From: Patagioenas fasciata
Taxonomy: Eukaryota > Chordata > Aves > Columbiformes > Columbidae
Length of the DNA stretch: 64,000 bases
Assembly (NCBI RefSeq): GCF_037038585.1
Contig: NC_092559.1
Location: forward strand, 18,834,488-18,898,487
Direction of reading: 5' to 3'
The position numbers and the translations under genes were made by a program. Below are positions 1 through 64,000 of this stretch, piece after piece. Positions within the stretch are counted from its first letter, which is position 1. The number at the start of each line of letters is the position of its first letter. Under the pieces are notes generated by a model that worked only from the letters and a program-made list of their open reading frames with translations, did no database searches and was not told where the DNA came from.

Positions 1-724
1 GAATGAGTAGAGTCCTTATGGGTAAAAATTAAGGGACAACTTAACAAGGGTGACAATATTGCAGGTCTTTACTACAGGTCACCTGATCAGGAAGAGGAAA
101 TTGATGAGGCCTTCTACAGATAGATTAAAGTAGTCTCGCAATCACAAACCCTGGTTCTCATGGGGGAATTCAATCACCCTGACATCTGCTGGAAGCCAAG
201 ACAGCTAAGCACGCACAGTCCAGGAGATTCCTACAGATCATTGATGACAACTTCTTGACACAGGTGGTGGAGGAGCCAATGAAGAGAGGTGTGCTGCTGG
301 ACCTTTTCCTAACAAACCAAGAAGAAGTGGTTGAAGATGTGAGGATTGGGGGCAACCTCGGCTGCAGCAACCATGAGATGGTGGAGTTCAGGATCCTGCG
401 TGGAGGAAGCAGGGAAATAAGCAGGATTGCAACCACGGACTTCTGCAGGTCAAACTTTAGCCTCTTCAAGGTCCTACCTGGAAGAATGCCATGGGTTAGG
501 ACTCTAGAAAGTAGGGGGATCCAAGAGAGTTGGTTAATATTCAAACATCACTTCCTCCAAGCTCAAGACTGATGCACCTCTATGAGCAAGAAATCAAGTA
601 AGGGAGAAGATGGCCAGCATGGATGAATAAGGAACTCCAGTAAAAATTCAGGTGGAAGGAGGATGTTTATGTAATTGGAAAAATGGACAGACCACCTGAG
701 AGGAAGATAAGGTGACTGTTAGAG
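1..724 (+). mobile_element. CR1 LINE, piece 1 of 5 (endonuclease part of ORF2)
   Basis: Translation of the plus strand gives the second half of the CR1 ORF2 apurinic endonuclease: ESLWVKIKGQ-like start, a GLYYR(S/P)P motif, then EEPMKRGVLLDL and CSNHEMVEF. The same motifs occur in the better preserved minus-strand CR1 at 26,935-27,892. Frameshifts and stops break it, so it is dead. The 5' end lies outside the window. It is the first segment of one CR1 copy that resumes at 6048, 8042, 12,295 and 14,033. The last six bases (TTAGAG, 719-724) are the left copy of the target-site duplication of ERV-A. Confidence 0.9.
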
Positions 725-1253
725 TGGGGTGATTAGAGACGACGCATACCAGGACGCAGACAGAAATTCACGCAGAGGCAGAGATCTTGTTCAGGAAGGA
801 GCGCAGAGCCTGGCCAAGCAGAGAGCTGATCTAGGCCTAGCCTGCCTTCTTTATTCACCATTGATGATTTATAGGATTTACAGGTACAGGCCTGGACTAA
901 GATGTTTACAAAAAGGTGCTTTTCCACTAATTGTTATTAAGAACACACTAAACTCATGCGATGTTTGTCTCACTTGTTTTTCCACTCGTTCGCAGATCAG
1001 GCCCAAGGACATTCACACATCCCATGCACTTGGGGGCGGTTATCTGGCCCGAGATACCATTCTCACGAGTCTGGGCTATAACTTTTTACAATTACGAGAA
1101 ACGTACTTCAAAGTAATCTCTCCAAGGCCCTTTATATATTATTATGTTATTATGTCTTTGACCGTCCACATGGTCATGTTAGTATTGATCTTCCTTTATC
1201 ATCCAGATGGCTGGAACCGCACATCTTGCCTTCCCACATTTTACTTTCCAACA
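725..1253 (-). repeat. 3' LTR of ERV-A (LTR-A family, 529 bp)
   Basis: It matches two other copies in this window, 25,676-26,199 and 29,309-29,850, over its full length. On the minus strand it starts TGTTGGAAAG and ends ...CCCCA. An AATAAA signal lies in minus sense near the CTTTATTCACC stretch at about 848-858, which fixes the orientation. The left end differs slightly from the sister copies (TGGGGTGATTAG here, CGCGGCGATTAG at 29,309). Confidence 0.88.
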
Positions 1254-1270
1254 TTTCCCTCTTTTTTGTT
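1254..1270 (-). promoter_or_regulatory. Polypurine tract of ERV-A
   Basis: In minus sense the bases directly before the LTR read AAAAAAGAGGGAAA followed by TGTTGG. This is the typical plus-strand primer position and confirms both the LTR boundary and the minus orientation. Confidence 0.8.
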
Positions 1271-2373
1271 TTAAACATCAGGTTCTCAATGAGTGCAGTA
1301 AGGACCCTGGCTTTGTTCTTCTTTGCATTCTGTATCATTCTCCAGATGATTCGGAGGACTACAAGAAAATACATCACACAAGCATATCCAATTCCTACAA
1401 AAACCCATATATGCAGATTGAGAGCTGAAAATGAAGTTTTAGGGTCTAATCGCTTTATGCTATCAGATAATGTTAGCCATTTTGACTTACAGTCCTAATT
1501 CCTACAAACTATGTAATTATTTTTCAGGGTACTAGCTAAATCCTAAATCAGGCCTTACACATTAGCTAAGACTGTTATTTTACTTCATAGCACTCATAAA
1601 CACTATAATTCAATTTCAACAGTATTACACATATTTAGCACTCTGATAACAGAAAATACAGGTTCAGATATCAGCTAAGGAGATTATTTAAAGACAATAT
1701 CATAAGAATAATGAGGATCCACAATGTGCATGTAGTCACTCGCAAGAAACAAAACTAGAGGTCTTTTACTTCAGGGTACTCACAAGAAATAGTCACTCAC
1801 TCAAATAAAGAAGTGAGGTATCATTAATCCCAGGAAGTTTCCTTAGATGGTGTTCCTGTCTAAGGAAAGGACTCCAGTTTACAGACCAGCAGCTCCGAGA
1901 AGACCACTCAAAGGGTGTCTTCGGCGGGAAGCCCGTTTCATTGTTTGGCCAGATGTGGTTGTGGGCATTACAACATAGTCCAGAAGCTTCTCAGCTAGTC
2001 TGGGCACCTCCTTTGTTAAGGACCCTGTCAATTGACCGAGGGTCCCACCCCTCCTGACCCATCAGTTGGTAGAGGTGAAGTTTATTGACAACACCTTGGT
2101 ACCATTCTAGGTGTATACATGTGGGGACAGGCACAGTGAGGCACAGAAGGTGCTAAAGAGCCATCAACCTCCAAATTGAAAGCTCCCGATTTCAGGGGAA
2201 CGTGTACTGCCTCACAATCCAGCCTGTGACCACAGTCATCTGACAAACTACTTTGGAGTGGTGGTGCAGTCACCTCTTGCCTCCAAAGTCAAAAGGGGGC
2301 ATTCTGTTGGTGAGTTTGAATGTCCACTGTGGATCATCATACCTTATGTGTCATTTTCTTGTTGCAAATCAAC
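1271..2373 (-). other. ERV-A region between integrase and LTR; no gene seen
   Basis: This is where env would be expected. I see no open frame of useful length and no recognisable surface or transmembrane motif on either strand. It is AT-rich with many stops. It is either an eroded env or a deletion followed by drift. Part of 1850-2260 is less AT-rich but still has no coding signal. Confidence 0.55.
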
Positions 2374-3372
2374 CTACAATAGAACAGAACAATACAAATT
2401 ACAACTACTACAGTTATTAACAAATATTGGAGAAAACTGGTTAGCCATACTAATAAGGAAAACAAATGCATTGAAAGTTTTTTCACCAGTTAGTCCCCAG
2501 TGCAAATAATGTAAATCTGTATCATTCTGATATGCTAGTGCCTCTTCGTTTGGTCTCTTCTGTTTCTTTGTTGCCCTCTGCTGCAGGGACAGATGCTGTA
2601 TCTCTGGCATTAGGTCCTGCATCATGTTTGTCCAACTCATAGAAAGGTTTAACATATTTTGCAGGAAACCACTTTGGTCCTGTTGGAAGAAGAACACAAG
2701 TATGCTCATTCCCCAGGTGATTAACTCTACAGGCCCTTGCCACTGACTGTTTTGCAGGGGATCCCAGTATAAAAGCTGTGGTCTCTGAGACAGTGAATCT
2801 GGAACACGGAAGTGTTTTTCCACTGCTGTGATAGAGGAGGGAGGCATAGTACGATTCAAAAAAATTAAAGTATATGTTGCATTGTCTAATTGTTCTTGAG
2901 GTGTCATATTCCCCTTTTTTTGTTTTAATAACATCCGTTTTAACATGGAGTGCACCTGTTCAATGATAGCCTGTCCAGTGGGAGAATGTGGAATACCTGT
3001 GAGATGTGAAACACCCCATTGCTGTAAAGAATATTGCATGGATCTAGCAGTGTATCCAGGACCATTGTCAGTTTTAATCTGTTGTGGTACTCCCAGCGTA
3101 GCAAAACAGCGGGTCCAGTGACACTGAATATCTCTGCTTTTCTCACTTGTATGCGCAGATGCACAAAGCATACCTGAAAAAGTATGTATAGAAACAAGGA
3201 CATATTTCAAACGGCCAAAAGATGAAACACATGTAACATCAGACTGCCAAATGTCATTAGCTGAGAGTCTGCGAGGGTTAACTCCAAGGGAGGGCGAGCT
3301 TGTAATCAGACCTTGACATTCCCGGCAAGAGCACACTATGTCTCTCGCTTGCTTGAGAGTGAGAACAAACAT
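2374..3372 (-). pseudogene. ERV-A integrase
   Basis: This 332-codon open stretch encodes a retroviral integrase, which inserts viral DNA into the host. Visible parts are a CRECQG zinc-binding half-motif near the N-terminus, then the catalytic D (IWQSDVTC), the second D (KTDNGPGY) and the E (QAIIEQVH), with normal D,D-35-E spacing. The C-terminal part keeps a WxGPVELITWG motif. It ends in a long non-homologous tail. The frame is separated from RNase H upstream by an in-frame stop near 3448. The start Met is simply the first in the open stretch; the true polyprotein begins upstream. Confidence 0.88.
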
Positions 3373-3450
3373 CTTTTTTAAGGTAGCAGCAATCTGATGG
3401 AAGAAAGCACGTGAAGCCCTGGTAGACTGGAAACAGACTGTAGCTACAGT

Positions 3451-4150
3451 CTAAGAATCTTCAATTGCATTGCCTTCAGTTATGGGACCTGGTAAGGCTG
3501 TATGAGAGCGTATATGAGTAACAAACAGTGGGTGTTTGTGAAGCTGTAATGCAGTTTGCAATGATACAAACATATCAATAAGTTGCTGTTGTGAGATTTC
3601 TTTAAGAAAAGTGGAGGGGATCTGCTGCAGGACCTTGACTACGTACTCAGAATCACAAACCAAATTTAGAGGTTCCTCCCTAAAAAGCTCTAAGGCATAC
3701 AAAACTGCACCAAGTTTCACTAATTGGGTTGAGCCTTCAACAATTTTAACAGAATTATGCCAATTGTTATCTTCACGCCAGACCACTACAGCTTTATGAG
3801 ACTTCTCTGAACCATCAACAAAAACTGTGCGAGCATTTGGGATAGGACCGAATACAAGTACGGTCTGTGGTCTGATGTCAAAGACACGCAGATTTTGAAG
3901 CAATTTACATTTAGGCATGCCAAAAGCTATGCTGTTAAGAAAATCAGCTAGCGCAATTTGCAAGGACAGAGATTGTGAATAAAAAAAAAAAATCAAAATC
4001 TGCTTTCACAAAAGGTACATATATGACAGATGGATCACAGCCTACTAAAGCCTGAATCCATTCTCTGCCTTTTTTGATCAGAGTAACAATCAATTCCAGG
4101 GGCTCAGTAATAGTTTTACGAAAAGAATTGGGCAAAAAAATCCATTCCAA
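3451..4150 (-). pseudogene. ERV-A end of reverse transcriptase and RNase H
   Basis: Two overlapping minus-strand frames carry the RT connection region (a VIYVPFVK motif near 4010) and RNase H. RNase H shows FVDGSEKSHKAVVVW with the first catalytic Asp, the LVKLGAVLYALE helix (the sister copies have AEL here), and LVCDSEYVVKVLQQI with a further Asp. It ends with an HIRSHTALPGP stretch before the stop. A frameshift lies around 3950-4000 next to an A10 run. The same RNase H is found in B1 (22,580-22,880) and B2 (59,932-60,240). Confidence 0.85.
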
Positions 4151-5952
4151 GTATATCAGTCTGTATTCTCATCATACTCTCCCACAATAGCCACAGGTTG
4201 TTTCTATGTTGTAGCTATAGACAAATCTGCAAGTCCAGTTGAATGCAGTTAGTTTGTAAGGTTGTCATAAATTTATTCATCAAAGTTTCTAACTCCGTTT
4301 TGGCTGTCATATTTATTGGATATTGTTTTCCCTTACCGGATCGAAGTCCTGTTTCAGTTCTATCAGCGTAGGGTTTGCTTTACTGATACTTTGGTTGCCC
4401 ATACTAGTGGAAATACAGCATCCAAAATTTCCTTGGAGATTTCTCACTTGCAGCAAGCAGATCTGCACCATCCAAGCAGATTCTTGTAGGACATGAAACT
4501 AAACAGAATTCTCAGAAAACGTTATTTGAGATTACAATTTACTTAACAAATCTTAACCCAAGAGAGGTATAGGGCTTTCTGGCAAATACAAGAATTCAGC
4601 TGCTAAAACTTTGTTCCAAATTTAGCATTCCATTGGTTTCAAAAAATGGTCTTTCTTTCTTTCCCACAATCTCAAAAACTAGCATGGTGAATTTACTAAG
4701 AAGTCTCTTACAACTAGTTACCACAAGATAAGTCTATTAAAAGATTTTTGGTTTAATTTCCCAGTTTCATTAGAACTACGGATCTGCTAGGGATGCATTT
4801 AAATTTCACCCTCAGACACCTCCATTCAGTATTACAACATTGCTGCAGTGGGGGGGAAGAGAAAACCCCCCTTTCACTGCTTTAAAAGCGGGAAGCCAGG
4901 TTTTTCTTTTTTTTTTTTTTCTTTTTCTTTCTCTTCTTGCTGCAATTTAGATACAGGCAAGGCCACGCAGGTGGCGTTATTTGCTGGTGCTAAGTGGGAG
5001 CTGTCTGGGAGCTGCCAGGGAGCTAAGTTTATCTTGCAGCTTGACACAGGCCTGAAATTTATATTGAAACAGTACAGCACAGGCCTGGGATATTTTACTT
5101 TTTTATTTTCCCATTTCATTCCAGCCATAATACACTCCATATGCAATTCTAATTAGCTGAGCAATAGTTACATTCCTCAGCCCCGTTTACCATTTGCAAC
5201 GTCTTACAGATGTCAATAAACAGCATATTAACTATCAATCCATTACTTTCATTTTCCTAGATCCAAATCAGGTCATATTCTAGCAACTTTTCAGTACAAC
5301 CTCCTTCGAGTTCACATCCATCATAGCATTCAGTTTTCTTTCCCATACTTCCAACAAACACATAAATTCAATGCGAATCAGAGTTTAACTACTTAAATTC
5401 TTTTCTGGTTTCAAAATTATTTAATAGCAATAAGAGCAATTACTCTAATGTATAAGGATGCATCCTAAGGGAGAGCAAGGTGGTATTTTAGTAGTGGAAC
5501 CAGTTCCCATTTTGTAATTATCTCCCTAAACAAAATTTTACCATTACATTCATGCAGTAAAGAACTAAATTACTCATGATCTTCTGTATTATCACAAAAC
5601 GCACATTTTGAGTCCATGGATTCTCATTATTTAACAGTCTATGAACTTACTGTACCATATAACAGACAAAGACCTATTAAACTGTAATATGCTTAAACAG
5701 ATACCTACAAAGAAAACAGGTTAATAAGGAAAAGTATCTTGCAGAGTTCAGCAAGTGTTCTATGACTTGTGTGTTATCAGTTAATTCTCTCCCAGCTTGT
5801 TGAAGTTCAGACCATTCCTCCTGTAAAACTGTCTGAAATGATTCAATGATCTGTTGTAGAGTTTTATTTTTGTCCTACTCTTCTCGCTTTAGAAACAACA
5901 AAGTGTTATACTTCAAGGTTCTATTCTCTGGACACTTTTTCAATCACTAACA
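4151..5952 (-). other. ERV-A gag/pol remnant without open frame
   Basis: No gene survives, but the DNA aligns in reverse to B1 (about 19,960-22,480) and B2 (about 56,860-59,800). Shared landmarks are the poly-T/poly-A tract with adjoining TGCTGCAA at 4905-4950, the GAAACAGG...CCGGTAAGGG block at 4330-4370, and the AAACAGG...TTGAAGTTC block at 5710-5815. It represents the collapsed gag-pro-RT interval of this lineage. A CTTTTTCTT pyrimidine tract at 4904-4936 is the most obvious low-complexity feature. Confidence 0.65.
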
Positions 5953-6047
5953 TGACCGTCCAGATCGTCATGTTAGTATTGATCTTCTTTTATCATCCAG
6001 ATGGCTGGAACTGCATATCTTGCTTTCCCACATTTTACTTTCCAACA
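5953..6047 (-). repeat. 5' LTR stub of ERV-A
   Basis: About 95 bp match the outer (U3) end of the LTR at 725-1253, ending in the same TTTCCAACA. The rest of U3, R, U5, the primer-binding site and the gag leader are gone, while the outer 6-bp target duplication is intact. The deletion therefore happened after integration. Confidence 0.82.
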
Positions 6048-6887
6048 TTAGAGTATGCAGGGATGTTGTGAGGAAGACTAAGCTCCACTTGGAATTAAAA
6101 CTGAACAGGGATGTCAAGGACAAGAAGAAGGGTTTCTTCAAATGTATCAGCAGCAAAAGGAAGATTAGGGAAAATGTAGGTCTGCTGCTGAATGAGGTGG
6201 GTGCCCTGGTGATGGATGATACAGAGAAGGTGGAATTACTGAATGCCTTCTTTGCTTCCATCTTTACTGCTAAGACTTCAGGAATCCCAGATCCTAGAGG
6301 CAGGACAAAGGAAGACTTTCCCTTAGTTGAGGAGGATCAGGTTAGAGATCATTTAGGCAAGCTGATCATCCACAAATCCATGGGCCCTGATGGGATGCAC
6401 TCACAAGTGCTAAGAGAGCTGGAAGATGTTATTGCTAAGCCACTCTCCATCATCTTTGTGAGGTTTTGGAGAAAAGGAGAGGTGCCTGAGGACTGGAAGA
6501 AAGACAATGTCACTCCAGTCTTCAGAAACGGCAAGAAGGATGACCCAGGAAGCTACAGGCCAGTGAGCCTTGCCTCCATCCCTGGAAAGGTGATGGAACA
6601 ACTGATTCTGGATGTCATCCCCAAGCATGTGGAGGAAAATAAAGTTATCAGGAGTAGTCAGCATGGATTCACCAAGGGGAAATCATGTTTGACCAACGTG
6701 ATAGCCTTCTATGATGGCATGACTGGCTGGGTAGATGAGGGAAGAGCAGTGGATGTTGTCTACCTTGACTTCAGCAAGCCTTTTGACACTGTCTCTCACA
6801 ACATCTTTACAGGTAAGCTCGGGAAGTGTGGGTTGGATGAGTGCACAGTGATCCATCTATCCATCGATCATGAACTGGCTGGATGAC
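6048..6887 (+). mobile_element. CR1 LINE, piece 2 of 5 (reverse transcriptase)
   Basis: A nearly continuous frame from 6051 encodes the CR1 RT: GFFKCISSKRK linker, [65 protein letters not shown], and [15 protein letters not shown]. The frame is well preserved until LTR-H cuts it at 6888. The catalytic YADD box would lie beyond the cut and is not preserved in piece 3. It is a fragment, not an active element. Confidence 0.93.
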
Positions 6888-8037
6888 TGTCGCGGGGTGT
6901 AATTTAGGGTTCTGCTTACTGCAGAACAATGTTTAGGTTTCTTTAAAGAGAAGTGCAACTTAAAAGAGTTCGGTGGCAGGTTCACTCTATTATTTACTGC
7001 ATGGGGGAAATATGCCAAGCCAAATGCGGCTTACCTTCTCTCCAGATGCCTGTACCCATTCACGAAGCAAACTTTCAGGCACCTTCCCTCCCTGATAAAC
7101 ATATGCAGAGCAGACTTTCAGGAGACAAAATTATTAGAAAAATAAAATTTAATGGAGTAGAATAGAAGAAGGGCTGGCTCAAGCTGGGTACCTGCACAGA
7201 GATCTGCCTGAGCATAGAAAACTACAAACTTTTATATCTTTACAGACCATTCACACCAAGATCCAGTCCAACAGCAGGTTCTTTGCTACCCATTGGACCC
7301 TTTTTCTCTGACTCCATGTGGGCCTTTGTTTTGTTCAGTTGTAGACATTGGTTTTGGTCCATATCCTTGAAGGTGATATTTAGTCTGGATAAATCCTTTC
7401 TTCTCAGCGAAGTGAAAAATAGGCCCCACTTTTCAGATGTCTGTAATGTCTCTCCTTTAGCCTTGGATCGTTGTTTTCCCAGAGAGTTCCATTTTCCCAG
7501 CAAAATGCAAGTTAGACTTTATCTTGGAGGCGTTTAGTGTAGTCTGCAGTTGATTTTAGTAAACACGAGCTTAAAATTTTAGCAAATCTAGTCTACCAAG
7601 TAATATGAATCAAAGAGTATATTAAAAATCATACAACCGTATATTTCTAAATAATCCATTACATTCAGTGTGCATCTACTTAAACTAAATTATTAATATT
7701 GAACTTGAATTGGGCTCATCCACTGACCTCTGAGTAGTAAAACCATTGCCATACAGCTCACTTATTTAGCAGGGAGAGCTCAAAGTGGACTCATCTAGGC
7801 TGTTGTATTTATAGAATGAAGTGGTTTACTCATAATCAAATTGCATACAGTAGGAAAAGTATGCACGAGACTCTCTGCACCCACAAGCCACCAGCATTCA
7901 ATATGCCATTCTGCTTCCTTGTGAGTATCCTAGAAGGAGTTCTTGGCCTGGCTGCATCTCAGGTCCTTATCTCCTCTGGAGCCTGGACCAAACTGCTGCT
8001 GGTTTGGCGGGGGGGGAAGGATTGAGTGCATCCGCCA
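6888..8037 (-). repeat. Solo LTR-H, copy 1 (about 1150 bp)
   Basis: It starts TGTCGCGG and ends ...GCATCCGCCA. A probable 4-bp target duplication (TGAC at 6884-6887, TAAC at 8038-8041, one mismatch) and the interrupted CR1 frame mark it as an LTR insertion. In minus sense there is a TATA box (ATATAAAAG, near 7228-7236), followed about 90 bases later by ATTAAA-type poly(A) signals, which sets the orientation. Three further copies occur at 12,787, 15,288 and 52,371, all in the same orientation. A 4-bp duplication suggests a class I (gammaretrovirus-like) origin. No internal genes are attached. Confidence 0.75.
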
Positions 8038-8041
8038 TAAC

Positions 8042-8492
8042 AACAGAGTTCATAGGGTTGTGGTCAATGGTGCAGAGTCTGACTGGAGGCCTGTAGTTAG
8101 TGGGGTTCCCCAGGGCTCAGTACTGGGTCCAGTCCTGTTCAAAAATGACCTGGATGAAGAGACTGAGTGCACCCTCAGCAAGTTTGCTGATGAAAAAAAC
8201 TGCAAGGAAGGCCTGACACACCAGAAGGTTGTACTGCCATTCAGCGAGACCTGGACAGACTGGAGGACTGGACAGGGAAGAACCTAATGAAATTCAATGA
8301 GGGCAAGTGTAGGGTCCTGCACCTGGGGAGGAATAACCCCAGGCACCAGTACAGGTTATGGGTTGACCTGCTGGAAAGCGGTACTGCAGAGAACGACCTG
8401 GGAGTCCTGGTGGACAACAGATTGGCTATGAGCCAGCAATGTGCCCAAGAAGGCCAATGGTAGCCTTGGGTGCATTAAAGAGAGTGTGACCA
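8042..8492 (+). mobile_element. CR1 LINE, piece 3 of 5
   Basis: It continues piece 2 after [22 protein letters not shown] and [13 protein letters not shown] motifs, then a decayed FADExxN where the catalytic FADD box should be, and the downstream LHLGRNN region near 8325. Frameshifts occur from about 8150 on. It breaks off at about 8492, where ERV-K begins, and resumes at 12,295. Confidence 0.9.
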
Positions 8493-8999
8493 GCCCCACA
8501 CCATTTCTTTCTTGTAAGATAAAAAAAAGCTAACATACAAAATAAAAATCCCCAAACATAGTAAAATAACAATATTACTAAAAGGCAACTTTTACTTCCT
8601 CCCCCTTTTTTTTTCTTTAAAAAAAAAAAAAAAAAGAAGGGATGATCCACCAGTGCTGATCTGGTGCTCTTTCCCATAGGTGTCAGTAGCTTTCCATGCA
8701 TAAATGTTCATTGTTGTCTTTAAAACGAGGGGTACAGTGCCAGTGGTGGTAGTTTCAGGAGGGCAGGTCATCTGGTTTTGTGGAGCAGGGTTGCTGGGTC
8801 CTTGTTTTACCTTTTCTCTGGAAGAATAGCAGGGGCTTGGGGACAGAAAGTAGTAAGTCAGAGGCAACCCATTGAACTCATTTTTGGCTGAGTCTTGGAC
8901 CACCTCGGCAGTGGAGAATTGATTTTAAAGGAATCAAGAGGAAAGGCGATCAGCAGACCCCCTTGACAGTTTCTGTGAGTCTCTTTAAATGAACGCACT

Positions 9000-10317
9000 G
9001 GCTGCCCCCTGACTCACTGACTGGGGGTGGCAGGTCTGTTATCCGCCCTCAGGAACAGTGGGCATCTGAGGGATAATCACTGTCCCACCAGCTCAGGGCT
9101 CTGCTTCCATGCCCCCCCAAGCAAGCAGTTCATTTTTATGGGGTGCCTTCCATGCCCTAATAAGCTTTTACAAGGCCAGGGTAGACATTCCATCTATTAC
9201 ATCTTGGGGAATTCCCTTCTCTATTCCCTCAGCCCACAAAAGGTTTCTCTTTGTCTCTGGGACACCTAGGGGACAAGTTCGATTTACCTGCTATTCCACT
9301 CTTGGTACAGCAGTTTTCGTTTTTGTGACTCCCCCTATCAGACCCATGCTACCACAATTAAGTTCCTGAGCCACCTCCACCCAAGTGACAGCTCGACCAC
9401 CCTGGGAAACACACCCCCTCCACCCCGTGGAGACGACGCATCCCCCAAAAGGTCCCGCAGCCGCACTGCACGCAGTTTCAGTGGGTCAGGAGGCCTGACA
9501 GGATCTACATTTACCAACACTGGGGAAGGCTCTTGGGGCTCTTGTGAATTAACTGGGGACAGGTGGACTTCTGTAAATCTTCAGTTAGGTGATTTACAGC
9601 GGGGGTTTCAATGCATTCTGGGTCTCCCCTTTCTAAAGGGTCCAGCTCCCCCTCCCAATAGGCAGCTCGTTGAGTTAACAACTCTCTTTGATCATTAGCA
9701 GTCAGAAGCACACCAGGCTCTGAATACCCTTGTGCTTCCTTCTCTGAGAGCAAAATTTCATCGCCACCAGTTAAAACACATTCTGTTTCCGTTTCTTGGG
9801 CTAAGTTACTATATTTCTCCTGAATCTCTAATAAGTTGGCCACAGGGTGGCAACTTGCAGAGCCACCCCCCCCCCCCCGCCCCGCTTGGCTGTTATCAGT
9901 AGACTCAGTTTTAATGAGGGGCCTCATTGTTGCCTGCTTGTTCTTGGGATAAGATACTTCCCGGGTGATTTCCAATTATTTTGGTGGATACAGGAGTTTA
10001 AGACCCTCTTCCTCAGCCGCTTGTGCTGGGCTGGTAAAACCGGGCTCACTGTCTGGAACAGAATCAAGATTTGTCTGGTAATATTTTGCCTGCTTATATT
10101 CTTCCAATTCAGATTGTAAGATTTTCTCCCGGTCTAATGCATCTAACAGAGCTGTAAGGAGCTGCTGAGTGGTATTGCATTCTGCAGCTAACTGGTCCTG
10201 TAGGACCTTTACCGTTTCTTGCTCTGTTTGTTTGTCCAGGTGCCTGGTGCTTTGAGCTGCCCCCGGGGCTGCTCCTAGCACTGAGCACGCTGTGGCTTTA
10301 CCCTTGAGTAAATCCAA
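9000..10317 (-). pseudogene. ERV-K gag-like segment 2
   Basis: Broken minus-strand frames run from 10,317 down. They begin with a KGKATACSVLGAA motif, then a coiled-coil-like stretch (KVLQDQLAAECNTTQQLL), an acidic region, and lower down GIPQDVIDGMSTLAL near 9190. A similar pair of motifs occurs in the adjacent segment 1 (KGKAMICAVLGAA and GIPREVMDGLPFPNL), so this looks like a diverged second gag module. A C-rich run at 9868-9880 encodes a poly-Gly stretch. Stops separate the pieces at 9976 and about 9511. Confidence 0.55.
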
Positions 10318-10412
10318 ACACAGAATATTTGTGAGAGTCCCAGTTACTAGCAGATCCCCCTTATTTTCAGTGAGCCATCTGAAATATATCCATTCGCCGT
10401 CCCCCGGCTCAC

Positions 10413-11107
10413 TTACTGGGGACGGCGAAGGAAGTTTCCCGGCTTTGAGGGGCTGTTGAATTTCTCTCTAGGAGCTGTGGGAATGACTGGCACGGCTGAC
10501 ACCTGAGTTACAGGGGCCGTGGGGGTGTATTGCTTTCCTGGTTGATCTGTATCTTCTGATTTACACATCTTTACAAGCAGCTGTAAATTGGGGAAGGGCA
10601 AGCCATCCATCACTTCTCGGGGAATACCTTTATCCAGTCCTAATTTCCAACACTGATGCCTCAAACCTATCCCCATAAATTTCTTGTCTCGGGGGCGAGG
10701 GAATTTTACCTCTGTTTCAGTTCGGCACACCGCTACTTGAGACTTAACCTCTTTTCCAATGAAACCCATACGCTGGTCATAATTAATCAACTCCCGTGCA
10801 ACCTTCCCCCAAGAGAGACTCGGTCCAGCCTGAGCCTTACAACCCCCTGCCCAGTTTCTTTTTCTTTCTGGGCAGCTATCAATGCTGCTCCCAAAACAGC
10901 ACAGATCATGGCTTTACCTTTTCCAAGTTTAAACCTGTGTTGGTTTTTTTTTTTTGCCAAGTCCCTTATTCGCTGAGTTACAATATCTGGAGACAACCAA
11001 CATCCAGAGGCCCACTTAAGACCCTCAGGGGTCAGGCAAGGCTTATAATCTTTTAGTAAATTCAACAGCAGGGAGCAGTCCAGGTCTGGCTTAACCTGGG
11101 ATGCCAT
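10413..11107 (-). pseudogene. ERV-K gag segment 1 (matrix and a capsid-like part)
   Basis: It starts MASQVKPDLDCSLLLN about 90 bases after the primer-binding site, the expected place for gag. Then come LTPEGLKWASGCWLSPDIV, IRDLAKKKNQHRFKLGKGK and AMICAVLGAALIAAQ. The overlapping next frame (10,413-10,790) carries INYDQRMGFIGKEVKSQV and GLDKGIPREVMDGLPF and ends in a Pro-rich stretch. A frameshift joins the two. Matrix-like proteins of this kind occur in bird class I ERVs; the exact family is uncertain. Confidence 0.65.
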
Positions 11108-11198
11108 GACCCACTGCTGGAGAACGCGGCACAGACTAATCAGTCCTCCTTTGAAACCTCTGGCTCCTATCCCCCCTCTAAACTGCTTCTCACAGAAT

Positions 11199-11216
11199 AT
11201 CCCACTTCTGACACCA
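11199..11216 (-). promoter_or_regulatory. Primer-binding site, tRNA-Leu type (ERV-K)
   Basis: In minus sense it reads TGGTGTCAGAAGTGGGAT, one mismatch from the complement of a tRNA-Leu 3' end. It lies 8 bases inside the LTR boundary at 11,225. Confidence 0.75.
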
Positions 11217-11224
11217 AATAAAAC

Positions 11225-12294
11225 TGTCCCAACCCAACAGATGGGATGAGGGATGAGTTAACTCTGAACGCGACACACGCCCTTACTCAACAGATGAGAC
11301 CAGGTGTGAGTTAACTCTGGGTTAATTCTGTGCAGTTACGTGAAGTGAATGACAGACAATCACTCCAGGGGTCCTATTTAATTATGAGTTTTACTAGAAG
11401 CACGTGTTGGAATATTAATAACAGCGAATAGTGGCTTGGCAAAAGTATTTTGTGATATCACAGAACTTATCAATACGTTAACAGCAAGAGTCCTTCTACT
11501 AGCAATGTATTGGCAACCATTAGTAGCTATAACACAAAATTTAACAAGAATCCAACAGCAGAGCTTAAGATGATGTTACTCTTATATGTTGAAAAGGAAA
11601 AGAGAGAAAGAAAGTGGTAGAGAGGGAAGGAAAACTAAGGTATAAGAAAGAGAGAAAGAGAGTAATATATCACCAGTCACAGAAGGAGAGACACAGAAAT
11701 AGGGATATAGAAAAATGGAGAGAAGGAAAGAGCAGAGAGAAAGGAAGAAAGAAAAGGGTAAGGGATCTAGCCACTCTTACGGCTCCGCAGCATGGATGAC
11801 AGGACTTGTACGATGTTGTATGGCCTCCGGTGTCCCGCAGGGAGGATGCTGGGGTTTGTAGTTCAGGAGCGCAGCACCCTCCGGTGTCTGGTCTGGTTCC
11901 CGCGGCGAGGCTGGTGCACGGAGGGTCCTGAGGGTGAGTTCCCTGTTAGTGCTGTTTTAGGTGAGCTTTTTTATAGCTCTCAGAGTAGAGGAAAGTCTGG
12001 GGGGAAGGGGTGATTGTGAAAGATTGTCAAGTCTCGACAAATCCTGGGCCATGTTGAAGGGTCTCAGCTTTTCCCCTTTCTTTGCCAAGCTGGGCATATC
12101 AGAAGATGGAGCTATGTGCCCTACAGCTCATCCCCTACCTCCGGTATCAGCCAGCCAGCGTGGTCTGTGGCTCGTTAGCTTGTCGTTGATATGTAAATTG
12201 CAGTTCACCCTATACTGAATGTGTCATCCGTTGTGGCTGGATGAACTAGTTTCGCCACAATGTTTTCAGCCATTATCCTTATCAATACACAACA
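11225..12294 (-). repeat. 5' LTR of ERV-K (about 1070 bp)
   Basis: It is bounded by TGTCCCAACC on the left and ...ACACAACA on the right, directly before CR1 resumes with GAGGTTATCC. It contains a GA-rich purine tract (11,590-11,765) and a GC-rich block (11,780-11,940). No second copy exists in the window, so the ends rest on the TG/CA borders, the adjacent primer-binding site and the CR1 junction. Confidence 0.65.
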
Positions 12295-12786
12295 GAGGTT
12301 ATCCTTCCCCTCTACTCTGCCCTGGTGAGGCTGCATCTGGAGTACTCTGTCCAGTTCTGGGCTCCCCAGTTTAAGAAGGAAATGGAAATACTGGAGGAAG
12401 TCCAGCAGAGAGCTACAGAGATGATTAGGGGTCTGGAGTATCTTTGTTATGAGGAAAGACTGAGAAAGCTTGTTCTTTTCAGCCTGGAGAAGAGAAGGCT
12501 GAGAGAGGACCTTATTTATACTTATAAAGATCTCAAGGGTGGGTGCCAAGAGGATGGGACCAGACTCTTTTCAGTGGTGCCCAACGACAGGATGAGGGGC
12601 AACGGGCACAGGCTGAAACATAGGAGGTTCCATCTGAATACGAGGAGAAGCTCATTTACTTTGACGGTGCCAGAGCACTGGAACAGGCTGCTCAGAGAGG
12701 TTGTGAAGTCTCCTTCTCTGGAGACATTCAAAACCTGCCTGGACGCATTCCTGTGCAATCTGGTCTAGGTGAACCTTCTTTAGCAG
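12295..12786 (+). mobile_element. CR1 LINE, piece 4 of 5 (C-terminal ORF2)
   Basis: It encodes the well-conserved CR1 C-terminus: [62 protein letters not shown], then [17 protein letters not shown] and [11 protein letters not shown]. The frame is open for nearly its whole length. It follows directly on piece 3 in CR1 coordinates, which shows that pieces 3 and 4 were one element before ERV-K landed. Confidence 0.93.
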
Positions 12787-14028
12787 TGTCGCAGAGGAGT
12801 AATTTAGGGTTCTGCTTACTGCAGAACAATGCTTAGATCTCTCAAATAGAAGTGCAACTTTAAAGAGTTCATTGGCAGGTTCACTCTATTATTTACTGCA
12901 TGGGGGAAATATACCAACCCAAATGCTGCTTACCTTCTCTCCAGGTACCTGTGTCTGTTCATGAAGCAAACTTTCAGGTGTCTTCCCTCCCTGATAGCCA
13001 TTCGCTCTAGAGTCTATATTTTAGAACTCCAGAGGCAAACTTTCAGGCGAGACCTGATAACCATATGCAGAGCAGACTTTCAGGAAACAAATTCTCAGAA
13101 AAAAAATTTAATGGAGTAGAATAGCAGGAGGGCTGTCTCAAGCTGGGTACCTGCACAGAGGTTCCGACCTGAGCATAGAAAACCATAGACTTTTATATCT
13201 TTACAAACCATCCATACCATGATTCAGTCCAATAGCAATATTTCACTTTGAGGCCTTCTTACATCTCATTGAATCTTTTTTGCTGATCTCATATGAGCCT
13301 TTATTTTGTTTTGCCATAGACATTTTTTATGGGCCATAGCCTTGCAGGTACTGTTTTGTCTGAATAAATACTTTCTTTTCAGTGAAGTGCAAAATAGACC
13401 TCATTTTGCAGATGTCTGTAATGTCTCTGTGTTAACCTTGGAATCATTATTTTTCTGCAGTCAGTTCCGTTCTTCCCAGCAAAGTGCAAACTAGGTCTTA
13501 TCTTGCAAGTGTTCAGTGTAGTTTATAGTTGCTTTTGGTAAATATGAGCAGAACTTTCCAGCTTATGATTTTAGCAAATCCAGCTTACCAAGTAACATGA
13601 AGCAAAGAGTATATTAAAAAACATACTACTTTATACCGCTAAATGATTCATTATATTTGGTGTGCATCTACTTAAACTAAATGATTAATATTGAACTTGA
13701 ATTGGGCTCATCCACTGACCTGTGAGTAATAATACCATTGCCATACAGCTCTCTTATTTAGCAGGGAGAGCTCAAAGTAGGCTCATCTAGGCTGCCATAT
13801 TTATAGAATGAAGTGGTTGACTTGTAGCCAAATTGCATACAGTAGGAAAAGTATGCACAAGACTCCCTGTGTCCACAATTCATCAGTGTTCAGTGTACTG
13901 TTCTTCTTCCTTGTGGGTTTCCTAGAAGGAGTTCTTGACCTGGCTATGGCTCAGGCCCATACCTCCTCTGGAGCCTGGACCAAACTGCTGCTGGTTTGGC
14001 TGGGAGGGGGTTGAGTGCATCTGCCACA
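12787..14028 (-). repeat. Solo LTR-H, copy 2 (about 1240 bp)
   Basis: It is the same element as copy 1, with an extra repeated module at about 12,985-13,085 (the CTTTCAGG...CAGAGC unit occurs several times). It starts TGTCGCAG and ends GCATCTGCCACA. Probable 4-bp target duplication GCAG/GTAG (12,783-12,786 and 14,029-14,032). It sits between the CR1 ORF2 end and the CR1 3' tail. In minus sense a TATA-like box lies near 13,190. Confidence 0.75.
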
Positions 14029-14032
14029 GTAG

Positions 14033-14100
14033 GTGCATTGGACTAGATGATCTCCAGAGGTCCCTTCCAACCCCAACCATTCTGTGATTCTGTGATTCTC
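14033..14100 (+). mobile_element. CR1 LINE, piece 5 of 5 (3' tail)
   Basis: It has the typical CR1 3' end: TTGGACTAGATGATCTCC, GGTCCCTTCCAACCCC, and a terminal ATTCTGTG direct repeat at 14,080-14,098. It ends immediately before an NPR2 exon, so the original intron and splice acceptor upstream of that exon are lost or displaced. Confidence 0.92.
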
Positions 14101-15133
14101 TGGGTGAAAGGCCCCCTGCCTTGAACAACTCACCCTGCGTCTTCATCATGGATAACCCCTCCTGTGAGAAAAATTGGTGTACCAGGTCCCCACATCCCTT
14201 GGTCCCCAGCACCCTTCCCTGTGGGTGTATGGCCACCCGGTTCCCACAGGCAGCTGGACCATACTGACATCCCTTCCTGCCTGCAGCCCCCTCTCCATGA
14301 TGGTCATCCAGGGTTTGGGCACTGGCCTCACCTTCATCATATTCAGCATTTCCAGCTTCCTCATCTTCAGGTCAGTTGGGGCTGGGGAGTGCCTCTGCCT
14401 GAGCACCCCTCAACCTGGTGGGGGAGTGGGCAGGACAGGGGCCTGCAGGGACCTGACCCCCATGTGCCTCCCAGGAAGCTTATGTTGGAGAAGGAGCTTG
14501 CCAGAATGCTCAGGAGGATCTGCTGGGATGAGCTGCCATTTGAGAGCCCCGAGCAGTACCACAAGGCAGCAGGCAGCTGTCTCACCCTGTCCCTGGTTGA
14601 GCTGCCAGTCCTGGGGTACCACCTTCCTCCTGACCCTGTGCCACCCTCCCTTCCTGCACAACACTCCTCCCTTACAAGGCTGCATCATGTTGATCCCCTA
14701 CACAACCCTTCCTCCCTCCGTAACTCTACATTCCCTATAAAGCTACATTTCATCCATCTCCTATGTGACACTCCATCCCCTACACAACTCTGAATCCTCT
14801 ATAGAGCACCAGACCTCATCTGTCCCCTATGCAGTCCTCTGTCCTCTGTGCAGCCACACCTTATCCATCCCCTGCAGTGCACCATACCTCATCCTATAGA
14901 CTTTACCCTCTCTACAGAGCATGCAGAGCTTGTGCTGACCCATCGGAGTTTGTCCTGCACTATCCCCTGTACGCCCCTGGGTGTCCCTGCCTGCCTCCAT
15001 TGGTGCTTGTCACCTCTCGCCCCAGGGTCCCCACCCCTAGCTCTCTCCTTCCCCGCAGCACAGCTCCAGCTACGGCTCCCTGATGACCACGCATGGCAAG
15101 TATCAGATCTTTGCCAACACCTACCACTTCAAG
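14101..15133 (+). pseudogene. NPR2: NPR2 (natriuretic peptide receptor B) pseudogene, 5' exons
   Basis: NPR2 is a membrane guanylyl cyclase activated by C-type natriuretic peptide. Four exon remnants with introns are visible. 14,101-14,170 is the end of the ligand-binding domain ([16 protein letters not shown]). 14,287-14,370 is the transmembrane segment ([20 protein letters not shown]). 14,475-14,595 is the juxtamembrane part ([20 protein letters not shown]). 15,059-15,133 is the start of the kinase-homology domain ([19 protein letters not shown]). Splice sites GT and AG are largely kept, so this is an unprocessed copy. The preferred match is NPR2 over NPR1, because of [16 protein letters not shown] and [10 protein letters not shown]. 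The remaining kinase-homology exons are absent. Confidence 0.88.
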
Positions 15134-15287
15134 GTCAGTGTGGCAGGTGGGGAGTTTAGCCCTCTCACCAAACCCTCCTAGTCCTGCTGAAGTGCTCCCT
15201 CTTGGCTGCATGTGGGGGACTATGGTAGGTCTGTGGATTCCCTGGCGGCGGGTATTTGAACAGAGATTGACCTTGAAGATATTAAGG
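15134..15287 (+). other. NPR2 intron remnant
   Basis: It begins with the donor GTCAGT of the preceding exon. No further exon is seen before LTR-H copy 3. The missing kinase-homology and dimerisation exons would have lain here, so a deletion accompanied or followed the LTR insertion. Confidence 0.6.
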
Positions 15288-16190
15288 TATAGTCTGCAGT
15301 TGATTTTGGTAAATACAAGCAGGACCTTACAGCTTAAAATTTTAGCAAATCTAATCTACCAAGTAACATGAGTCAAAGAATGTTGGAGAACGGCTTAAAA
15401 ATAAGGGACATGGGTCTGCAGAGCAGTTGTACGAGCAGAGCCTGTTCTGAAGACCTTAGCATAAGTAGCAAGACTAGGCCGCAGTGGGAACCACTGACTG
15501 TTTCAGTAAAATCAGCAAGGTCACTGCGACCTTGGCAGAGTTTCACAAACAGCTTTCAACAGCACAAGAATGTAGAATAAGCATAGCTAGCAACTGCAAG
15601 TAGGAGGACCATGCAAATGTGACTATTAGAGCTTAAGCCAATTAGTAGGTGACAGGTATGCATAATTATCGTGAACTGTATAAGTATATGCTGTTTGGGC
15701 TAATAAATCAAACTATGCTTTATCACTCATATTGAGTCGACCTGCGTGTTCCTCCGCCGCTCAAAAAAGAATACACTAAAAATCGTACAACCTTATATCT
15801 CTAAATAATCCATTACATTTGGTGTGCATCTACTTAAGCTAAATGATTAATATTGAACTTGAACTGGGTTCATCCACTGACCTGTGAGTAGTAAAACCAT
15901 TGCCATACAGCTCACTTATTTAGCAGGGAGAGCTCAAAGTGGGCTCATCCAGGCTGTCATATTTATAGAATGAAGTGCTTGACTAGTAGTCAAATTGCAT
16001 ACAGTAGGAAAAGTATGCATGAGACTCCCTGTGCTCACAAGTTACTGGCATTCAGTGTGCCGTCCTGCTTCCTTGTGGGTCTCTTGGAAGGAATTCTTGG
16101 CCTGGCTGCAGCTCAGGTCCTTACCTCCTCTCGAGCCTTGACTAAACTGCTGCTGTTTTGGCTGGGGGTGGGGGTCAAGTGCATCCGCCA
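15288..16190 (-). repeat. LTR-H, copy 3 (truncated, split by LTR-J)
   Basis: It matches copies 1 and 2 from their middle (GTCTGCAGTTGATTTT) to the shared end GCATCCGCCA. Roughly the first 650 bases found in copy 1 are missing. It is interrupted at 15,381-15,765 by another LTR; the copy-1 sequence TCAAAGAGTATATTAAAAATC is split at the matching place. Confidence 0.78.
15381..15765 (+). repeat. Solo LTR-J inside LTR-H
   Basis: It is bounded by TGTTGGAGAAC and ...CCGCCGCTCA, with AAAGAA on both sides (15,375-15,380 and 15,766-15,771) as a 6-bp target duplication; two extra A residues blur the right edge. In plus sense it has a TATA-like GTATAAGTATA near 15,682 and AATAAA near 15,704, so it reads forward. 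Its short U5 and 6-bp duplication fit a class II, alpharetrovirus-like LTR. No other copy is in the window. Confidence 0.72.
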
Positions 16191-16683
16191 CACTCGCATT
16201 TAAATGGACTGGGTTATAAAACTTGCTCACTTGGGACACTTTTTAGTCTGTTTTGTTTGTGTGTTTTTTGTCTTAGTGTGTGTGTGTGTGCTGCATGGCA
16301 TTAATGAAGTTTTGTACCCACCACAAGCTAGAACAACGGAGTGGTGAGATCTTACCTTTCTTCTGATATCTTAAACTATCTCTCTCCTTTTCCTCTCTCT
16401 CTCTCTTTCTAATTTTATTCTGGGCATTTAAGAGTAATATTGTTTTTGTTGTTAAAGTATTGCTAAGTTTTATGATATAGTTACTAACTTTTGCCAAACC
16501 ACTATTCCCTGTAATTCTGAGTGATGTTTTTAGTAAATTCATGATTTAATTGAACCTCTTGGGTAATTGTTGTCACTTTGTGTTACCACACAGAATATTC
16601 CAAAAGTTAACCTTTGACCTCATCCCAGCTGAGTTGGGATGGGGCAGGAGCCCAGGATTTACTCACTCCCCCTGACCCAGCAG
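16191..16683. other. NPR2 intron with simple repeats; no gene
   Basis: There is a (TG)n tract at 16,276-16,291 and a TC-rich stretch at 16,380-16,412. The last 80 bases read as intron, ending CCCAGCAG at the acceptor of the next NPR2 exon. Confidence 0.6.
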
Positions 16684-17449
16684 GTGGAGACCATTGGGGA
16701 TGCCTACATGGTGGTGTTGGGGCTGCTGGTGCACAAGAAGAAACTGCATGCCTGAAAGATTGTTCACATGGCTCTGGCCTTGCTTGAGGCTGTCAAAACC
16801 TTCACGATCCATCACTGGCCCAATGACCAGCTCTGCTTGCATATTGGCTTACAAACCGGTGAGCCCCTACACCAGCTAACACTGTGGCTGGGGGATGCTC
16901 ACCTGCCCTGCAGCAGTCTCAGGCATCTCTGTGCCTGTAGGTTCTGTGTGTGCCAGAGTTGTGGGTCTGAAGATGCTGCGGTACTGCCTGTTTGGGGACA
17001 TGGTGAACACTGCATTCTGCGTGGAGTCCAACAACCAGGGTAAGCCGCAGGACTGGCAGCTGGGGTCCGGTGCCACAGGTCATGCCTTGCTCCCAGATGC
17101 AGTCATGTCCCTTTTGCCCCTCTGTGCTATCCAACTCTGAAGATCCACATCTCTTCCACCACTAAGGAAGTCCTGGATGAGTTTGGCTGCTTTGAGCTGG
17201 AACTGCACAGGAATGTGGAGAGAAAGGTTAGGGTGCAGGGTCTTGGGCTGTCTTCCTGCCACAGGGTCATGTACTGGGTGGACAGGTGGGGGCTGGGACC
17301 TTCGGTCCCACTCGATGCTGGGCATAGCACCCGAGAGGCAGCACCGGGAGCTGGGGAGGGTCTCACCGCCCACCTCTGGCCCCCAGAGCAAGGGGAAGAT
17401 GTAGATGTACTGGCTGCTGGGTGAGAGGAAAGACCCCAAAGTCATTTGA
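16684..17449 (+). pseudogene. NPR2: NPR2 pseudogene, guanylyl cyclase exons and C-terminus
   Basis: Four exon remnants of the cyclase domain are present. 16,684-16,858 has VETIGDAYMVV and MALALLEAVKTF. 16,941-17,039 has [18 protein letters not shown]. About 17,133-17,226 has [23 protein letters not shown]. 17,387-17,449 has [14 protein letters not shown] followed by TGA. Breaks are a TGA at 16,753-16,755, a TAG at 17,402-17,404 and loss of the AG acceptor before the third exon. The 99-base second exon and the positions of GT and AG sites match a normal intron-bearing gene. The catalytic domain could not fold or splice as it stands. Confidence 0.92.
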
Positions 17450-18213
17450 TCCCGGTGGTGGAGTCCCCAACCCCAGTGGGCCGCTATGCTTCCCAGCACC
17501 TGGCCCCTGGGATGGACCAGGGCCCCCTGCCACTGCAGCTTCCCCCTACCACTGCAGCCCCTCTGCTTCAGCAGGGCTTGAGTGGGCCAGTGGCCATGGC
17601 ACCATCTGCCCCTCTTCATCAGTACCAGCAAAGTCCAACTGCCTCTGCAGCCTTCACTGGAGGGGGGAACCAGCCCCAATCCAGCCCGGGGGACCCCATA
17701 TCCCCTCATCCTCTGGGATCTTTGGCCCCCCTGCCTTCTCCCCAGTGGCTCAGCTGTCTCTGAGCTGCTCTCAGGACCTAGCTGCCCCGTAGGGCACTTT
17801 GCAGTCTCTTATTGGTACCTAGCTCCTGGCAGAAGTTGTGACACATCACCCCCTCCTGGGGCAGGGGAGAAACAGAGGCTCCTGCTGGGACTGGCCCCTC
17901 AACCACACCAGGGCAGGCTTCAATGTTGTGGCTCCCCCCCGCCCAATCTCCCCCATCCCTGTATATAGCCCCATGGGGTCATGTAAATACATAATCCCAA
18001 ATGTAAATATGAGAGTCGCTGCAAACTATTTTTTGCCTTCCCCAAACCCCTCCATCCCCTGACCTCTCCTTCACTCTGGCCTGGAGTGCCACACAGGTTG
18101 GGGGGAGCCAGGGAAGACCCCGGCATCAAGCTCAGCCTAGGTTGGGAACGGCTGCCCAGAACATACTGGAACATTGTACCCCAGGGTTCTGGACATGGCA
18201 TGGGGCAAGGGTC
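17450..18213 (+). other. NPR2 3' untranslated and flanking DNA
   Basis: GC-rich, Pro-coding-looking DNA follows the stop. Long open stretches here are compositional. A CTTTGCAGTCTC and ATGTAAATA-rich part at 17,980-18,020 looks like 3' UTR. The flank is interrupted by provirus B1 and resumes at 24,102. TGAGTG at 18,214-18,219 is the left target duplication. Confidence 0.6.
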
Positions 18214-18219
18214 TGAGTG

Positions 18220-18557
18220 TGTGGAGGGGTTTCGTTAGATGGAGATATGTTGTTGAATTAGTCAGGCCCAAAGGAATCTCAAGGCCACTTTGAGAAGCTG
18301 AGAACAGAATCTGCTGTGAGAAAGAGAGAGGGGCGTTTCTTCATTAACAGGGCCTCAGCATGGCGTGAGTCGTCGGACCTATCATCGGTGGGACTCCAGC
18401 GTGTGGACTGCCCGTGATACTCATTTAGCGAATCCATGCTTGGAGTGTGGACGTGTGATTAGAGAATAGTTGCGTATATAAGGAGGCTTGTTTCTGTAAT
18501 AATGGCTTTACGTGATTCACAGTGAATTGGAATGCTGAGTCCTTTATCGCTCCAACA
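18220..18557 (+). repeat. 5' LTR of B1 (338 bp)
   Basis: It starts TGTGGAGGGG and ends CGCTCCAACA. It has a TATATAA box at 18,475-18,481. The poly(A) signal reads AATAATGG instead of the AATAAATGG of the 3' LTR and of B2. It differs from its 3' partner at several positions and by a few small indels, so the insertion is not recent. Confidence 0.92.
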
Positions 18558-18559
18558 AA

Positions 18560-18577
18560 TGGTGACCCCGACGTGAT
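18560..18577 (+). promoter_or_regulatory. Primer-binding site, tRNA-Trp (B1)
   Basis: TGGTGACCCCGACGTGAT lies two bases inside the LTR. It is the tRNA-Trp site used by avian sarcoma-leukosis-type retroviruses. The same 18 bases occur at 54,992 (B2) and, in minus sense, at 36,761 (D). Confidence 0.93.
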
Positions 18578-18751
18578 ACTCTGAATGGTGTCTCACTACG
18601 ATCGGGGAAAAGCCTGGAACGGCCCAGCCGGAGGCGGATCAGCTGGACTGAGAACCGGGCGGAGGCGTACGGATGTTCCGCAGATAAATTTGTTGAAGAA
18701 ATCACCGGAAAAGGTGAGCGGCTGGGAGCAGGAGGAGGGAAGAGTGAAATT

Positions 18752-19357
18752 ATGGGGCAAAACATATCCTCTGAGGAACAAGCCATAGTTAAACTCCTCC
18801 TGCATATTCTCTCTATGAGAGGACTTAAATATGAAGAAAGTAACATACGTAGACTGTTGGTTTGGTGTAGAACTAATGGCTATCCGACAGAAGCTGAGAA
18901 GGTTTTTAAAACTGAACTTTGGGATGATATAGGGCAGAAATTATGGGATAAAGTCAGCAATGGAGATGATAAAGAAGCTAAATCATTAGTAACTACATGG
19001 AAACTTATAAAAGATTTTAAGGCTGAACGGTCTGCTGCTGCTGGAGTTTTTGTAGCATTGCAGCCTGATAAGTATCCTGAAAGTCACTGTGAAGTTCACC
19101 CGGTTTGTGTCTTTGATACCTTCTCTACTCCATCCCCTGTTGTGCTTTCAGCACCCCTGATAGCTCAGCAGTCCGGGGCGGGGGGAGGAAAAATGCCGAG
19201 CGGGTGTCCTCCTACACTATTACCCAACCTTGATGAGAACAGCAAGTCCAAAGGATTGGAATCAGACAACTTGCCCAAAGAACCTGTGAAAGCTGAGAAT
19301 GCTAAAGTCATAGACAAGTCCTTTTACCAATTTGTATCTGCTTTTACCGCCTTTTAA
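18752..19357 (+). pseudogene. B1 gag, matrix part (201 codons)
   Basis: The open frame starts MGQNISSEEQAIVKLLL with an N-terminal Gly for myristoylation. It is 175 bases after the primer-binding site. A splice-donor-like AAAAGGTGAGCG precedes it near 18,711. The matrix helices resemble those of provirus D gag (MGNTASVEEKIIVRSIL). After a Ser/Pro-rich spacer it stops at 19,357. The following capsid is only partly present. Confidence 0.85.
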
Positions 19358-19471
19358 CCCTCCAACTTCCACGAAAGAGCAGAAGGAGTCGCCGGATAAG
19401 AACTGGGCAAAAGAACTGTGTGAAAGATTAGATCAGCTATTAGTGAATCCAACAGTCAGCAATATCAAGCT

Positions 19472-19750
19472 ATGAGAGAGGTGCCTGAAACCAACAAAGC
19501 AGCCAAATCATTTGCAACTATTAATCAGGGTCCCAATGAAAATTACATGCAATTTATTGACCACCTTCAAGAGGCCATCAATAAGCAGGTTGAAAACTTA
19601 GAAGTTAAGGAAGCACTGGTGTTGAAAATAGCAGTAGAGAATGCTAATGTTTGCTATCAACATGTTATCTGCGAGTTTTACAGTACATATTATGTGCTCC
19701 TGTGTACTGCCTCTCTGAAAATCAAGCAGCTTGTCAGGAATGTGATTTAA
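19472..19750 (+). pseudogene. B1 gag, capsid remnant
   Basis: It carries the major homology region of a retroviral capsid: NQGPNENYMQFIDHLQEAI, then ALVLKIAVENANVCYQ. In D the same part has EPYMTFVDRLKEVI and LAMMNANTQCQQIL. A stop and a deletion of more than 300 bases separate it from the matrix frame when compared with B2. Confidence 0.85.
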
Positions 19751-22380
19751 TTGTTTTACTAGTTGTTTTTAAGTGCGCCGTAAAACCTTCTCCCCGCTCT
19801 TCCCACTCATGCTGCAAGCAGCCCTGTGCTTCCCCCCCTCCCTCCCTCTTCTCAAAGTTTTTACTTGCAAGATGGGGTCAGGAATGATTATTTTCAGTTG
19901 TGTTCCTAAAAAATCAGTATTGGGAGGTGTTTTAAAACATAGGAAAGCACTCGGACAAGAAATCATTAAATCATTTCAGACAGTATTACAGGCAGGGCGA
20001 TTTGAACTTCAACAAGCTGAGAGAGAATTAATTGATAACACACAGGTCAGAAAACTTGCTGAAGTCTGCAAGATGCTTTCCTTATTAAACTGTTTTCTTT
20101 GTGGGTATCTGTTTAAGCATGTTGCAATTTTGGTAGGTCTTTGTTATATGGTACGATAAGTCTGTTAAATCATGAGAATCCGTTGACTCAAAATGTGCAT
20201 TTTGTGATAATACAGAAGATCATGAGTAATTTAGTTCTTTACTGTGTGAATGTGATGGTAAAATTTCGTGTGTAGTAGCTGTTATTTTGTCTTTCTAGCA
20301 CGCTAGCTTTATTTCAGTATCCAGCCTTGCGCAACTCTGTGATAGGCTGTGTCTCATCTCGATGTGCTGGATTTGGCTCTTTTGTATGCACACCAAGTAA
20401 AGAATCCTGGTTTTGGGATAACAGTTGTAGCGCACCAGATGAGACACTGATAAAAACCTTGCCCAGTCCAGCTTGCTGCAGTGGCGGGGGGGCAGGTGCC
20501 AATTGGGCTCCAGCGCGCACTGACCTGTTTTGTCAGGGAGACCCAGCGATACCTCTGCCTGGCTGAGCAGTGAGCAGTTCAGAGGTGCAATGCAAAAATT
20601 GAGAGATTGTCTTAAATTAGTGTAACTGTGATCCATCTGCATATTTGAACTTGGTATTTGGTTTTCATATCTGAGCTCAGTATTTTAATTTGCATATTTG
20701 TATTTGGTACAAAAACAATTTTGTTTAGGGAGATAGTTACAAAATGGGAACCAGTTCCACTGCTAAAATTTCACTGCTAAAATTCCACCTTGCTCCCTCT
20801 TAGGGTGCATCCTTGTGCATTAGAGTAATTGCTTATATTGTCATCTAGTAATTTTGAGATCAGAAAAGAATTTAAATTGTTAAACTCTGCTTTGCATTGA
20901 AAAAAAAAAAAAAGGAAAAAGAAAAAAAGAAAAGAAACAAACAAACACCTAAATGCTATGATGGATGTGAATTTGTTATTGTATGAAGTTGTATTTAAAA
21001 GTTGCTGGAATGTGAACTGATTTGGATCTAGGAAAATGGAATAATGGATTGATGTTTAATATACTGTATTTTGACATCTTTAAATTGTGAAAGGTAAATG
21101 GGGCTGAGGAATGTAACAACTGTTGAGCTAATTGGAATCGTGTATAAAACTCAGCTCATTGTAACCGAGGAGTTTGCCAGAGCCTCCCACTTCGTACCAG
21201 CGATTATGCCAGCTGCATGGCCTTGGCTACATCTGAACTGCAGCAAGAAGAGAAAGAAGAAAAAAAAAAAAACTGGAAAAACCTGTTTTCCCGCTGCTAA
21301 GCAGAGAAAGGGGGGTTTACTCTCCCCGCTCTATCTTTTTTTTTCCCAGAGTATTGTCATCCATCCTTGTTGTGGTACTGTGTTGCTTCTTGGCTTGATA
21401 TCAGGGGTTGTTGGTGATGTTTCTTTTTGCTTCTGTCTTGTTTCCTAGGTTTTGGCACATCTGGGGAAAGAGCTCATAATTTTACCTCCTTGCTGAAGTC
21501 AGTCTTTTCACACTGGTCAGCTCTGGGGAGGTCAGAGTGCTCAGTGCTTCTCTGGGTCAGGCTGGTACTGATTTGGGTGTGGAGTGCAGCCAGGTTGGTT
21601 TAATGTGGAGTTGAACTGATTTGTTTTCATGCTGGGCTGGAGATCCTGCCATCTCAGATGGGGGTGAGAGGGAGATTTTATTCCCCCCCCCCAAGCAATA
21701 TTACTGCTAGAGAACTGTAATACTGCATATAGGAGTCTGAGGTTTGAAATTTAAAGGCATTACCAGTGGGTCCATAGTTCTAATGAAGCTGGGAAATTAA
21801 ACCAATTATTTTTTTTTTAATAGACTTATTCTGTGGTAACTGGTTGTAAGAGACTTCTTAGTAAATTCACCATGCTAGTTTTTGAGGTCATGGGAGAGAA
21901 CGAAAGAAAGGCTGTTTTTTGAGACCAATAGAATGCCAAATTTGGAACAAAGTTTTAATACATGAATTCTTGTAGTTGCCAGAAAGTCCTATACCTCTCT
22001 TGGGTCAGGATTTGTTAAGTAAATTGTAAGCTCAAATAACGTTTTCTGAGAATTCTGTTTAGTTGCATGTCCTACAAGAAGCTGCTTGGATGGTGCAGAT
22101 CTGCTTGCTGCAAGCGAGAAATCTCCAAGGAAATTTCAAATGCTGTATTTCCACTAGTATTAACAGCCAATGTTTCAATAAAGCAAATATTACACTGATA
22201 GATCTGAAACAGGACTTTGATCCGGTAAGGGAAAACAATATCCAATATATATGACAACCAAAATGGAGTTAGAAACTTTGAGGAATAAATTTATGACAAC
22301 CTTACAGGCTGACTGCATTCGATTGGACTTGCAGATTTGTCTATGAAACAACCTGTGGCTATTGTGGGACAGTATGATGA
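19751..22380 (+). other. B1 middle region, no gene
   Basis: No open frame can be supported. It is conserved in B2 (56,604-59,740) and, in part, in ERV-A, and so was carried by the source copies. It contains a QAERELIDNTQ-like remnant at 20,010-20,045, an A-rich tract at 20,900-20,945, A11 and T-rich runs near 21,260 and 21,335, a C10 run at 21,685, and the block 22,063-22,254, which also exists at 59,406. Confidence 0.7.
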
Positions 22381-22892
22381 GATTGCTAGCAGATTGATAT
22401 ACCGACTGTTATATATCAATTGTCACTCTGATCAAGAAAATGGAGGGAATGAATTTAAGTCTTAAAAGACCATGAGCCTTTTGTCATATATGTACCATTT
22501 GTGAAATTTAATTCTGTTTTTTTTTTTATTTGTAATCTATGTCCTTGTAAATTGCACTAGCTGATTTTCTTAACAGCACAGCTTTTGGCATGCCGAAATG
22601 TAAATTGCTGCAGAACCTGCAAGTCTTTAACATCAGGTCATAGACCATACTTGTATTTGGACTGATCCTACATACTTGCACAGTTTTTGTTGATGGTTCT
22701 GGGAAGTCTCATAAAGCTGTAGTGGTTTGGTGTGAAGATAACGATTGGCATCATTCTGTAACAATTATTGAAGGTTCAACCCAATTAGCAGAACTTGGCA
22801 CAGCTTTAAATTACTTAGAGCTTTTTAAGGAGGAACCTCTAAATTTGATTTGTGATTTTGAGTATGTAGTCAAGATCCAACGTGTGTATCTG
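22381..22892 (+). pseudogene. B1 RT connection and RNase H remnant
   Basis: FVIYVPFVKFN (22,476-22,510) is the RT connection. From 22,580 the RNase H follows with FVDGSGKSHKAVVVW, EGSTQLAELGTALNYLELF and LICDFEYVVK. Stops and a frameshift interrupt the part before 22,722. The frame then runs into a TTTG repeat at the internal deletion junction. Confidence 0.85.
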
Positions 22893-22943
22893 ATTCTGAA
22901 CTTTGTTTGTTTGTTTGTTTGTTGGTTTTAAAAAAAAGGGGGG
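22893..22943 (+). repeat. TTTG / poly-A / poly-G junction (B1)
   Basis: A (TTTG)n tract is followed by A8 and G6. It lies exactly where RNase H is joined to the end of integrase. B2 has an AAAC-type tract with A10 and G10 at the same point (60,236-60,306). Confidence 0.8.
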
Positions 22944-23232
22944 AGTGGAGGAAACAGCACAAACCCAATTGTCAAAAGGATTGTATGTGATGAAATACTT
23001 TGCAAGTATGACCCAAAACCATGCTAAATCAGAAAGAACCTACATTAGTTATGGCCATATCACTAGTCAATGGAAAAAGCCACATCAATTGATAACCTGG
23101 GGAAAAGGTTATGTTTGTGTCATTACAGACCAAGGATTGAAGTGGATTCCCGCGAAATGGGTCAAGCCATGGCTGAATAAAGACAACAAAGATTCGATGG
23201 ATGCAGATGGACAGGAGGGAGATAAGTTGTGA
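22944..23232 (+). pseudogene. B1 integrase C-terminus
   Basis: Only the C-terminal SH3-like part is present: QWKKPHQLITWGKGYVCVIT, then WIPAKWVKPWLNKDNKD and a stop at 23,230-23,232. The corresponding end of provirus D integrase reads WEGPMSLITWGRGYACVS and WIPAKWVRPWLA. The zinc-binding and catalytic domains are deleted. This copy is the reference for the A-to-G patch described for B2. Confidence 0.9.
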
Positions 23233-23765
23233 GGACTGTTTCACATGTAAACCATGGCTCCTAATTCAGTGTTATAGATGCTCACAGACCTGGTGGTCTA
23301 GAAGCCTATTAGCAAGCAGGTGGTGTACCTTCTGTGGAGAATGGCAATTTGAACAATCAGCAGGAGAGCCAAAAGGGTGATATTACACTTAGATACTCCA
23401 TGCAAAAATGAGGTAACATTATGAGACATGCCTACAAAATCTACAAAATCAAGCAGTTATAAATGTTCTACTTTTAACATTAGGATTATGGTTGTGTTGT
23501 ATTAACTTGTTTGTTTATTCTGAATCTATTAATAAGTGCTTTAGGCAAACTAGAACAGTACATTAATAAGATTGCCATAGTAAAGTTGAGGTTTGACATA
23601 TAGCTTATAAGTTTTGGAATAAGTGGGTAGTTCTTTGATCTTAATTACATTATATGTAATTGTAATTATGTTGTTAATCACATGTTCTATGTTGCAGTGT
23701 ATTTCAAGGACGATTCAGCATGCTGTTTAATGGGCCTGACTAATTCAAGAACAAAAAGGGGGAAT
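23233..23765 (+). other. B1 post-integrase region and polypurine tract
   Basis: There is no env frame. It is AT-rich with scattered stops and is shared with B2 (60,602-61,255). It ends in the polypurine tract AAAAAGGGGGGAAT (about 23,753-23,765), directly before the 3' LTR. Confidence 0.75.
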
Positions 23766-24095
23766 TGTGGAGGGCTTTGGTTAGATGGAGATATGTTGTT
23801 GAATTAGTCAGGCCCAAAGGAATCTCAAGGCCACTTTGAGAAGCTGAGAACAGAATCTGCTGTGAGAAAGAGGGGCGTTTCTTCATTAACAGGGCCTCAG
23901 CGTGAGTCGTCGGACCTATCATCGGTGGGGCTCCAGCGTGTGGACTGCCCGTGATACTCATTTAGCGAATCCATGCTTGGAGCGTGGACGCGTGATTAGA
24001 GAATAGTTGCGTATATAAGGAGGCTTGTTTCTGTAATAAATGGCTTTGCGTGATTCACAGTGAATCAGAATGCTGAGTCCTTTATCACTCCAGCA
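23766..24095 (+). repeat. 3' LTR of B1 (330 bp)
   Basis: It starts TGTGGAGGGC and ends CACTCCAGCA. It has TATATAA near 24,012 and AATAAATGG near 24,036. Followed by the target duplication TGAGTG. Confidence 0.92.
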
Positions 24096-24101
24096 TGAGT
24101 G

Positions 24102-24822
24102 GGTGTGAGGAGACAGAACAGGGCAGCTGTGGCACAGTGGCAGCTGGTGAGGGCCTGGGATGGTATTGGGAAGGTAGAGCCATAGCAGCAGGGTTTGCTT
24201 TGGCAGGAAGGCTGTGGTGCATTCCTCTGAGCTCATACTCTAGCCACACTACTGCCACCTTTTGCTGGAACCCACCTGTGCCTGGGGACAGGGATGGGGG
24301 CTGCATGTCAGTTGCTGCAGGCACCAGGAGAGGATGGGCCATGCCAGGGCTCTCCCTCCATGGAGGAGGGTTGGGACCATGCTTTGCCCTGGGGGGCAGA
24401 TGGGGTAGCAGTGGGACTGTCCCCACATTTTGGAGCAGTAGTGAACAGATGGGCTGAAGGATATTCCCACTCCCTCACTGCACACCCCCATGGGGCTTGG
24501 GATGCCCGGGACATGGGGGTCCCCCTCCAAATGCCCAGCCTGAGGATGCTCTGTAGTGGCGGGGATGCTGGGACTGTCTGTGTCCCCCTGCTCCTTATTG
24601 TTTGTGTGGTCTGAGCCAGCAGTTCTGGGGGGCACAGGACAGGAGGTGCTCCAGATACTCAGTGATAGGGGTGTCAAGGTCCATTCGGATCTCTCAAATT
24701 TACAGGACAATGTACTCTGTGAGCTAAACTGTATTTCATGAGCTCATTAAGAAATATAATAAACAAACATGACAAACAGGGGCTCAATCTCCTTTTTCCC
24801 AGATGTTAATGAGGTCACCCCT
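24102..24822. other. NPR2 3' flank continued
   Basis: Host DNA resumes after B1. It is GC-rich to about 24,620, then AT-rich with AATATAATAAAC near 24,752-24,763 that could be an old poly(A) site. No exon is recognised. Open stretches on both strands here look compositional. SPAG8, which lies next to NPR2 in human, could not be identified. Confidence 0.5.
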
Positions 24823-24878
24823 CCATTGTCGTCATTGTCGTCTTCTTCGTCATCTTCTTCATCTTCTTCTTTTCTCGA
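24823..24878. repeat. Simple repeat (TCG/TCT-rich)
   Basis: An imperfect trinucleotide tract of TCG, TCA and TCT units marks the truncated 3' end of the minus-strand CR1. Confidence 0.85.
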
Positions 24879-25675
24879 AGTTAGAGAGACACAGATCCCT
24901 CAGTCTTTCCTCATAAGGGAGATGCTCCACTCCCTTTATCATCTTCGTTGCTCTGCGCTGGACTCTCTCCAGCAGTTCCCTGTCCTTCTTTAACTGATGG
25001 GCCCATAACTGGGCACAGTATTCCAGTTGCAGTCTCACCAGGGAGAGGAGAACCTCTCTCGAGCTACTAACCACCCCCCTTCTAATACACCCCAGGATGC
25101 CATTGGTCTTCTTGGCCACAAGGGCACAGTGCTGGCTCATGGTCATCCTGCTGTCCACCAGGATCCCCAGGTCCCTTTCCCCTATGCTGCTCTCTAATAG
25201 GTCATTGCCCAACTTATACCCAAACCTGGGGTTGTTCCTACCCAGATGCAAGACTCTACACTTGCTCTTGCTATATTTAATTACATTTTTCCCTGCCCAA
25301 CTCTCCAGTCTATGTCTCGCTGGATGGCAGCACAGCCTTCTGGCGTGTCAGCCACTCCTCCCAGTTTGGTGTCATCAGCAAACTTGCTGACAGTGCACTC
25401 TATTCCCTCATCCAAATCATTGATGAATATATTGAATAATACAGGCCCCAGTATTGACCCCTGAGGCACTCCACTAGACACAGGCCTCCAACTAGACTCT
25501 GCCCTATTGACCACGACTCTCTGGCTTCTTTCCTTCAGCTAGTTCACAGTCCACCTCACTGCCCGATCGTCCAGACCACACTGCCTTATTTTAGCAGCAA
25601 GATGCTGTGTGAGACTGTGCCAAATGCTTTACAGAAGTCAAGGTAGACCACATCCACTGCTTTGCCACCATGTAT
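24859..25675 (-). pseudogene. CR1 ORF2, end of RT and C-terminal region
   Basis: In minus sense: [36 protein letters not shown], then FADDTKLGG, the catalytic FADD box of non-LTR reverse transcriptases. The next frame (24,859-25,251) has [49 protein letters not shown] and RRATKMIKGVEHLPYEERL. One frameshift separates the two, around 25,260-25,285. Confidence 0.92.
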
Positions 25676-26199
25676 ATGGGAAAGCAAAGACATGGGAAAG
25701 CAAGATGTGCAGTTCTAGCCACCTGGATGATAAAGGAATACTAACATGACCATCCGGATGGTCAAAGAAGAAGTAGTACTGACATAATTAGATCATAGGA
25801 ACTAGTCAAAATATAAAGGGCAGGTTGTGCTGAAGTACGTTTCTCATAACTGTAAAAAGTGATAGCCCAGACTAGTGAGAATGTTATCTCGGGCCAGATA
25901 AATGTCCCCAAGTACATGTGATGTCTGAATGTCATTGGGCCTGACCTGTGAATGAGTGGGAACGTAACTGAAACAGACGTAATATGAGTGTGGTGTGTTT
26001 TTAATAACAATTATTGATAAAACATCATAGTCCAGATCCGTATCTGTAAATCCTATAAATTATCAAAGGCTAATAAAGAGGGCCTCAGCCTGGCTCAGCT
26101 CTCTGCTCTGCCCGGCTCTGCGCTCCTTCCTGCACAAGATCTCTGCCTGTGTGTGCATCTTGGTCTGTGTCCCAGTGTGCGTCGTTCCTCATCGCCGCA
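25676..26199 (-). repeat. Solo LTR-A2 in the CR1 RT
   Basis: It is the full-length relative of LTR-A, and like the others has its poly(A) signal in the strand opposite to its TGCGGCG end; here the retroviral sense is plus. The 6-bp target duplication is ATGTAT (25,670-25,675) and ATCTAT (26,200-26,205), one mismatch. The left end has a short duplication of the ATGGGAAAGCAA motif in place of the usual terminus. Confidence 0.82.
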
Positions 26200-26799
26200 A
26201 TCTATCCACCTCATTATGTCCTCATAAGAGGCTATGAGATTGGTCAAGCATGACTGGTTGAAGCCATGGTGACTGTCCCTAAAGACCCTCTGATCCTTGA
26301 TATGCTTTGAGATGGCACCAAGGATAAGCTGTTCCATCACCTTTCCAGGGATGGAGGTGAGGCTGACTGGTCTATAGTTACCCGGGTCCTCCTTACCCTT
26401 TTTGAAGACCGGAGTGACATTTGCTTTCCTCCAGTCCTCAGGAACCTCTCCCATTTCACAACACTTAGCAAAGATGATGGAGAGTGGCCTAGCAATAACT
26501 TCAGCCAGTTCCCTCAGTACCCACTGATGCATACCATCTGGACTCATGGATTCATGGATGTCCAGATTGCTTAATTGTTCCCTAACCCAATCCTCATCAA
26601 TCAAGGCAGACTCCACCATTGTCCTGACTTCCTTTGGGCCCTCAGTGGTACAGGGTTCCTCAGGACAGCCTCTGGCAGAGTAGACAGAGACAAAGACGGC
26701 ATTCAGTAACTCTGCCTTCTCTGTATCTTCTGCCACCAGGGCACCCACCTCGTTCATCAGTGGGTCTACATTGCCTCTGGTGTTAGTTTTATCTGCCAT
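26200..26799 (-). pseudogene. CR1 ORF2, reverse transcriptase N-terminal half
   Basis: The open frame reads NEVGALVAEDTEKAELLNAV, SMSPDGMHQWVLRELAEVI, EDWRKANVTPVFKKGK and YRPVSLTSIPGKVMEQLIL. It stops being CR1 at 26,205, where LTR-A2 begins. The final residues of the open stretch are LTR-derived. Confidence 0.92.
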
Positions 26800-26934
26800 G
26801 TATTTGAAAAAGCTCTTTCTGTTGTCCTTGACCCCTCTCGTCAGGTGGAATTCTAAGGAGGCCTTATCTTTCCTAGTTGCCTCCCTACATCCTCTGACAA
26901 CAGCCTTATATTCTCCCCAAGTGGCCAGCCCCTT

Positions 26935-27892
26935 CTACCACGATCTGTAAACTCTCCTCTTCCACTTGAGCTTGCGCAGCAGTTCCCTGCTTAAACACAC
27001 GGATCTCCTGGCTCCCTTCCTTGACTTCCTACGTGTCGGGATGCTCTGATCTTGAGCTTGGAAAAAACAGTCCTTGAATGCTAAACAACTATCTTGGACC
27101 CCTTTACCTTCAAGCAGCCTTGCCCATGGGATTTCCCCTAGCAATTGCTTGTAAAGGCCTAAGTTTGCCTTACTCAAGTCCAGGGTTGCAATTCTGCTTG
27201 CTATTCTCTTTCTGCCACATGAGATCCTGAACTCCACCATTTCATGGTAGCTGCAACCAAGGCATCCCTCAACCTTTACTGCTTCAAACACACCCTCCTT
27301 GTTAATGAGAATGAGGTCCAGCAGTGCTCCTCTCCTAGTTGGCTCATCCACCATTTGCATCAGGAAGTTATGGTCAATGCACTGGAAGAACTTCCTGCAC
27401 TGTGGATGTCTGGCTGAGTAGTCCTTCCAGCAAACATCAGGGAAGTTAAAATCCCCCACGACAACCAGGGCCTGTGACTGTGAGGCCACTCTCAGCTGCC
27501 TGTAGAAGACCTCGGCAACTTCCTCACCCTGCTCTGGTGGCCTATAATAGACACCCGCAACAGTATCACCCCTGTCAGCCTGCCCCTTAATTTTCACCCA
27601 CAGACTCTCAACTCTCTTCTCATCTGCCCCAGTACTCAATACATTGTAGTTGCTCTCTCACATAAAGAGCAACTCCACCACCACGCCTGGCTGGTCTGTC
27701 TTTCCTGAAAAGGACATAGCCATCCATGACCATATTCCAGTCATGTGAGCTGTCCCACCATGTCTCTGTAATCGCCACCAGATCATAATCTCCTGCCCTA
27801 ACACAGGTTTCTAACTCCTCCTGCTTTTTCCCCATGCTGCACACATTGGTGTACAGGCATTTCACGGAGTGAGTTGAGTACACCAGTTTCAC
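26935..27892 (-). pseudogene. CR1 ORF2, apurinic endonuclease domain
   Basis: Two overlapping frames, 27,620-27,892 and 26,935-27,639, cover the endonuclease that nicks target DNA. Motifs seen are CLYTNVCSMGKKQEELE, LVAITETWWDSSHDW with the catalytic Glu, GVALYVRE, VAGVYYRPPEQGEE, LVVVGDFNFPDVCWKDYSA with the Asp-Asn pair, and CSYHEMVEFRI with the His region. One frameshift at about 27,630 separates the halves. The 26,800-26,934 stretch links to the RT. Confidence 0.93.
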
Positions 27893-27965
27893 CCTAGGGA
27901 GGCCTCAATACTACAGTGCTGCCCCACTGGTGCAAGCCCAGCTACAACCCCATCCCCCATCAAAT

Positions 27966-28856
27966 CTAGTTTAAAGCTCTCCAAATGAGCCCTGCTAATT
28001 CCTGTCCCAGTATCCTTTTGCCCCTGTGAGATAAACCTTTCCCACGTATCACTGTCTGGACTGGTGTCTTATAAAACCAGCTATTATCAAACAATCCGAA
28101 GTCCTCTCTGTAGCACCAGTCTTGTAGCGAATAATTTATGGACTGAATTCTTCTATTCCATCCCACATAGTCACCCAAAAATGGAAGGAGGGAAGAGAAA
28201 ATCACTTGTGCCCCAGACTCTTTCACCAACCCTCCCAAGACCTTGAAATCTTTCTTCATTCCCCTCAGACTACGGGATGCAGCTTCCTCCCCACCTGTCT
28301 GGAAGATCAGCAGTGGCTAGTAGTCTATTGGGTGCACCAGGTAGGGAAGTGTCTTGGTGATATCCCTGATACGGGCTCCTGGTAGACTACAAACTTCCCT
28401 ATGATGAGGGTCAACTCTGTATGTTGGGCCCTCTGTTCCTCCCAGAAGGAAATCGCCTACTGCAATTACCCTTCTTTCTTTCTTATCAGAGGCAGTCTTG
28501 AGGCGTGGAGTCAACTACCTCTTCCTATGTGACCTCGTAGGTGGGCCTTGCACCACATCCTCACCTACCTCTTCTTCAAGATCCAGGGCCTCGAACTTAT
28601 TACGGAGGAGCATCTGGAGAAGCAAAGCAGTTAGGGAGGGGGGTTGCCCATGGCACCAAACTGGAACTTGCTTCTAACCCTCATCATCTTTTTGGTCCCC
28701 TACCTCTACCCAACAGTGATAGGGCAGGGGCTGTCTTGGGTCTCCCCCCTCTGCCCGACAGGGTAGGACATCCATCACTTTTTGGGGGTGTCGAGGACGG
28801 TTTAGATTGTTTAGAATGCCAGCCCAGGGGTGTGCACTCAATATGGGACAAACCAC
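27966..28856 (-). pseudogene. CR1 ORF1 remnant (esterase-like)
   Basis: In minus sense VIAVGDFLLGGTEGPTYRVD, a GDSL-esterase-like block as known from CR1 ORF1 proteins, is followed by CSLPGARIRDI. The next frame has SGAQVIFSSLLPFLGDYVG, INYSLQDWCYREDFG and HRGKRILGQELAGLI. Stops lie at 28,316 and 28,260. The nucleophile Ser of the GDSL motif is Phe here (GDFLLGG). Upstream of 28,520 the reading decays. Confidence 0.8.
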
Positions 28857-29962
28857 TCTGGGGACTTTATCTCCTTTTAGAGTACGAAGAATTTCTGATT
28901 GACCAGGCCCGGCTCAATTGGTTGATCCCCTAGTGTTGACCAACCAAGTAGCTTTTGCTTAATGTGAATCCCAGTTTTTAAAGGTTCCACCACCAAGTGC
29001 CTTTAATGTAGTTTTTAACAAACCACTGTACCTTTCAATTTTGCCAGAGGTTGGTGCATGATATGGAATAGGATATACCCACTCAATACCATGTTCTTTG
29101 GCCCAATTGTCTATAATACTGTTTTTGAAATGAGTACCATTGTCTGATTCAATTCTTTCTGGCGTACCGTGTCACCAAAGGACTTGCTTCTCAAGGCCCA
29201 AGATAGTATTTCGGGCTGTAGCATGAGGTACGGCATATGTTTCCAACCATCCAGTGGTTGCTTCCACCATTGTAAGTACATAGTGCTTACCTTGACGTGT
29301 TTGTGGAACGCGGCGATTAGGAACAACGCATACCAGGACGCAGACAGAAATTCATGCAGAGGCAAAGATCTTGTTCAGGAAGGAGTGCAGAGCCTGGCCA
29401 GGCAGAGAGCTGACCTAGGCCTAGGCTTAGGCTACCTTCTTTATTCACCATTGACCATAGGATTTACAGGTACAGGTCTGGACTAAGATGCTAAGATGTT
29501 TACAAAAAGGTGTTTTTCCACTAATTGTTATTAAGAACACACTAAATTCATGTGATATTTGTCTCACTTGTTTTTCCACTCATTCACAGACCAGGCCCAA
29601 GGACATTCACACATCCCATGCACTTGGGGGCGGTTATCTGGCCCGAGATACCATTCTCACGAGTTTGGGCTATAACTTTTTACAGTTACGAGAAATGTAC
29701 TTCAAAGTAATCTGTCCAAGGCCCTTTACATATTATTATGTTAGTATTATGTCTTCGACCATCCGGATGGTCATGTTAGTATTGATCTTTCTTTATCATC
29801 CAGATGGCTGGAACTGCACATCTTGCTTTCCCACATTTTACTTCCCAACAGTGGAAGTGTAATATAATCAATCTGCCAAGCTTCTCCATACTTATACTTT
29901 AACCATCACCCCCCATACCATACAGGCTTTAACCGTTTCACTTGTTTGATTTCAGTGCAAGT
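28857..29962 (-). pseudogene. C-left integrase fragments
   Basis: The DNA is nearly the same as C-right 37,526-38,075: the KIERYNGL-type region near 29,020, and the GTPERIESDNGTHF-type region near 29,140. It is split by LTR-A3 at 29,309-29,850, with target duplication GTGGAA at 29,303-29,308 and 29,851-29,856. Small indels and stops disable it. Confidence 0.85.
29309..29850 (-). repeat. Solo LTR-A3 in C-left integrase (542 bp)
   Basis: It has a perfect 6-bp target duplication GTGGAA on both sides and the same ends as the other LTR-A copies (CGCGGCGATTAG ... TTCCCAACA); the first base is C where T is expected. In minus sense an AATAAAG poly(A) signal lies near 29,440. Confidence 0.92.
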
Positions 29963-30018
29963 ACAGTCCAATAAACTCTGTTATCCCTTTCCTCCACCTG
30001 GTTGGAGGCAGGGCACCT

Positions 30019-31865
30019 CTAATTCCTGTTTTGCACAGTCTCTGGGTGTGAATTAGAGGTTCCTTCAAGAGCATCAGAATGTCTTCTGCCCCTTTTGTAA
30101 ACTGGAGCAGCCACCTTCTTAGGAGTTTTTCCTTTTATCTCACGTACTCGTTCTTGAAGTTCTGAGGTAGGTCTTCCGTGCCACTTATTCGTGTTTTCTC
30201 CCTGCTCATGTAGGAAGAACCACAGTGAACCTCTTTTTGTGGGCTGTCTCTGCCCTCTCTCTCGAGATTGGAAACGTCTTTTCCTAATAGCTGAAACATA
30301 GGTTTGTGCAGGTCGTGAATGGTACGTGTCTTCTCTGAGTTCTTTGATTTCTTGCAACAACTTTTCAAACCGGTCATCAGATTTTTCACACAGTTTCTCC
30401 ACAGCAGAGACACAAGCCCACAGAGAACCAGCAAGGCTGTCCTCAAAGTTCCGGAGCTGGTCAATCACTTCAGTAATATCTTGTACACCTCTAGCTGACC
30501 AGACCATTCCTGCCAATGACTTAGCATATGCAGGTGGTGCACTTTGTACAAATCTGCGCCACAGAGGTCGTGTACAATTGATTCTGTCTGGGTCTGTCCC
30601 CTCTTGGTTGTCTGGTCCAAAATAGATGATCTCTCGCACTGCTAATTCTCTCAGGAACTGGATACCTCTCTCCATAGTATTCCATTTCCCTAACTTGGAT
30701 ATACAATCTTCCTTGTAGGGAAATCTTACTTTCATAGCTGCCAAGAGTCGGGTCCAGAGAGTAGTGGCATTAGAGTCTCTTGAAATTGCCCTATCAGTGG
30801 TGGAATCTTTTGACAGAGATCCCAGTGCCTGATTTCACCACCTTCTAATTCAATTGTTTCTGCCCCATTGTCCCAGCATCGCAGCAGCCAGGTTAAAATA
30901 TTCTCACCTTCACGACGACTAAAGTCTTTTCGCAGATCTCTCAGCTCACCTGGAGAAAAGGACCGAGTGGTGGTCACTTCATCTCCTCCCTGTCCTGATG
31001 GTGCCCCTTGGGTTGATGTTGGCCCTGTGCCATCACCTGCTGCACGAGTAGTCTTTCTAGTGACTTTCTTAAAACCGGCAACTGATGCTGATATGGGTTC
31101 ACCATCATTCGATTCATTTCCAGAGTCTGAATGTCTGTCACAGTGATTGCTGTGGTTACAGCAGCAACAGTGAGCAGTGTGTGAAGAAGGGGGGGCTGCC
31201 TTGTTAGCCTTTGAGGCTGGAGAGGTAATGTTATCTGCAGCAACCTTGGCAGAGGAGCTCTGTGTAGAAGCTGTAGCTTCAGCCTGTGAAGCTGCGATTG
31301 GGGGGGCAGTGGCTGCAGCAGCAGCTTTCACTGTTTTGCCTTTACTCGAGTGGCTCGGAGTGCTTTTTGCTAAAGCTTCCGAAGACGCATCGCAAATCCC
31401 AGGACTAAAAAGAGATGCAAACCTCCTATTGAACCTCATTTCTTTTAACAGAAGCACAAACTGACACACATTCAGCAAACCAGATAGCACCATCACAGTT
31501 CTATCAAAGCTCCAAGGATATTCAAAGTTGTGTAAAACATTTGCAAACTGTCTCAGTGAAAAGACAAAAGTATGGTTAGTCACCCTTTCTAAAGATTCGC
31601 TTGACCAGTTAGCAAACACATAGCCGTACTGCTGTTTAATCTCTCCCAGAGGCTTTTCAAGGTACAGCAGAAGCGAGTAGAAATTCATTAGCGACTGCAG
31701 TGTAATGAAATAAACCAGTGCCAAAACACACAATATCATCATGACCGCTGTCCAGTTTCTTGTTGTTATATAATGAATACTTCGATTCAGAAAGAAACAC
31801 CAACACAGATAAGGAATCAGTGAGCACAATGTAGAAAATAACTGATACAACTTATGCCATAACAT
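30019..31865 (-). pseudogene. C-left gag with N-terminal hydrophobic segments
   Basis: Two frames (30,732-31,865 and 30,019-30,744) together cover the Gag seen also at 40,535-42,406. The N-terminus begins MLWHKLYQLFSTLCSLIPYL and has hydrophobic stretches at residues 14-26, 38-62 and about 120-138. An Ala/Ser/Thr-rich linker and a HCCCCNHSNHCD cluster follow. The capsid-like half has SPGELRDLRKDFSRREGEN, ILTWLLRCWDNGAETIEL and, in the second frame, WRRFVQSAPPAYAKSLAGM. A frameshift near 30,740 splits it. It ends in a basic tail with no zinc knuckle. Confidence 0.8.
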
Positions 31866-32032
31866 CTTTAAATCAATGTAATTCGCTTTGCCTTAATACC
31901 ACTAAATAATATCCGAAGCAAACAGACGCGCGAGTATCACAACTCTATGAGTTGGCATCGTGCCAAGAAAATTGAAAGGTACATCAGAGCAGTAGAAAAG
32001 CTAAAAATCTCCAAATTTACCCTTTTCTCTTG

Positions 32033-32050
32033 CCCCACGTTGGGCGCCAA
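32033..32050 (-). promoter_or_regulatory. Primer-binding site, tRNA-Lys (C-left)
   Basis: In minus sense TGGCGCCCAACGTGGGGC, the tRNA-Lys1,2-type site, lies six bases inside the LTR. Confidence 0.9.
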
Positions 32051-32056
32051 TTATCT

Positions 32057-32717
32057 GTCAAGGGTTAAGATTGTGGGGTGACAACAAAAACCCTGGCAGG
32101 TGTATTGTTAACCTCCTCTCCTCCCCACGTCCCCCTTTTGCCCCTCCCTCTCCTCCCTTCCCACTCAGGACAGGCGATCGGGAGGGAAAGAAGGACAGAG
32201 AGAAGAGAGTTGGAAAAGTTAAAGATGTTTTACTAATGCTACTAATAAGAATAGAGAAAATAATACAAAATATACAAAACCAATCTTGTAAGTCTCAGCA
32301 ACTGCAGAGCCAGCACCCAAAGTCCTGGATTAGACTCTGTAGCCAACCGGAGCTGGATTCAGTCTGTCACTAGGTCTCAGTTCGCAGGGACGACCAGCAA
32401 GGTCCTCTCCTAATGTCAGCCATGAGGAAAAAGGGAAAAGGGGGAAAAAGGGATGAGATCCTCGTGATCTCCCACTTTTATATGAAGTATTCACGTGAAT
32501 GGAATGTTATACACCATTGGTCAGTCTCTCGGTCATCAGTTTTCTCGTTGCCCCTCTCGCGAGATGTCCATCCGTGCTTATCAATAAGTTTGCATTCCAT
32601 TGCTAGGTTTAACCAAAACATGTGTTGGGTTCTCCAGGAAAATGCAGCTAACATGAAGGCTTTAGCTGACAGGTAAATTCACTAAAAGAGAAACTTGTTT
32701 TTAACAAAACCAGGACA
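32057..32717 (-). repeat. Central LTR shared by C-left and C-right (661 bp)
   Basis: It is the same length and family as 42,577-43,237 and as the solo copy at 57,590-58,245. In minus sense it starts TGTCCTGGTTTTG and ends CCCTTGACA. A TATAAA box lies at 32,477-32,482. Downstream it has the primer-binding site of C-left. Upstream it is preceded by a polypurine tract (32,718-32,733), so it plays both roles. Confidence 0.92.
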
Positions 32718-32733
32718 TTCCACCCCTTATAAT
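32718..32733 (-). promoter_or_regulatory. Polypurine tract before the central LTR
   Basis: In minus sense ATAAGGGGTGGAA stands directly before TGTCCTGG. It belongs to the 3' end of C-right, whose remaining 3' region continues to 32,857. Confidence 0.8.
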
Positions 32734-32857
32734 ATGACATTCACTGAATACTTAAACCTTATTAATACAATCTATCAATACAATCTAATTAATCACTACT
32801 ACTATATATATATATATACACATATGTACATATATACACAGGAGTAATTAATCAGAG
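32734..32857. other. 3' end region of C-right with (TA)n repeat
   Basis: AT-rich, with a TA/TATACA microsatellite at about 32,803-32,841. The last six bases (TCAGAG) are the left target duplication of provirus D. Confidence 0.75.
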
Positions 32858-33185
32858 TGTTGCTTTATCCATGCGAGCCACGGAACCTGACACACCAATA
32901 TGATGTTCACAGAGTTCGCTTTATTGTCGGACCGGGCTAGCTTTATAGCAAAGCTGCCCTGTCCACGCGCCTTACAACAACGTGATTGGTTGTAACTCGT
33001 GTTATACAATAACATGATAGGCTGCATGTACTGTCCACGCGCTCTGCACGCATGTGTCCGGCGATTGCTCACTCATTGTTACCTTCTAATGGTGCTCCTT
33101 TAGTCTCTTTTGTCTCTGGCTTCACCTCTCAGCCAGGCTGGCGACAACCCCATCCCCCTGGGGCGGGGGGGGCTCTGCCACTACA
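32858..33185 (-). repeat. 3' LTR of D (328 bp)
   Basis: It starts TGTTGCTTTATCC and ends CTGCCACTACA. In minus sense TATAAA at 32,942-32,947 and AATAAA at 32,920-32,925 are placed as in a short U3-R. No difference from 36,782-37,109 was found on reading both. Confidence 0.95.
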
Positions 33186-33542
33186 TCTCCCCCTCTTTTA
33201 TTTTATATTAACAATACGCCGTATCATGCTTTAAATACAGTGTGAAATACAGGGTAAGAACATTAAGGCTAATACAATTACAATTAACAAGAACAAACCT
33301 GTTTTCAATATTCCTTTTAACCAAACAAGGCATTCACCCCAAAAAACCCAATATCTTCTGTTATTTTCTTGTTCTGCAAATCTTCTATCTTTTTAACTTT
33401 TAAGTTCAAACAACACATACAATCAAACTCTTCATAACTGTGAACATGTCCAATAACAAAACATTAATTGCTGCTCTGTTTTACAAAGTGGTATTCTCAA
33501 CATTGGCTACATTCGTTGCTTAAAGCGATAACATGTCTGAGG
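33186..33542 (-). other. Polypurine tract and post-integrase region of D
   Basis: The tract AAAAGAGGGGGAGA (minus sense, 33,186-33,200) precedes the LTR. The remaining 340 bases are AT-rich without an env frame. Confidence 0.8.
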
Positions 33543-34655
33543 TTAAGGGTTGTCATCACTGCAATCGGTTTCTTCTCTGTTAGCTAGCCAAGGTCTCACC
33601 CACTTTGCTGGGATCCATGAATTTTTGTGGTTACCTGTAGAAACACAAGCATATCCCCTTCCCCAGGTTATTAGTGACATAGGACCTTCCCATTGTTGTG
33701 TTGTCGGATTAAACACACTAACCTTAGGCACATTTTCGGAAAAATCTTTGACATTTTTGATATGGTGCATAACAATTGGTTCCATTTCAGTTTCACTTTT
33801 AGGATTAAGCCAGTTCAGCACATACAATGCCTTCATCAATACCTCTTCTGGGCTCACACCAATTCCCCCTTGTTTTTTCAAAACAGACAAAAGATTTTTT
33901 AATGCACGGTGTGCACGCTCAATAATTGCTTGGCCAGTAGAATTATAAGGGATTCCAAACAGGTGCTGTACCTTCCACTGGGTGAGGAAGGCTGCAAGTC
34001 TGTCAGAGTGGTATGCAGGACCATTATCTGTTTTGATTTGTGTAGGGACACCCATGACAGCAAAAGCTTGTAGTAAATGACGTTTTACTGCCTTTGCATT
34101 TGCTGAGGTCAAGGCTGTAGCCCACAGCAGTCCTGAACAGGTATCTATGGAGACATGAATGTACTTTTGTCTGCCAAATGGTGCAAATTCAGTAATATCA
34201 GTTTGCCATAACTGACCTGGCTGCAAGCCCCGAGGATTTACTCCCTTTTGTTGGAGAGGGACTATGCGGGCACAATCAGGACAAGCTGCAATAATGGCTC
34301 GAGCTTGTTCCTTTGTAATTGTAAACTGCTTTCGGAGTGCTGCTGAGGATTGATGAAAGAATTCGTGAGCTTGTCTGGCTTGTTCAAAAGGGGATATATC
34401 TGCTACTGCCACAAGTTTGTCTATGGTGCTGTTTCCTTCTACTAGACCACCTGGTATGTTAGTATGGCTTTTTATATGCATGATAAATACTGGTGCTGTC
34501 CTATAATCTAATACGTTCCACAAATCTAACAATGCTTCAAACAACAAGGAATTGGAAACTCGCTGCAAAAGTGCTCTATGTATTCTTTGTACAATTCCCA
34601 CAACATAAAGAGAATCTGTTACCAGATTAACTGGAGAGTTATGCCATTTTTGCAA
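33543..34655 (-). CDS. D RNase H end and integrase, open frame (370 codons)
   Basis: The first part is the end of RNase H (LVTDSLYVVGIVQRI and HIKSHTNIPGGLVEGN). Integrase follows with a zinc-binding H/H...C/C pattern (HEFFHQSS and ACPDCARIV), catalytic D in LWQTDITEF, D in KTDNGPAYHS, E in AIIERAHRAL, and the C-terminal WEGPMSLITWGRGY and WIPAKWVRPWL. Everything needed for a folded integrase seems present. Upstream, the frame opens across the deletion joint at about 34,655-34,665 and is in a different phase from gag. Without RT it cannot act alone. The listed Met is internal to the original polyprotein. Confidence 0.9.
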   Translation of the reverse strand: MQKWHNSPVNLVTDSLYVVGIVQRIHRALLQRVSNSLLFEALLDLWNVLDYRTAPVFIMHIKSHTNIPGGLVEGNSTIDKLVAVADISPFEQARQAHEFFHQSSAALRKQFTITKEQARAIIAACPDCARIVPLQQKGVNPRGLQPGQLWQTDITEFAPFGRQKYIHVSIDTCSGLLWATALTSANAKAVKRHLLQAFAVMGVPTQIKTDNGPAYHSDRLAAFLTQWKVQHLFGIPYNSTGQAIIERAHRALKNLLSVLKKQGGIGVSPEEVLMKALYVLNWLNPKSETEMEPIVMHHIKNVKDFSENVPKVSVFNPTTQQWEGPMSLITWGRGYACVSTGNHKNSWIPAKWVRPWLANREETDCSDDNP

Positions 34656-34660
34656 TGCTG

Positions 34661-36646
34661 CTAAGCATATTGAGGGCAGTTTCTTTTAAGATGTCCTGTC
34701 TGTCCGCAAGTAAAACATGCTAGGCCACAAGAAGGGCTTCGGCCTTTCATTGCAGGCTTAAGTGCTGCAGCCAAGGCTGCAGCGTGGGCTTGAGCATGTA
34801 TTTTTGCTTTTTCTACCTCCTGTTGCATAATCGGTACCTGTGTGCGAGCTTCCACCATCTCTGCTAAAGAAGCAGTTTTTCCCAAACCGGCTAATATCTG
34901 TTGGCATTGGGTGTTTGCATTCATCATAGCCAAATCTTTCCCCACAGCAGCTTTTGCCTCTGGAGTCAAGTTAGGAGAGGCATCTATCACTTCTTTTAAA
35001 CGATCCACAAATGTCATATATGGTTCCCCAGGATCCCACTCTATTGTAGAATAGGGTGGCACAGGGTTACCTCTATTTGGCAATTCTTTCACTGCCGCCA
35101 AGGCAAGCCCTTGCGTTTGCTGCAAAATCCTTGGATGAAGTGCTGCCTGAGTAGCACCATCCGCATATTGCCCACGACCCAGTAACTGGTCCATGCTAGC
35201 TAACCGCAACGGATCATCAGCTGGTAAACGAACATTTTCTAATACTGCCAATTCCACTTTCCCCTGCCACTTGTCCAAGAACAGCAAATACCCCGTTGGA
35301 GGAAGCAATAACTCCATCAACGCCCTAATATCTGTTTGAGTTAGTACTTGCTCCTTGAAAAATGAATTGATTAGCTGCATCACATGCTTATTATCCGTAC
35401 CATATTGCATAACTGCACTTTGCAATTGCTTAACCGTTTTCCAATCAAAAGGCGACCACTGCCTTTGTCCTCTATTATCTATGTGCACTGGCACTGCTGT
35501 AATACTACCAGGTAACATGATCCCTTCAATAGTTGCATCTCTGATTACTCCTTGCCAACGTTGCCCTGCATTATAAGAATGATCTCGAGGAATATCTCTA
35601 CCCTGATGCACAGGGGCAGCACCCAAATTATCATTATTATCACTGCTATACAATTCCCTTGTGTTTCCCTGTGGATCAGTAAGTCGGCGCATATTTGCAA
35701 ACCGATCTGCTAACCCAGTCTCCAGCCCTTTTCCATATCGCGCTCTCAAATATTCATCTGCTTCTCTTACAGACCACATCCCATCTTCAACACATTGTCT
35801 AGCCCATTTTTGTATTCGCTCCCTTTTGATACGGAGCTCCTCCGGAGTGAGGTCTAATTCCACCCCCTCCCTTTCCTGTTTTCCCCGTTTTTCACATTCC
35901 CTGCCAATTGCCTCCAGCCCGTCCTTAATTGCATCTGACGCCTTTTTATATGCTATTAACCGCGAAGTTTTACTGTTACCGCCATCTAGTCGTTTCATAG
36001 CTTCTAGAACTTCTTGTATCTGGCTCTCCTGCCGTCTCAGTAAGTCCTTCAGGCTCTGCACGTGGCTCTCCTCCTGGAACTCAGGGCGATTCTGCGGTGC
36101 TCCGTCCTGGTGTTCCATCGGGTCCTCCGGCAAAGGCACGTCGGCTGGATTAACTTGTCCTGGCTTGTTGAAACTTGCCGGTTGCTGCCATTCGTTGTCG
36201 GAGCCAGGCAATGGCTCAACGGGCGCAGAGGGTATAATTTGCTCTCCGCCCCAGAACTCCAGATCTGATACGGGACATACCAGCGGTGTTGATTCTTCGG
36301 AGTTCTCGGAGGGTGGGCAGCTCGCGGCGGGCGGCTCCGAGGGGACGGCACACAGCTCCGGCTCCTCTGAGACTTCCTGCATTAGCTGCCTGACCTCCCG
36401 CCAGGGTCCGGCGAGATCGCAAGCCTCGCGGCTCCCCCTTGTAACCGCTTCCCATAGTTCGGTCCCTATGTCCTCCCATGTACTGGGAGAAAAAAATTCG
36501 TCCGTCGAACGAACACAGCCCTTACGCTGGGCGAATAGTAAAAGGCGCTCCACCGCGTCTTTTTCCAAAATTCTTCCTGTTCTTGCAGCCAGCTGCAGAA
36601 TACTTCTCACTATTATTTTTTCTTCCACGGATGCCGTGTTTCCCAT
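34661..36646 (-). CDS. D gag, open frame (661 codons)
   Basis: It starts MGNTASVEEKIIV with a myristoylation-type Gly2, 115 bases after the primer-binding site. Matrix covers about residues 1-100, then an acidic, Pro-rich spacer, a long charged helical region, and capsid from about residue 350 (SPFDWKTVKQLQSAVMQYG). The major homology region is near residue 560 (PGEPYMTFVDRLKEVI), and one zinc knuckle is near the end (CFTCGQTGHLKRNC, CX2CX4HX4C). The frame stops at a TAG created at the deletion joint, so the second knuckle expected in this group is missing. No PPxY or PTAP late motif was seen. It is fully open and could make particles. Confidence 0.93.
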   Translation of the reverse strand: MGNTASVEEKIIVRSILQLAARTGRILEKDAVERLLLFAQRKGCVRSTDEFFSPSTWEDIGTELWEAVTRGSREACDLAGPWREVRQLMQEVSEEPELCAVPSEPPAASCPPSENSEESTPLVCPVSDLEFWGGEQIIPSAPVEPLPGSDNEWQQPASFNKPGQVNPADVPLPEDPMEHQDGAPQNRPEFQEESHVQSLKDLLRRQESQIQEVLEAMKRLDGGNSKTSRLIAYKKASDAIKDGLEAIGRECEKRGKQEREGVELDLTPEELRIKRERIQKWARQCVEDGMWSVREADEYLRARYGKGLETGLADRFANMRRLTDPQGNTRELYSSDNNDNLGAAPVHQGRDIPRDHSYNAGQRWQGVIRDATIEGIMLPGSITAVPVHIDNRGQRQWSPFDWKTVKQLQSAVMQYGTDNKHVMQLINSFFKEQVLTQTDIRALMELLLPPTGYLLFLDKWQGKVELAVLENVRLPADDPLRLASMDQLLGRGQYADGATQAALHPRILQQTQGLALAAVKELPNRGNPVPPYSTIEWDPGEPYMTFVDRLKEVIDASPNLTPEAKAAVGKDLAMMNANTQCQQILAGLGKTASLAEMVEARTQVPIMQQEVEKAKIHAQAHAAALAAALKPAMKGRSPSCGLACFTCGQTGHLKRNCPQYA

Positions 36647-36760
36647 GCCACCTGCTTCTTCGTAGGCCTACTTTCCGCTATGATTGAGCGCTGGGCTGGT
36701 GTCGCCCCCAGGTGGCGTCCTCGCGTCTTCACTTCCGGCGATCTTGCTTCGATACGAAGT

Positions 36761-36778
36761 ATCACGTCGGGGTCACCA
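36761..36778 (-). promoter_or_regulatory. Primer-binding site, tRNA-Trp (D)
   Basis: In minus sense TGGTGACCCCGACGTGAT, three bases inside the LTR. Identical to the sites of B1 and B2. Confidence 0.95.
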
Positions 36779-36781
36779 AAG

Positions 36782-37109
36782 TGTTGCTTTATCCATGCGA
36801 GCCACGGAACCTGACACACCAATATGATGTTCACAGAGTTCGCTTTATTGTCGGACCGGGCTAGCTTTATAGCAAAGCTGCCCTGTCCACGCGCCTTACA
36901 ACAACGTGATTGGTTGTAACTCGTGTTATACAATAACATGATAGGCTGCATGTACTGTCCACGCGCTCTGCACGCATGTGTCCGGCGATTGCTCACTCAT
37001 TGTTACCTTCTAATGGTGCTCCTTTAGTCTCTTTTGTCTCTGGCTTCACCTCTCAGCCAGGCTGGCGACAACCCCATCCCCCTGGGGCGGGGGGGGCTCT
37101 GCCACTACA
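36782..37109 (-). repeat. 5' LTR of D (328 bp)
   Basis: It has the same sequence as 32,858-33,185. The right flank TCAGTG (37,110-37,115) is the second target copy. Confidence 0.95.
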
Positions 37110-37342
37110 TCAGTGGACCATCCTTTGAAAAATTCATTAAGTTCATTTTGTCACAACAGTCTCCCAGGGCAGGAAAAATGGTACAAGTGCATCTCATGAC
37201 CACTGTTTGTGGGTTAAGGACACCAACTTCGAAGAAGGTGTCGGGCGCCACTTGAAGAAGCTAGCTCTAGTTTCATCACCATTGTCTTGATCTGAAAGAC
37301 ACTTATTAAACATTGTTAGTGCGGCAATTCACATCATACAGT
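37110..37342 (-). other. C-right 3' region after integrase
   Basis: No open frame is recognisable on either strand. A dUTPase, which follows pol in some ERV-L elements, was looked for and not seen. Confidence 0.55.
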
Positions 37343-38476
37343 TCAACATTGCATATTTTCACCTAAAATGATATCCCCTTGAGGTACACACTGAACTTCT
37401 CCATCCTTAAGCATCACCCACCAGGTGCTGCCAGGTCCCTGGGCAAAAACAATCCCACGAATAGGTTTGCCTTTGCCTGAGGCAGGAGTAACCCAGACTG
37501 CCTTTCCTAAGATATTTTTCATGTGTACTACAGGGACTTTATCTCCTTCTACAGTACGTAGAATTTCTGATTGGGCAGGCCCGGCTCGGTTGGTTGATCC
37601 CCTAGTGTTGACCAACCAAGTGGCTTTTGCTTAATGTGAATCCCAGTTTTTAAAGGTTCCACCACCAAGTGCCTTTAGTGCAGTTTTTAACAAACCATTG
37701 TACCTTTCAATTTTCCCAGAGGCTGGTGCATGATATGGAATATGATATACCCACTCAATACCATGTTCTTTGGCCCAATTGTCTATAATACTGTTTTTGA
37801 AATGAGTACCATTGTCTGATTCAATTCTTTCTGGCGTACCGTGCCGCCAAAGGACTTGCTTCTCAAGGCCCAAGATAGTATTTTGGGCTGTAGCATGAGG
37901 TACGGCATATGTTTCCAACCATCCAGTGGTTGCTTCCACCATTGTAAGTACATAACGCTTACCTTGACGTGTTTGTGGAAGTGTAATATAATCAATCTGC
38001 CAAGCTTCTCCATACTTATACTTTAACCATCGCCCCCCATACCATACAGGTTTTAACCGTTTTGCTTGTTTGATTTCGGCGCAAGTTTCACATTCATGAA
38101 TAACCTGTGAAATAGTGTCCATAGTTAAATCCACCCCTCGATCACGAGCCCATTTGTATGTTGCATTTCTACCTTGATACCCTGAAGCATCATGGGCCCA
38201 CCGAGCTAGGAAAAGTTCATCTTTATGTTGCCAGTCCAAGTCCACCTCAGATACTTTAATCTTAGCAGCTTGATCTGCTTGGTGGTTGTTTAGATGTTCC
38301 GCAGTGGCTCGACTTTTAGGCACATGAGCATCTACATGACGAACTTTCACAGGCAGGCTCTCTAGCTGAGCAGCAATGTCTTGCCACAGTGTGGCAGCCC
38401 AAATGGGTTTACCTCTGCGCTGCCAGTTGCTTTTCTTCCATTGCTGTAGCCACCCCCATAAGGCATTTGCTGCCAT
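37343..38476 (-). pseudogene. C-right integrase
   Basis: The first frame (37,631-38,476) starts in the RNase H end (ANALWGWLQQWKKSNWQ and HVDAHVPKSR), then shows the zinc-binding domain (ARWAHDASGYQG ... CETCAEIKQ), catalytic D in WQIDYITLP, D in ERIESDNGTHF, and E in PASGKIERYNGLL. A stop near 37,630 precedes the C-terminal SH3-like part (37,343-37,615: DKVPVVHMKNI, GKAVWVTPASGKGKPIRGIV). It would integrate cDNA; as it stands it is broken once between core and C-terminus. Confidence 0.92.
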
Positions 38477-38515
38477 CCATGAGTCAGTATAGAGATAAAG
38501 TATTGGCCACTTCTC

Positions 38516-40513
38516 TCATTCAGCAATGTCCAAAGCCAGCTGGATGGCTTTCACTTCTGCAAACTGACTGGATTCACCTTGTCCTTCAGTGGCTTCTGTA
38601 ACTTGTCGTGTGGGATTCCACACAGCAACTTTCCACCTTCGATGTTTTCCTACAAGACGACAGGATCCATCTGTGAACAGTGCATACTGCTTATCAGTCT
38701 CTGAAAGCGTATTATATGGTGGTGCTTCTTCAGCACGTTTTACTTCCTCCTCATCTGGAGACATCCCAAAGTCTTTGCTTTCTGGCCATTCTGTAATCAC
38801 TTCTAATATCCCTGGACGGTTCAGACTTCCAATTCGAGCTCGTTGTGTGATCAGTGCAATCCATTTACTCCATGTAACTTCGGTTGCATGATGTGGAGAG
38901 GGAACCGTCCCCTTGAACATCCAGCTCAGCACCGGCAGTCGAGGTGCCAGGAGGAGCTGTGCTTCAGTGCCGATCACTTCTGAAGCAGCTCGAACTCCTT
39001 CATATGCGGCTAGTATCTCCTTTTCAGTTGGAGTATAGTTGGCCTCAGATCCTTTGTATCCTCGACTCCAAAAACCTAAGGGTCGACCTCGGGTTTCTCC
39101 TGGTGCTTTCTGCCAGAGGCTCCAGGTAAGTCCAGTATCTCCGGCTGCGGTGTAGAGCACATTTTTAACATCTAGTCCAGTTCGGACTGGTCCAAGGGCC
39201 ACCGCATGAGTTATCTCACGCTTAATTTGTTCAAAGGCTTGTTGTTGTTCAGGGCCCCACTCAAATTGGTTCTTTTTACGAGTCACTCGATAGAGAGGGC
39301 TCACAATGTGGCTGTAGTCAGGAATATGCATTCTCCAAAAACCTACAACGCCCAAGAAAGTCTGTGTCTCCTTTTTATGAGTAGGTGGAGACATTGCTGC
39401 AATTTTGTTGATCACATCCATTGGGATCTGACGACGGCCATCTTGCCATTTTATTCCTAAAAACTGGATCTCTTGTGCAGGTCCCTTGACCTTGCTTCGT
39501 TTTATGGCAAAACCAGCATCCAAAAGAATATGAATTATTCTCTCACCTTTCTCGAAGACTTCTTTCGCTGTGTCGCCCCATACGATGATGTCATCAATAT
39601 ATTGCAAGTGTTCTGGAGCTTCACCTTGCTCCAGCGTGGTCTGGATCAGTCCATGGCAGATGGTAGGACTGTGTTTCCACCCCTGGGGCAAGCGATTCCA
39701 TGTATACTGGATGCCCCTCCAGGTGAAAGCAAACTGCGCCCTGCACTCTGCTGCTACAGGAATAGAGAAAAATGCATTAGCAATGTCAATTGTAGCATAC
39801 CACTTGGCTGCCTTTGACACCAGTTCAAATTGCAGTTCTAGTATGTCAGGCACAGCAGCACTCAGTGGTGGTGTAACTTCATTCAGGCCACGATAGTCTT
39901 CAGTTAGTCTCCACTCATCACTAGACTTTCGCACTGGCCAGATTGGGCTGTTAAAAGGTGAGCGAGTCTTACTGATCACACCCTGGCTTTCCAATTGACG
40001 GATCAGCTTCTGGATAGGAATCAAAGAGTCTCGATTGGTGCGGTATTGCCAGCGATGCACCGTCGTGGTAGCAATTGGCACCTGCTGATCGTCAACCATC
40101 AGCAGTCCTACAACAGAAGGGTCATCTGAAAGACCAGGCAAATCAGACCGCTGTTCAATTTTCTCAGTGTCCACAGCTGCTATACCAAATGCCCACCTAT
40201 ACCCTTTTGGGTCCTTAAAATACCCTCTCCTGAGGTAGTCTATGCCAAGGATGCACGGAGCATCTGGACCAGTCACAATGGTATGCTTTTGCCAGTTTTT
40301 TCCAGTTAGGCTCATTTCAGCCTCTACAACAGTCAGCTCCTGGGATCCCCCAGTCACTCCAACAATATTGATGGATTGCGTTCCTTTAAAATTAGAAGGA
40401 ATTATTGTGCACTGAGCACCAGTGTCCACTAAAGCTTTGTACTCCTGGGGTTGTGTTGTACCAGGCCATAGTATTTGTACAGTCCAATAAACTCTGTTAT
40501 CCCTTTCCTCCAC
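38516..40513 (-). pseudogene. C-right protease, RT and RNase H (665 codons open)
   Basis: Protease: ALVDTGAQCTIIPS near residue 30 and ILGIDYL near residue 90. RT: IRQLESQGVISKTRSPFNSP, TEDYRGLNEVTPP, LPQGWKHSPTICHG and the catalytic YIDDIIVWG near residue 290. A connection domain with FLGVVGFWRMHIPDY follows. RNase H begins ALFTDGSCRLVGKHRRW near residue 610. A single in-frame TGA at 38,513-38,515 ends the frame, and homologous coding continues at once in the integrase frame at 38,476. This is by far the best conserved pol in the window. Confidence 0.95.
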
Positions 40514-40534
40514 CTGGTTGGAGGCAGGGCACCT

Positions 40535-42406
40535 CTAATTCCTGTTTTGCACAGTCTCTGGGTGTGAATTAGAGGTTCCTTCAAGAGCATCAGAATGTCT
40601 TCTGCCCCTTTTGTAAACTGGAGCAGCCACCTTCCTAGGAGTTTTTCCTTTTATCTCACGTACTCGTTCTTGAAGTTCTGAGGTAGGCCTTCCATGCCAC
40701 TTATTCATGTTTTCTCCCTGCTCATGTAGGAAGAACCACAGTGAACCTCTTTTTGTGGGCTGTCTCTGCCCTCTCTCTCGAGATTGGAAACCCCTTCTCC
40801 TAACAGCTGAAACATAGGTTTGTGCAGATCGTGAACGGTACGATTCTTCTCTGAGCTCTTTGATTTCTTGCAACAGCTTTTCAAACCGGTCATCAGATTT
40901 TTCACACAGTTTCTCCACAGAAGAGACACAAGCCCGTAGAGAACCAGCAAGGCTGTCCTCCAAGTACCGGAGCTGCTCAATCACTTCATTAATTTCTTGT
41001 ACACCTCTAGCTGACCAGACCATTCCTGCCAATGACTTAGCATATGCAGGTGGTGCACTTTGTACAAATCTGCGCCACATAGATTTTGTACAATTGATTC
41101 TCTCTGGGTCTGTCCCCTCTTGGCTGTTTGGTCCTAGATAGATGATCTCTCACACAGCTAATTCTCTCAGGAACTGGATACCTCTCTCCATAGTATTCCA
41201 TTTCCCTAACGTGGATATACAATCTTCCTTGTAGGGAAATCTGACTTTCATAGCTGCCAGGAGTCGGGTCCAGAGAGCAGCGGCATTAGACTCTCTTGAA
41301 ATTGCCCTATCAATGGTGGAATCTTTTGACAGAGATCCCAGCTGCCTGGCTTCACCACCTTCTAATTCAATTGTTTCTGCCCCATTGTCCCAGCATCGCA
41401 GCAGCCAGGTTAAAATATTCTCGCCTTCACGACGACTAAAGTCTTTTCGCAGATCTCTCAGCTCACCTGGTTTAAAGGACCGAGTGGTGGTCACTTCATC
41501 TCCACCCTGTCCTGATGATGCCCCTTGGGTTGATGTTGGCCCTGTGCCATCACCTGCTGCATGGGTAGTCTTTCTAGTGACTTTCTTACAACCGGCAACT
41601 GATGCTGATATGGGTTCACCATCATTTGATTCATTTTCAGAGTCTGAATGACTGTCACAGTGATTGCTGTGGTTACAGCAGCAACAGTGAGCAGTGTGTG
41701 AAGACGGGGGGGCTGCCTTGTTAGCCTTTGAGGCTAGAGAAGTAACGTTATCTGCAGCGACCTTGGCAGAGGAGCTCTGCGTAGGAGCTGTAGCTTCAGC
41801 CTGTGAAGCCGCAGTTGGGGGGGCAGTGGCTGCAGCAGCAGCAGCTTTGGCTGTTTTGCCTTTTCTCGAGCGGCTAGGAGTGCTTTTTGCTAAAGCTTCC
41901 GAAGACGCACCGCAAATCTCAAGACTAAGAAGAGACGCAAACCTCCTATTGAACCTCATTTCTCTTAACAGTAACACAAACTGACACACATTCAGCAAAC
42001 CAGATAACACCATCACAGTTCTATCAAAGCTCCAAGGATATTCAAAGTTCTCTAAAACATTTGCAAACTGTCCTAGTGAAAACACAAAAGTATTGTTAGT
42101 CAGCCTTTCTAAAGATTCGCTTGACCAATTAGCAAATATAGAGCCATTCTGCTCTTTAATCTCTCCTGGAGGTTTTTCAAGGTAAAGCAGAAGCGAGTAG
42201 AAATTCATTAGCGGCTGCAGTATAATGAAATAAACCAATGCCAAACCACACAGAATCATCATGACCGCTGTCCAGTTTCTTGTTGTTGTATAATGAATAC
42301 TTCGATTCAGAAAGAAACACCAACACAGATATGGGATCAGCGAGCACAATGTAGAAAATAACTGATACAACTTTTGCCATAACATTTTTAAATCAATGTA
42401 ATTCAC
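40535..42406 (-). pseudogene. C-right gag with N-terminal hydrophobic segments
   Basis: The main frame (41,150-42,406, 418 codons) starts MNYIDLKMLWQKLYQLF, 147 bases after the primer-binding site. Three hydrophobic segments lie at about residues 21-33 (SLIPYLCWCFFL), 45-70 (AVMMILCGLALVYFIIL) and 127-146 (TVMVLSGLLNVCQFVLLL). An Ala-rich linker, a CCCCNHSNHC cluster and an acidic Ser/Asp/Glu stretch follow, then a capsid-like half (KPGELRDLRKDFSRREGEN). A stop at 41,147-41,149 separates it from the rest (40,535-41,080), which ends in an Arg/Lys-rich tail. There is no CCHC knuckle. C-left and F share the design. Confidence 0.85.
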
Positions 42407-42552
42407 TTTGCCTTAATATCACTAAAAAATATCCAAAGCAAGCAGACGCACGAGTATCACAACTCTATGAGTTGGCACCGTGCCAAGAAAATTGAAAGGT
42501 ACGTCAGAGCAGTAGAAAAGTCAAAAATCTTCAAATTTACCCCTTTCTCTTG

Positions 42553-42570
42553 CCCCACGTTGGGCGCCAA
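42553..42570 (-). promoter_or_regulatory. Primer-binding site, tRNA-Lys (C-right)
   Basis: In minus sense TGGCGCCCAACGTGGGGC, six bases inside the LTR, as in C-left. Confidence 0.92.
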
Positions 42571-42576
42571 TTATCT

Positions 42577-43237
42577 GTCGAGGGTTAAGATTGCGGGGTG
42601 ACAATCAAACCCTGGCAGATGTATTGTTAACCTCTTCTCCCCCCCACTTCCCCCTTTTGTCCCTCCCTCTCCCCCCTTCCCACTCAGGACAGGCGATCGG
42701 GAGGGAAAGAAGGACAGAGAGAAGAGAGTTGGAAAAGTTAAAGATGTTTTACTAATGCTACTAATAAGAATAGAGAAAATAATACAAAATATACAAAACC
42801 AATCTTGTAAGTCTCAGCAACTGCAGAGCCAGCACCCAAAGTCCTGGATTAGACTCTGTAGCCAACCGGAGCTGGATTCAGTCTGTCACTAGGCCTCAGT
42901 TCGCAGGGACGACCAGCAAGGTCCTCTCCTAATGTCAGCCATGAGGAAAAAGGGAAAAGGGGGAAAAAGGGGCTGAGATCCTCGTGATCTCCCACTTTTA
43001 TATGAAGTATTCACGTGAATGGAATGTTATACACCGTTGGTCAGTCTCTCGGTCATCAGTTTTCTCGTTGCCCCTCTCGTGAGATGTCCATCCATGCTTA
43101 TCAATAAGTTTGCATTCCATTGCTAGGTTTAACCAAAACACGTGTTGGGTTCTCCAGGAAAATGCAGCTAACATGAAGGCTTTAGCTGACAGGCAAATTC
43201 ACTAAAAGAGAAACTTGTTTTTAACAAAACCAGGACA
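42577..43237 (-). repeat. 5' LTR of C-right (661 bp)
   Basis: It has the same ends and length as the central LTR, with scattered substitutions (for example TGTCGAGG against TGTCAAGG) and small indels. TATAAA box near 42,997-43,002 in minus sense. No polypurine tract lies upstream, in contrast to the central LTR, so this is a true outer end. Confidence 0.92.
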
Positions 43238-43320
43238 GTTGGTTTGTTGGCTGCACTTTTCTGGCCAGAATAAAGTCTATTTTGGAACTTGTTGTCTGCC
43301 TAAAACTGTCTTTGGGGTAC
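43238..43320. other. Flank between C-right and ERV-E
   Basis: Eighty-three bases with no recognised feature. It should contain the target duplication of C-right, but the other end is lost, so it cannot be confirmed. Confidence 0.5.
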
Positions 43321-44103
43321 TGTCACGGTCCATTCAGTAATGGACTCATGATGGTTCGTTTACCTTGATCTCGAAGCGCAAAATTAGACAACCAAAATGC
43401 CAAGGGGTTTTAATTCAATCAAACAGTGTTACTTTATTATTTTGCCCATAAAGTGGCATGCGATAGAGAAAGAGAAAAAGGGAAAGAAAAAGGAAAGGGG
43501 GAAAGAGGGTTGGTTACCATCACGGGTCCAAAGGCATCCCTATGGTCCCAGGTCCCAAACAGCATCCTGCCAGTCCTCTGTCGTGATCCGTGATCCTTTG
43601 GTGGGGAGACCTCAACAATGTCCAGTCAGGAACCATCTTTTATGCTTCTTCACCCCCCCTCACTCCCATGGGTCGAGGCCAATCTCCGCCTTTGTTTTGC
43701 AATCCAGGCTTAACTGCACAGGCTCGAAGAATCTCCGCTTCACCTGCCAGAACCTGTCTGCGCCTTTGTGGTCTCACGTTCAGGGGTCTCTTTCTGGTCC
43801 TTTGGGTGACCTCAAGACCCTCGGCGAGCCTCTGCGCATGCTCTTCTTCATTGGTCTTAGTAACAGGGAGGAGGTGGGGGGGCAGGTTTGGCTGAAGCAG
43901 CAGGTGGAAATCCATCTTCTGGACAACAGCTATTGTCCCCAGATCGGAGAGACCTGTATAACACAGTTTTTTTCCTCAGGCCTCTCTCCAAGTCGTTGTC
44001 CATCTGTTCTTGATGGCAATGTTCAAGCAGATACTGTTCTTTGGACTGACTCCTGCACCACCCCATGGCTGAACATTATTATCAGGAGCTTGTGGCAGTA
44101 ACA
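43321..44103 (-). repeat. 3' LTR of ERV-E (about 783 bp)
   Basis: It starts TGTCACGGTCC and ends GCAGTAACA. The first 65 bases match the 5' LTR pieces at 47,707-47,740 plus 48,371-48,402. In plus sense it contains a GAAA-rich purine tract (43,465-43,512). A long open stretch across it is compositional. A weak polypurine tract (minus TTTGAGGATTG) adjoins at 44,104-44,114. Confidence 0.75.
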
Positions 44104-44408
44104 CAATCCTCAAAGAGAGGTATAGAGGAAGAAAAGGAAAAGTGGTTTATATCCACGTGATCCGCTTTGTATCAATGGTTTTAGGGATGTCTACATTGGA
44201 GGGTACACTAAACAAATTATGTGCATTAAGTACAGATGTTAAATGTGTCAAACGCTTTACCAAATTCCAATTTAAAACATGCAATATGGCGGACAGAACA
44301 AAACCTATCAAAACTAATACTAAGAGAACAACTATGGAGTGACACAACTTGTTCAGGATGCCTGTAGCAGTAGGTGACCACCCAAAAAGCGTGTCCCACC
44401 ACTTATGT

Positions 44409-45450
44409 TCAACATCTTTTTCTACTCAACACACGGTGAATTTCTTCAGCATTGTGGTGAACGGTTATCAAGGTTTTCTGTCCATTTACTTGAACTTCTT
44501 CCAAGATCTTGATCAAGTCGTGGTGTTGCAACAATTGCTTTACCAATGTGAGATTCATCCTGACAGGTGTAGGTAGTAATTTGTAAATCGGTGTATCATT
44601 AGATTGTATAAGTTGATGAGATATAACTGGTGCTAAATAAGAAAAATCACATCCAGTAATTTTAACAAAATTACAAACACAAAAATTTGAATGATTTCTA
44701 ATATTTACCATCACTGTATCTACTAATATAGAGTTACAAGCAGTCCTCAAGCACACACAACCTTTGCCAATATACACTAATACAGTTTCTTGATTGTCAG
44801 GACGAATCTCAAAATGACAAAAATTCTGCTCAGTGTTCAGACAAATGTCTTGAGCACTGATTGTATTACTTTCACAGATGAATCCTTGCTGTTCTCGCAC
44901 AATACAAGATTCTAAATTGACAGTTTGCCATTTTTCCTCTACTTTTTGGACCCATACTCTGTGTTCGAAAGGATAGAGTATAGTTCTGTTGTGGTTCAAT
45001 CCTAATGCAATGATAGGGTAAATTATGTATATTGAAGCATTGTGTATGGTTAACACAAAGGTCGTGGCTGTGTTTGTGATGGGGTTATAAGTGAAGTTTA
45101 CTAAAGTAAACTAAAGTAAAGTGGCTTCTCTTATGATTGAGGTGGCTACTGATTGCATCCACAGTTGTGCCTGAGTACAACTGAGAGCCAAAGAAAGGTT
45201 ATTTTGGACCACACTAAGTGTGTCTTTTATATTTACTTCTGGTAGCCAATTTATTCATTAATATTTCTGAATCAATACCATTTAAGACTTCCAATCCTGT
45301 CCCCAACACACCAGTTAGGTCTTTAACTTAATCTTTACTATCCCACTCCCATTCAATTACTACAGTAGGTAAGTGAAAAGATGTAGAAAAGCATTAGCAG
45401 CTTATACTATTGGTCATTTTAAAAATTTAGGCCTTCAGATTCGATTAATG
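44409..45450 (-). pseudogene. ERV-E env remnant (transmembrane-subunit-like)
   Basis: A 215-codon open frame (44,409-45,056) has several Cys pairs (IGKGCVCLRTACN, SNFCVCNFVKITGC) and N-glycosylation sites (NHNRT, NHSN, NLTL). It is preceded at 45,070-45,330 by broken pieces reading GTGLEVLNGIDSEI and LSVVQNNLSLALSCTQAQLW, which look like the fusion-peptide-proximal and heptad regions of a transmembrane subunit. No membrane anchor is obvious at the end. Assignment as env rests on position between integrase and LTR and on this layout, not on a family match. Confidence 0.6.
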
Positions 45451-45639
45451 AATGATTTGTGTTATTCTCTGTTTCCCTCAGAGTTCTTCTGCAAAAAGGA
45501 AAACAAACAGGGCTCGTCTCCTTGAGGCAAGAATAATTAAAATGATACAATTATCCGGGGGTGCAGCTTGTGGTTTTGGAAAAGTTCCAAACCATTCTCA
45601 CAATTGTTTCACAGTGTTTTCACCTGTAGCCCTGCCAAA

Positions 45640-46136
45640 AGCTTCAGTTTGGACCAATTCTGGGGTTATTCCCCCCCACCAGCACAAAATGTTTACCTCC
45701 TGTTTGCTTAAAGGGGCTAAAATAATCCACCTGCCAGATATCCCACAAACCTTTACCCTCCCTTAAATGTAGAGGGTTGTCTTCTAAAGGGTGCCTTTCA
45801 AGCTGTCTTCGACATTGTTTGCTGACCAGGGCTTCATGATACAAGCCTTTAGCTCCAGTGTGTTTGCATTTTACATGTAACCATTCTAACAAGCGTTCCC
45901 AGTCTTCTGAAATTTGGTCCTTTTGTACGGGGGCCAGTCTTGCTAACTCATCAGCTCAGTTATTCCATTTTCTGCGGATCCCCCATCTACCTGATGAGAA
46001 GCTACCCAGCCCACAGCTTGTATAGCTAGGTTTTTTAAAGTTCCTTCAGATATTGAGAAAATGTTACAATAGTGTTCAATCTGAGCATACCACTTTCATA
46101 CTGAGGCTTCCTGGACCACCTCATCAGGGGTACGGG
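45640..46136 (-). pseudogene. ERV-E RNase H end and integrase start
   Basis: In minus sense a QAVGWVASHQVDGG-like stretch (near 45,990) suggests the end of RNase H. Integrase begins with the zinc-binding region (HVKCKHTGAKGLYHEALVS, then CRRQLERHP) and reaches the first catalytic Asp context WDIWQVDYFSPF at about 45,710. The remainder of integrase is absent. Confidence 0.68.
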
Positions 46137-46401
46137 CCCCAGAAGTGACTGTTTTTATTATTTTAAATGAGCTTCTTAATACGATCGGCTGTTGTCATGC
46201 AATCTTCTCTACTTCTACTAGAGTCAGGCTAGCAAGGAACAAACTTTTCTCCCAGGCACACTGGGAGTTAAAAAGAGAATGGGCATTTATTACCACTCTT
46301 TGTTCTCACATTTCTTGTATAACCGGTTTGATACCTTTCTTGGCACCCAGGGGAAGGGGGTATTGTTCTGTGGACTGTAAGGCACTGAGGACGCAAAAAT
46401 G

Positions 46402-46767
46402 TCACTTCAAGGGAGAAACCCCACACCTTTTAGCATCTTCTTCCTTCAGAGCAGAAATCTGTGCACTGGCATCGATTAAAAAGGTTACAAGTGCATGCTT
46501 AGGACCCACTATAGCCGTGATCAATAAATCTCCCCTCTTTGTGTGTGTGAGCTGTTGGATATAAATCCATCCTCCATCCCCCTGCCCACTACTAGGGAAT
46601 GGAGGTTCTAGTTTTCCTGTTTCTCGGAGAGACTCTGGAAGTCCCCTTATCAAGGGAGTTATCATGTCAGGATTCACTGGCAGCATCATTGGGGATTCAT
46701 ATTCGGGAATCAATTTTCTTTCATGTATCATTTGCAAGCAGGCTGCTTTGTGTACACTTTCTAGCAA
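46402..46767 (-). pseudogene. ERV-E protease region
   Basis: A 121-codon open frame leads into ALVTFLIDASAQISALKEED, where the active-site D-S/T-G is D-A-S, followed by typical hydrophobic flanks. The missing Thr/Ser-Gly indicates an inactive enzyme. The upstream half (EYESPMMLPVNPDMITPLI) is the preceding spacer. Confidence 0.7.
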
Positions 46768-46799
46768 TTGATTGGGTGTGCCAGTGATTGCCAGGGGTT

Positions 46800-47400
46800 C
46801 TCCCCCAGTTAGGGATACGTGTCACACGTACTCCATTTCAGATTCTTTAGGGAGGTGACCACACTCTTTCTTTAGTTTGGTCAGCTCAGTGTCAGTGTAA
46901 GGTGTTTGCTTACTTGTAATGTGAGGGTCAGTATGCTCCTCATTGATTTGATTTATTTGTCGGATACTTTTCTCTTCTAGCTCCCACTCTCTCAGCACTC
47001 CTGTGTTTTTTAAATATTTTTTTTAATAAGCTATTTTCTTCCTTCTCTTTTTCTAATTGTTGTTCTAAACTGAAGGTAGTTTTTTGCAAAATCTGCACCA
47101 GATTTTCAAGGGATTCTATAATTTTGCTTTCATTACTACATCGTCTGAGATGATCTTCAATCGCTGCTACTAGGTTAGCTCCTAGGACAGCACAGACTAT
47201 AGCTTTATCCTTATTTGATCTAAACTTAGACTTAGTCTATAAAGAAATCACTCGGTCTACTACACTCTGTAAATTAGCCCAATTATCATGAGCCCAGTCT
47301 TCTCCAGGTACGGAGGGTCAAGCCCCATACTCTGCTAAAAGTGTGTAGAACGAGTCTCGACTTCTCACATCTCGATTATTAGCCTTTTCAGTCATTCTTA
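46800..47400 (-). pseudogene. ERV-E gag remnant
   Basis: Broken minus-strand pieces show DKAIVCAVLGANLVAAIEDH (near 47,190), a coiled-coil-like LEQQLEKEKEENSLL (near 47,050) and YTDTELTKLKKECGHLPKES (near 46,870). The first matches the ERV-K gag motif. Stops are frequent. The stretch to the primer-binding site (47,400-47,680) is leader with no frame. Confidence 0.65.
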
Positions 47401-47682
47401 TTACGAAGGGGCAAAACCCACTATGGGAAGGCACAACTTAGTTACAAAAGCCACAGCAACTGCTGCATCACCCTTCTCTTTCCTGAGTGGTTGAAGGGGC
47501 CAAAAATCTGCTACGGGAAGGCTCAACTTAGTTATACTAACAAATAAGATTACCCCTTCACTCTCCCTAGCAGACAATTCTCATCAACATGAGAGCAACA
47601 CCCCTTTTGCACTTTGAGATCTTCTGGTTTGATTCCAAGAGACAGAGCCCTCTACACTACCTGCACTCCTCTGTTTCCCAGG

Positions 47683-47700
47683 ATCCTGTCCGTGATGCCA
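47683..47700 (-). promoter_or_regulatory. Candidate primer-binding site of ERV-E, tRNA not identified
   Basis: In minus sense TGGCATCACGGACAGGAT stands six bases inside the LTR. It has the right TGG start and position but does not fit the common Pro, Lys, Trp, Leu, His, Phe or Gln sites known to me. Confidence 0.55.
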
Positions 47701-47706
47701 ATTTAA

Positions 47707-47740
47707 TGTCACGGTGCATTCGGTGATGGACTCATGATGG
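47707..47740 (-). repeat. 5' LTR of ERV-E, inner piece
   Basis: TGTCACGGTGCATTCGGTG and following bases match the end of the 3' LTR at 43,321. The other piece is 48,371-48,402 (TTCATTTACCTTGATCTCG). The rest of the LTR is lost at the CR1 at 48,403. Confidence 0.82.
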
Positions 47741-48366
47741 TGAGGCGCAGAAATGATCTTACAACCCTTAAGATTGTAAAGAAGGTATGTATTTACAGCG
47801 CTGGACACATGAGGGATAATTTCACCTAATACATGTGTAAAATTACAGTAGCTGTGAGCTTGGTTAAATGCAGTCAAGTGTTACATATTCATGAAAGTTT
47901 TAGGAATGCCTATACATATTCATAACCTGTCCCCGAGAAGGCAGCTCTTATTACAATGAGTTCCAGGAGACCATTTCCATAGTCTCCACCTCCGGTTCCT
48001 CCTAGTTGCACCTGCGCAGTGATCATGAACCCGGGTCCTCTTCTCTGTACACCGTCACCTTTGGTCCAGTGTGATGAGTTGGTTAGGACTCAGACTGCTG
48101 AGTTGGTTAAAACTGGCATATCCCCTGTCCTGTGCCCAAGTTTCTGTTATCTAGTTCACCCAAGGATGCACCAAGGATGCACCCAAGGATTACTATCTTT
48201 GCAAGGCGTCAGCGAACTCCTTTTTCTCATACAATAAGTTACACAAAGCTAAGCAAGGTTAGGCAATAGTGATGTGGGTTAAAGGGTTAGCTCTCTGTTA
48301 GTTCTTTAAGTCTTTAAGTGTTAGTTCTTTAAGTGTTAATTAGTTAATTGTTAATTCCCTGTATCA
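47741..48366. repeat. Solo LTR-L inside the ERV-E LTR (626 bp)
   Basis: It is bounded by TGAGGCGCAG and ...CCTGTATCA with a perfect 4-bp target duplication ATGG (47,737-47,740 and 48,367-48,370). The sequence outside rejoins the intact 3' LTR of ERV-E exactly. There are short direct repeats at the right side (GTTCTTTAAGT). A 4-bp duplication suggests a class I element. Orientation is not clear from signals. Confidence 0.85.
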
Positions 48367-48402
48367 ATGGTTCATTTACCTTGATCTCGAAGAGCAAAAT
48401 TA

Positions 48403-48517
48403 AGGCCTGGACACATTCCTGTGTAGCCTCATCTAGGTGTTCCTGCTCCAGCAGGGGGATTGGACTAGATGATCTTTTGAGGTCCCTTCCAATCCCTAAC
48501 ATTCTGTGATTCTGTGA
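48403..48517 (+). mobile_element. CR1 3' tail fragment
   Basis: CCTGGACACATTCCTGTG, then CTCCAGCAGGGGGATTGG, GGTCCCTTCCAATCCC and a terminal ATTCTGTG repeat. A 5'-truncated CR1 of about 115 bp. Confidence 0.92.
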
Positions 48518-49314
48518 ACTAATACTGTTCAAGTCTGAATGGCCACATCACATGTTGTGGGGGTTTGAGTGGATGCAGTAACTGATGTTGCAGTTGTAGT
48601 GGCTGCAGTATCCAAGTCAGGAACTGGAGTTGCTGCAGAGTCTGTTGAGGGGGGTGCAGTAGCTATTGTATCTGTTATAAGAACTGACGTAGTTGCAGAA
48701 TCTGTCTAGGGGGGTACAGTAGCTGGCATGGGCATTTCAGTGGCTGAAGTGCTTGTAGCTTTAAGAGCGGCAATTCCTGTCACTAGCAAAGACTGACACA
48801 CATTCCAGAGACTCTTCACTCAAATGTCCAGGGATATTCAAAATTCCCCAAAGCATCTATAATTTGCTCTAATGCCACAGGCAGAGAATAGTTAAATAGC
48901 TGTCCTAAAATATCACTCCTGAAACTGAGAAAACAAAAGGCACAGGTCTCTTTAATTTCTTCTGCTTCTACCAAAGAATTCCAAAAATGCATACTCCTGA
49001 AGTATGATAACAATTAATAGAAATACATCATTGGCTTAATTAGGATTAAATAAATCACTTCTACACAACCCATGAACAAAACTTTTATAACAACTTTATT
49101 CTGACTTCCAGAGATGACATTCCACACAAAAATATTAACAATAAGAATTAATCCCAAAAAAGACATTATTAAATCCAACCAAATTTGCAACAGCATCCTT
49201 TAAACAAAACCTGTTACAGTTTTTTTCTTATCTTATCCCCGTATGGCTCTCTCTATCCATACTTTCTCTTTCCCCATACGTTCATCTCTCCCTGTATGGG
49301 TCACAAATTAAATC
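48518..49314 (-). pseudogene. ERV-F gag N-terminal part with hydrophobic segments
   Basis: In minus sense the first frame (49,014-49,196) begins MLLQIWLDLIMSFLGLILIV and stays strongly hydrophobic (IKVLFMGCVEVIYLILIKPM). The next (48,816-49,013) reads SYFRSMHFWNSLVEAEEIKE and ends NFEYPWTFE, which matches NFEYPWSFD of the C gag. A Thr/Ala/Val-rich linker follows at 48,540-48,770. It is a diverged relative of the C gag with the same membrane-type N-terminus. The capsid half is missing. Between the start and the LTR lie CTCTCCC/CCATAC direct repeats and a weak primer-binding site (TGTGACCCATACAGGGAG, 49,288-49,305). Confidence 0.68.
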
Positions 49315-50031
49315 TGTCAAGGTTTAAAGCAAGGCAACAATAAACAATGGCAGATGCCCTCTGTTAATCCCCACCACCATAAAAGGTGATAGAAAGATAA
49401 GGAAGAAGGACTTCAAGTTAGAAAGAGTCTTACAAGTTGGAAAAATTTTAAAGGTTTTACTAATGCTACTAATAAATAGAGAATAAATATATATACAAAA
49501 TATACAAAAGCAATCTTGAATGTCCGATATGGAGTTGGCATCACTCCAGCAGCGGCGGAGCTAGGAGCTTGGCTCCAGCAGGTGTAGGGCAGGCACCCGG
49601 AAGTCATGGGCGGGACTTCACAGCAAACCAGAAAATGGATTTCAAGGATGCAGGGCCTGAGGCCTATAGATCACAGGCAGACAGACAAGGTTTTCTCCAG
49701 ATTCTAGCCACGGTCGAAGAGGCGAGACCCTTGTGATCTCTGCTCTTATATAGGGTACATGATGATTATGGGATGGAATACTCAGTTGGTCAATTTTAGT
49801 CAGTTGTTCCATCCACTCCTCCTTCCAAATATGTCCCATTATCCGTTAACCTTGGTTACCATAGTAATAAATCTAAGCATGAGCTTCTTCAGCATTCCGT
49901 TGGTCCTCTTATCAGCACCAGTACAGTGTCTAGGAAAAATATGCAGTTACTTAGAAGGCACTTAGCTGAACTTAGCTGAAAGGAAAAATCACTAAAAGAG
50001 AACTGGTCTTGTTTTTAACAAAACCAGGACA
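49315..50031 (-). repeat. 5' LTR of ERV-F (717 bp)
   Basis: In minus sense it starts TGTCCTGGTTTTGTTAAAAA and ends AACCTTGACA, the same termini as the C-type LTR, but the middle is diverged. In minus sense a TATATAAGAG box lies near 49,745-49,754. It sits within pol remnant G, whose sequence starts at 50,032. Confidence 0.82.
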
Positions 50032-51560
50032 CAAGTTTACTGAATAGGGTCTCCCATACAATATTTCAGAAGGGCTTACTTTTTCTCTTATTCTTGAAGT
50101 AATGTGAATTCTCAGGAAAACAATTTACAATACATCTATCCATTTTGCATGAGATTCCTGTCACAATTTAGCTAATTGTCTTTTTATAGATTGATTCATT
50201 ATTTCTACCTTCCCACTACAATGAAGTCTCTAAGGGGTATGTAAATCCCATCTTACCCCTAGAAGAGTAGAAATGGTCTGTATTATTTCTACTATAAAAT
50301 GTGGAACGGCCAAACCTTGGTATGATTTTATTCAATAATTTCTTTGCTACTTCCCTAGTTTTGTTGGTCCGTCATGGGAAAGTTTCAGGTCATCTGGAAA
50401 ATTCAGAAAAATCAATTTACCAAAATTGTCCCAGAAAATTCCCTCTTTTTACCTCTCCAGGTGGAGGCTTTAACCCGATCTTACAACTTTGCATTTTAGG
50501 TCAAATTGCATATCTTTTAACACTTACTATCATAGCATCTACTCTCATATAGGTTTTGTAGGATCAAGGCACACATTATCGCTTCATTGGCCACTTTCTT
50601 TGCAGTTTAACTTCAGATTGTCCAAATTGGTGAGCCTTACAATGCATTACTGACACCTCTGGTGATACTTGTAAAGTCAGAAGTCCTCTTTCTTTCCACA
50701 TTGTCTCATGTGCATGCACAATTCCAAAAGCATATGCAGAGTCTCTATATATTAACCCACTCGCCTTGTTACAGTTCTTAGGCTCTAATCAAAGCAATCA
50801 GCTCAGCTTTCTGTGCTGACATATTTGATGGCAATGATTGTGATTCAGTTATATTCTCTAGTTACCACAGCATATCCAGATGGTCGTTCTTCACTCAGAG
50901 CAAAACTGCTCCCATGAACAGAGTCTACTCTGCATCTTCCAGTGGAGAATCCTTTAAGTCTGGTCTGCTAGAAAAAACTTGTTCAGTAGTTGGTTATGAT
51001 TAAATATAAGCAATAGAATAGCAGGATTCAAAATGTTGTTGTTTTTAAACCTACATCATCCTGTTCCAGTAATGCTGCTTGGTACTGTACCAGGTGACAG
51101 CCAACGGTGTCCTTGTTGTTCCAGCACTGAGGCCACAGCATATGGTGCAAATGCAGTAATCTGCTGTCCCAAAGTTAATTTCCCTGCCTCCTGAATCAGC
51201 AACACAGTCACAGATACCTGCCAAGCTTCTAATTATTTTACCAGTATGTCACCAAACAAAGCAGGATTGTTCTTAAGTCCTTTTGGCAAACAGTCTAGCA
51301 AGCTGCATCTTTCTTCCAGTGGTAGGTCTTTCCCATTCAAAGGTGAAAAGCTTCTGGCTCTCTAAATCCCATCGTATACAGAAAATGCATCTTTCAAGTC
51401 TAAAACAGTAAAATAAATGTTATTTCCTGCTATATTAGTCGAAGAGTGTATGGGCTTTGGCACTACCAGGTGCACATTTATCACAATAGGATTAATGGCT
51501 CTCAAATATTGTATCAACCAGTATTCCATAGAATGTGGTTTCTTTACTGGCAAAATTGGA
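50032..51560 (-). pseudogene. Pol remnant G (class I, gammaretrovirus-like)
   Basis: In minus sense an RT piece (51,362-51,553) shows MPVKKPHSMEYWLIQYLRAI and YFTVLDLKDAFSVYDG, the class I RT core before the catalytic box. RNase H-like pieces lie at about 50,600-50,950. An integrase end is at 50,040-50,260 (RWDLHTP and KVEIMNQSIKRQLAKL). All frames are heavily interrupted. ERV-F is inserted on its left and a CR1 on its right. LTRs are not found. Confidence 0.68.
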
Positions 51561-51978
51561 GTATTATTTCTCCCTTATGAGTATTATTTCTCCCTTATGA
51601 AGAAAGGCTGAGGGAGCTGGGTCTCTTTAGTTTGGAGAAGAGGAGACTGAGGGGTAACCTTATTAATGTTTATAAATATATAAAGGGTGAGTGCCACGAG
51701 GATGGAGTCAGGCTCTTCTCAGTGGCAAACAATGATAGGACAAGGGGCAATGGGATCAAGCTGGAACACAAGAGGTTCCACTTAAATTTGAGAAAGAACT
51801 TCTTCTCAGTGAGGGTAACAGAGCACTGGAACAGGCTACCCAGGGAGGTTGTGGAGTCTCCTTCCCTGGAGACATTCAAAGCCTGCCTGGACACATTCCT
51901 GTGCGACCTCACCTAGGCGTTCCTGCTCCAGCAGGGGGATTGGACTAGATGATCTTTTGAGGTCCCTTCCAATCCCAA
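51561..51978 (+). mobile_element. CR1 3' fragment (C-terminal ORF2 and tail)
   Basis: [69 protein letters not shown], then the 3' UTR CTCCAGCAGGGGGATTGG and GGTCCCTTCCAATCCC. A direct repeat of the 20-base unit ending CTCCCTTAT at 51,560-51,600 stands at the 5' truncation point. Confidence 0.92.
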
Positions 51979-51993
51979 ACAGACAGACAGACA

Positions 51994-52022
<29 letters not shown>
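51979..52022 (+). repeat. (ACAG)n(ACAT)n microsatellite
   Basis: Three ACAG-type and about eight ACAT units directly extend the CR1 tail in place of the usual ATTCTGTG repeat. Confidence 0.95.
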
Positions 52023-52024
<2 letters not shown>

Positions 52025-52370
52025 TCTGATTGACATTCCTGCAAAAGTCCATAGTGCATAAACTTGTTAATCAAAGTCTCTAACCCCACTTTGGCTTCCA
52101 TGTTTATTGGATGTTGTTTTTCCTTACCGAATTGAAGTCCTGTTTCAGTTCTGTCTCAGTTCTGTTAGTGTAGTGTTGGCTTTACCAGGTACTTTAGCTG
52201 CCCATACTAGTGAAAATACAGTATCCAAAATTTCCTTGGAGATTTCTTGCTCACTTTGCTGTTCTGATTGCAGCAAGCAGATCTGTGCTTTCCAAGCATT
52301 TTCTTGTGGGATATGCAGCTGAACAGAGTTCTCAGAAAATGTTATTTGAGTTTAAAATTCTTAAGATTCT
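52023..52370 (-). other. Fragment of the A/B provirus lineage
   Basis: Reverse-strand match to B1 22,050-22,300 and to ERV-A 4,250-4,520: ATGTTTATTGGATGTTGTTT, CCTTACCGAATTGAAGTCC and AGTGAAAATACAGTATCC. It is about 350 bp with no frame. One inserted CAGTTCTGTCT repeat is visible. Confidence 0.75.
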
Positions 52371-53877
52371 TCTCTCCCTGATAACCGTTCACTCCGGAGT
52401 CTGTATTTTAGAACTCCAGAGGCAAACTTTCAGGCGAGGTCTGATAACCGTATGCAGAGCAGGCTTTCAGGAAACAAATTCTCAGAAAAAAAAAATTTAA
52501 TGGAGTAGAATAGCAGGAGGACTGGCTCAAGCTGGGTACCTGCACAGAGGTTCCGACCTGAGCATAGAAAACCATAGACTTTTATATCTTTGCAAATCAT
52601 TCGTACCATGATTCAGTCCAATAGCAATATTTCATTTTGAGGTCTTCTTGCTTCTCATTGGATCTTTTTCTCTGATTCCATGTCGGCCTTTATTTTGTTC
52701 AGCTTAGACATTATTTATGGTCCATAGCCTTGCAGGTACTGTTTTGTCTGAATAAATCCTTTCTTCTCAGCAAAGTGCAAAATAGGCCCTGTTTTGCAGA
52801 TGTCTGTAATGTCTCCGTGTTAGCCTTGGATCGTCGTTTTTCCCATTAGTTCTGTTTTTCCAAGCAAAGTGCAAACTAGACCTTATCTTTCAAGTGTTCA
52901 GTGTAGTCTGTAGTTGCTTTTGGTAAATATGAGCAGAACTTTGAAATGGAGAAATAAACTTAACGACAGAGTCAGTTATACTGTTAAGCAGCATTCTTTT
53001 ATTTTATCAGTGCTGGGGAACACTGGGGATCATCCTCCATAAGTGCTCCAAAGACTGGATGCTCTTGCATTGCTTATATTCACATAATTATTACATATGT
53101 ATTACAATTTTTGAAAATTTTGACATACATCTATACTAAAAAATAACTGATGAAGTTAGTTATAATTGTTTAGTTTCTTACAATACATCTATTAATTATT
53201 ATTTAAATATAAACTCTGCTTCTAATCAATGTATTACTTAATCTCCTGTCTCTCTCTTGTCATGCAGAAGGATCTAAAACTTGAAAAATATCCCCTCGTT
53301 TTGCAGATGGTCAGAAAGCATTTATCACGTCAATTGGTTAATGATGGGTACATCTTTTGTAACTTAATCACGGTATACATGAATTTGGCAGTTTCTCTTC
53401 AACTTTACAGCTTAAAATTTTAGCAAATCCAGCTTACCAAGTAACATAAAGAAAAGAGTATATTAAAAAACATACTACTTTATACCGCTAAATGATTCAT
53501 TACATTTGGTGTGCATCTACTTAAACTAAATGATTAATACTGAACTTGAATTGGGCTCATCCACTGACCTGTGAGTAGTAAAACCATTGCCATACAGCTC
53601 ACTTATTTAGCAGGGAGAGCTCAAAGTGGGCTCATCTAGGCTGTCATATTCATAGAATGAAGTGGTTGACTCGTAGTCAAATTGCATGCAGTAGGAAAAG
53701 TATGCAAAAGACTCACTGCGCTCACAAGTTACTGGCATTCAGTGTGCCATCCTGCTTCCTTGTGGGTCTCCTGGAAGGAGTTCTTGGCCTGGCTATGGCT
53801 CAGGCCCTTACCTCCTCTGGAGCCTGGACCAAACTGCTGCTGGTTTGGCTGAGGGGGGGTCGAGTGCATCTGCCACA
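52371..53877 (-). repeat. LTR-H, copy 4 (split by LTR-I)
   Basis: It matches copy 2 from its CCCTGATAACC module to the shared end GCATCTGCCACA. The first 200 or so bases are missing. LTR-I interrupts it at 52,942-53,401. Same orientation as copies 1 to 3. Confidence 0.8.
52942..53401. repeat. Solo LTR-I inside LTR-H (460 bp)
   Basis: It is bounded by TGAAATGG and ...CTCTTCA with 4-bp duplication ACTT (52,938-52,941 and 53,402-53,405). The LTR-H sequence resumes in register. It is AT-rich, with GAGAAATAAAC at its left end. Class I-type duplication length. A single copy in the window. Confidence 0.8.
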
Positions 53878-54248
53878 ATCATGCATATTCATTACATTTC
53901 CAGGAAATCCTTTACATATGCATTACATTTCTTGGAACCACTTCACATATGGTTTAGTGCTAGAGTTACGTTATTGTTGGACTCAGTGAACCTGAGGATC
54001 TCTTGCAAATGAAATGATTATATGATTCTATATGTAAATGTCCCCAGCACATGCGCAGTTCAATGAGTCAGGGGTCTTGCGAGAGTCCTGGGAGGAAGTA
54101 AGTCTTTCTCAGCCGCCCTGCTGTTTGACCTCAAGTCCTGGGCAGGCACAGTTCCTTTGTTATTTGGCTTGTAACCGCAAAGACAGTCTGAACTGGTCCT
54201 TGTGCTGGTCTCATCACCTTGTCTTCTAAGAGCAAGCGCATTGTGTCT
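53878..54248. other. Unassigned interval with a possible CR1 tail
   Basis: 53,965-54,032 resembles an old CR1 3' end (GGACTCAGTGAACCTGAGG ... ATGATTATATGATTCTAT). The rest, 54,033-54,248, shows no coding frame and no match to other parts of the window. Confidence 0.45.
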
Positions 54249-54250
54249 TA

Positions 54251-54479
54251 CCCTGTTTCCCCCAAAATAAGACCTACCCAGAAAATAAACGCTAGCATGA
54301 TTTTTCAGGATTTTTGAGGATGCTTGAAATATAAGCCCTACGCCAAAAATAAGCCCTAGTTACAGTTCATTAAAAAATGTCAATTTAAATAGTGTCTAGG
54401 TAGCTATACATATAAAAAAGTAATAAGTTTTGGAGCAAAAATTAATATAAGACCCTGTCTTATTTTTGGGGAAACAGGG
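54251..54479. mobile_element. MITE with mariner-like TA target site (229 bp)
   Basis: The ends are inverted repeats: CCCTGTTTCCCCCAAAATAA on the left and its near-complement TTATTTTTGGGGAAACAGGG on the right. TA flanks both sides (54,249-54,250 and 54,480-54,481). Internal AAAATAAG motifs repeat. It encodes no protein. The terminal sequence and TA duplication suggest a Tc1/mariner-type non-autonomous element. Confidence 0.82.
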
Positions 54480-54481
54480 TA

Positions 54482-54657
54482 GCCTTCTCCTGCTTATCTT
54501 AATGAATACCATTCTTTTTACTTAATGCCTAGTAAGTGCCTAACACCTAACATATATGAACCTTAATTTTATTAAATTATTTTATTACTAATTTCAGATT
54601 TTTGGTATCACCATCATTCATCACTGCTGGGAGAGGGACAGAGATCAGGCCAACCCC
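54482..54657. other. Host flank left of B2
   Basis: AT-rich, ending CCAACCCC. The last six bases (AACCCC, 54,652-54,657) are the left target duplication of B2. It should be HINT2 intron or 3' flank, judging from the right side of B2. The last HINT2 exon with its His triad was not found. Confidence 0.5.
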
Positions 54658-54989
54658 TGTGGAGGGGTTTCTGTTAGATGGAGATTTGTTACTGAACCAG
54701 CCAGGAATTTCAAGGGCAGCTCAAAAGTTGAGAGCAGGACCTGCTGAGAGAGGCAGCTCTACAATAACAAGGCCTCAACGTGACGTAAATCAATGGACCT
54801 ATCAGCGGTGAGACTCCAGTGCATGGACATTTCGTGAACATAGATGATATCCAATCAGTGAATGCATGATCGGAGCGTGGACGGGTGATCAGAGAATAGT
54901 TGCATATATAAGGAGGTTTGTTTCTGTAATAAATGGCTTTGCGTGATTCACATTGAATTGGAATGCTGAGTCCTTTATTCACTCCAACA
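54658..54989 (+). repeat. 5' LTR of B2 (332 bp)
   Basis: TGTGGAGGGG to CACTCCAACA. It has a TATATAAGG box near 54,906 and AATAAATGG near 54,930. It is closer to its own 3' LTR (61,256) than to the LTRs of B1. Confidence 0.93.
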
Positions 54990-54991
54990 AA

Positions 54992-55009
54992 TGGTGACCC
55001 CGACGTGAT
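54992..55009 (+). promoter_or_regulatory. Primer-binding site, tRNA-Trp (B2)
   Basis: TGGTGACCCCGACGTGAT, two bases inside the LTR, identical to B1. Confidence 0.95.
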
Positions 55010-55169
55010 ACTCTGAACGGTGTATCACTACGATCGGGGAAAAGCCTGGAGTGGTCCAGCTGGAGGTGGATCAGCTGGACTGAGAACCGGGAGGAGGCGT
55101 ACGGACATTCCGCAGACAAATTTGTCAAAGAAATCGCCGGAAAAGGTGAGCGGCTGGGGCAGGAGGAGG

Positions 55170-56620
55170 GAAGAGTGAAGCTCCTCCTGATATTCTCTCT
55201 GTGAGAGGACTTAAATATTAAGAAAGTAACATACATAGACTGTTAGTTTGGTGTAGAACTAACGGCTACCTGGGAGAAACCGAGAAGGCTTTTAAACTTG
55301 AACTTTGGGACGATATAGGGCAGAAATTATGGGATAAGGTCAGCAATGGAGATAAAGAAGCTAAATCATTAGTAACTACATCGAAGTTTATAATTACCAC
55401 CTTAAAAGATCTTAAGGTTGAATGGTCTGCTGCTGCTGGAATTTTTGTAGCGTTGCAGCCTGATAAGAATCCTGAAAGTCGCTGTGAAGTTTACCCGGTT
55501 CATGTCTTTGATACCGTCCCTATTCCATCCCCTACTGTGCTTTTGGCATCCCCTATAGCTCAGCAGTCCAGGGCAGGGGGGAGGAAAAATGCCGAGCAGG
55601 TGGTCTCCTACACTATTACCCAACCCTGATGAGAATAGCAAGTCCAAAGGATTGGAGTCAGACAACTTTGCCCAAAGAACCTGTGAAAGGTGAGAATGCT
55701 AAAGTTGTAAACAAGTGTACTATCAATCCTTTTACCAATTTGTATCTGCCTTTATTGTCTTTTAACCCTCCAACTTCCACGAGAGAGCAGAAGGAGTTGC
55801 CGGATAAGAACTGGGCAAAAGAACTGTGTGGAAGATTAGATCAGCTAATAGCGAGTGAATCCAGCAGTCGGCAATGCGGTCATGGTGATCGTGATGGGAA
55901 AGGGGATGTGCCTGGGGACTCAGGTTTTACGAATAATTATGATTCTAGAAACTACTGGCGAGAATGTGCACTCTTCCGAACCCCCCTGTTAGTAATGATT
56001 CTACAGCACCATTCAAGTCCGCGTTATCTGATGACTTGGATGAAGATGAGGGTTTGCAGCATTTTTTTTTTTTGAAAAGTTAACAGGAAAAAGAGTATGT
56101 GTACATGTTTCCCCGAGATCAGATAAAAACCATGAAAGACTAAAGCAAAATTAGACCTATGTAATGTAACAGCTATAGATCATTTAGGATGGAACGATGG
56201 GGATTCGTTGAAAGGGGCGGGTATCCCCCAACTCTTGGAAGAGACACTAATTGACACATCACAATAACAGGCGTGATTAGTTTCTGAAATCCTGAGGCAG
56301 TCAGCAGACCTCGCATATCAAGCTATGACAGAGGTGCCTGAAACCAACAAAGCAGCCAAATTATTTACAGATATTAATCAGGGTCCCAATGAGAATTACA
56401 TGCAATTTATTGACCACCTTCAAGATGTCATCAATAAGCAGGTTGAAAACTTAGAAGCTAAGGAAGCACTGGCCTTGAAATTAGCAGTAGAGAATACTAA
56501 TGTTTGCTATCAACATGTTATTTGCGAGTTTTACAGTACATATTACATGCTTCTGTGTATTGCCTCTCTGAAAATCAAGCAGCTTGTCAGGAATGTGAGT
56601 TAATTGTTTTGTGCCGTAAA
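55170..56620 (+). pseudogene. B2 gag remnant
   Basis: The matrix start codon region of B1 is deleted (the leader GGGAAGAGTGAAG joins CTCCTCCTGATATTC). Matrix and spacer follow with several stops. The frame 55,629-56,075 includes KELPDKNWAKELCGRLDQLI and part of the spacer-capsid region missing in B1. The capsid homology region is open at 56,325-56,603 (NQGPNENYMQFIDHLQDVI, ALALKLAVENTNVCYQ). It is not translatable as one protein. Confidence 0.82.
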
Positions 56621-57584
56621 ACCTTCTCCCCATTTTTCCGACTCACGCTGCAAGCAGCCCTGTGTTTCCCTCCCTCCCTCCCTCTTCTCAAGGTCTTTAC
56701 TTACAAGATGGGGTCAGAAATTACTGTTTTCAGTTGTGTTCCTAAGAAATCGGTATTGGGAGGTGTTTTACAACATAGGAAAGCACTTGGAAATAGGAGA
56801 AAATAGGATCTTGTTAAGTATTGAAATTAGTGTTAACTGCTGTGTAAGTTAGATGAATGGGAAAAGCGCCCAGAGAATAGAATCTTGAAGTAAAACTCTG
56901 TGTTGCAATTAATGTTGTTTTTAAGGCGAGAAGAGCAGGACAAAAAAAAACTCTACAAGAGATCATTAAATCATTTCAGACAGTTTTACAGGCGGAGCGA
57001 TTTGAACTTCAACAAGCTGAGAGAGAATTAACTGACAACACACAGGTCACAGTAAACTTGTTAAAGTCTGCAAGATGATTTCCTTATTAACCTGTTTTCT
57101 TTGTGGGTATCTGTTTAACCATGATGCAGTTTTGGTAGGTCTTTGTTATATGGTACGATGAGTTCACAAACTGTTAAATCATGAGAATCTGTTGACTCAA
57201 AATGTGCGTTTTGTGATAATACAGAAGACCATGAGTAATTTAGTTCTTTACTGAGTGAATGTGATGGTAAAATTTTCGTGTGTAGCAACTGTTATTTTTC
57301 TTTCTAGCATGCTAGCTTTATTCCAGTATCCAGACTTGCACAACTCTATGATAGGCTGTGTCTCATCTCGATGTGCTTGATTTGGCTCTTTTGTATGCGC
57401 ACCATGTAAAGAATCCTGGTTTTGGGATAACAGTTGTAGCGTACCAGATGAGACACTAATAAAAGCCTTGCCCAGTCCAGCTTGCTGCGGCGGCGGGGGA
57501 GCGGGTGCCAATTGGGCGCCAGCGTGCACTGCCCTGTTTTGTCAGGGAGACCCAGAGGTACCTCCATCTGGCTGAGTAGTAAGC
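56621..57584 (+). other. B2 middle region, part 1
   Basis: No gene. It is collinear with B1 19,770-20,570, with an extra stretch at 56,800-56,960 that is also present in ERV-A (5,866-5,950). It ends at AGTTC (57,585-57,589), the left target duplication of the solo LTR. Confidence 0.7.
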
Positions 57585-57589
57585 AGTTC

Positions 57590-58245
57590 TGTCGAGGGTT
57601 TAGATTGCAGGGTGACAACAAAAACCCTGGCAGATGTATTGTTAACCTCCTCTCCCCCCCACTTCCCCCTTTTGCCCCTCCCTCTCCCCCCTTCCCACTA
57701 AGGACAGGCGATCGGGAGGGAAAGAAGGACAGAGAGAAGAGAGTTGGAAAAATTAAAGATGTTTTACTAATGCTACTAATAAGAATAGAGAAAATAATAC
57801 AAAATATACAAAACCAATCTTGTAAGTCTCAGCAACTGCAGAGCCAGCACCCAAAGTCCTGGATTAGACTCTGTAGCCAACCGGAGCTGGATTCAGTCTC
57901 TCACTAGGTCTCAGTTCGCAGGGACGACTAGCAAGGTCCTCTCCTAATGTCAACCATAAGCAGAAGGGAAAAGGAAAAGGGTGAGATCCTTGTGATCTCC
58001 CACTTTTATATGAAGTATTCACGTGAATGGAATGTTATACACCACTGGTCAGTCTCTGGGTCACCAGTTTCTCGTTGCCCCTCTCACGAGATGTCCATCC
58101 GTGCTTATCAATAAGTTTGCATTCAGTTGCTAGGTTTACCAAAACATGTGTCTGGTTCTCCAGGAAAATGCAGCTAATATGAAGGCTTTAGCTGACAGGC
58201 AAAATTCACTAAAAGAGAAACTTGTTTTTCAACAAAACCAGGACA
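57590..58245 (-). repeat. Solo C-type LTR in B2 (656 bp)
   Basis: It is the same family as 32,057-32,717 and 42,577-43,237. A perfect 5-bp target duplication AGTTC (57,585-57,589 and 58,246-58,250) fits class III ERV-L integration. B1 shows the unoccupied site (GCAGTTCAGAGG near 20,575). It is younger than B2. Confidence 0.95.
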
Positions 58246-58250
58246 AGTTC

Positions 58251-59740
58251 AAAGGTGCAATGCAAAAATTGAGATATTGTCTTGAATTAGTGTAACTGTG
58301 ATCCATCTGCATATTTGAACTTGGTATTTGGTTTTTATATCTGAGCTCAGTATTTTAATTTGCAGATATATATATATTTAGTACCAAAATAATTTTATTT
58401 GGGGAGATAATTACAAAATGGGAACCGATTCTGCTACTCAAGTACTACCTTGCTCCCCCTTAGGATGTATCCTTACAAATTAGAGTAATTGCTTATGTTG
58501 TTACCTAATAATTTTGAGACCAGAAAAGAATTTAAGTTGTTAAACTTTGATTCGCATTGAATTTATGCATTTGTTGGAGGTATGGGAACTAAAACTAAAT
58601 GCTATGATAGATGTGAATTTGGAAGAGGTTGTATTTAAAAGTTGCTAGAATATGGACTGATTTGGATCTAGGAAAACAGAATAATGGATTTGTGTTTATT
58701 ATACTGTTTTTTGACATCTGTAAATTGTAAAAGGTAAATGGAGCTAAGTAATGTAACTATTGCTGAGCTACTCGGAATTGCATATAAAGTGTATTATGGT
58801 TGGAATGAAATGGGAAAACAAAAAAAGCAAAATATCCCAGGTCTGTGTCAAGTTGCAAGATAAACTCAGCTCATTGTAACTGAGGATTTTGCCAGGGCCT
58901 CCTACTTCGTACCAGCAATTATGCCAGCTGCGTGGCCTTGGTACATCTGAACTGCAGCAAGAAGAGAGAGAAAAAAAAAAAAAAAATTGGAAAAACCTGG
59001 CTGCCCACTTTCAAGGCGGTGAAAGGGGGGTTTTCTCTCCCCCCCACTGCAGCAATGTAATACTGAATGGAGCAGTCTGGGGGTGAAATTTAAAGGCATC
59101 CCTAGCAGATCTGTAGTTCTAATGAAACTGGGAAATTAAACCAAAAATTTGTTAATAGACTTATTCTGTGGTAACTAATTGTGAAAGACTTCTTCGTAAA
59201 TTCACCATGATAGTTTTTGAGATTGTGGGAAAGAAAGAAAGAAAGACCTTTTTTTTTTTTTTTGAGACCAATGGAATGCCAAATTTGAAACAAAGTTTTA
59301 CCATATGAATTCTTGTAGCTGCCAGAAAGCCCTGTACATCTCTTGGGTCAAGATTTGTTAAGTAAATTGTAAGTTCAAATAACATTTTCTGAGAATTCTG
59401 TTTAGTTGCATGGCCCACAAGAAGCTACTTGGATGGTGAAGATATGCTTGCTGCAAGTGAGACATGTCCAAGGAAATTTGGAATGCTGTATTTCCACTAG
59501 TATTAACAGCCAATGTTTTGATAAAGAAAACACTACACTGATAGAACTGAAACAGGACTTCAATCCGGTAAGGGAAAACAATATCCAATAAATATGACAA
59601 CCAAAATGGAATTAGAGACTTTGATGAATAAATTTCTGACAACCTTAGAAGCTAACTGCATTCGATTGGACTTGCAGATTTGTCTAAGAAACAACCTGTG
59701 GCTATTATGGGACAGTATGATGAGATTGCTAACAGACTGA
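58251..59740 (+). other. B2 middle region, part 2
   Basis: No gene. Collinear with B1 20,580-22,370 and partly with ERV-A. It contains A15 near 58,972, T15 near 59,252, and the block 59,406-59,590 shared with all three copies. Confidence 0.7.
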
Positions 59741-60235
59741 TAGATCAATTGTCACTCTGATCAAGAAAATGCAGGGAATGAATTTAAGTCTTAATAGGCC
59801 ATGATCCTTTTATTATATACGTACCATTTGTGAAATTTAATTCTGATTTTTTTTATTTGTAATCTATGTCCTTGTAAATTGAACTAGCTGGTTTTCTTAA
59901 CAGCACAGCTGTTGGCATTCATAAATGTAAATTGCTGCAGAACCTTCAAGTCTTTAACATCAGGTCACAGGCCATACTTGGTTTTGGTCTGATCCTACAT
60001 ACTTGCAAAGTTTTTGTTGATGGTTTTGAGAAGTCTCATAAAGCTGTAGTGGTCTGGCATGAAGATAAAAATTGGCATTATTCTGTAAAAATTATTGAAG
60101 GTTCAACCCAATTAGCAGAACTTGGCACAGCTTTAAATTACTTAGAGCTTTTTAAGGAGGAACCTCTATATTTGATTTGTGATTTTGAGTACGTAGTCAA
60201 GGTCCAACGCATGTATCTGATTCCGAAGCTGTTTG
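59741..60235 (+). pseudogene. B2 RT connection and RNase H remnant
   Basis: The open part 59,932-60,235 has VFVDGFEKSHKAVVVW (the Asp is kept, but Ser of the usual VDGS is Phe), EGSTQLAELGTALNYLELF and LICDFEYVVKV. The upstream connection is broken. Base changes relative to B1 show no A-to-G excess here, unlike the next segment. Confidence 0.85.
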
Positions 60236-60306
60236 CTTGTTTATTTAAAAACAAACAAACAAAAAACAAACAAACAAACAAAACAAAAAAAAAAGGGGGG
60301 GGGGAG
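60236..60306 (+). repeat. AAAC-type repeat and poly-G at deletion junction (B2)
   Basis: AAAC/AAACAAA units, then A10 and G10. It is the counterpart of the TTTG/A8/G6 tract at 22,893 in B1. Confidence 0.88.
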
Positions 60307-60601
60307 GAGAAGTAGGGGAAACACCACCACAGGGCCAGTTGTCGGAGTCATTGTATGTGATGAAATAATTTGCAAGTATGACCCAAGGCCATGGTAGGTC
60401 AGAGGGAACCTACATTGGTTGTGGTCAGGTTGCTGGTCAATGGAGAGGGCCACATCGATTGAAGGCCTGGGGAGGGGGTTGTGTTTGTGGCATTGCAGGG
60501 CGGGGATCGGGGTGGATTCCTGCGAGGTGGGTCGGGCCGTGGCTGAGTGGAGATGGCAAGGATTCGGTGAATGCGAATGGACAGGAGGGAGATAAGTTGT
60601 G
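60307..60601 (+). pseudogene. B2 integrase C-terminus, A-to-G hypermutated
   Basis: It has the same frame as B1 22,944-23,232 and ends in the same GQEGDKL and stop. Residues that are Lys, Asn, Ile or Thr in B1 are Arg, Ser/Gly, Val or Ala here (WIPARWVGPWLSGD against WIPAKWVKPWLNKD). Counting by hand, about 44 of some 59 differences are A to G and only 2 are G to A. Provirus D shares the A-rich state (CTAATAACCTGGGG), so B2 is the changed copy. Confidence 0.88.
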
Positions 60602-61255
60602 AGGACTGTTTCAGATGTAGACCATGAATCCTGGTTCGGTGTTGTGGATGCTCACAGACCTGGTGATCTAGAAGCCTATTAGCAAGCTCGTGGTGTGCCT
60701 TCTGTGGAGAATGACAATTTGAACAAACAGCAGGAGAGTCAAAAAGGCAATATTACGCTTAGATAGTCAATGCACTCTTTCTCACTGATCTAGCAGCTGG
60801 TAAAACCTTAGGAGACATATCAAAGTTAAGCTATTGGTCTTTTAAATAGGTTAATCTAACTTCTGAAGTACTAACTCAATTAATAATAGATGTTGATGGT
60901 ATTGGACATGTTGCTCTACAAAATCACGCAGTTATAGGTTTTCTGCTTTTAACATCAGGATTCTGGTTGTGCTGTATTAACTTGTTTGATTATTCTGGAT
61001 CTATTAATAAGTGCTTTAGACAAAGTAGAACAGTACATTAATAAGATTGCCGTAGTAAAATTAAGGTTTGACACATAGCTTAAATGTTTTGGAATAAGTG
61101 GGTAGTTGTTTGATCTTATTAAATAAGGCTTAGTTGCATTATATGTAACTGTGATTGTTGTGTTAATCATGTGCTGTATATTGCAGTGTATTTCAAAGAT
61201 GATTCAGCGCGCTGTAAATGGGGTCTGGCTGGTTCAAGAACAAAAAGAGGGGAAT
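60602..61255 (+). other. B2 post-integrase region and polypurine tract
   Basis: No env frame. It aligns with B1 23,233-23,765 but is longer (an extra 60,770-60,905 stretch is deleted in B1). The polypurine tract is AAAAAGAGGGGAAT (61,242-61,255). Confidence 0.75.
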
Positions 61256-61591
61256 TGTGGAGGGGTTTCTGTTAGATGGAGATTTGTTACTGAACCAGCC
61301 AGGAATTTCAAGGCCAACTCAAAAGCTGAGAGCAGGACCTGCCGTGGGAGAGAAGCAGCTCTACAATAACAAGACCTCAATGTGATGTAAATCAACGGAC
61401 CTATGAGCAGTGAGACTCCAGCGTGTGGACAGCTCATGAACATAGATGATATCCAATTAGTGAATGCATGATTGGAGCGTGGACGCATGATCAGAGAATA
61501 GTTGCATATATAAGGAGGCTTGTTTCTGTAATAAATGGCTTTGCGTGATTCACGTTGAATTGGAATGCTGAGTCCTTTATTCACTCCAACA
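61256..61591 (+). repeat. 3' LTR of B2 (336 bp)
   Basis: TGTGGAGGGG to CACTCCAACA, followed by the target duplication AACCCC. TATATAAGG near 61,507, AATAAATGG near 61,530. Confidence 0.93.
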
Positions 61592-61677
61592 AACCCCCAC
61601 AGCTCTGCTCCTGCGGGACCACCAGTGAGGGTCCTATCCCACAGCATGGCAGAGTAGTGGAGGGGACACCAACTCAC

Positions 61678-62257
<580 letters not shown>

Positions 62258-62885
62258 CTGAGGCGGAGGGGCACGCGGGCCTTACGACCTCCCCCCATAG
62301 GGATGTGGACCCTGTGGCCTAGGGTGGTGGGGGAATGCGGGAGGCACAGGGAGATACACAGGCCAGGGTGATGTGGGGTGCAGTAGGCACATGGGGGCGA
62401 TTTACATGGAGGTGATATGCATGGGAGTTATGGGGGATGCACGTGGAGGTGAGGGTGGACACACACGGGTGCTCAGAGGCCCAGTGCAGTGCCGTGTGGG
62501 TGCTCACTGCAGGGCTCATGCCCGCCGCAGACCTTGCCCCGAGGTGAGAGCAGCGGCGAGTGAGACACAGGGCAAAGGCACGACCAAACCCCCGGCTTCC
62601 CTGCACGCAGAGTCCCCCGCATCGCCCAGCCACGCGCCTGCCCACCTCACCACCTATTCGCCTCTGTCACTCCCATGCCTGGACCCTCGGCGCCTTAAAG
62701 GGTCCGCACGCCCCCAGGGTCGACACCTCTGAGCACTATGTAGGCATCACCTACGCACCGGCCCGCTGAACCTCTGCCGGAGAGGAACTCGCCGAGCTCG
62801 AGTTCCCACTCGACCCTCCCCGCCGCCAGTGCCCCCTCAAAGACCCTGGGGCGAAGGCTGGGCCAGACGGGGTTTATTGGGTGCT
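62258..62885. other. HINT2 upstream flank, GC-rich
   Basis: It probably holds the first HINT2 intron and the lost first exon; a minus-strand Arg/Gly-rich open stretch (62,480-62,645) could be a decayed presequence but cannot be confirmed. A run of CATGGA/GGTGA direct repeats lies at 62,395-62,460. At 62,873-62,878 is a minus-strand AATAAA belonging to the next gene remnant. Confidence 0.45.
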
Positions 62886-63400
62886 TCAGAAGCCCATGCA
62901 GGGACGTTTGTGGCGGGGCTGGGAAGCGGAGAAGAGCTGACTCTGGGAGGAGAGGATGGAGAGCTGGCTAGCCTGGCTGCCGGGGGGGGTGAAATTCGGC
63001 CCCCACTACCAGGTAGTCCCGCAGTGCCTTCTGCCGCTCAGCGCAGGCTCTGGGAGGAGAACAGAGCTTCGTCGGGTGCCAGCAATGCCGGGGGACTGCC
63101 TCGCCCCGCGCCCGCGGAGAACCTTCCCGGGAGAACATGGGGTCTGGCCGGGGAAGAGCGGCGGTGACAGCTCAGCTCCAACAACTCGGACTGGTGGGTG
63201 AGGGAGGGGGTGAAGCTGGCTGAAAGGCTGTGACGACCCCGGGCTTGCTTCTGCTGCCTCTCCTGCAGCGCCCACTGCCTCTGAGCCAGGTTGAAGCTCG
63301 TCTTTTCTTCCCACCACTGCCTCCAGTCCCTGAACCAGGCTGCCGTCAGACAGGTGCTCAGGGGGACCGGACCCCCTGCCAGCTCCGGGGTCTGTGGCAG
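62886..63400 (-). pseudogene. Unrecognised gene remnant, last two exons
   Basis: In minus sense a stretch at about 63,236-63,400 reads STCLTAAWFRDWRQWWEEKT and NLAQRQWALQERQQKQ. The probable last exon (63,049 to 62,886, after CCCAG) reads AERQKALRDYLVVGAEFHPP. A frameshift in a C8 run (62,982-62,989) follows, then SQLSILSSQSQLFSASQPRH and a stop at 62,886. An AATAAA follows 8 bases later. Trp/Gln-rich helical sequence plus splice and poly(A) signals suggest a real host gene. I do not recognise it. FAM221B is next to HINT2 in human, but its Cys-rich pattern is not seen. Confidence 0.5.
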
Positions 63401-63504
63401 GGCTGGGGGCTCCCAGCACTGGATGCAACCCCCTTCCTGCACGGTCTGGCGCAGCCGCTAGCATGCCTGCCTGTGCAGGGTGCTGGAGATCACTGGCACC
63501 CCCA

Positions 63505-64000
63505 GAGGTGCCTGAGGACTGGAGGAAAGCAAATGTCACTCCAGTCTTCAAAAAGGGCAAGAAGGAGGACCCGGGGAACTATAGACCGGTCAGCCTCACC
63601 TCCATCCCTGGAAAGGCGATGGAACAACTTATCCTTGGTGCCATCTCAAGGCATATAGAGGATAGAGGGTCATAAGGGGCAGTCAACATGGCTTCACCAA
63701 GGGGAAGTCATGCTTAACCAACCTCATAGCCTTTTATGAGGACATAATGAGATGGATAGATGATGGCAGAGCAGTGGATGTGGTCTACCTTGACTTCAGT
63801 AAAGCCTTTGACACAGTCTCTCACAGCATCCTCACAGCTAAACTGAGGAAGTGTGATCTGGACAATCAGGTAGTGAGGTGGACTGTGAACTGGCTGAAGG
63901 AAAGAAGCCAGAGAGTTGTGGCCAATGGGGCGGAGTCTAGTTGGAGGCCAGTATCTAGTGGAGTACCTCAAGGGTTAATACTGGGGCCTGTATTATTCAA
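63505..64000 (+). mobile_element. CR1 LINE fragment (RT), runs off the window
   Basis: PEDWRKANVTPVFKKGKKED, PGNYRPVSLTSIPGKAMEQL, then after a stop and frameshift [18 protein letters not shown] and [12 protein letters not shown]. 5'-truncated at about 63,505, next to the unrecognised gene remnant. Its right end lies outside. Confidence 0.93.

Follow-up and report, generated by a model that had tools for sequence, protein, structure and literature searches.

ADAR-linked A-to-G hyperediting has been described in Rous-associated virus 1 (Felder et al. 1994) and avian leukosis virus (Hajjar and Linial 1995; see also PMC12925331 and PMC8586724). As far as the accessible text of these sources goes, nearly 50% of the A's were changed in avian retroviruses (PMC12925331), and ADAR sites carry an excess of A or U and a depletion of G at the 5′ neighbour (PMC8586724). 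APOBEC G-to-A scars in endogenous retroviruses (e.g., PMC2564838 and PMC12548423, in their accessible parts) are well established as traces of past defence. No ADAR scar in a germline endogenous retrovirus was found by a literature search that was thin on subscription journals. The A-to-G patch in provirus B2, which lies in a window of 64 kb (the whole stretch of DNA analysed here), shares with the editing of Rous-associated virus 1 and avian leukosis virus the clustering of sense-strand A-to-G changes and the conversion of near half of the A's. The avian examples, in the accessible descriptions, concern exogenous viruses edited in U3 and in an inverted repeat, whereas B2 is a germline provirus changed at its integrase end, where an inverted repeat was not found. 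Like the APOBEC scars, as described in the accessible parts of that literature, the patch would be a lasting genomic mark of enzyme attack on a retroelement, but the change is the opposite one and both the presumed enzyme and the neighbour rule are different. Kim et al. (1996) are also said to have reported A-to-G hypermutation in retroviral replication, which, going by the title alone, resembles B2 in being the same change. We consider it highly likely (probability of about 0.88) that the B2 patch is a fossil of ADAR-type A-to-I hyperediting of an ERVK-like sense RNA, and that it was subsequently multiplied along with the surrounding chromosome segment.

Class II (ERVK-like) proviruses have a 6-bp target-site duplication, and B2, with its LTR pair and 6-bp duplication, fits this class (Table 1). 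Its two LTRs differ at 23 of 334 positions (K80 0.073); assuming about 2e-9 neutral substitutions per site and year, this gives a rough age of ~18 million years. The family has a betaretrovirus-like pol, judging by the matches of the B1 integrase end to IN_DBD_C and solved integrases and of provirus D to Pol proteins named ERVK. The conserved-domain match of the integrase end is kept in B1 and lost in B2, with Pfam IN_DBD_C scores of 36.9 and 11.5 bits, respectively (cut-off 21), and best scores against solved retroviral integrases of 28.3 and 16.3 bits. A protein search with provirus D yielded 289 proteins; among the 120 listed, those with names were mostly from birds, with two from a sea turtle, and included ERVK-named Pol proteins of birds, which makes a bird or a near relative of birds the probable host. 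Provirus D (33543–36667, minus strand), a relative of B1 and B2, has kept long open frames of 668 aa (Gag-like end) and 380 aa (RNase H and integrase). The short B1 fragment had no match among the viral contigs or proteins searched.

Table 1 Features of provirus B2 and of its counterpart in B1, in positions of the 64-kb window.
Feature	Position	Strand	Basis or remark
5′ LTR of provirus B2	54658..54989	+	repeat pair with 3′ LTR; end set by target-site duplication
3′ LTR of provirus B2	61256..61591	+	repeat pair with 5′ LTR
Target-site duplication AACCCC, 6 bp, left	54652..54657	.	sequence
Target-site duplication AACCCC, 6 bp, right	61592..61597	.	sequence
A-rich, then G-rich tract left of patch	60246..60310	+	sequence
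A-to-G patch, probably hyperedited	60330..60647	+	spans integrase C-terminal end and bases behind; 52/113 B1 A's are G
Unedited-like counterpart in provirus B1	22960..23277	+	alignment; integrase end open

Across the 318 aligned columns of the patch, the 52 A-to-G changes from B1 to B2 were accompanied by three G-to-A and one T-to-C, and none of the 113 A's of B1 had become C or T. The original prediction, a count by eye of about 44 A-to-G, 2 G-to-A and about 15 other changes at 60,330–60,595, was closely matched by the computed 46, 2 and 14 (62 differences in 266 columns). Six additional A-to-G changes lay beyond 60,595, the last one at 60,646. The best-fitting A-to-G segment was 60,332–60,646 (~315 bases), with 2-lnL support for a start at 60,326–60,332 and an end at 60,646–60,656. 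Hence, the sharp bounds predicted for the patch held on the left, whereas the right edge is located at ~60,650 and not at 60,600, about 50 bases further right.

In a scan of 4,620 aligned B1–B2 columns, in which each class of change was compared to its own maximum over 100 permutations, A-to-G reached a gain of 58.9 lnL in the patch versus a permutation maximum of 12.0. Two other classes exceeded permutation, both outside the patch: A-to-T (23.7 vs 9.7; 58,562–58,590) and, marginally, T-to-G (10.8 vs 9.4; 59,000–59,083). The gain of the remaining nine classes was never above the permutation maximum in these columns. The A-to-T stretch, where 8 of 14 A sites differ between B1 and B2, is perhaps an alignment effect. 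Among 714 paralogue windows with at least five transitions, taken from 46 pairs within the 64-kb window, the 12 strongest all represented the patch. These results confirm a clustered, strand-specific A-to-G patch in B2. Outside it, 81 of 1,265 A's (6.4%) differed by A-to-G between B1 and B2, and since this rate predicts ~7 changes among 113 A's, ordinary divergence accounts for some of the excess. Changed A's were spread over the three codon positions (17/33, 16/38 and 13/29), and seven of the ten CpGs within the B2 patch were created by A-to-G.

The direction of the changes was determined from sister copies. A 25-base anchor from the patch matched the host genome at 907 places with up to three mismatches, 100 of which were listed, including 46 off contig C47; such an anchor cannot detect copies heavily edited within the anchor itself. 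At a doublet that is GG in B2, these 46 places had AA in 45 cases and GA in one, and GG was not found among them. At the 52 changed sites, 30 of these copies from other contigs, none of them dropped, contained 1,350 A, 83 G, 59 C or T and 68 gaps, with A outnumbering G at 50 of the 52 sites. The main tally started from 65 aligned copies (these 30 and 35 more), which represent 55 distinct patch sequences and are not all independent; ten were excluded for low identity or short overlap. The resulting 55 similar copies, some of them on C47, had 2,482 A, 152 G, 32 T, 41 C and 153 gaps, and A again prevailed at 50 sites. One copy (L090) occupies the place of B1 in another array unit. Over 410 columns, B2 departed from the sister copies by 50 A-to-G changes, compared to 0–9 for each of the 55 copies; B1 departed by one A-to-G and two G-to-A. 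At the two sites of opposite polarity B1 is the changed copy, because the sister copies carry G there. Thus, A is the original state at 50 of the 52 patch sites, as settled by the sister copies, and the proposed role of B1 as the unedited state stands except for those two sites. In the copies read, the G state was neither ancestral nor present in another insertion.

For the 22 codons altered by A-to-G only, homologous proteins favoured the residue of B1 in 14 cases, that of B2 in four and neither in four; at one codon the residue of B2 occurs in 64 of 66 homologous proteins, which counts against B2 as the edited state. A first outgroup count of A:G varied with the alignment anchor: 15:2 for provirus A and 18:6 for D when anchored on B1, and 3:5 and 9:7 when anchored on B2. 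With the differing columns masked before aligning, the ratios were 15:5 (A) and 13:8 (D).

The A-to-G bias survived when five real sister copies (L047, L050, L039, L058 and L048), and not just B1, served as references: 48–54 of 110–114 A's in the patch were changed (44–47%). A's preceded by G were changed in only 1/25, 1/23, 1/25, 2/24 and 2/26 cases (Fisher p = 5.9e-7 to 1.5e-5), compared to 67–69% after A, 56–63% after T and 35–42% after C. With L047 as reference, for example, the counts were 29/43 after A, 9/16 after T, 9/26 after C and 1/25 after G (p = 1.6e-6). When B1 was the reference, 3/26 A's after G were changed (p = 4e-5), and A or T preceded 40/52 changed versus 20/61 unchanged A's (p = 4e-6). 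Outside the patch there was no 5′ G effect with any of the five references (Fisher p = 0.33–1.0 over 1,529–1,724 columns). The depletion of G 5′ of edited A's, which had been suggested as a check on ADAR, was therefore strong and limited to the patch; this neighbour order and the rate of change are the ADAR fingerprint.

A 35-base string in the edited state was found, with up to three mismatches allowed, at 84 places in the host genome, 42 per strand, which were all letter-identical and all located on C47 between 9.79 and 43.31 Mb. The 318-bp patch was also present without a single difference, in either orientation, in 30 of 30 array loci, and no sister insertion bearing the same edits was seen with the 35-base string. 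Since the identical edited strings are confined to one contig, the B2 edit is a single insertion that was amplified afterwards with its segment.

Dense A-to-I editing requires a long duplex. The original prediction placed a local duplex beside the A-rich/G-rich tract, but the folds did not bear this out: neither the self-fold of B1 RNA (z = −0.03 and 0.22) nor that of the B2 tract region (z = +1.46) was better than shuffles, so that self-folding as the editing substrate is not supported. The tract contains a 36-bp reverse-complement match to B1 at 22,902–22,937 and, by the comparison of folds with shuffles, no sign of having formed a duplex. As an inverted partner within the 64-kb window, the B1 stretch had only 88 bp with 71.6% identity on the opposite strand in D, and the B2 stretch had none. 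Since the fold of the unedited sequence does not surpass that of shuffles, the duplex was likely formed with antisense RNA. The 46 listed places off C47 include at least five pairs of family copies that lie on opposite strands within 25 kb of each other (C6, C10 twice, C16 and C17); it is only suggestive that transcripts of such inverted pairs could form duplexes. One C10 pair (L054 and L055) is identical across the patch and looks like an inverted duplication.

According to the proposed mechanism, ~315 nt of the sense retroviral RNA would have been double-stranded, most likely by pairing with antisense RNA transcribed from the same family. ADAR would have deaminated almost half of the adenosines in this duplex, sparing A's after G; reverse transcriptase would have read inosine as G, and the edited product would have integrated as provirus B2, a locus that was later amplified together with its chromosome segment. 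We infer the enzyme, its action on RNA before reverse transcription, the timing and the antisense partner. The changes would appear as A-to-G on the plus strand because the retroviral genomic RNA is sense and would be A-to-I edited there; had minus-strand cDNA been edited instead, T-to-C would be expected. The purity, polarity and 5′ neighbour preference of the changes support the predicted ADAR-type origin on the sense strand. The scarcity of G-to-A both in the B2 patch and among the departures of B1 agrees with the accompanying view that APOBEC3-type editing was not involved.

Deamination of the DNA after integration, by an ADAR acting on deoxyadenosines of a plus DNA strand hybridized to antisense RNA, with replication fixing the changes and the array spreading them, would predict no difference in strand, bounds or neighbour preference. 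According to the accessible part of PMC12925331, deoxyadenosines of DNA:RNA hybrids are edited in model substrates, but such editing is not known for retroviral hybrids. We regard this route as improbable, because it presupposes that the enzyme acts on genomic DNA, which is unproven; if the hybrids had consisted of viral RNA and minus-strand cDNA, the result would be T-to-C, which occurs only once. The transfer of a diverged segment into B2 from a G-rich relative, by conversion or recombination, fits the sharp edges of the patch and is still less probable. The edited string is limited to the 84 identical places on C47, GG is absent from the 46 places elsewhere among the 100 listed of 907, and the other kinds of difference are no more frequent inside the patch (7.1%) than outside (8.1%).

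Hardly any likelihood is left for the opposite polarity, with B2 ancestral and B1 edited from G to A by an APOBEC-type deaminase. Read backwards, G follows 29/52 changed versus 21/68 unchanged G's (p = 0.009), and the two exceptional sites and the one codon favour G as well, but this reading is refuted by the sister copies with A at 50 sites, by the near absence of departures in B1 and by the conserved integrase domain, which B1 has kept and B2 has lost. Error-prone DNA synthesis of the polymerase-eta or somatic-hypermutation kind deserves equally little credence. Its hotspots are A's preceded by A or T, which fits the preference observed with B1 as reference, but A-to-T and A-to-C would also be expected, and neither they nor more than a single T-to-C were found. 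Of 401 windows with p below 1e-5, 12 showed a G-to-A excess against L054/L055, while the remaining 389 involved B2. This excess was gone over the full length, with 42, 33, 47, 45 and 47 G-to-A versus 41, 25, 41, 43 and 35 A-to-G changes for the five references.

If the patch originated by ADAR-type hyperediting, B2 is one clean case, marked by its neighbour fingerprint, its sharp edges and the dozens of sister copies that were left unedited, and shows that ADAR scars can persist for as long as old LTRs. Such scars could be searched for systematically, which would make the formation of double-stranded RNA by retroviruses in the germline testable from DNA alone. A more far-reaching scenario, which we hold to be tentative and rather doubtful, is that the hyperediting occurred in the germ line through antisense RNA of inverted copies, and that the product was reverse-transcribed, integrated, kept and then multiplied on an ampliconic chromosome, where it now occupies at least 84 places. 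If a hyperedited genome was indeed kept and multiplied in this way, ADAR would itself be a direct source of heritable mutations in retroelements. On the 70.5-Mb contig C47, the 64-kb window forms part of a large array whose near-identical units occur in both orientations, and this region may be part of an ampliconic sex chromosome or similar.
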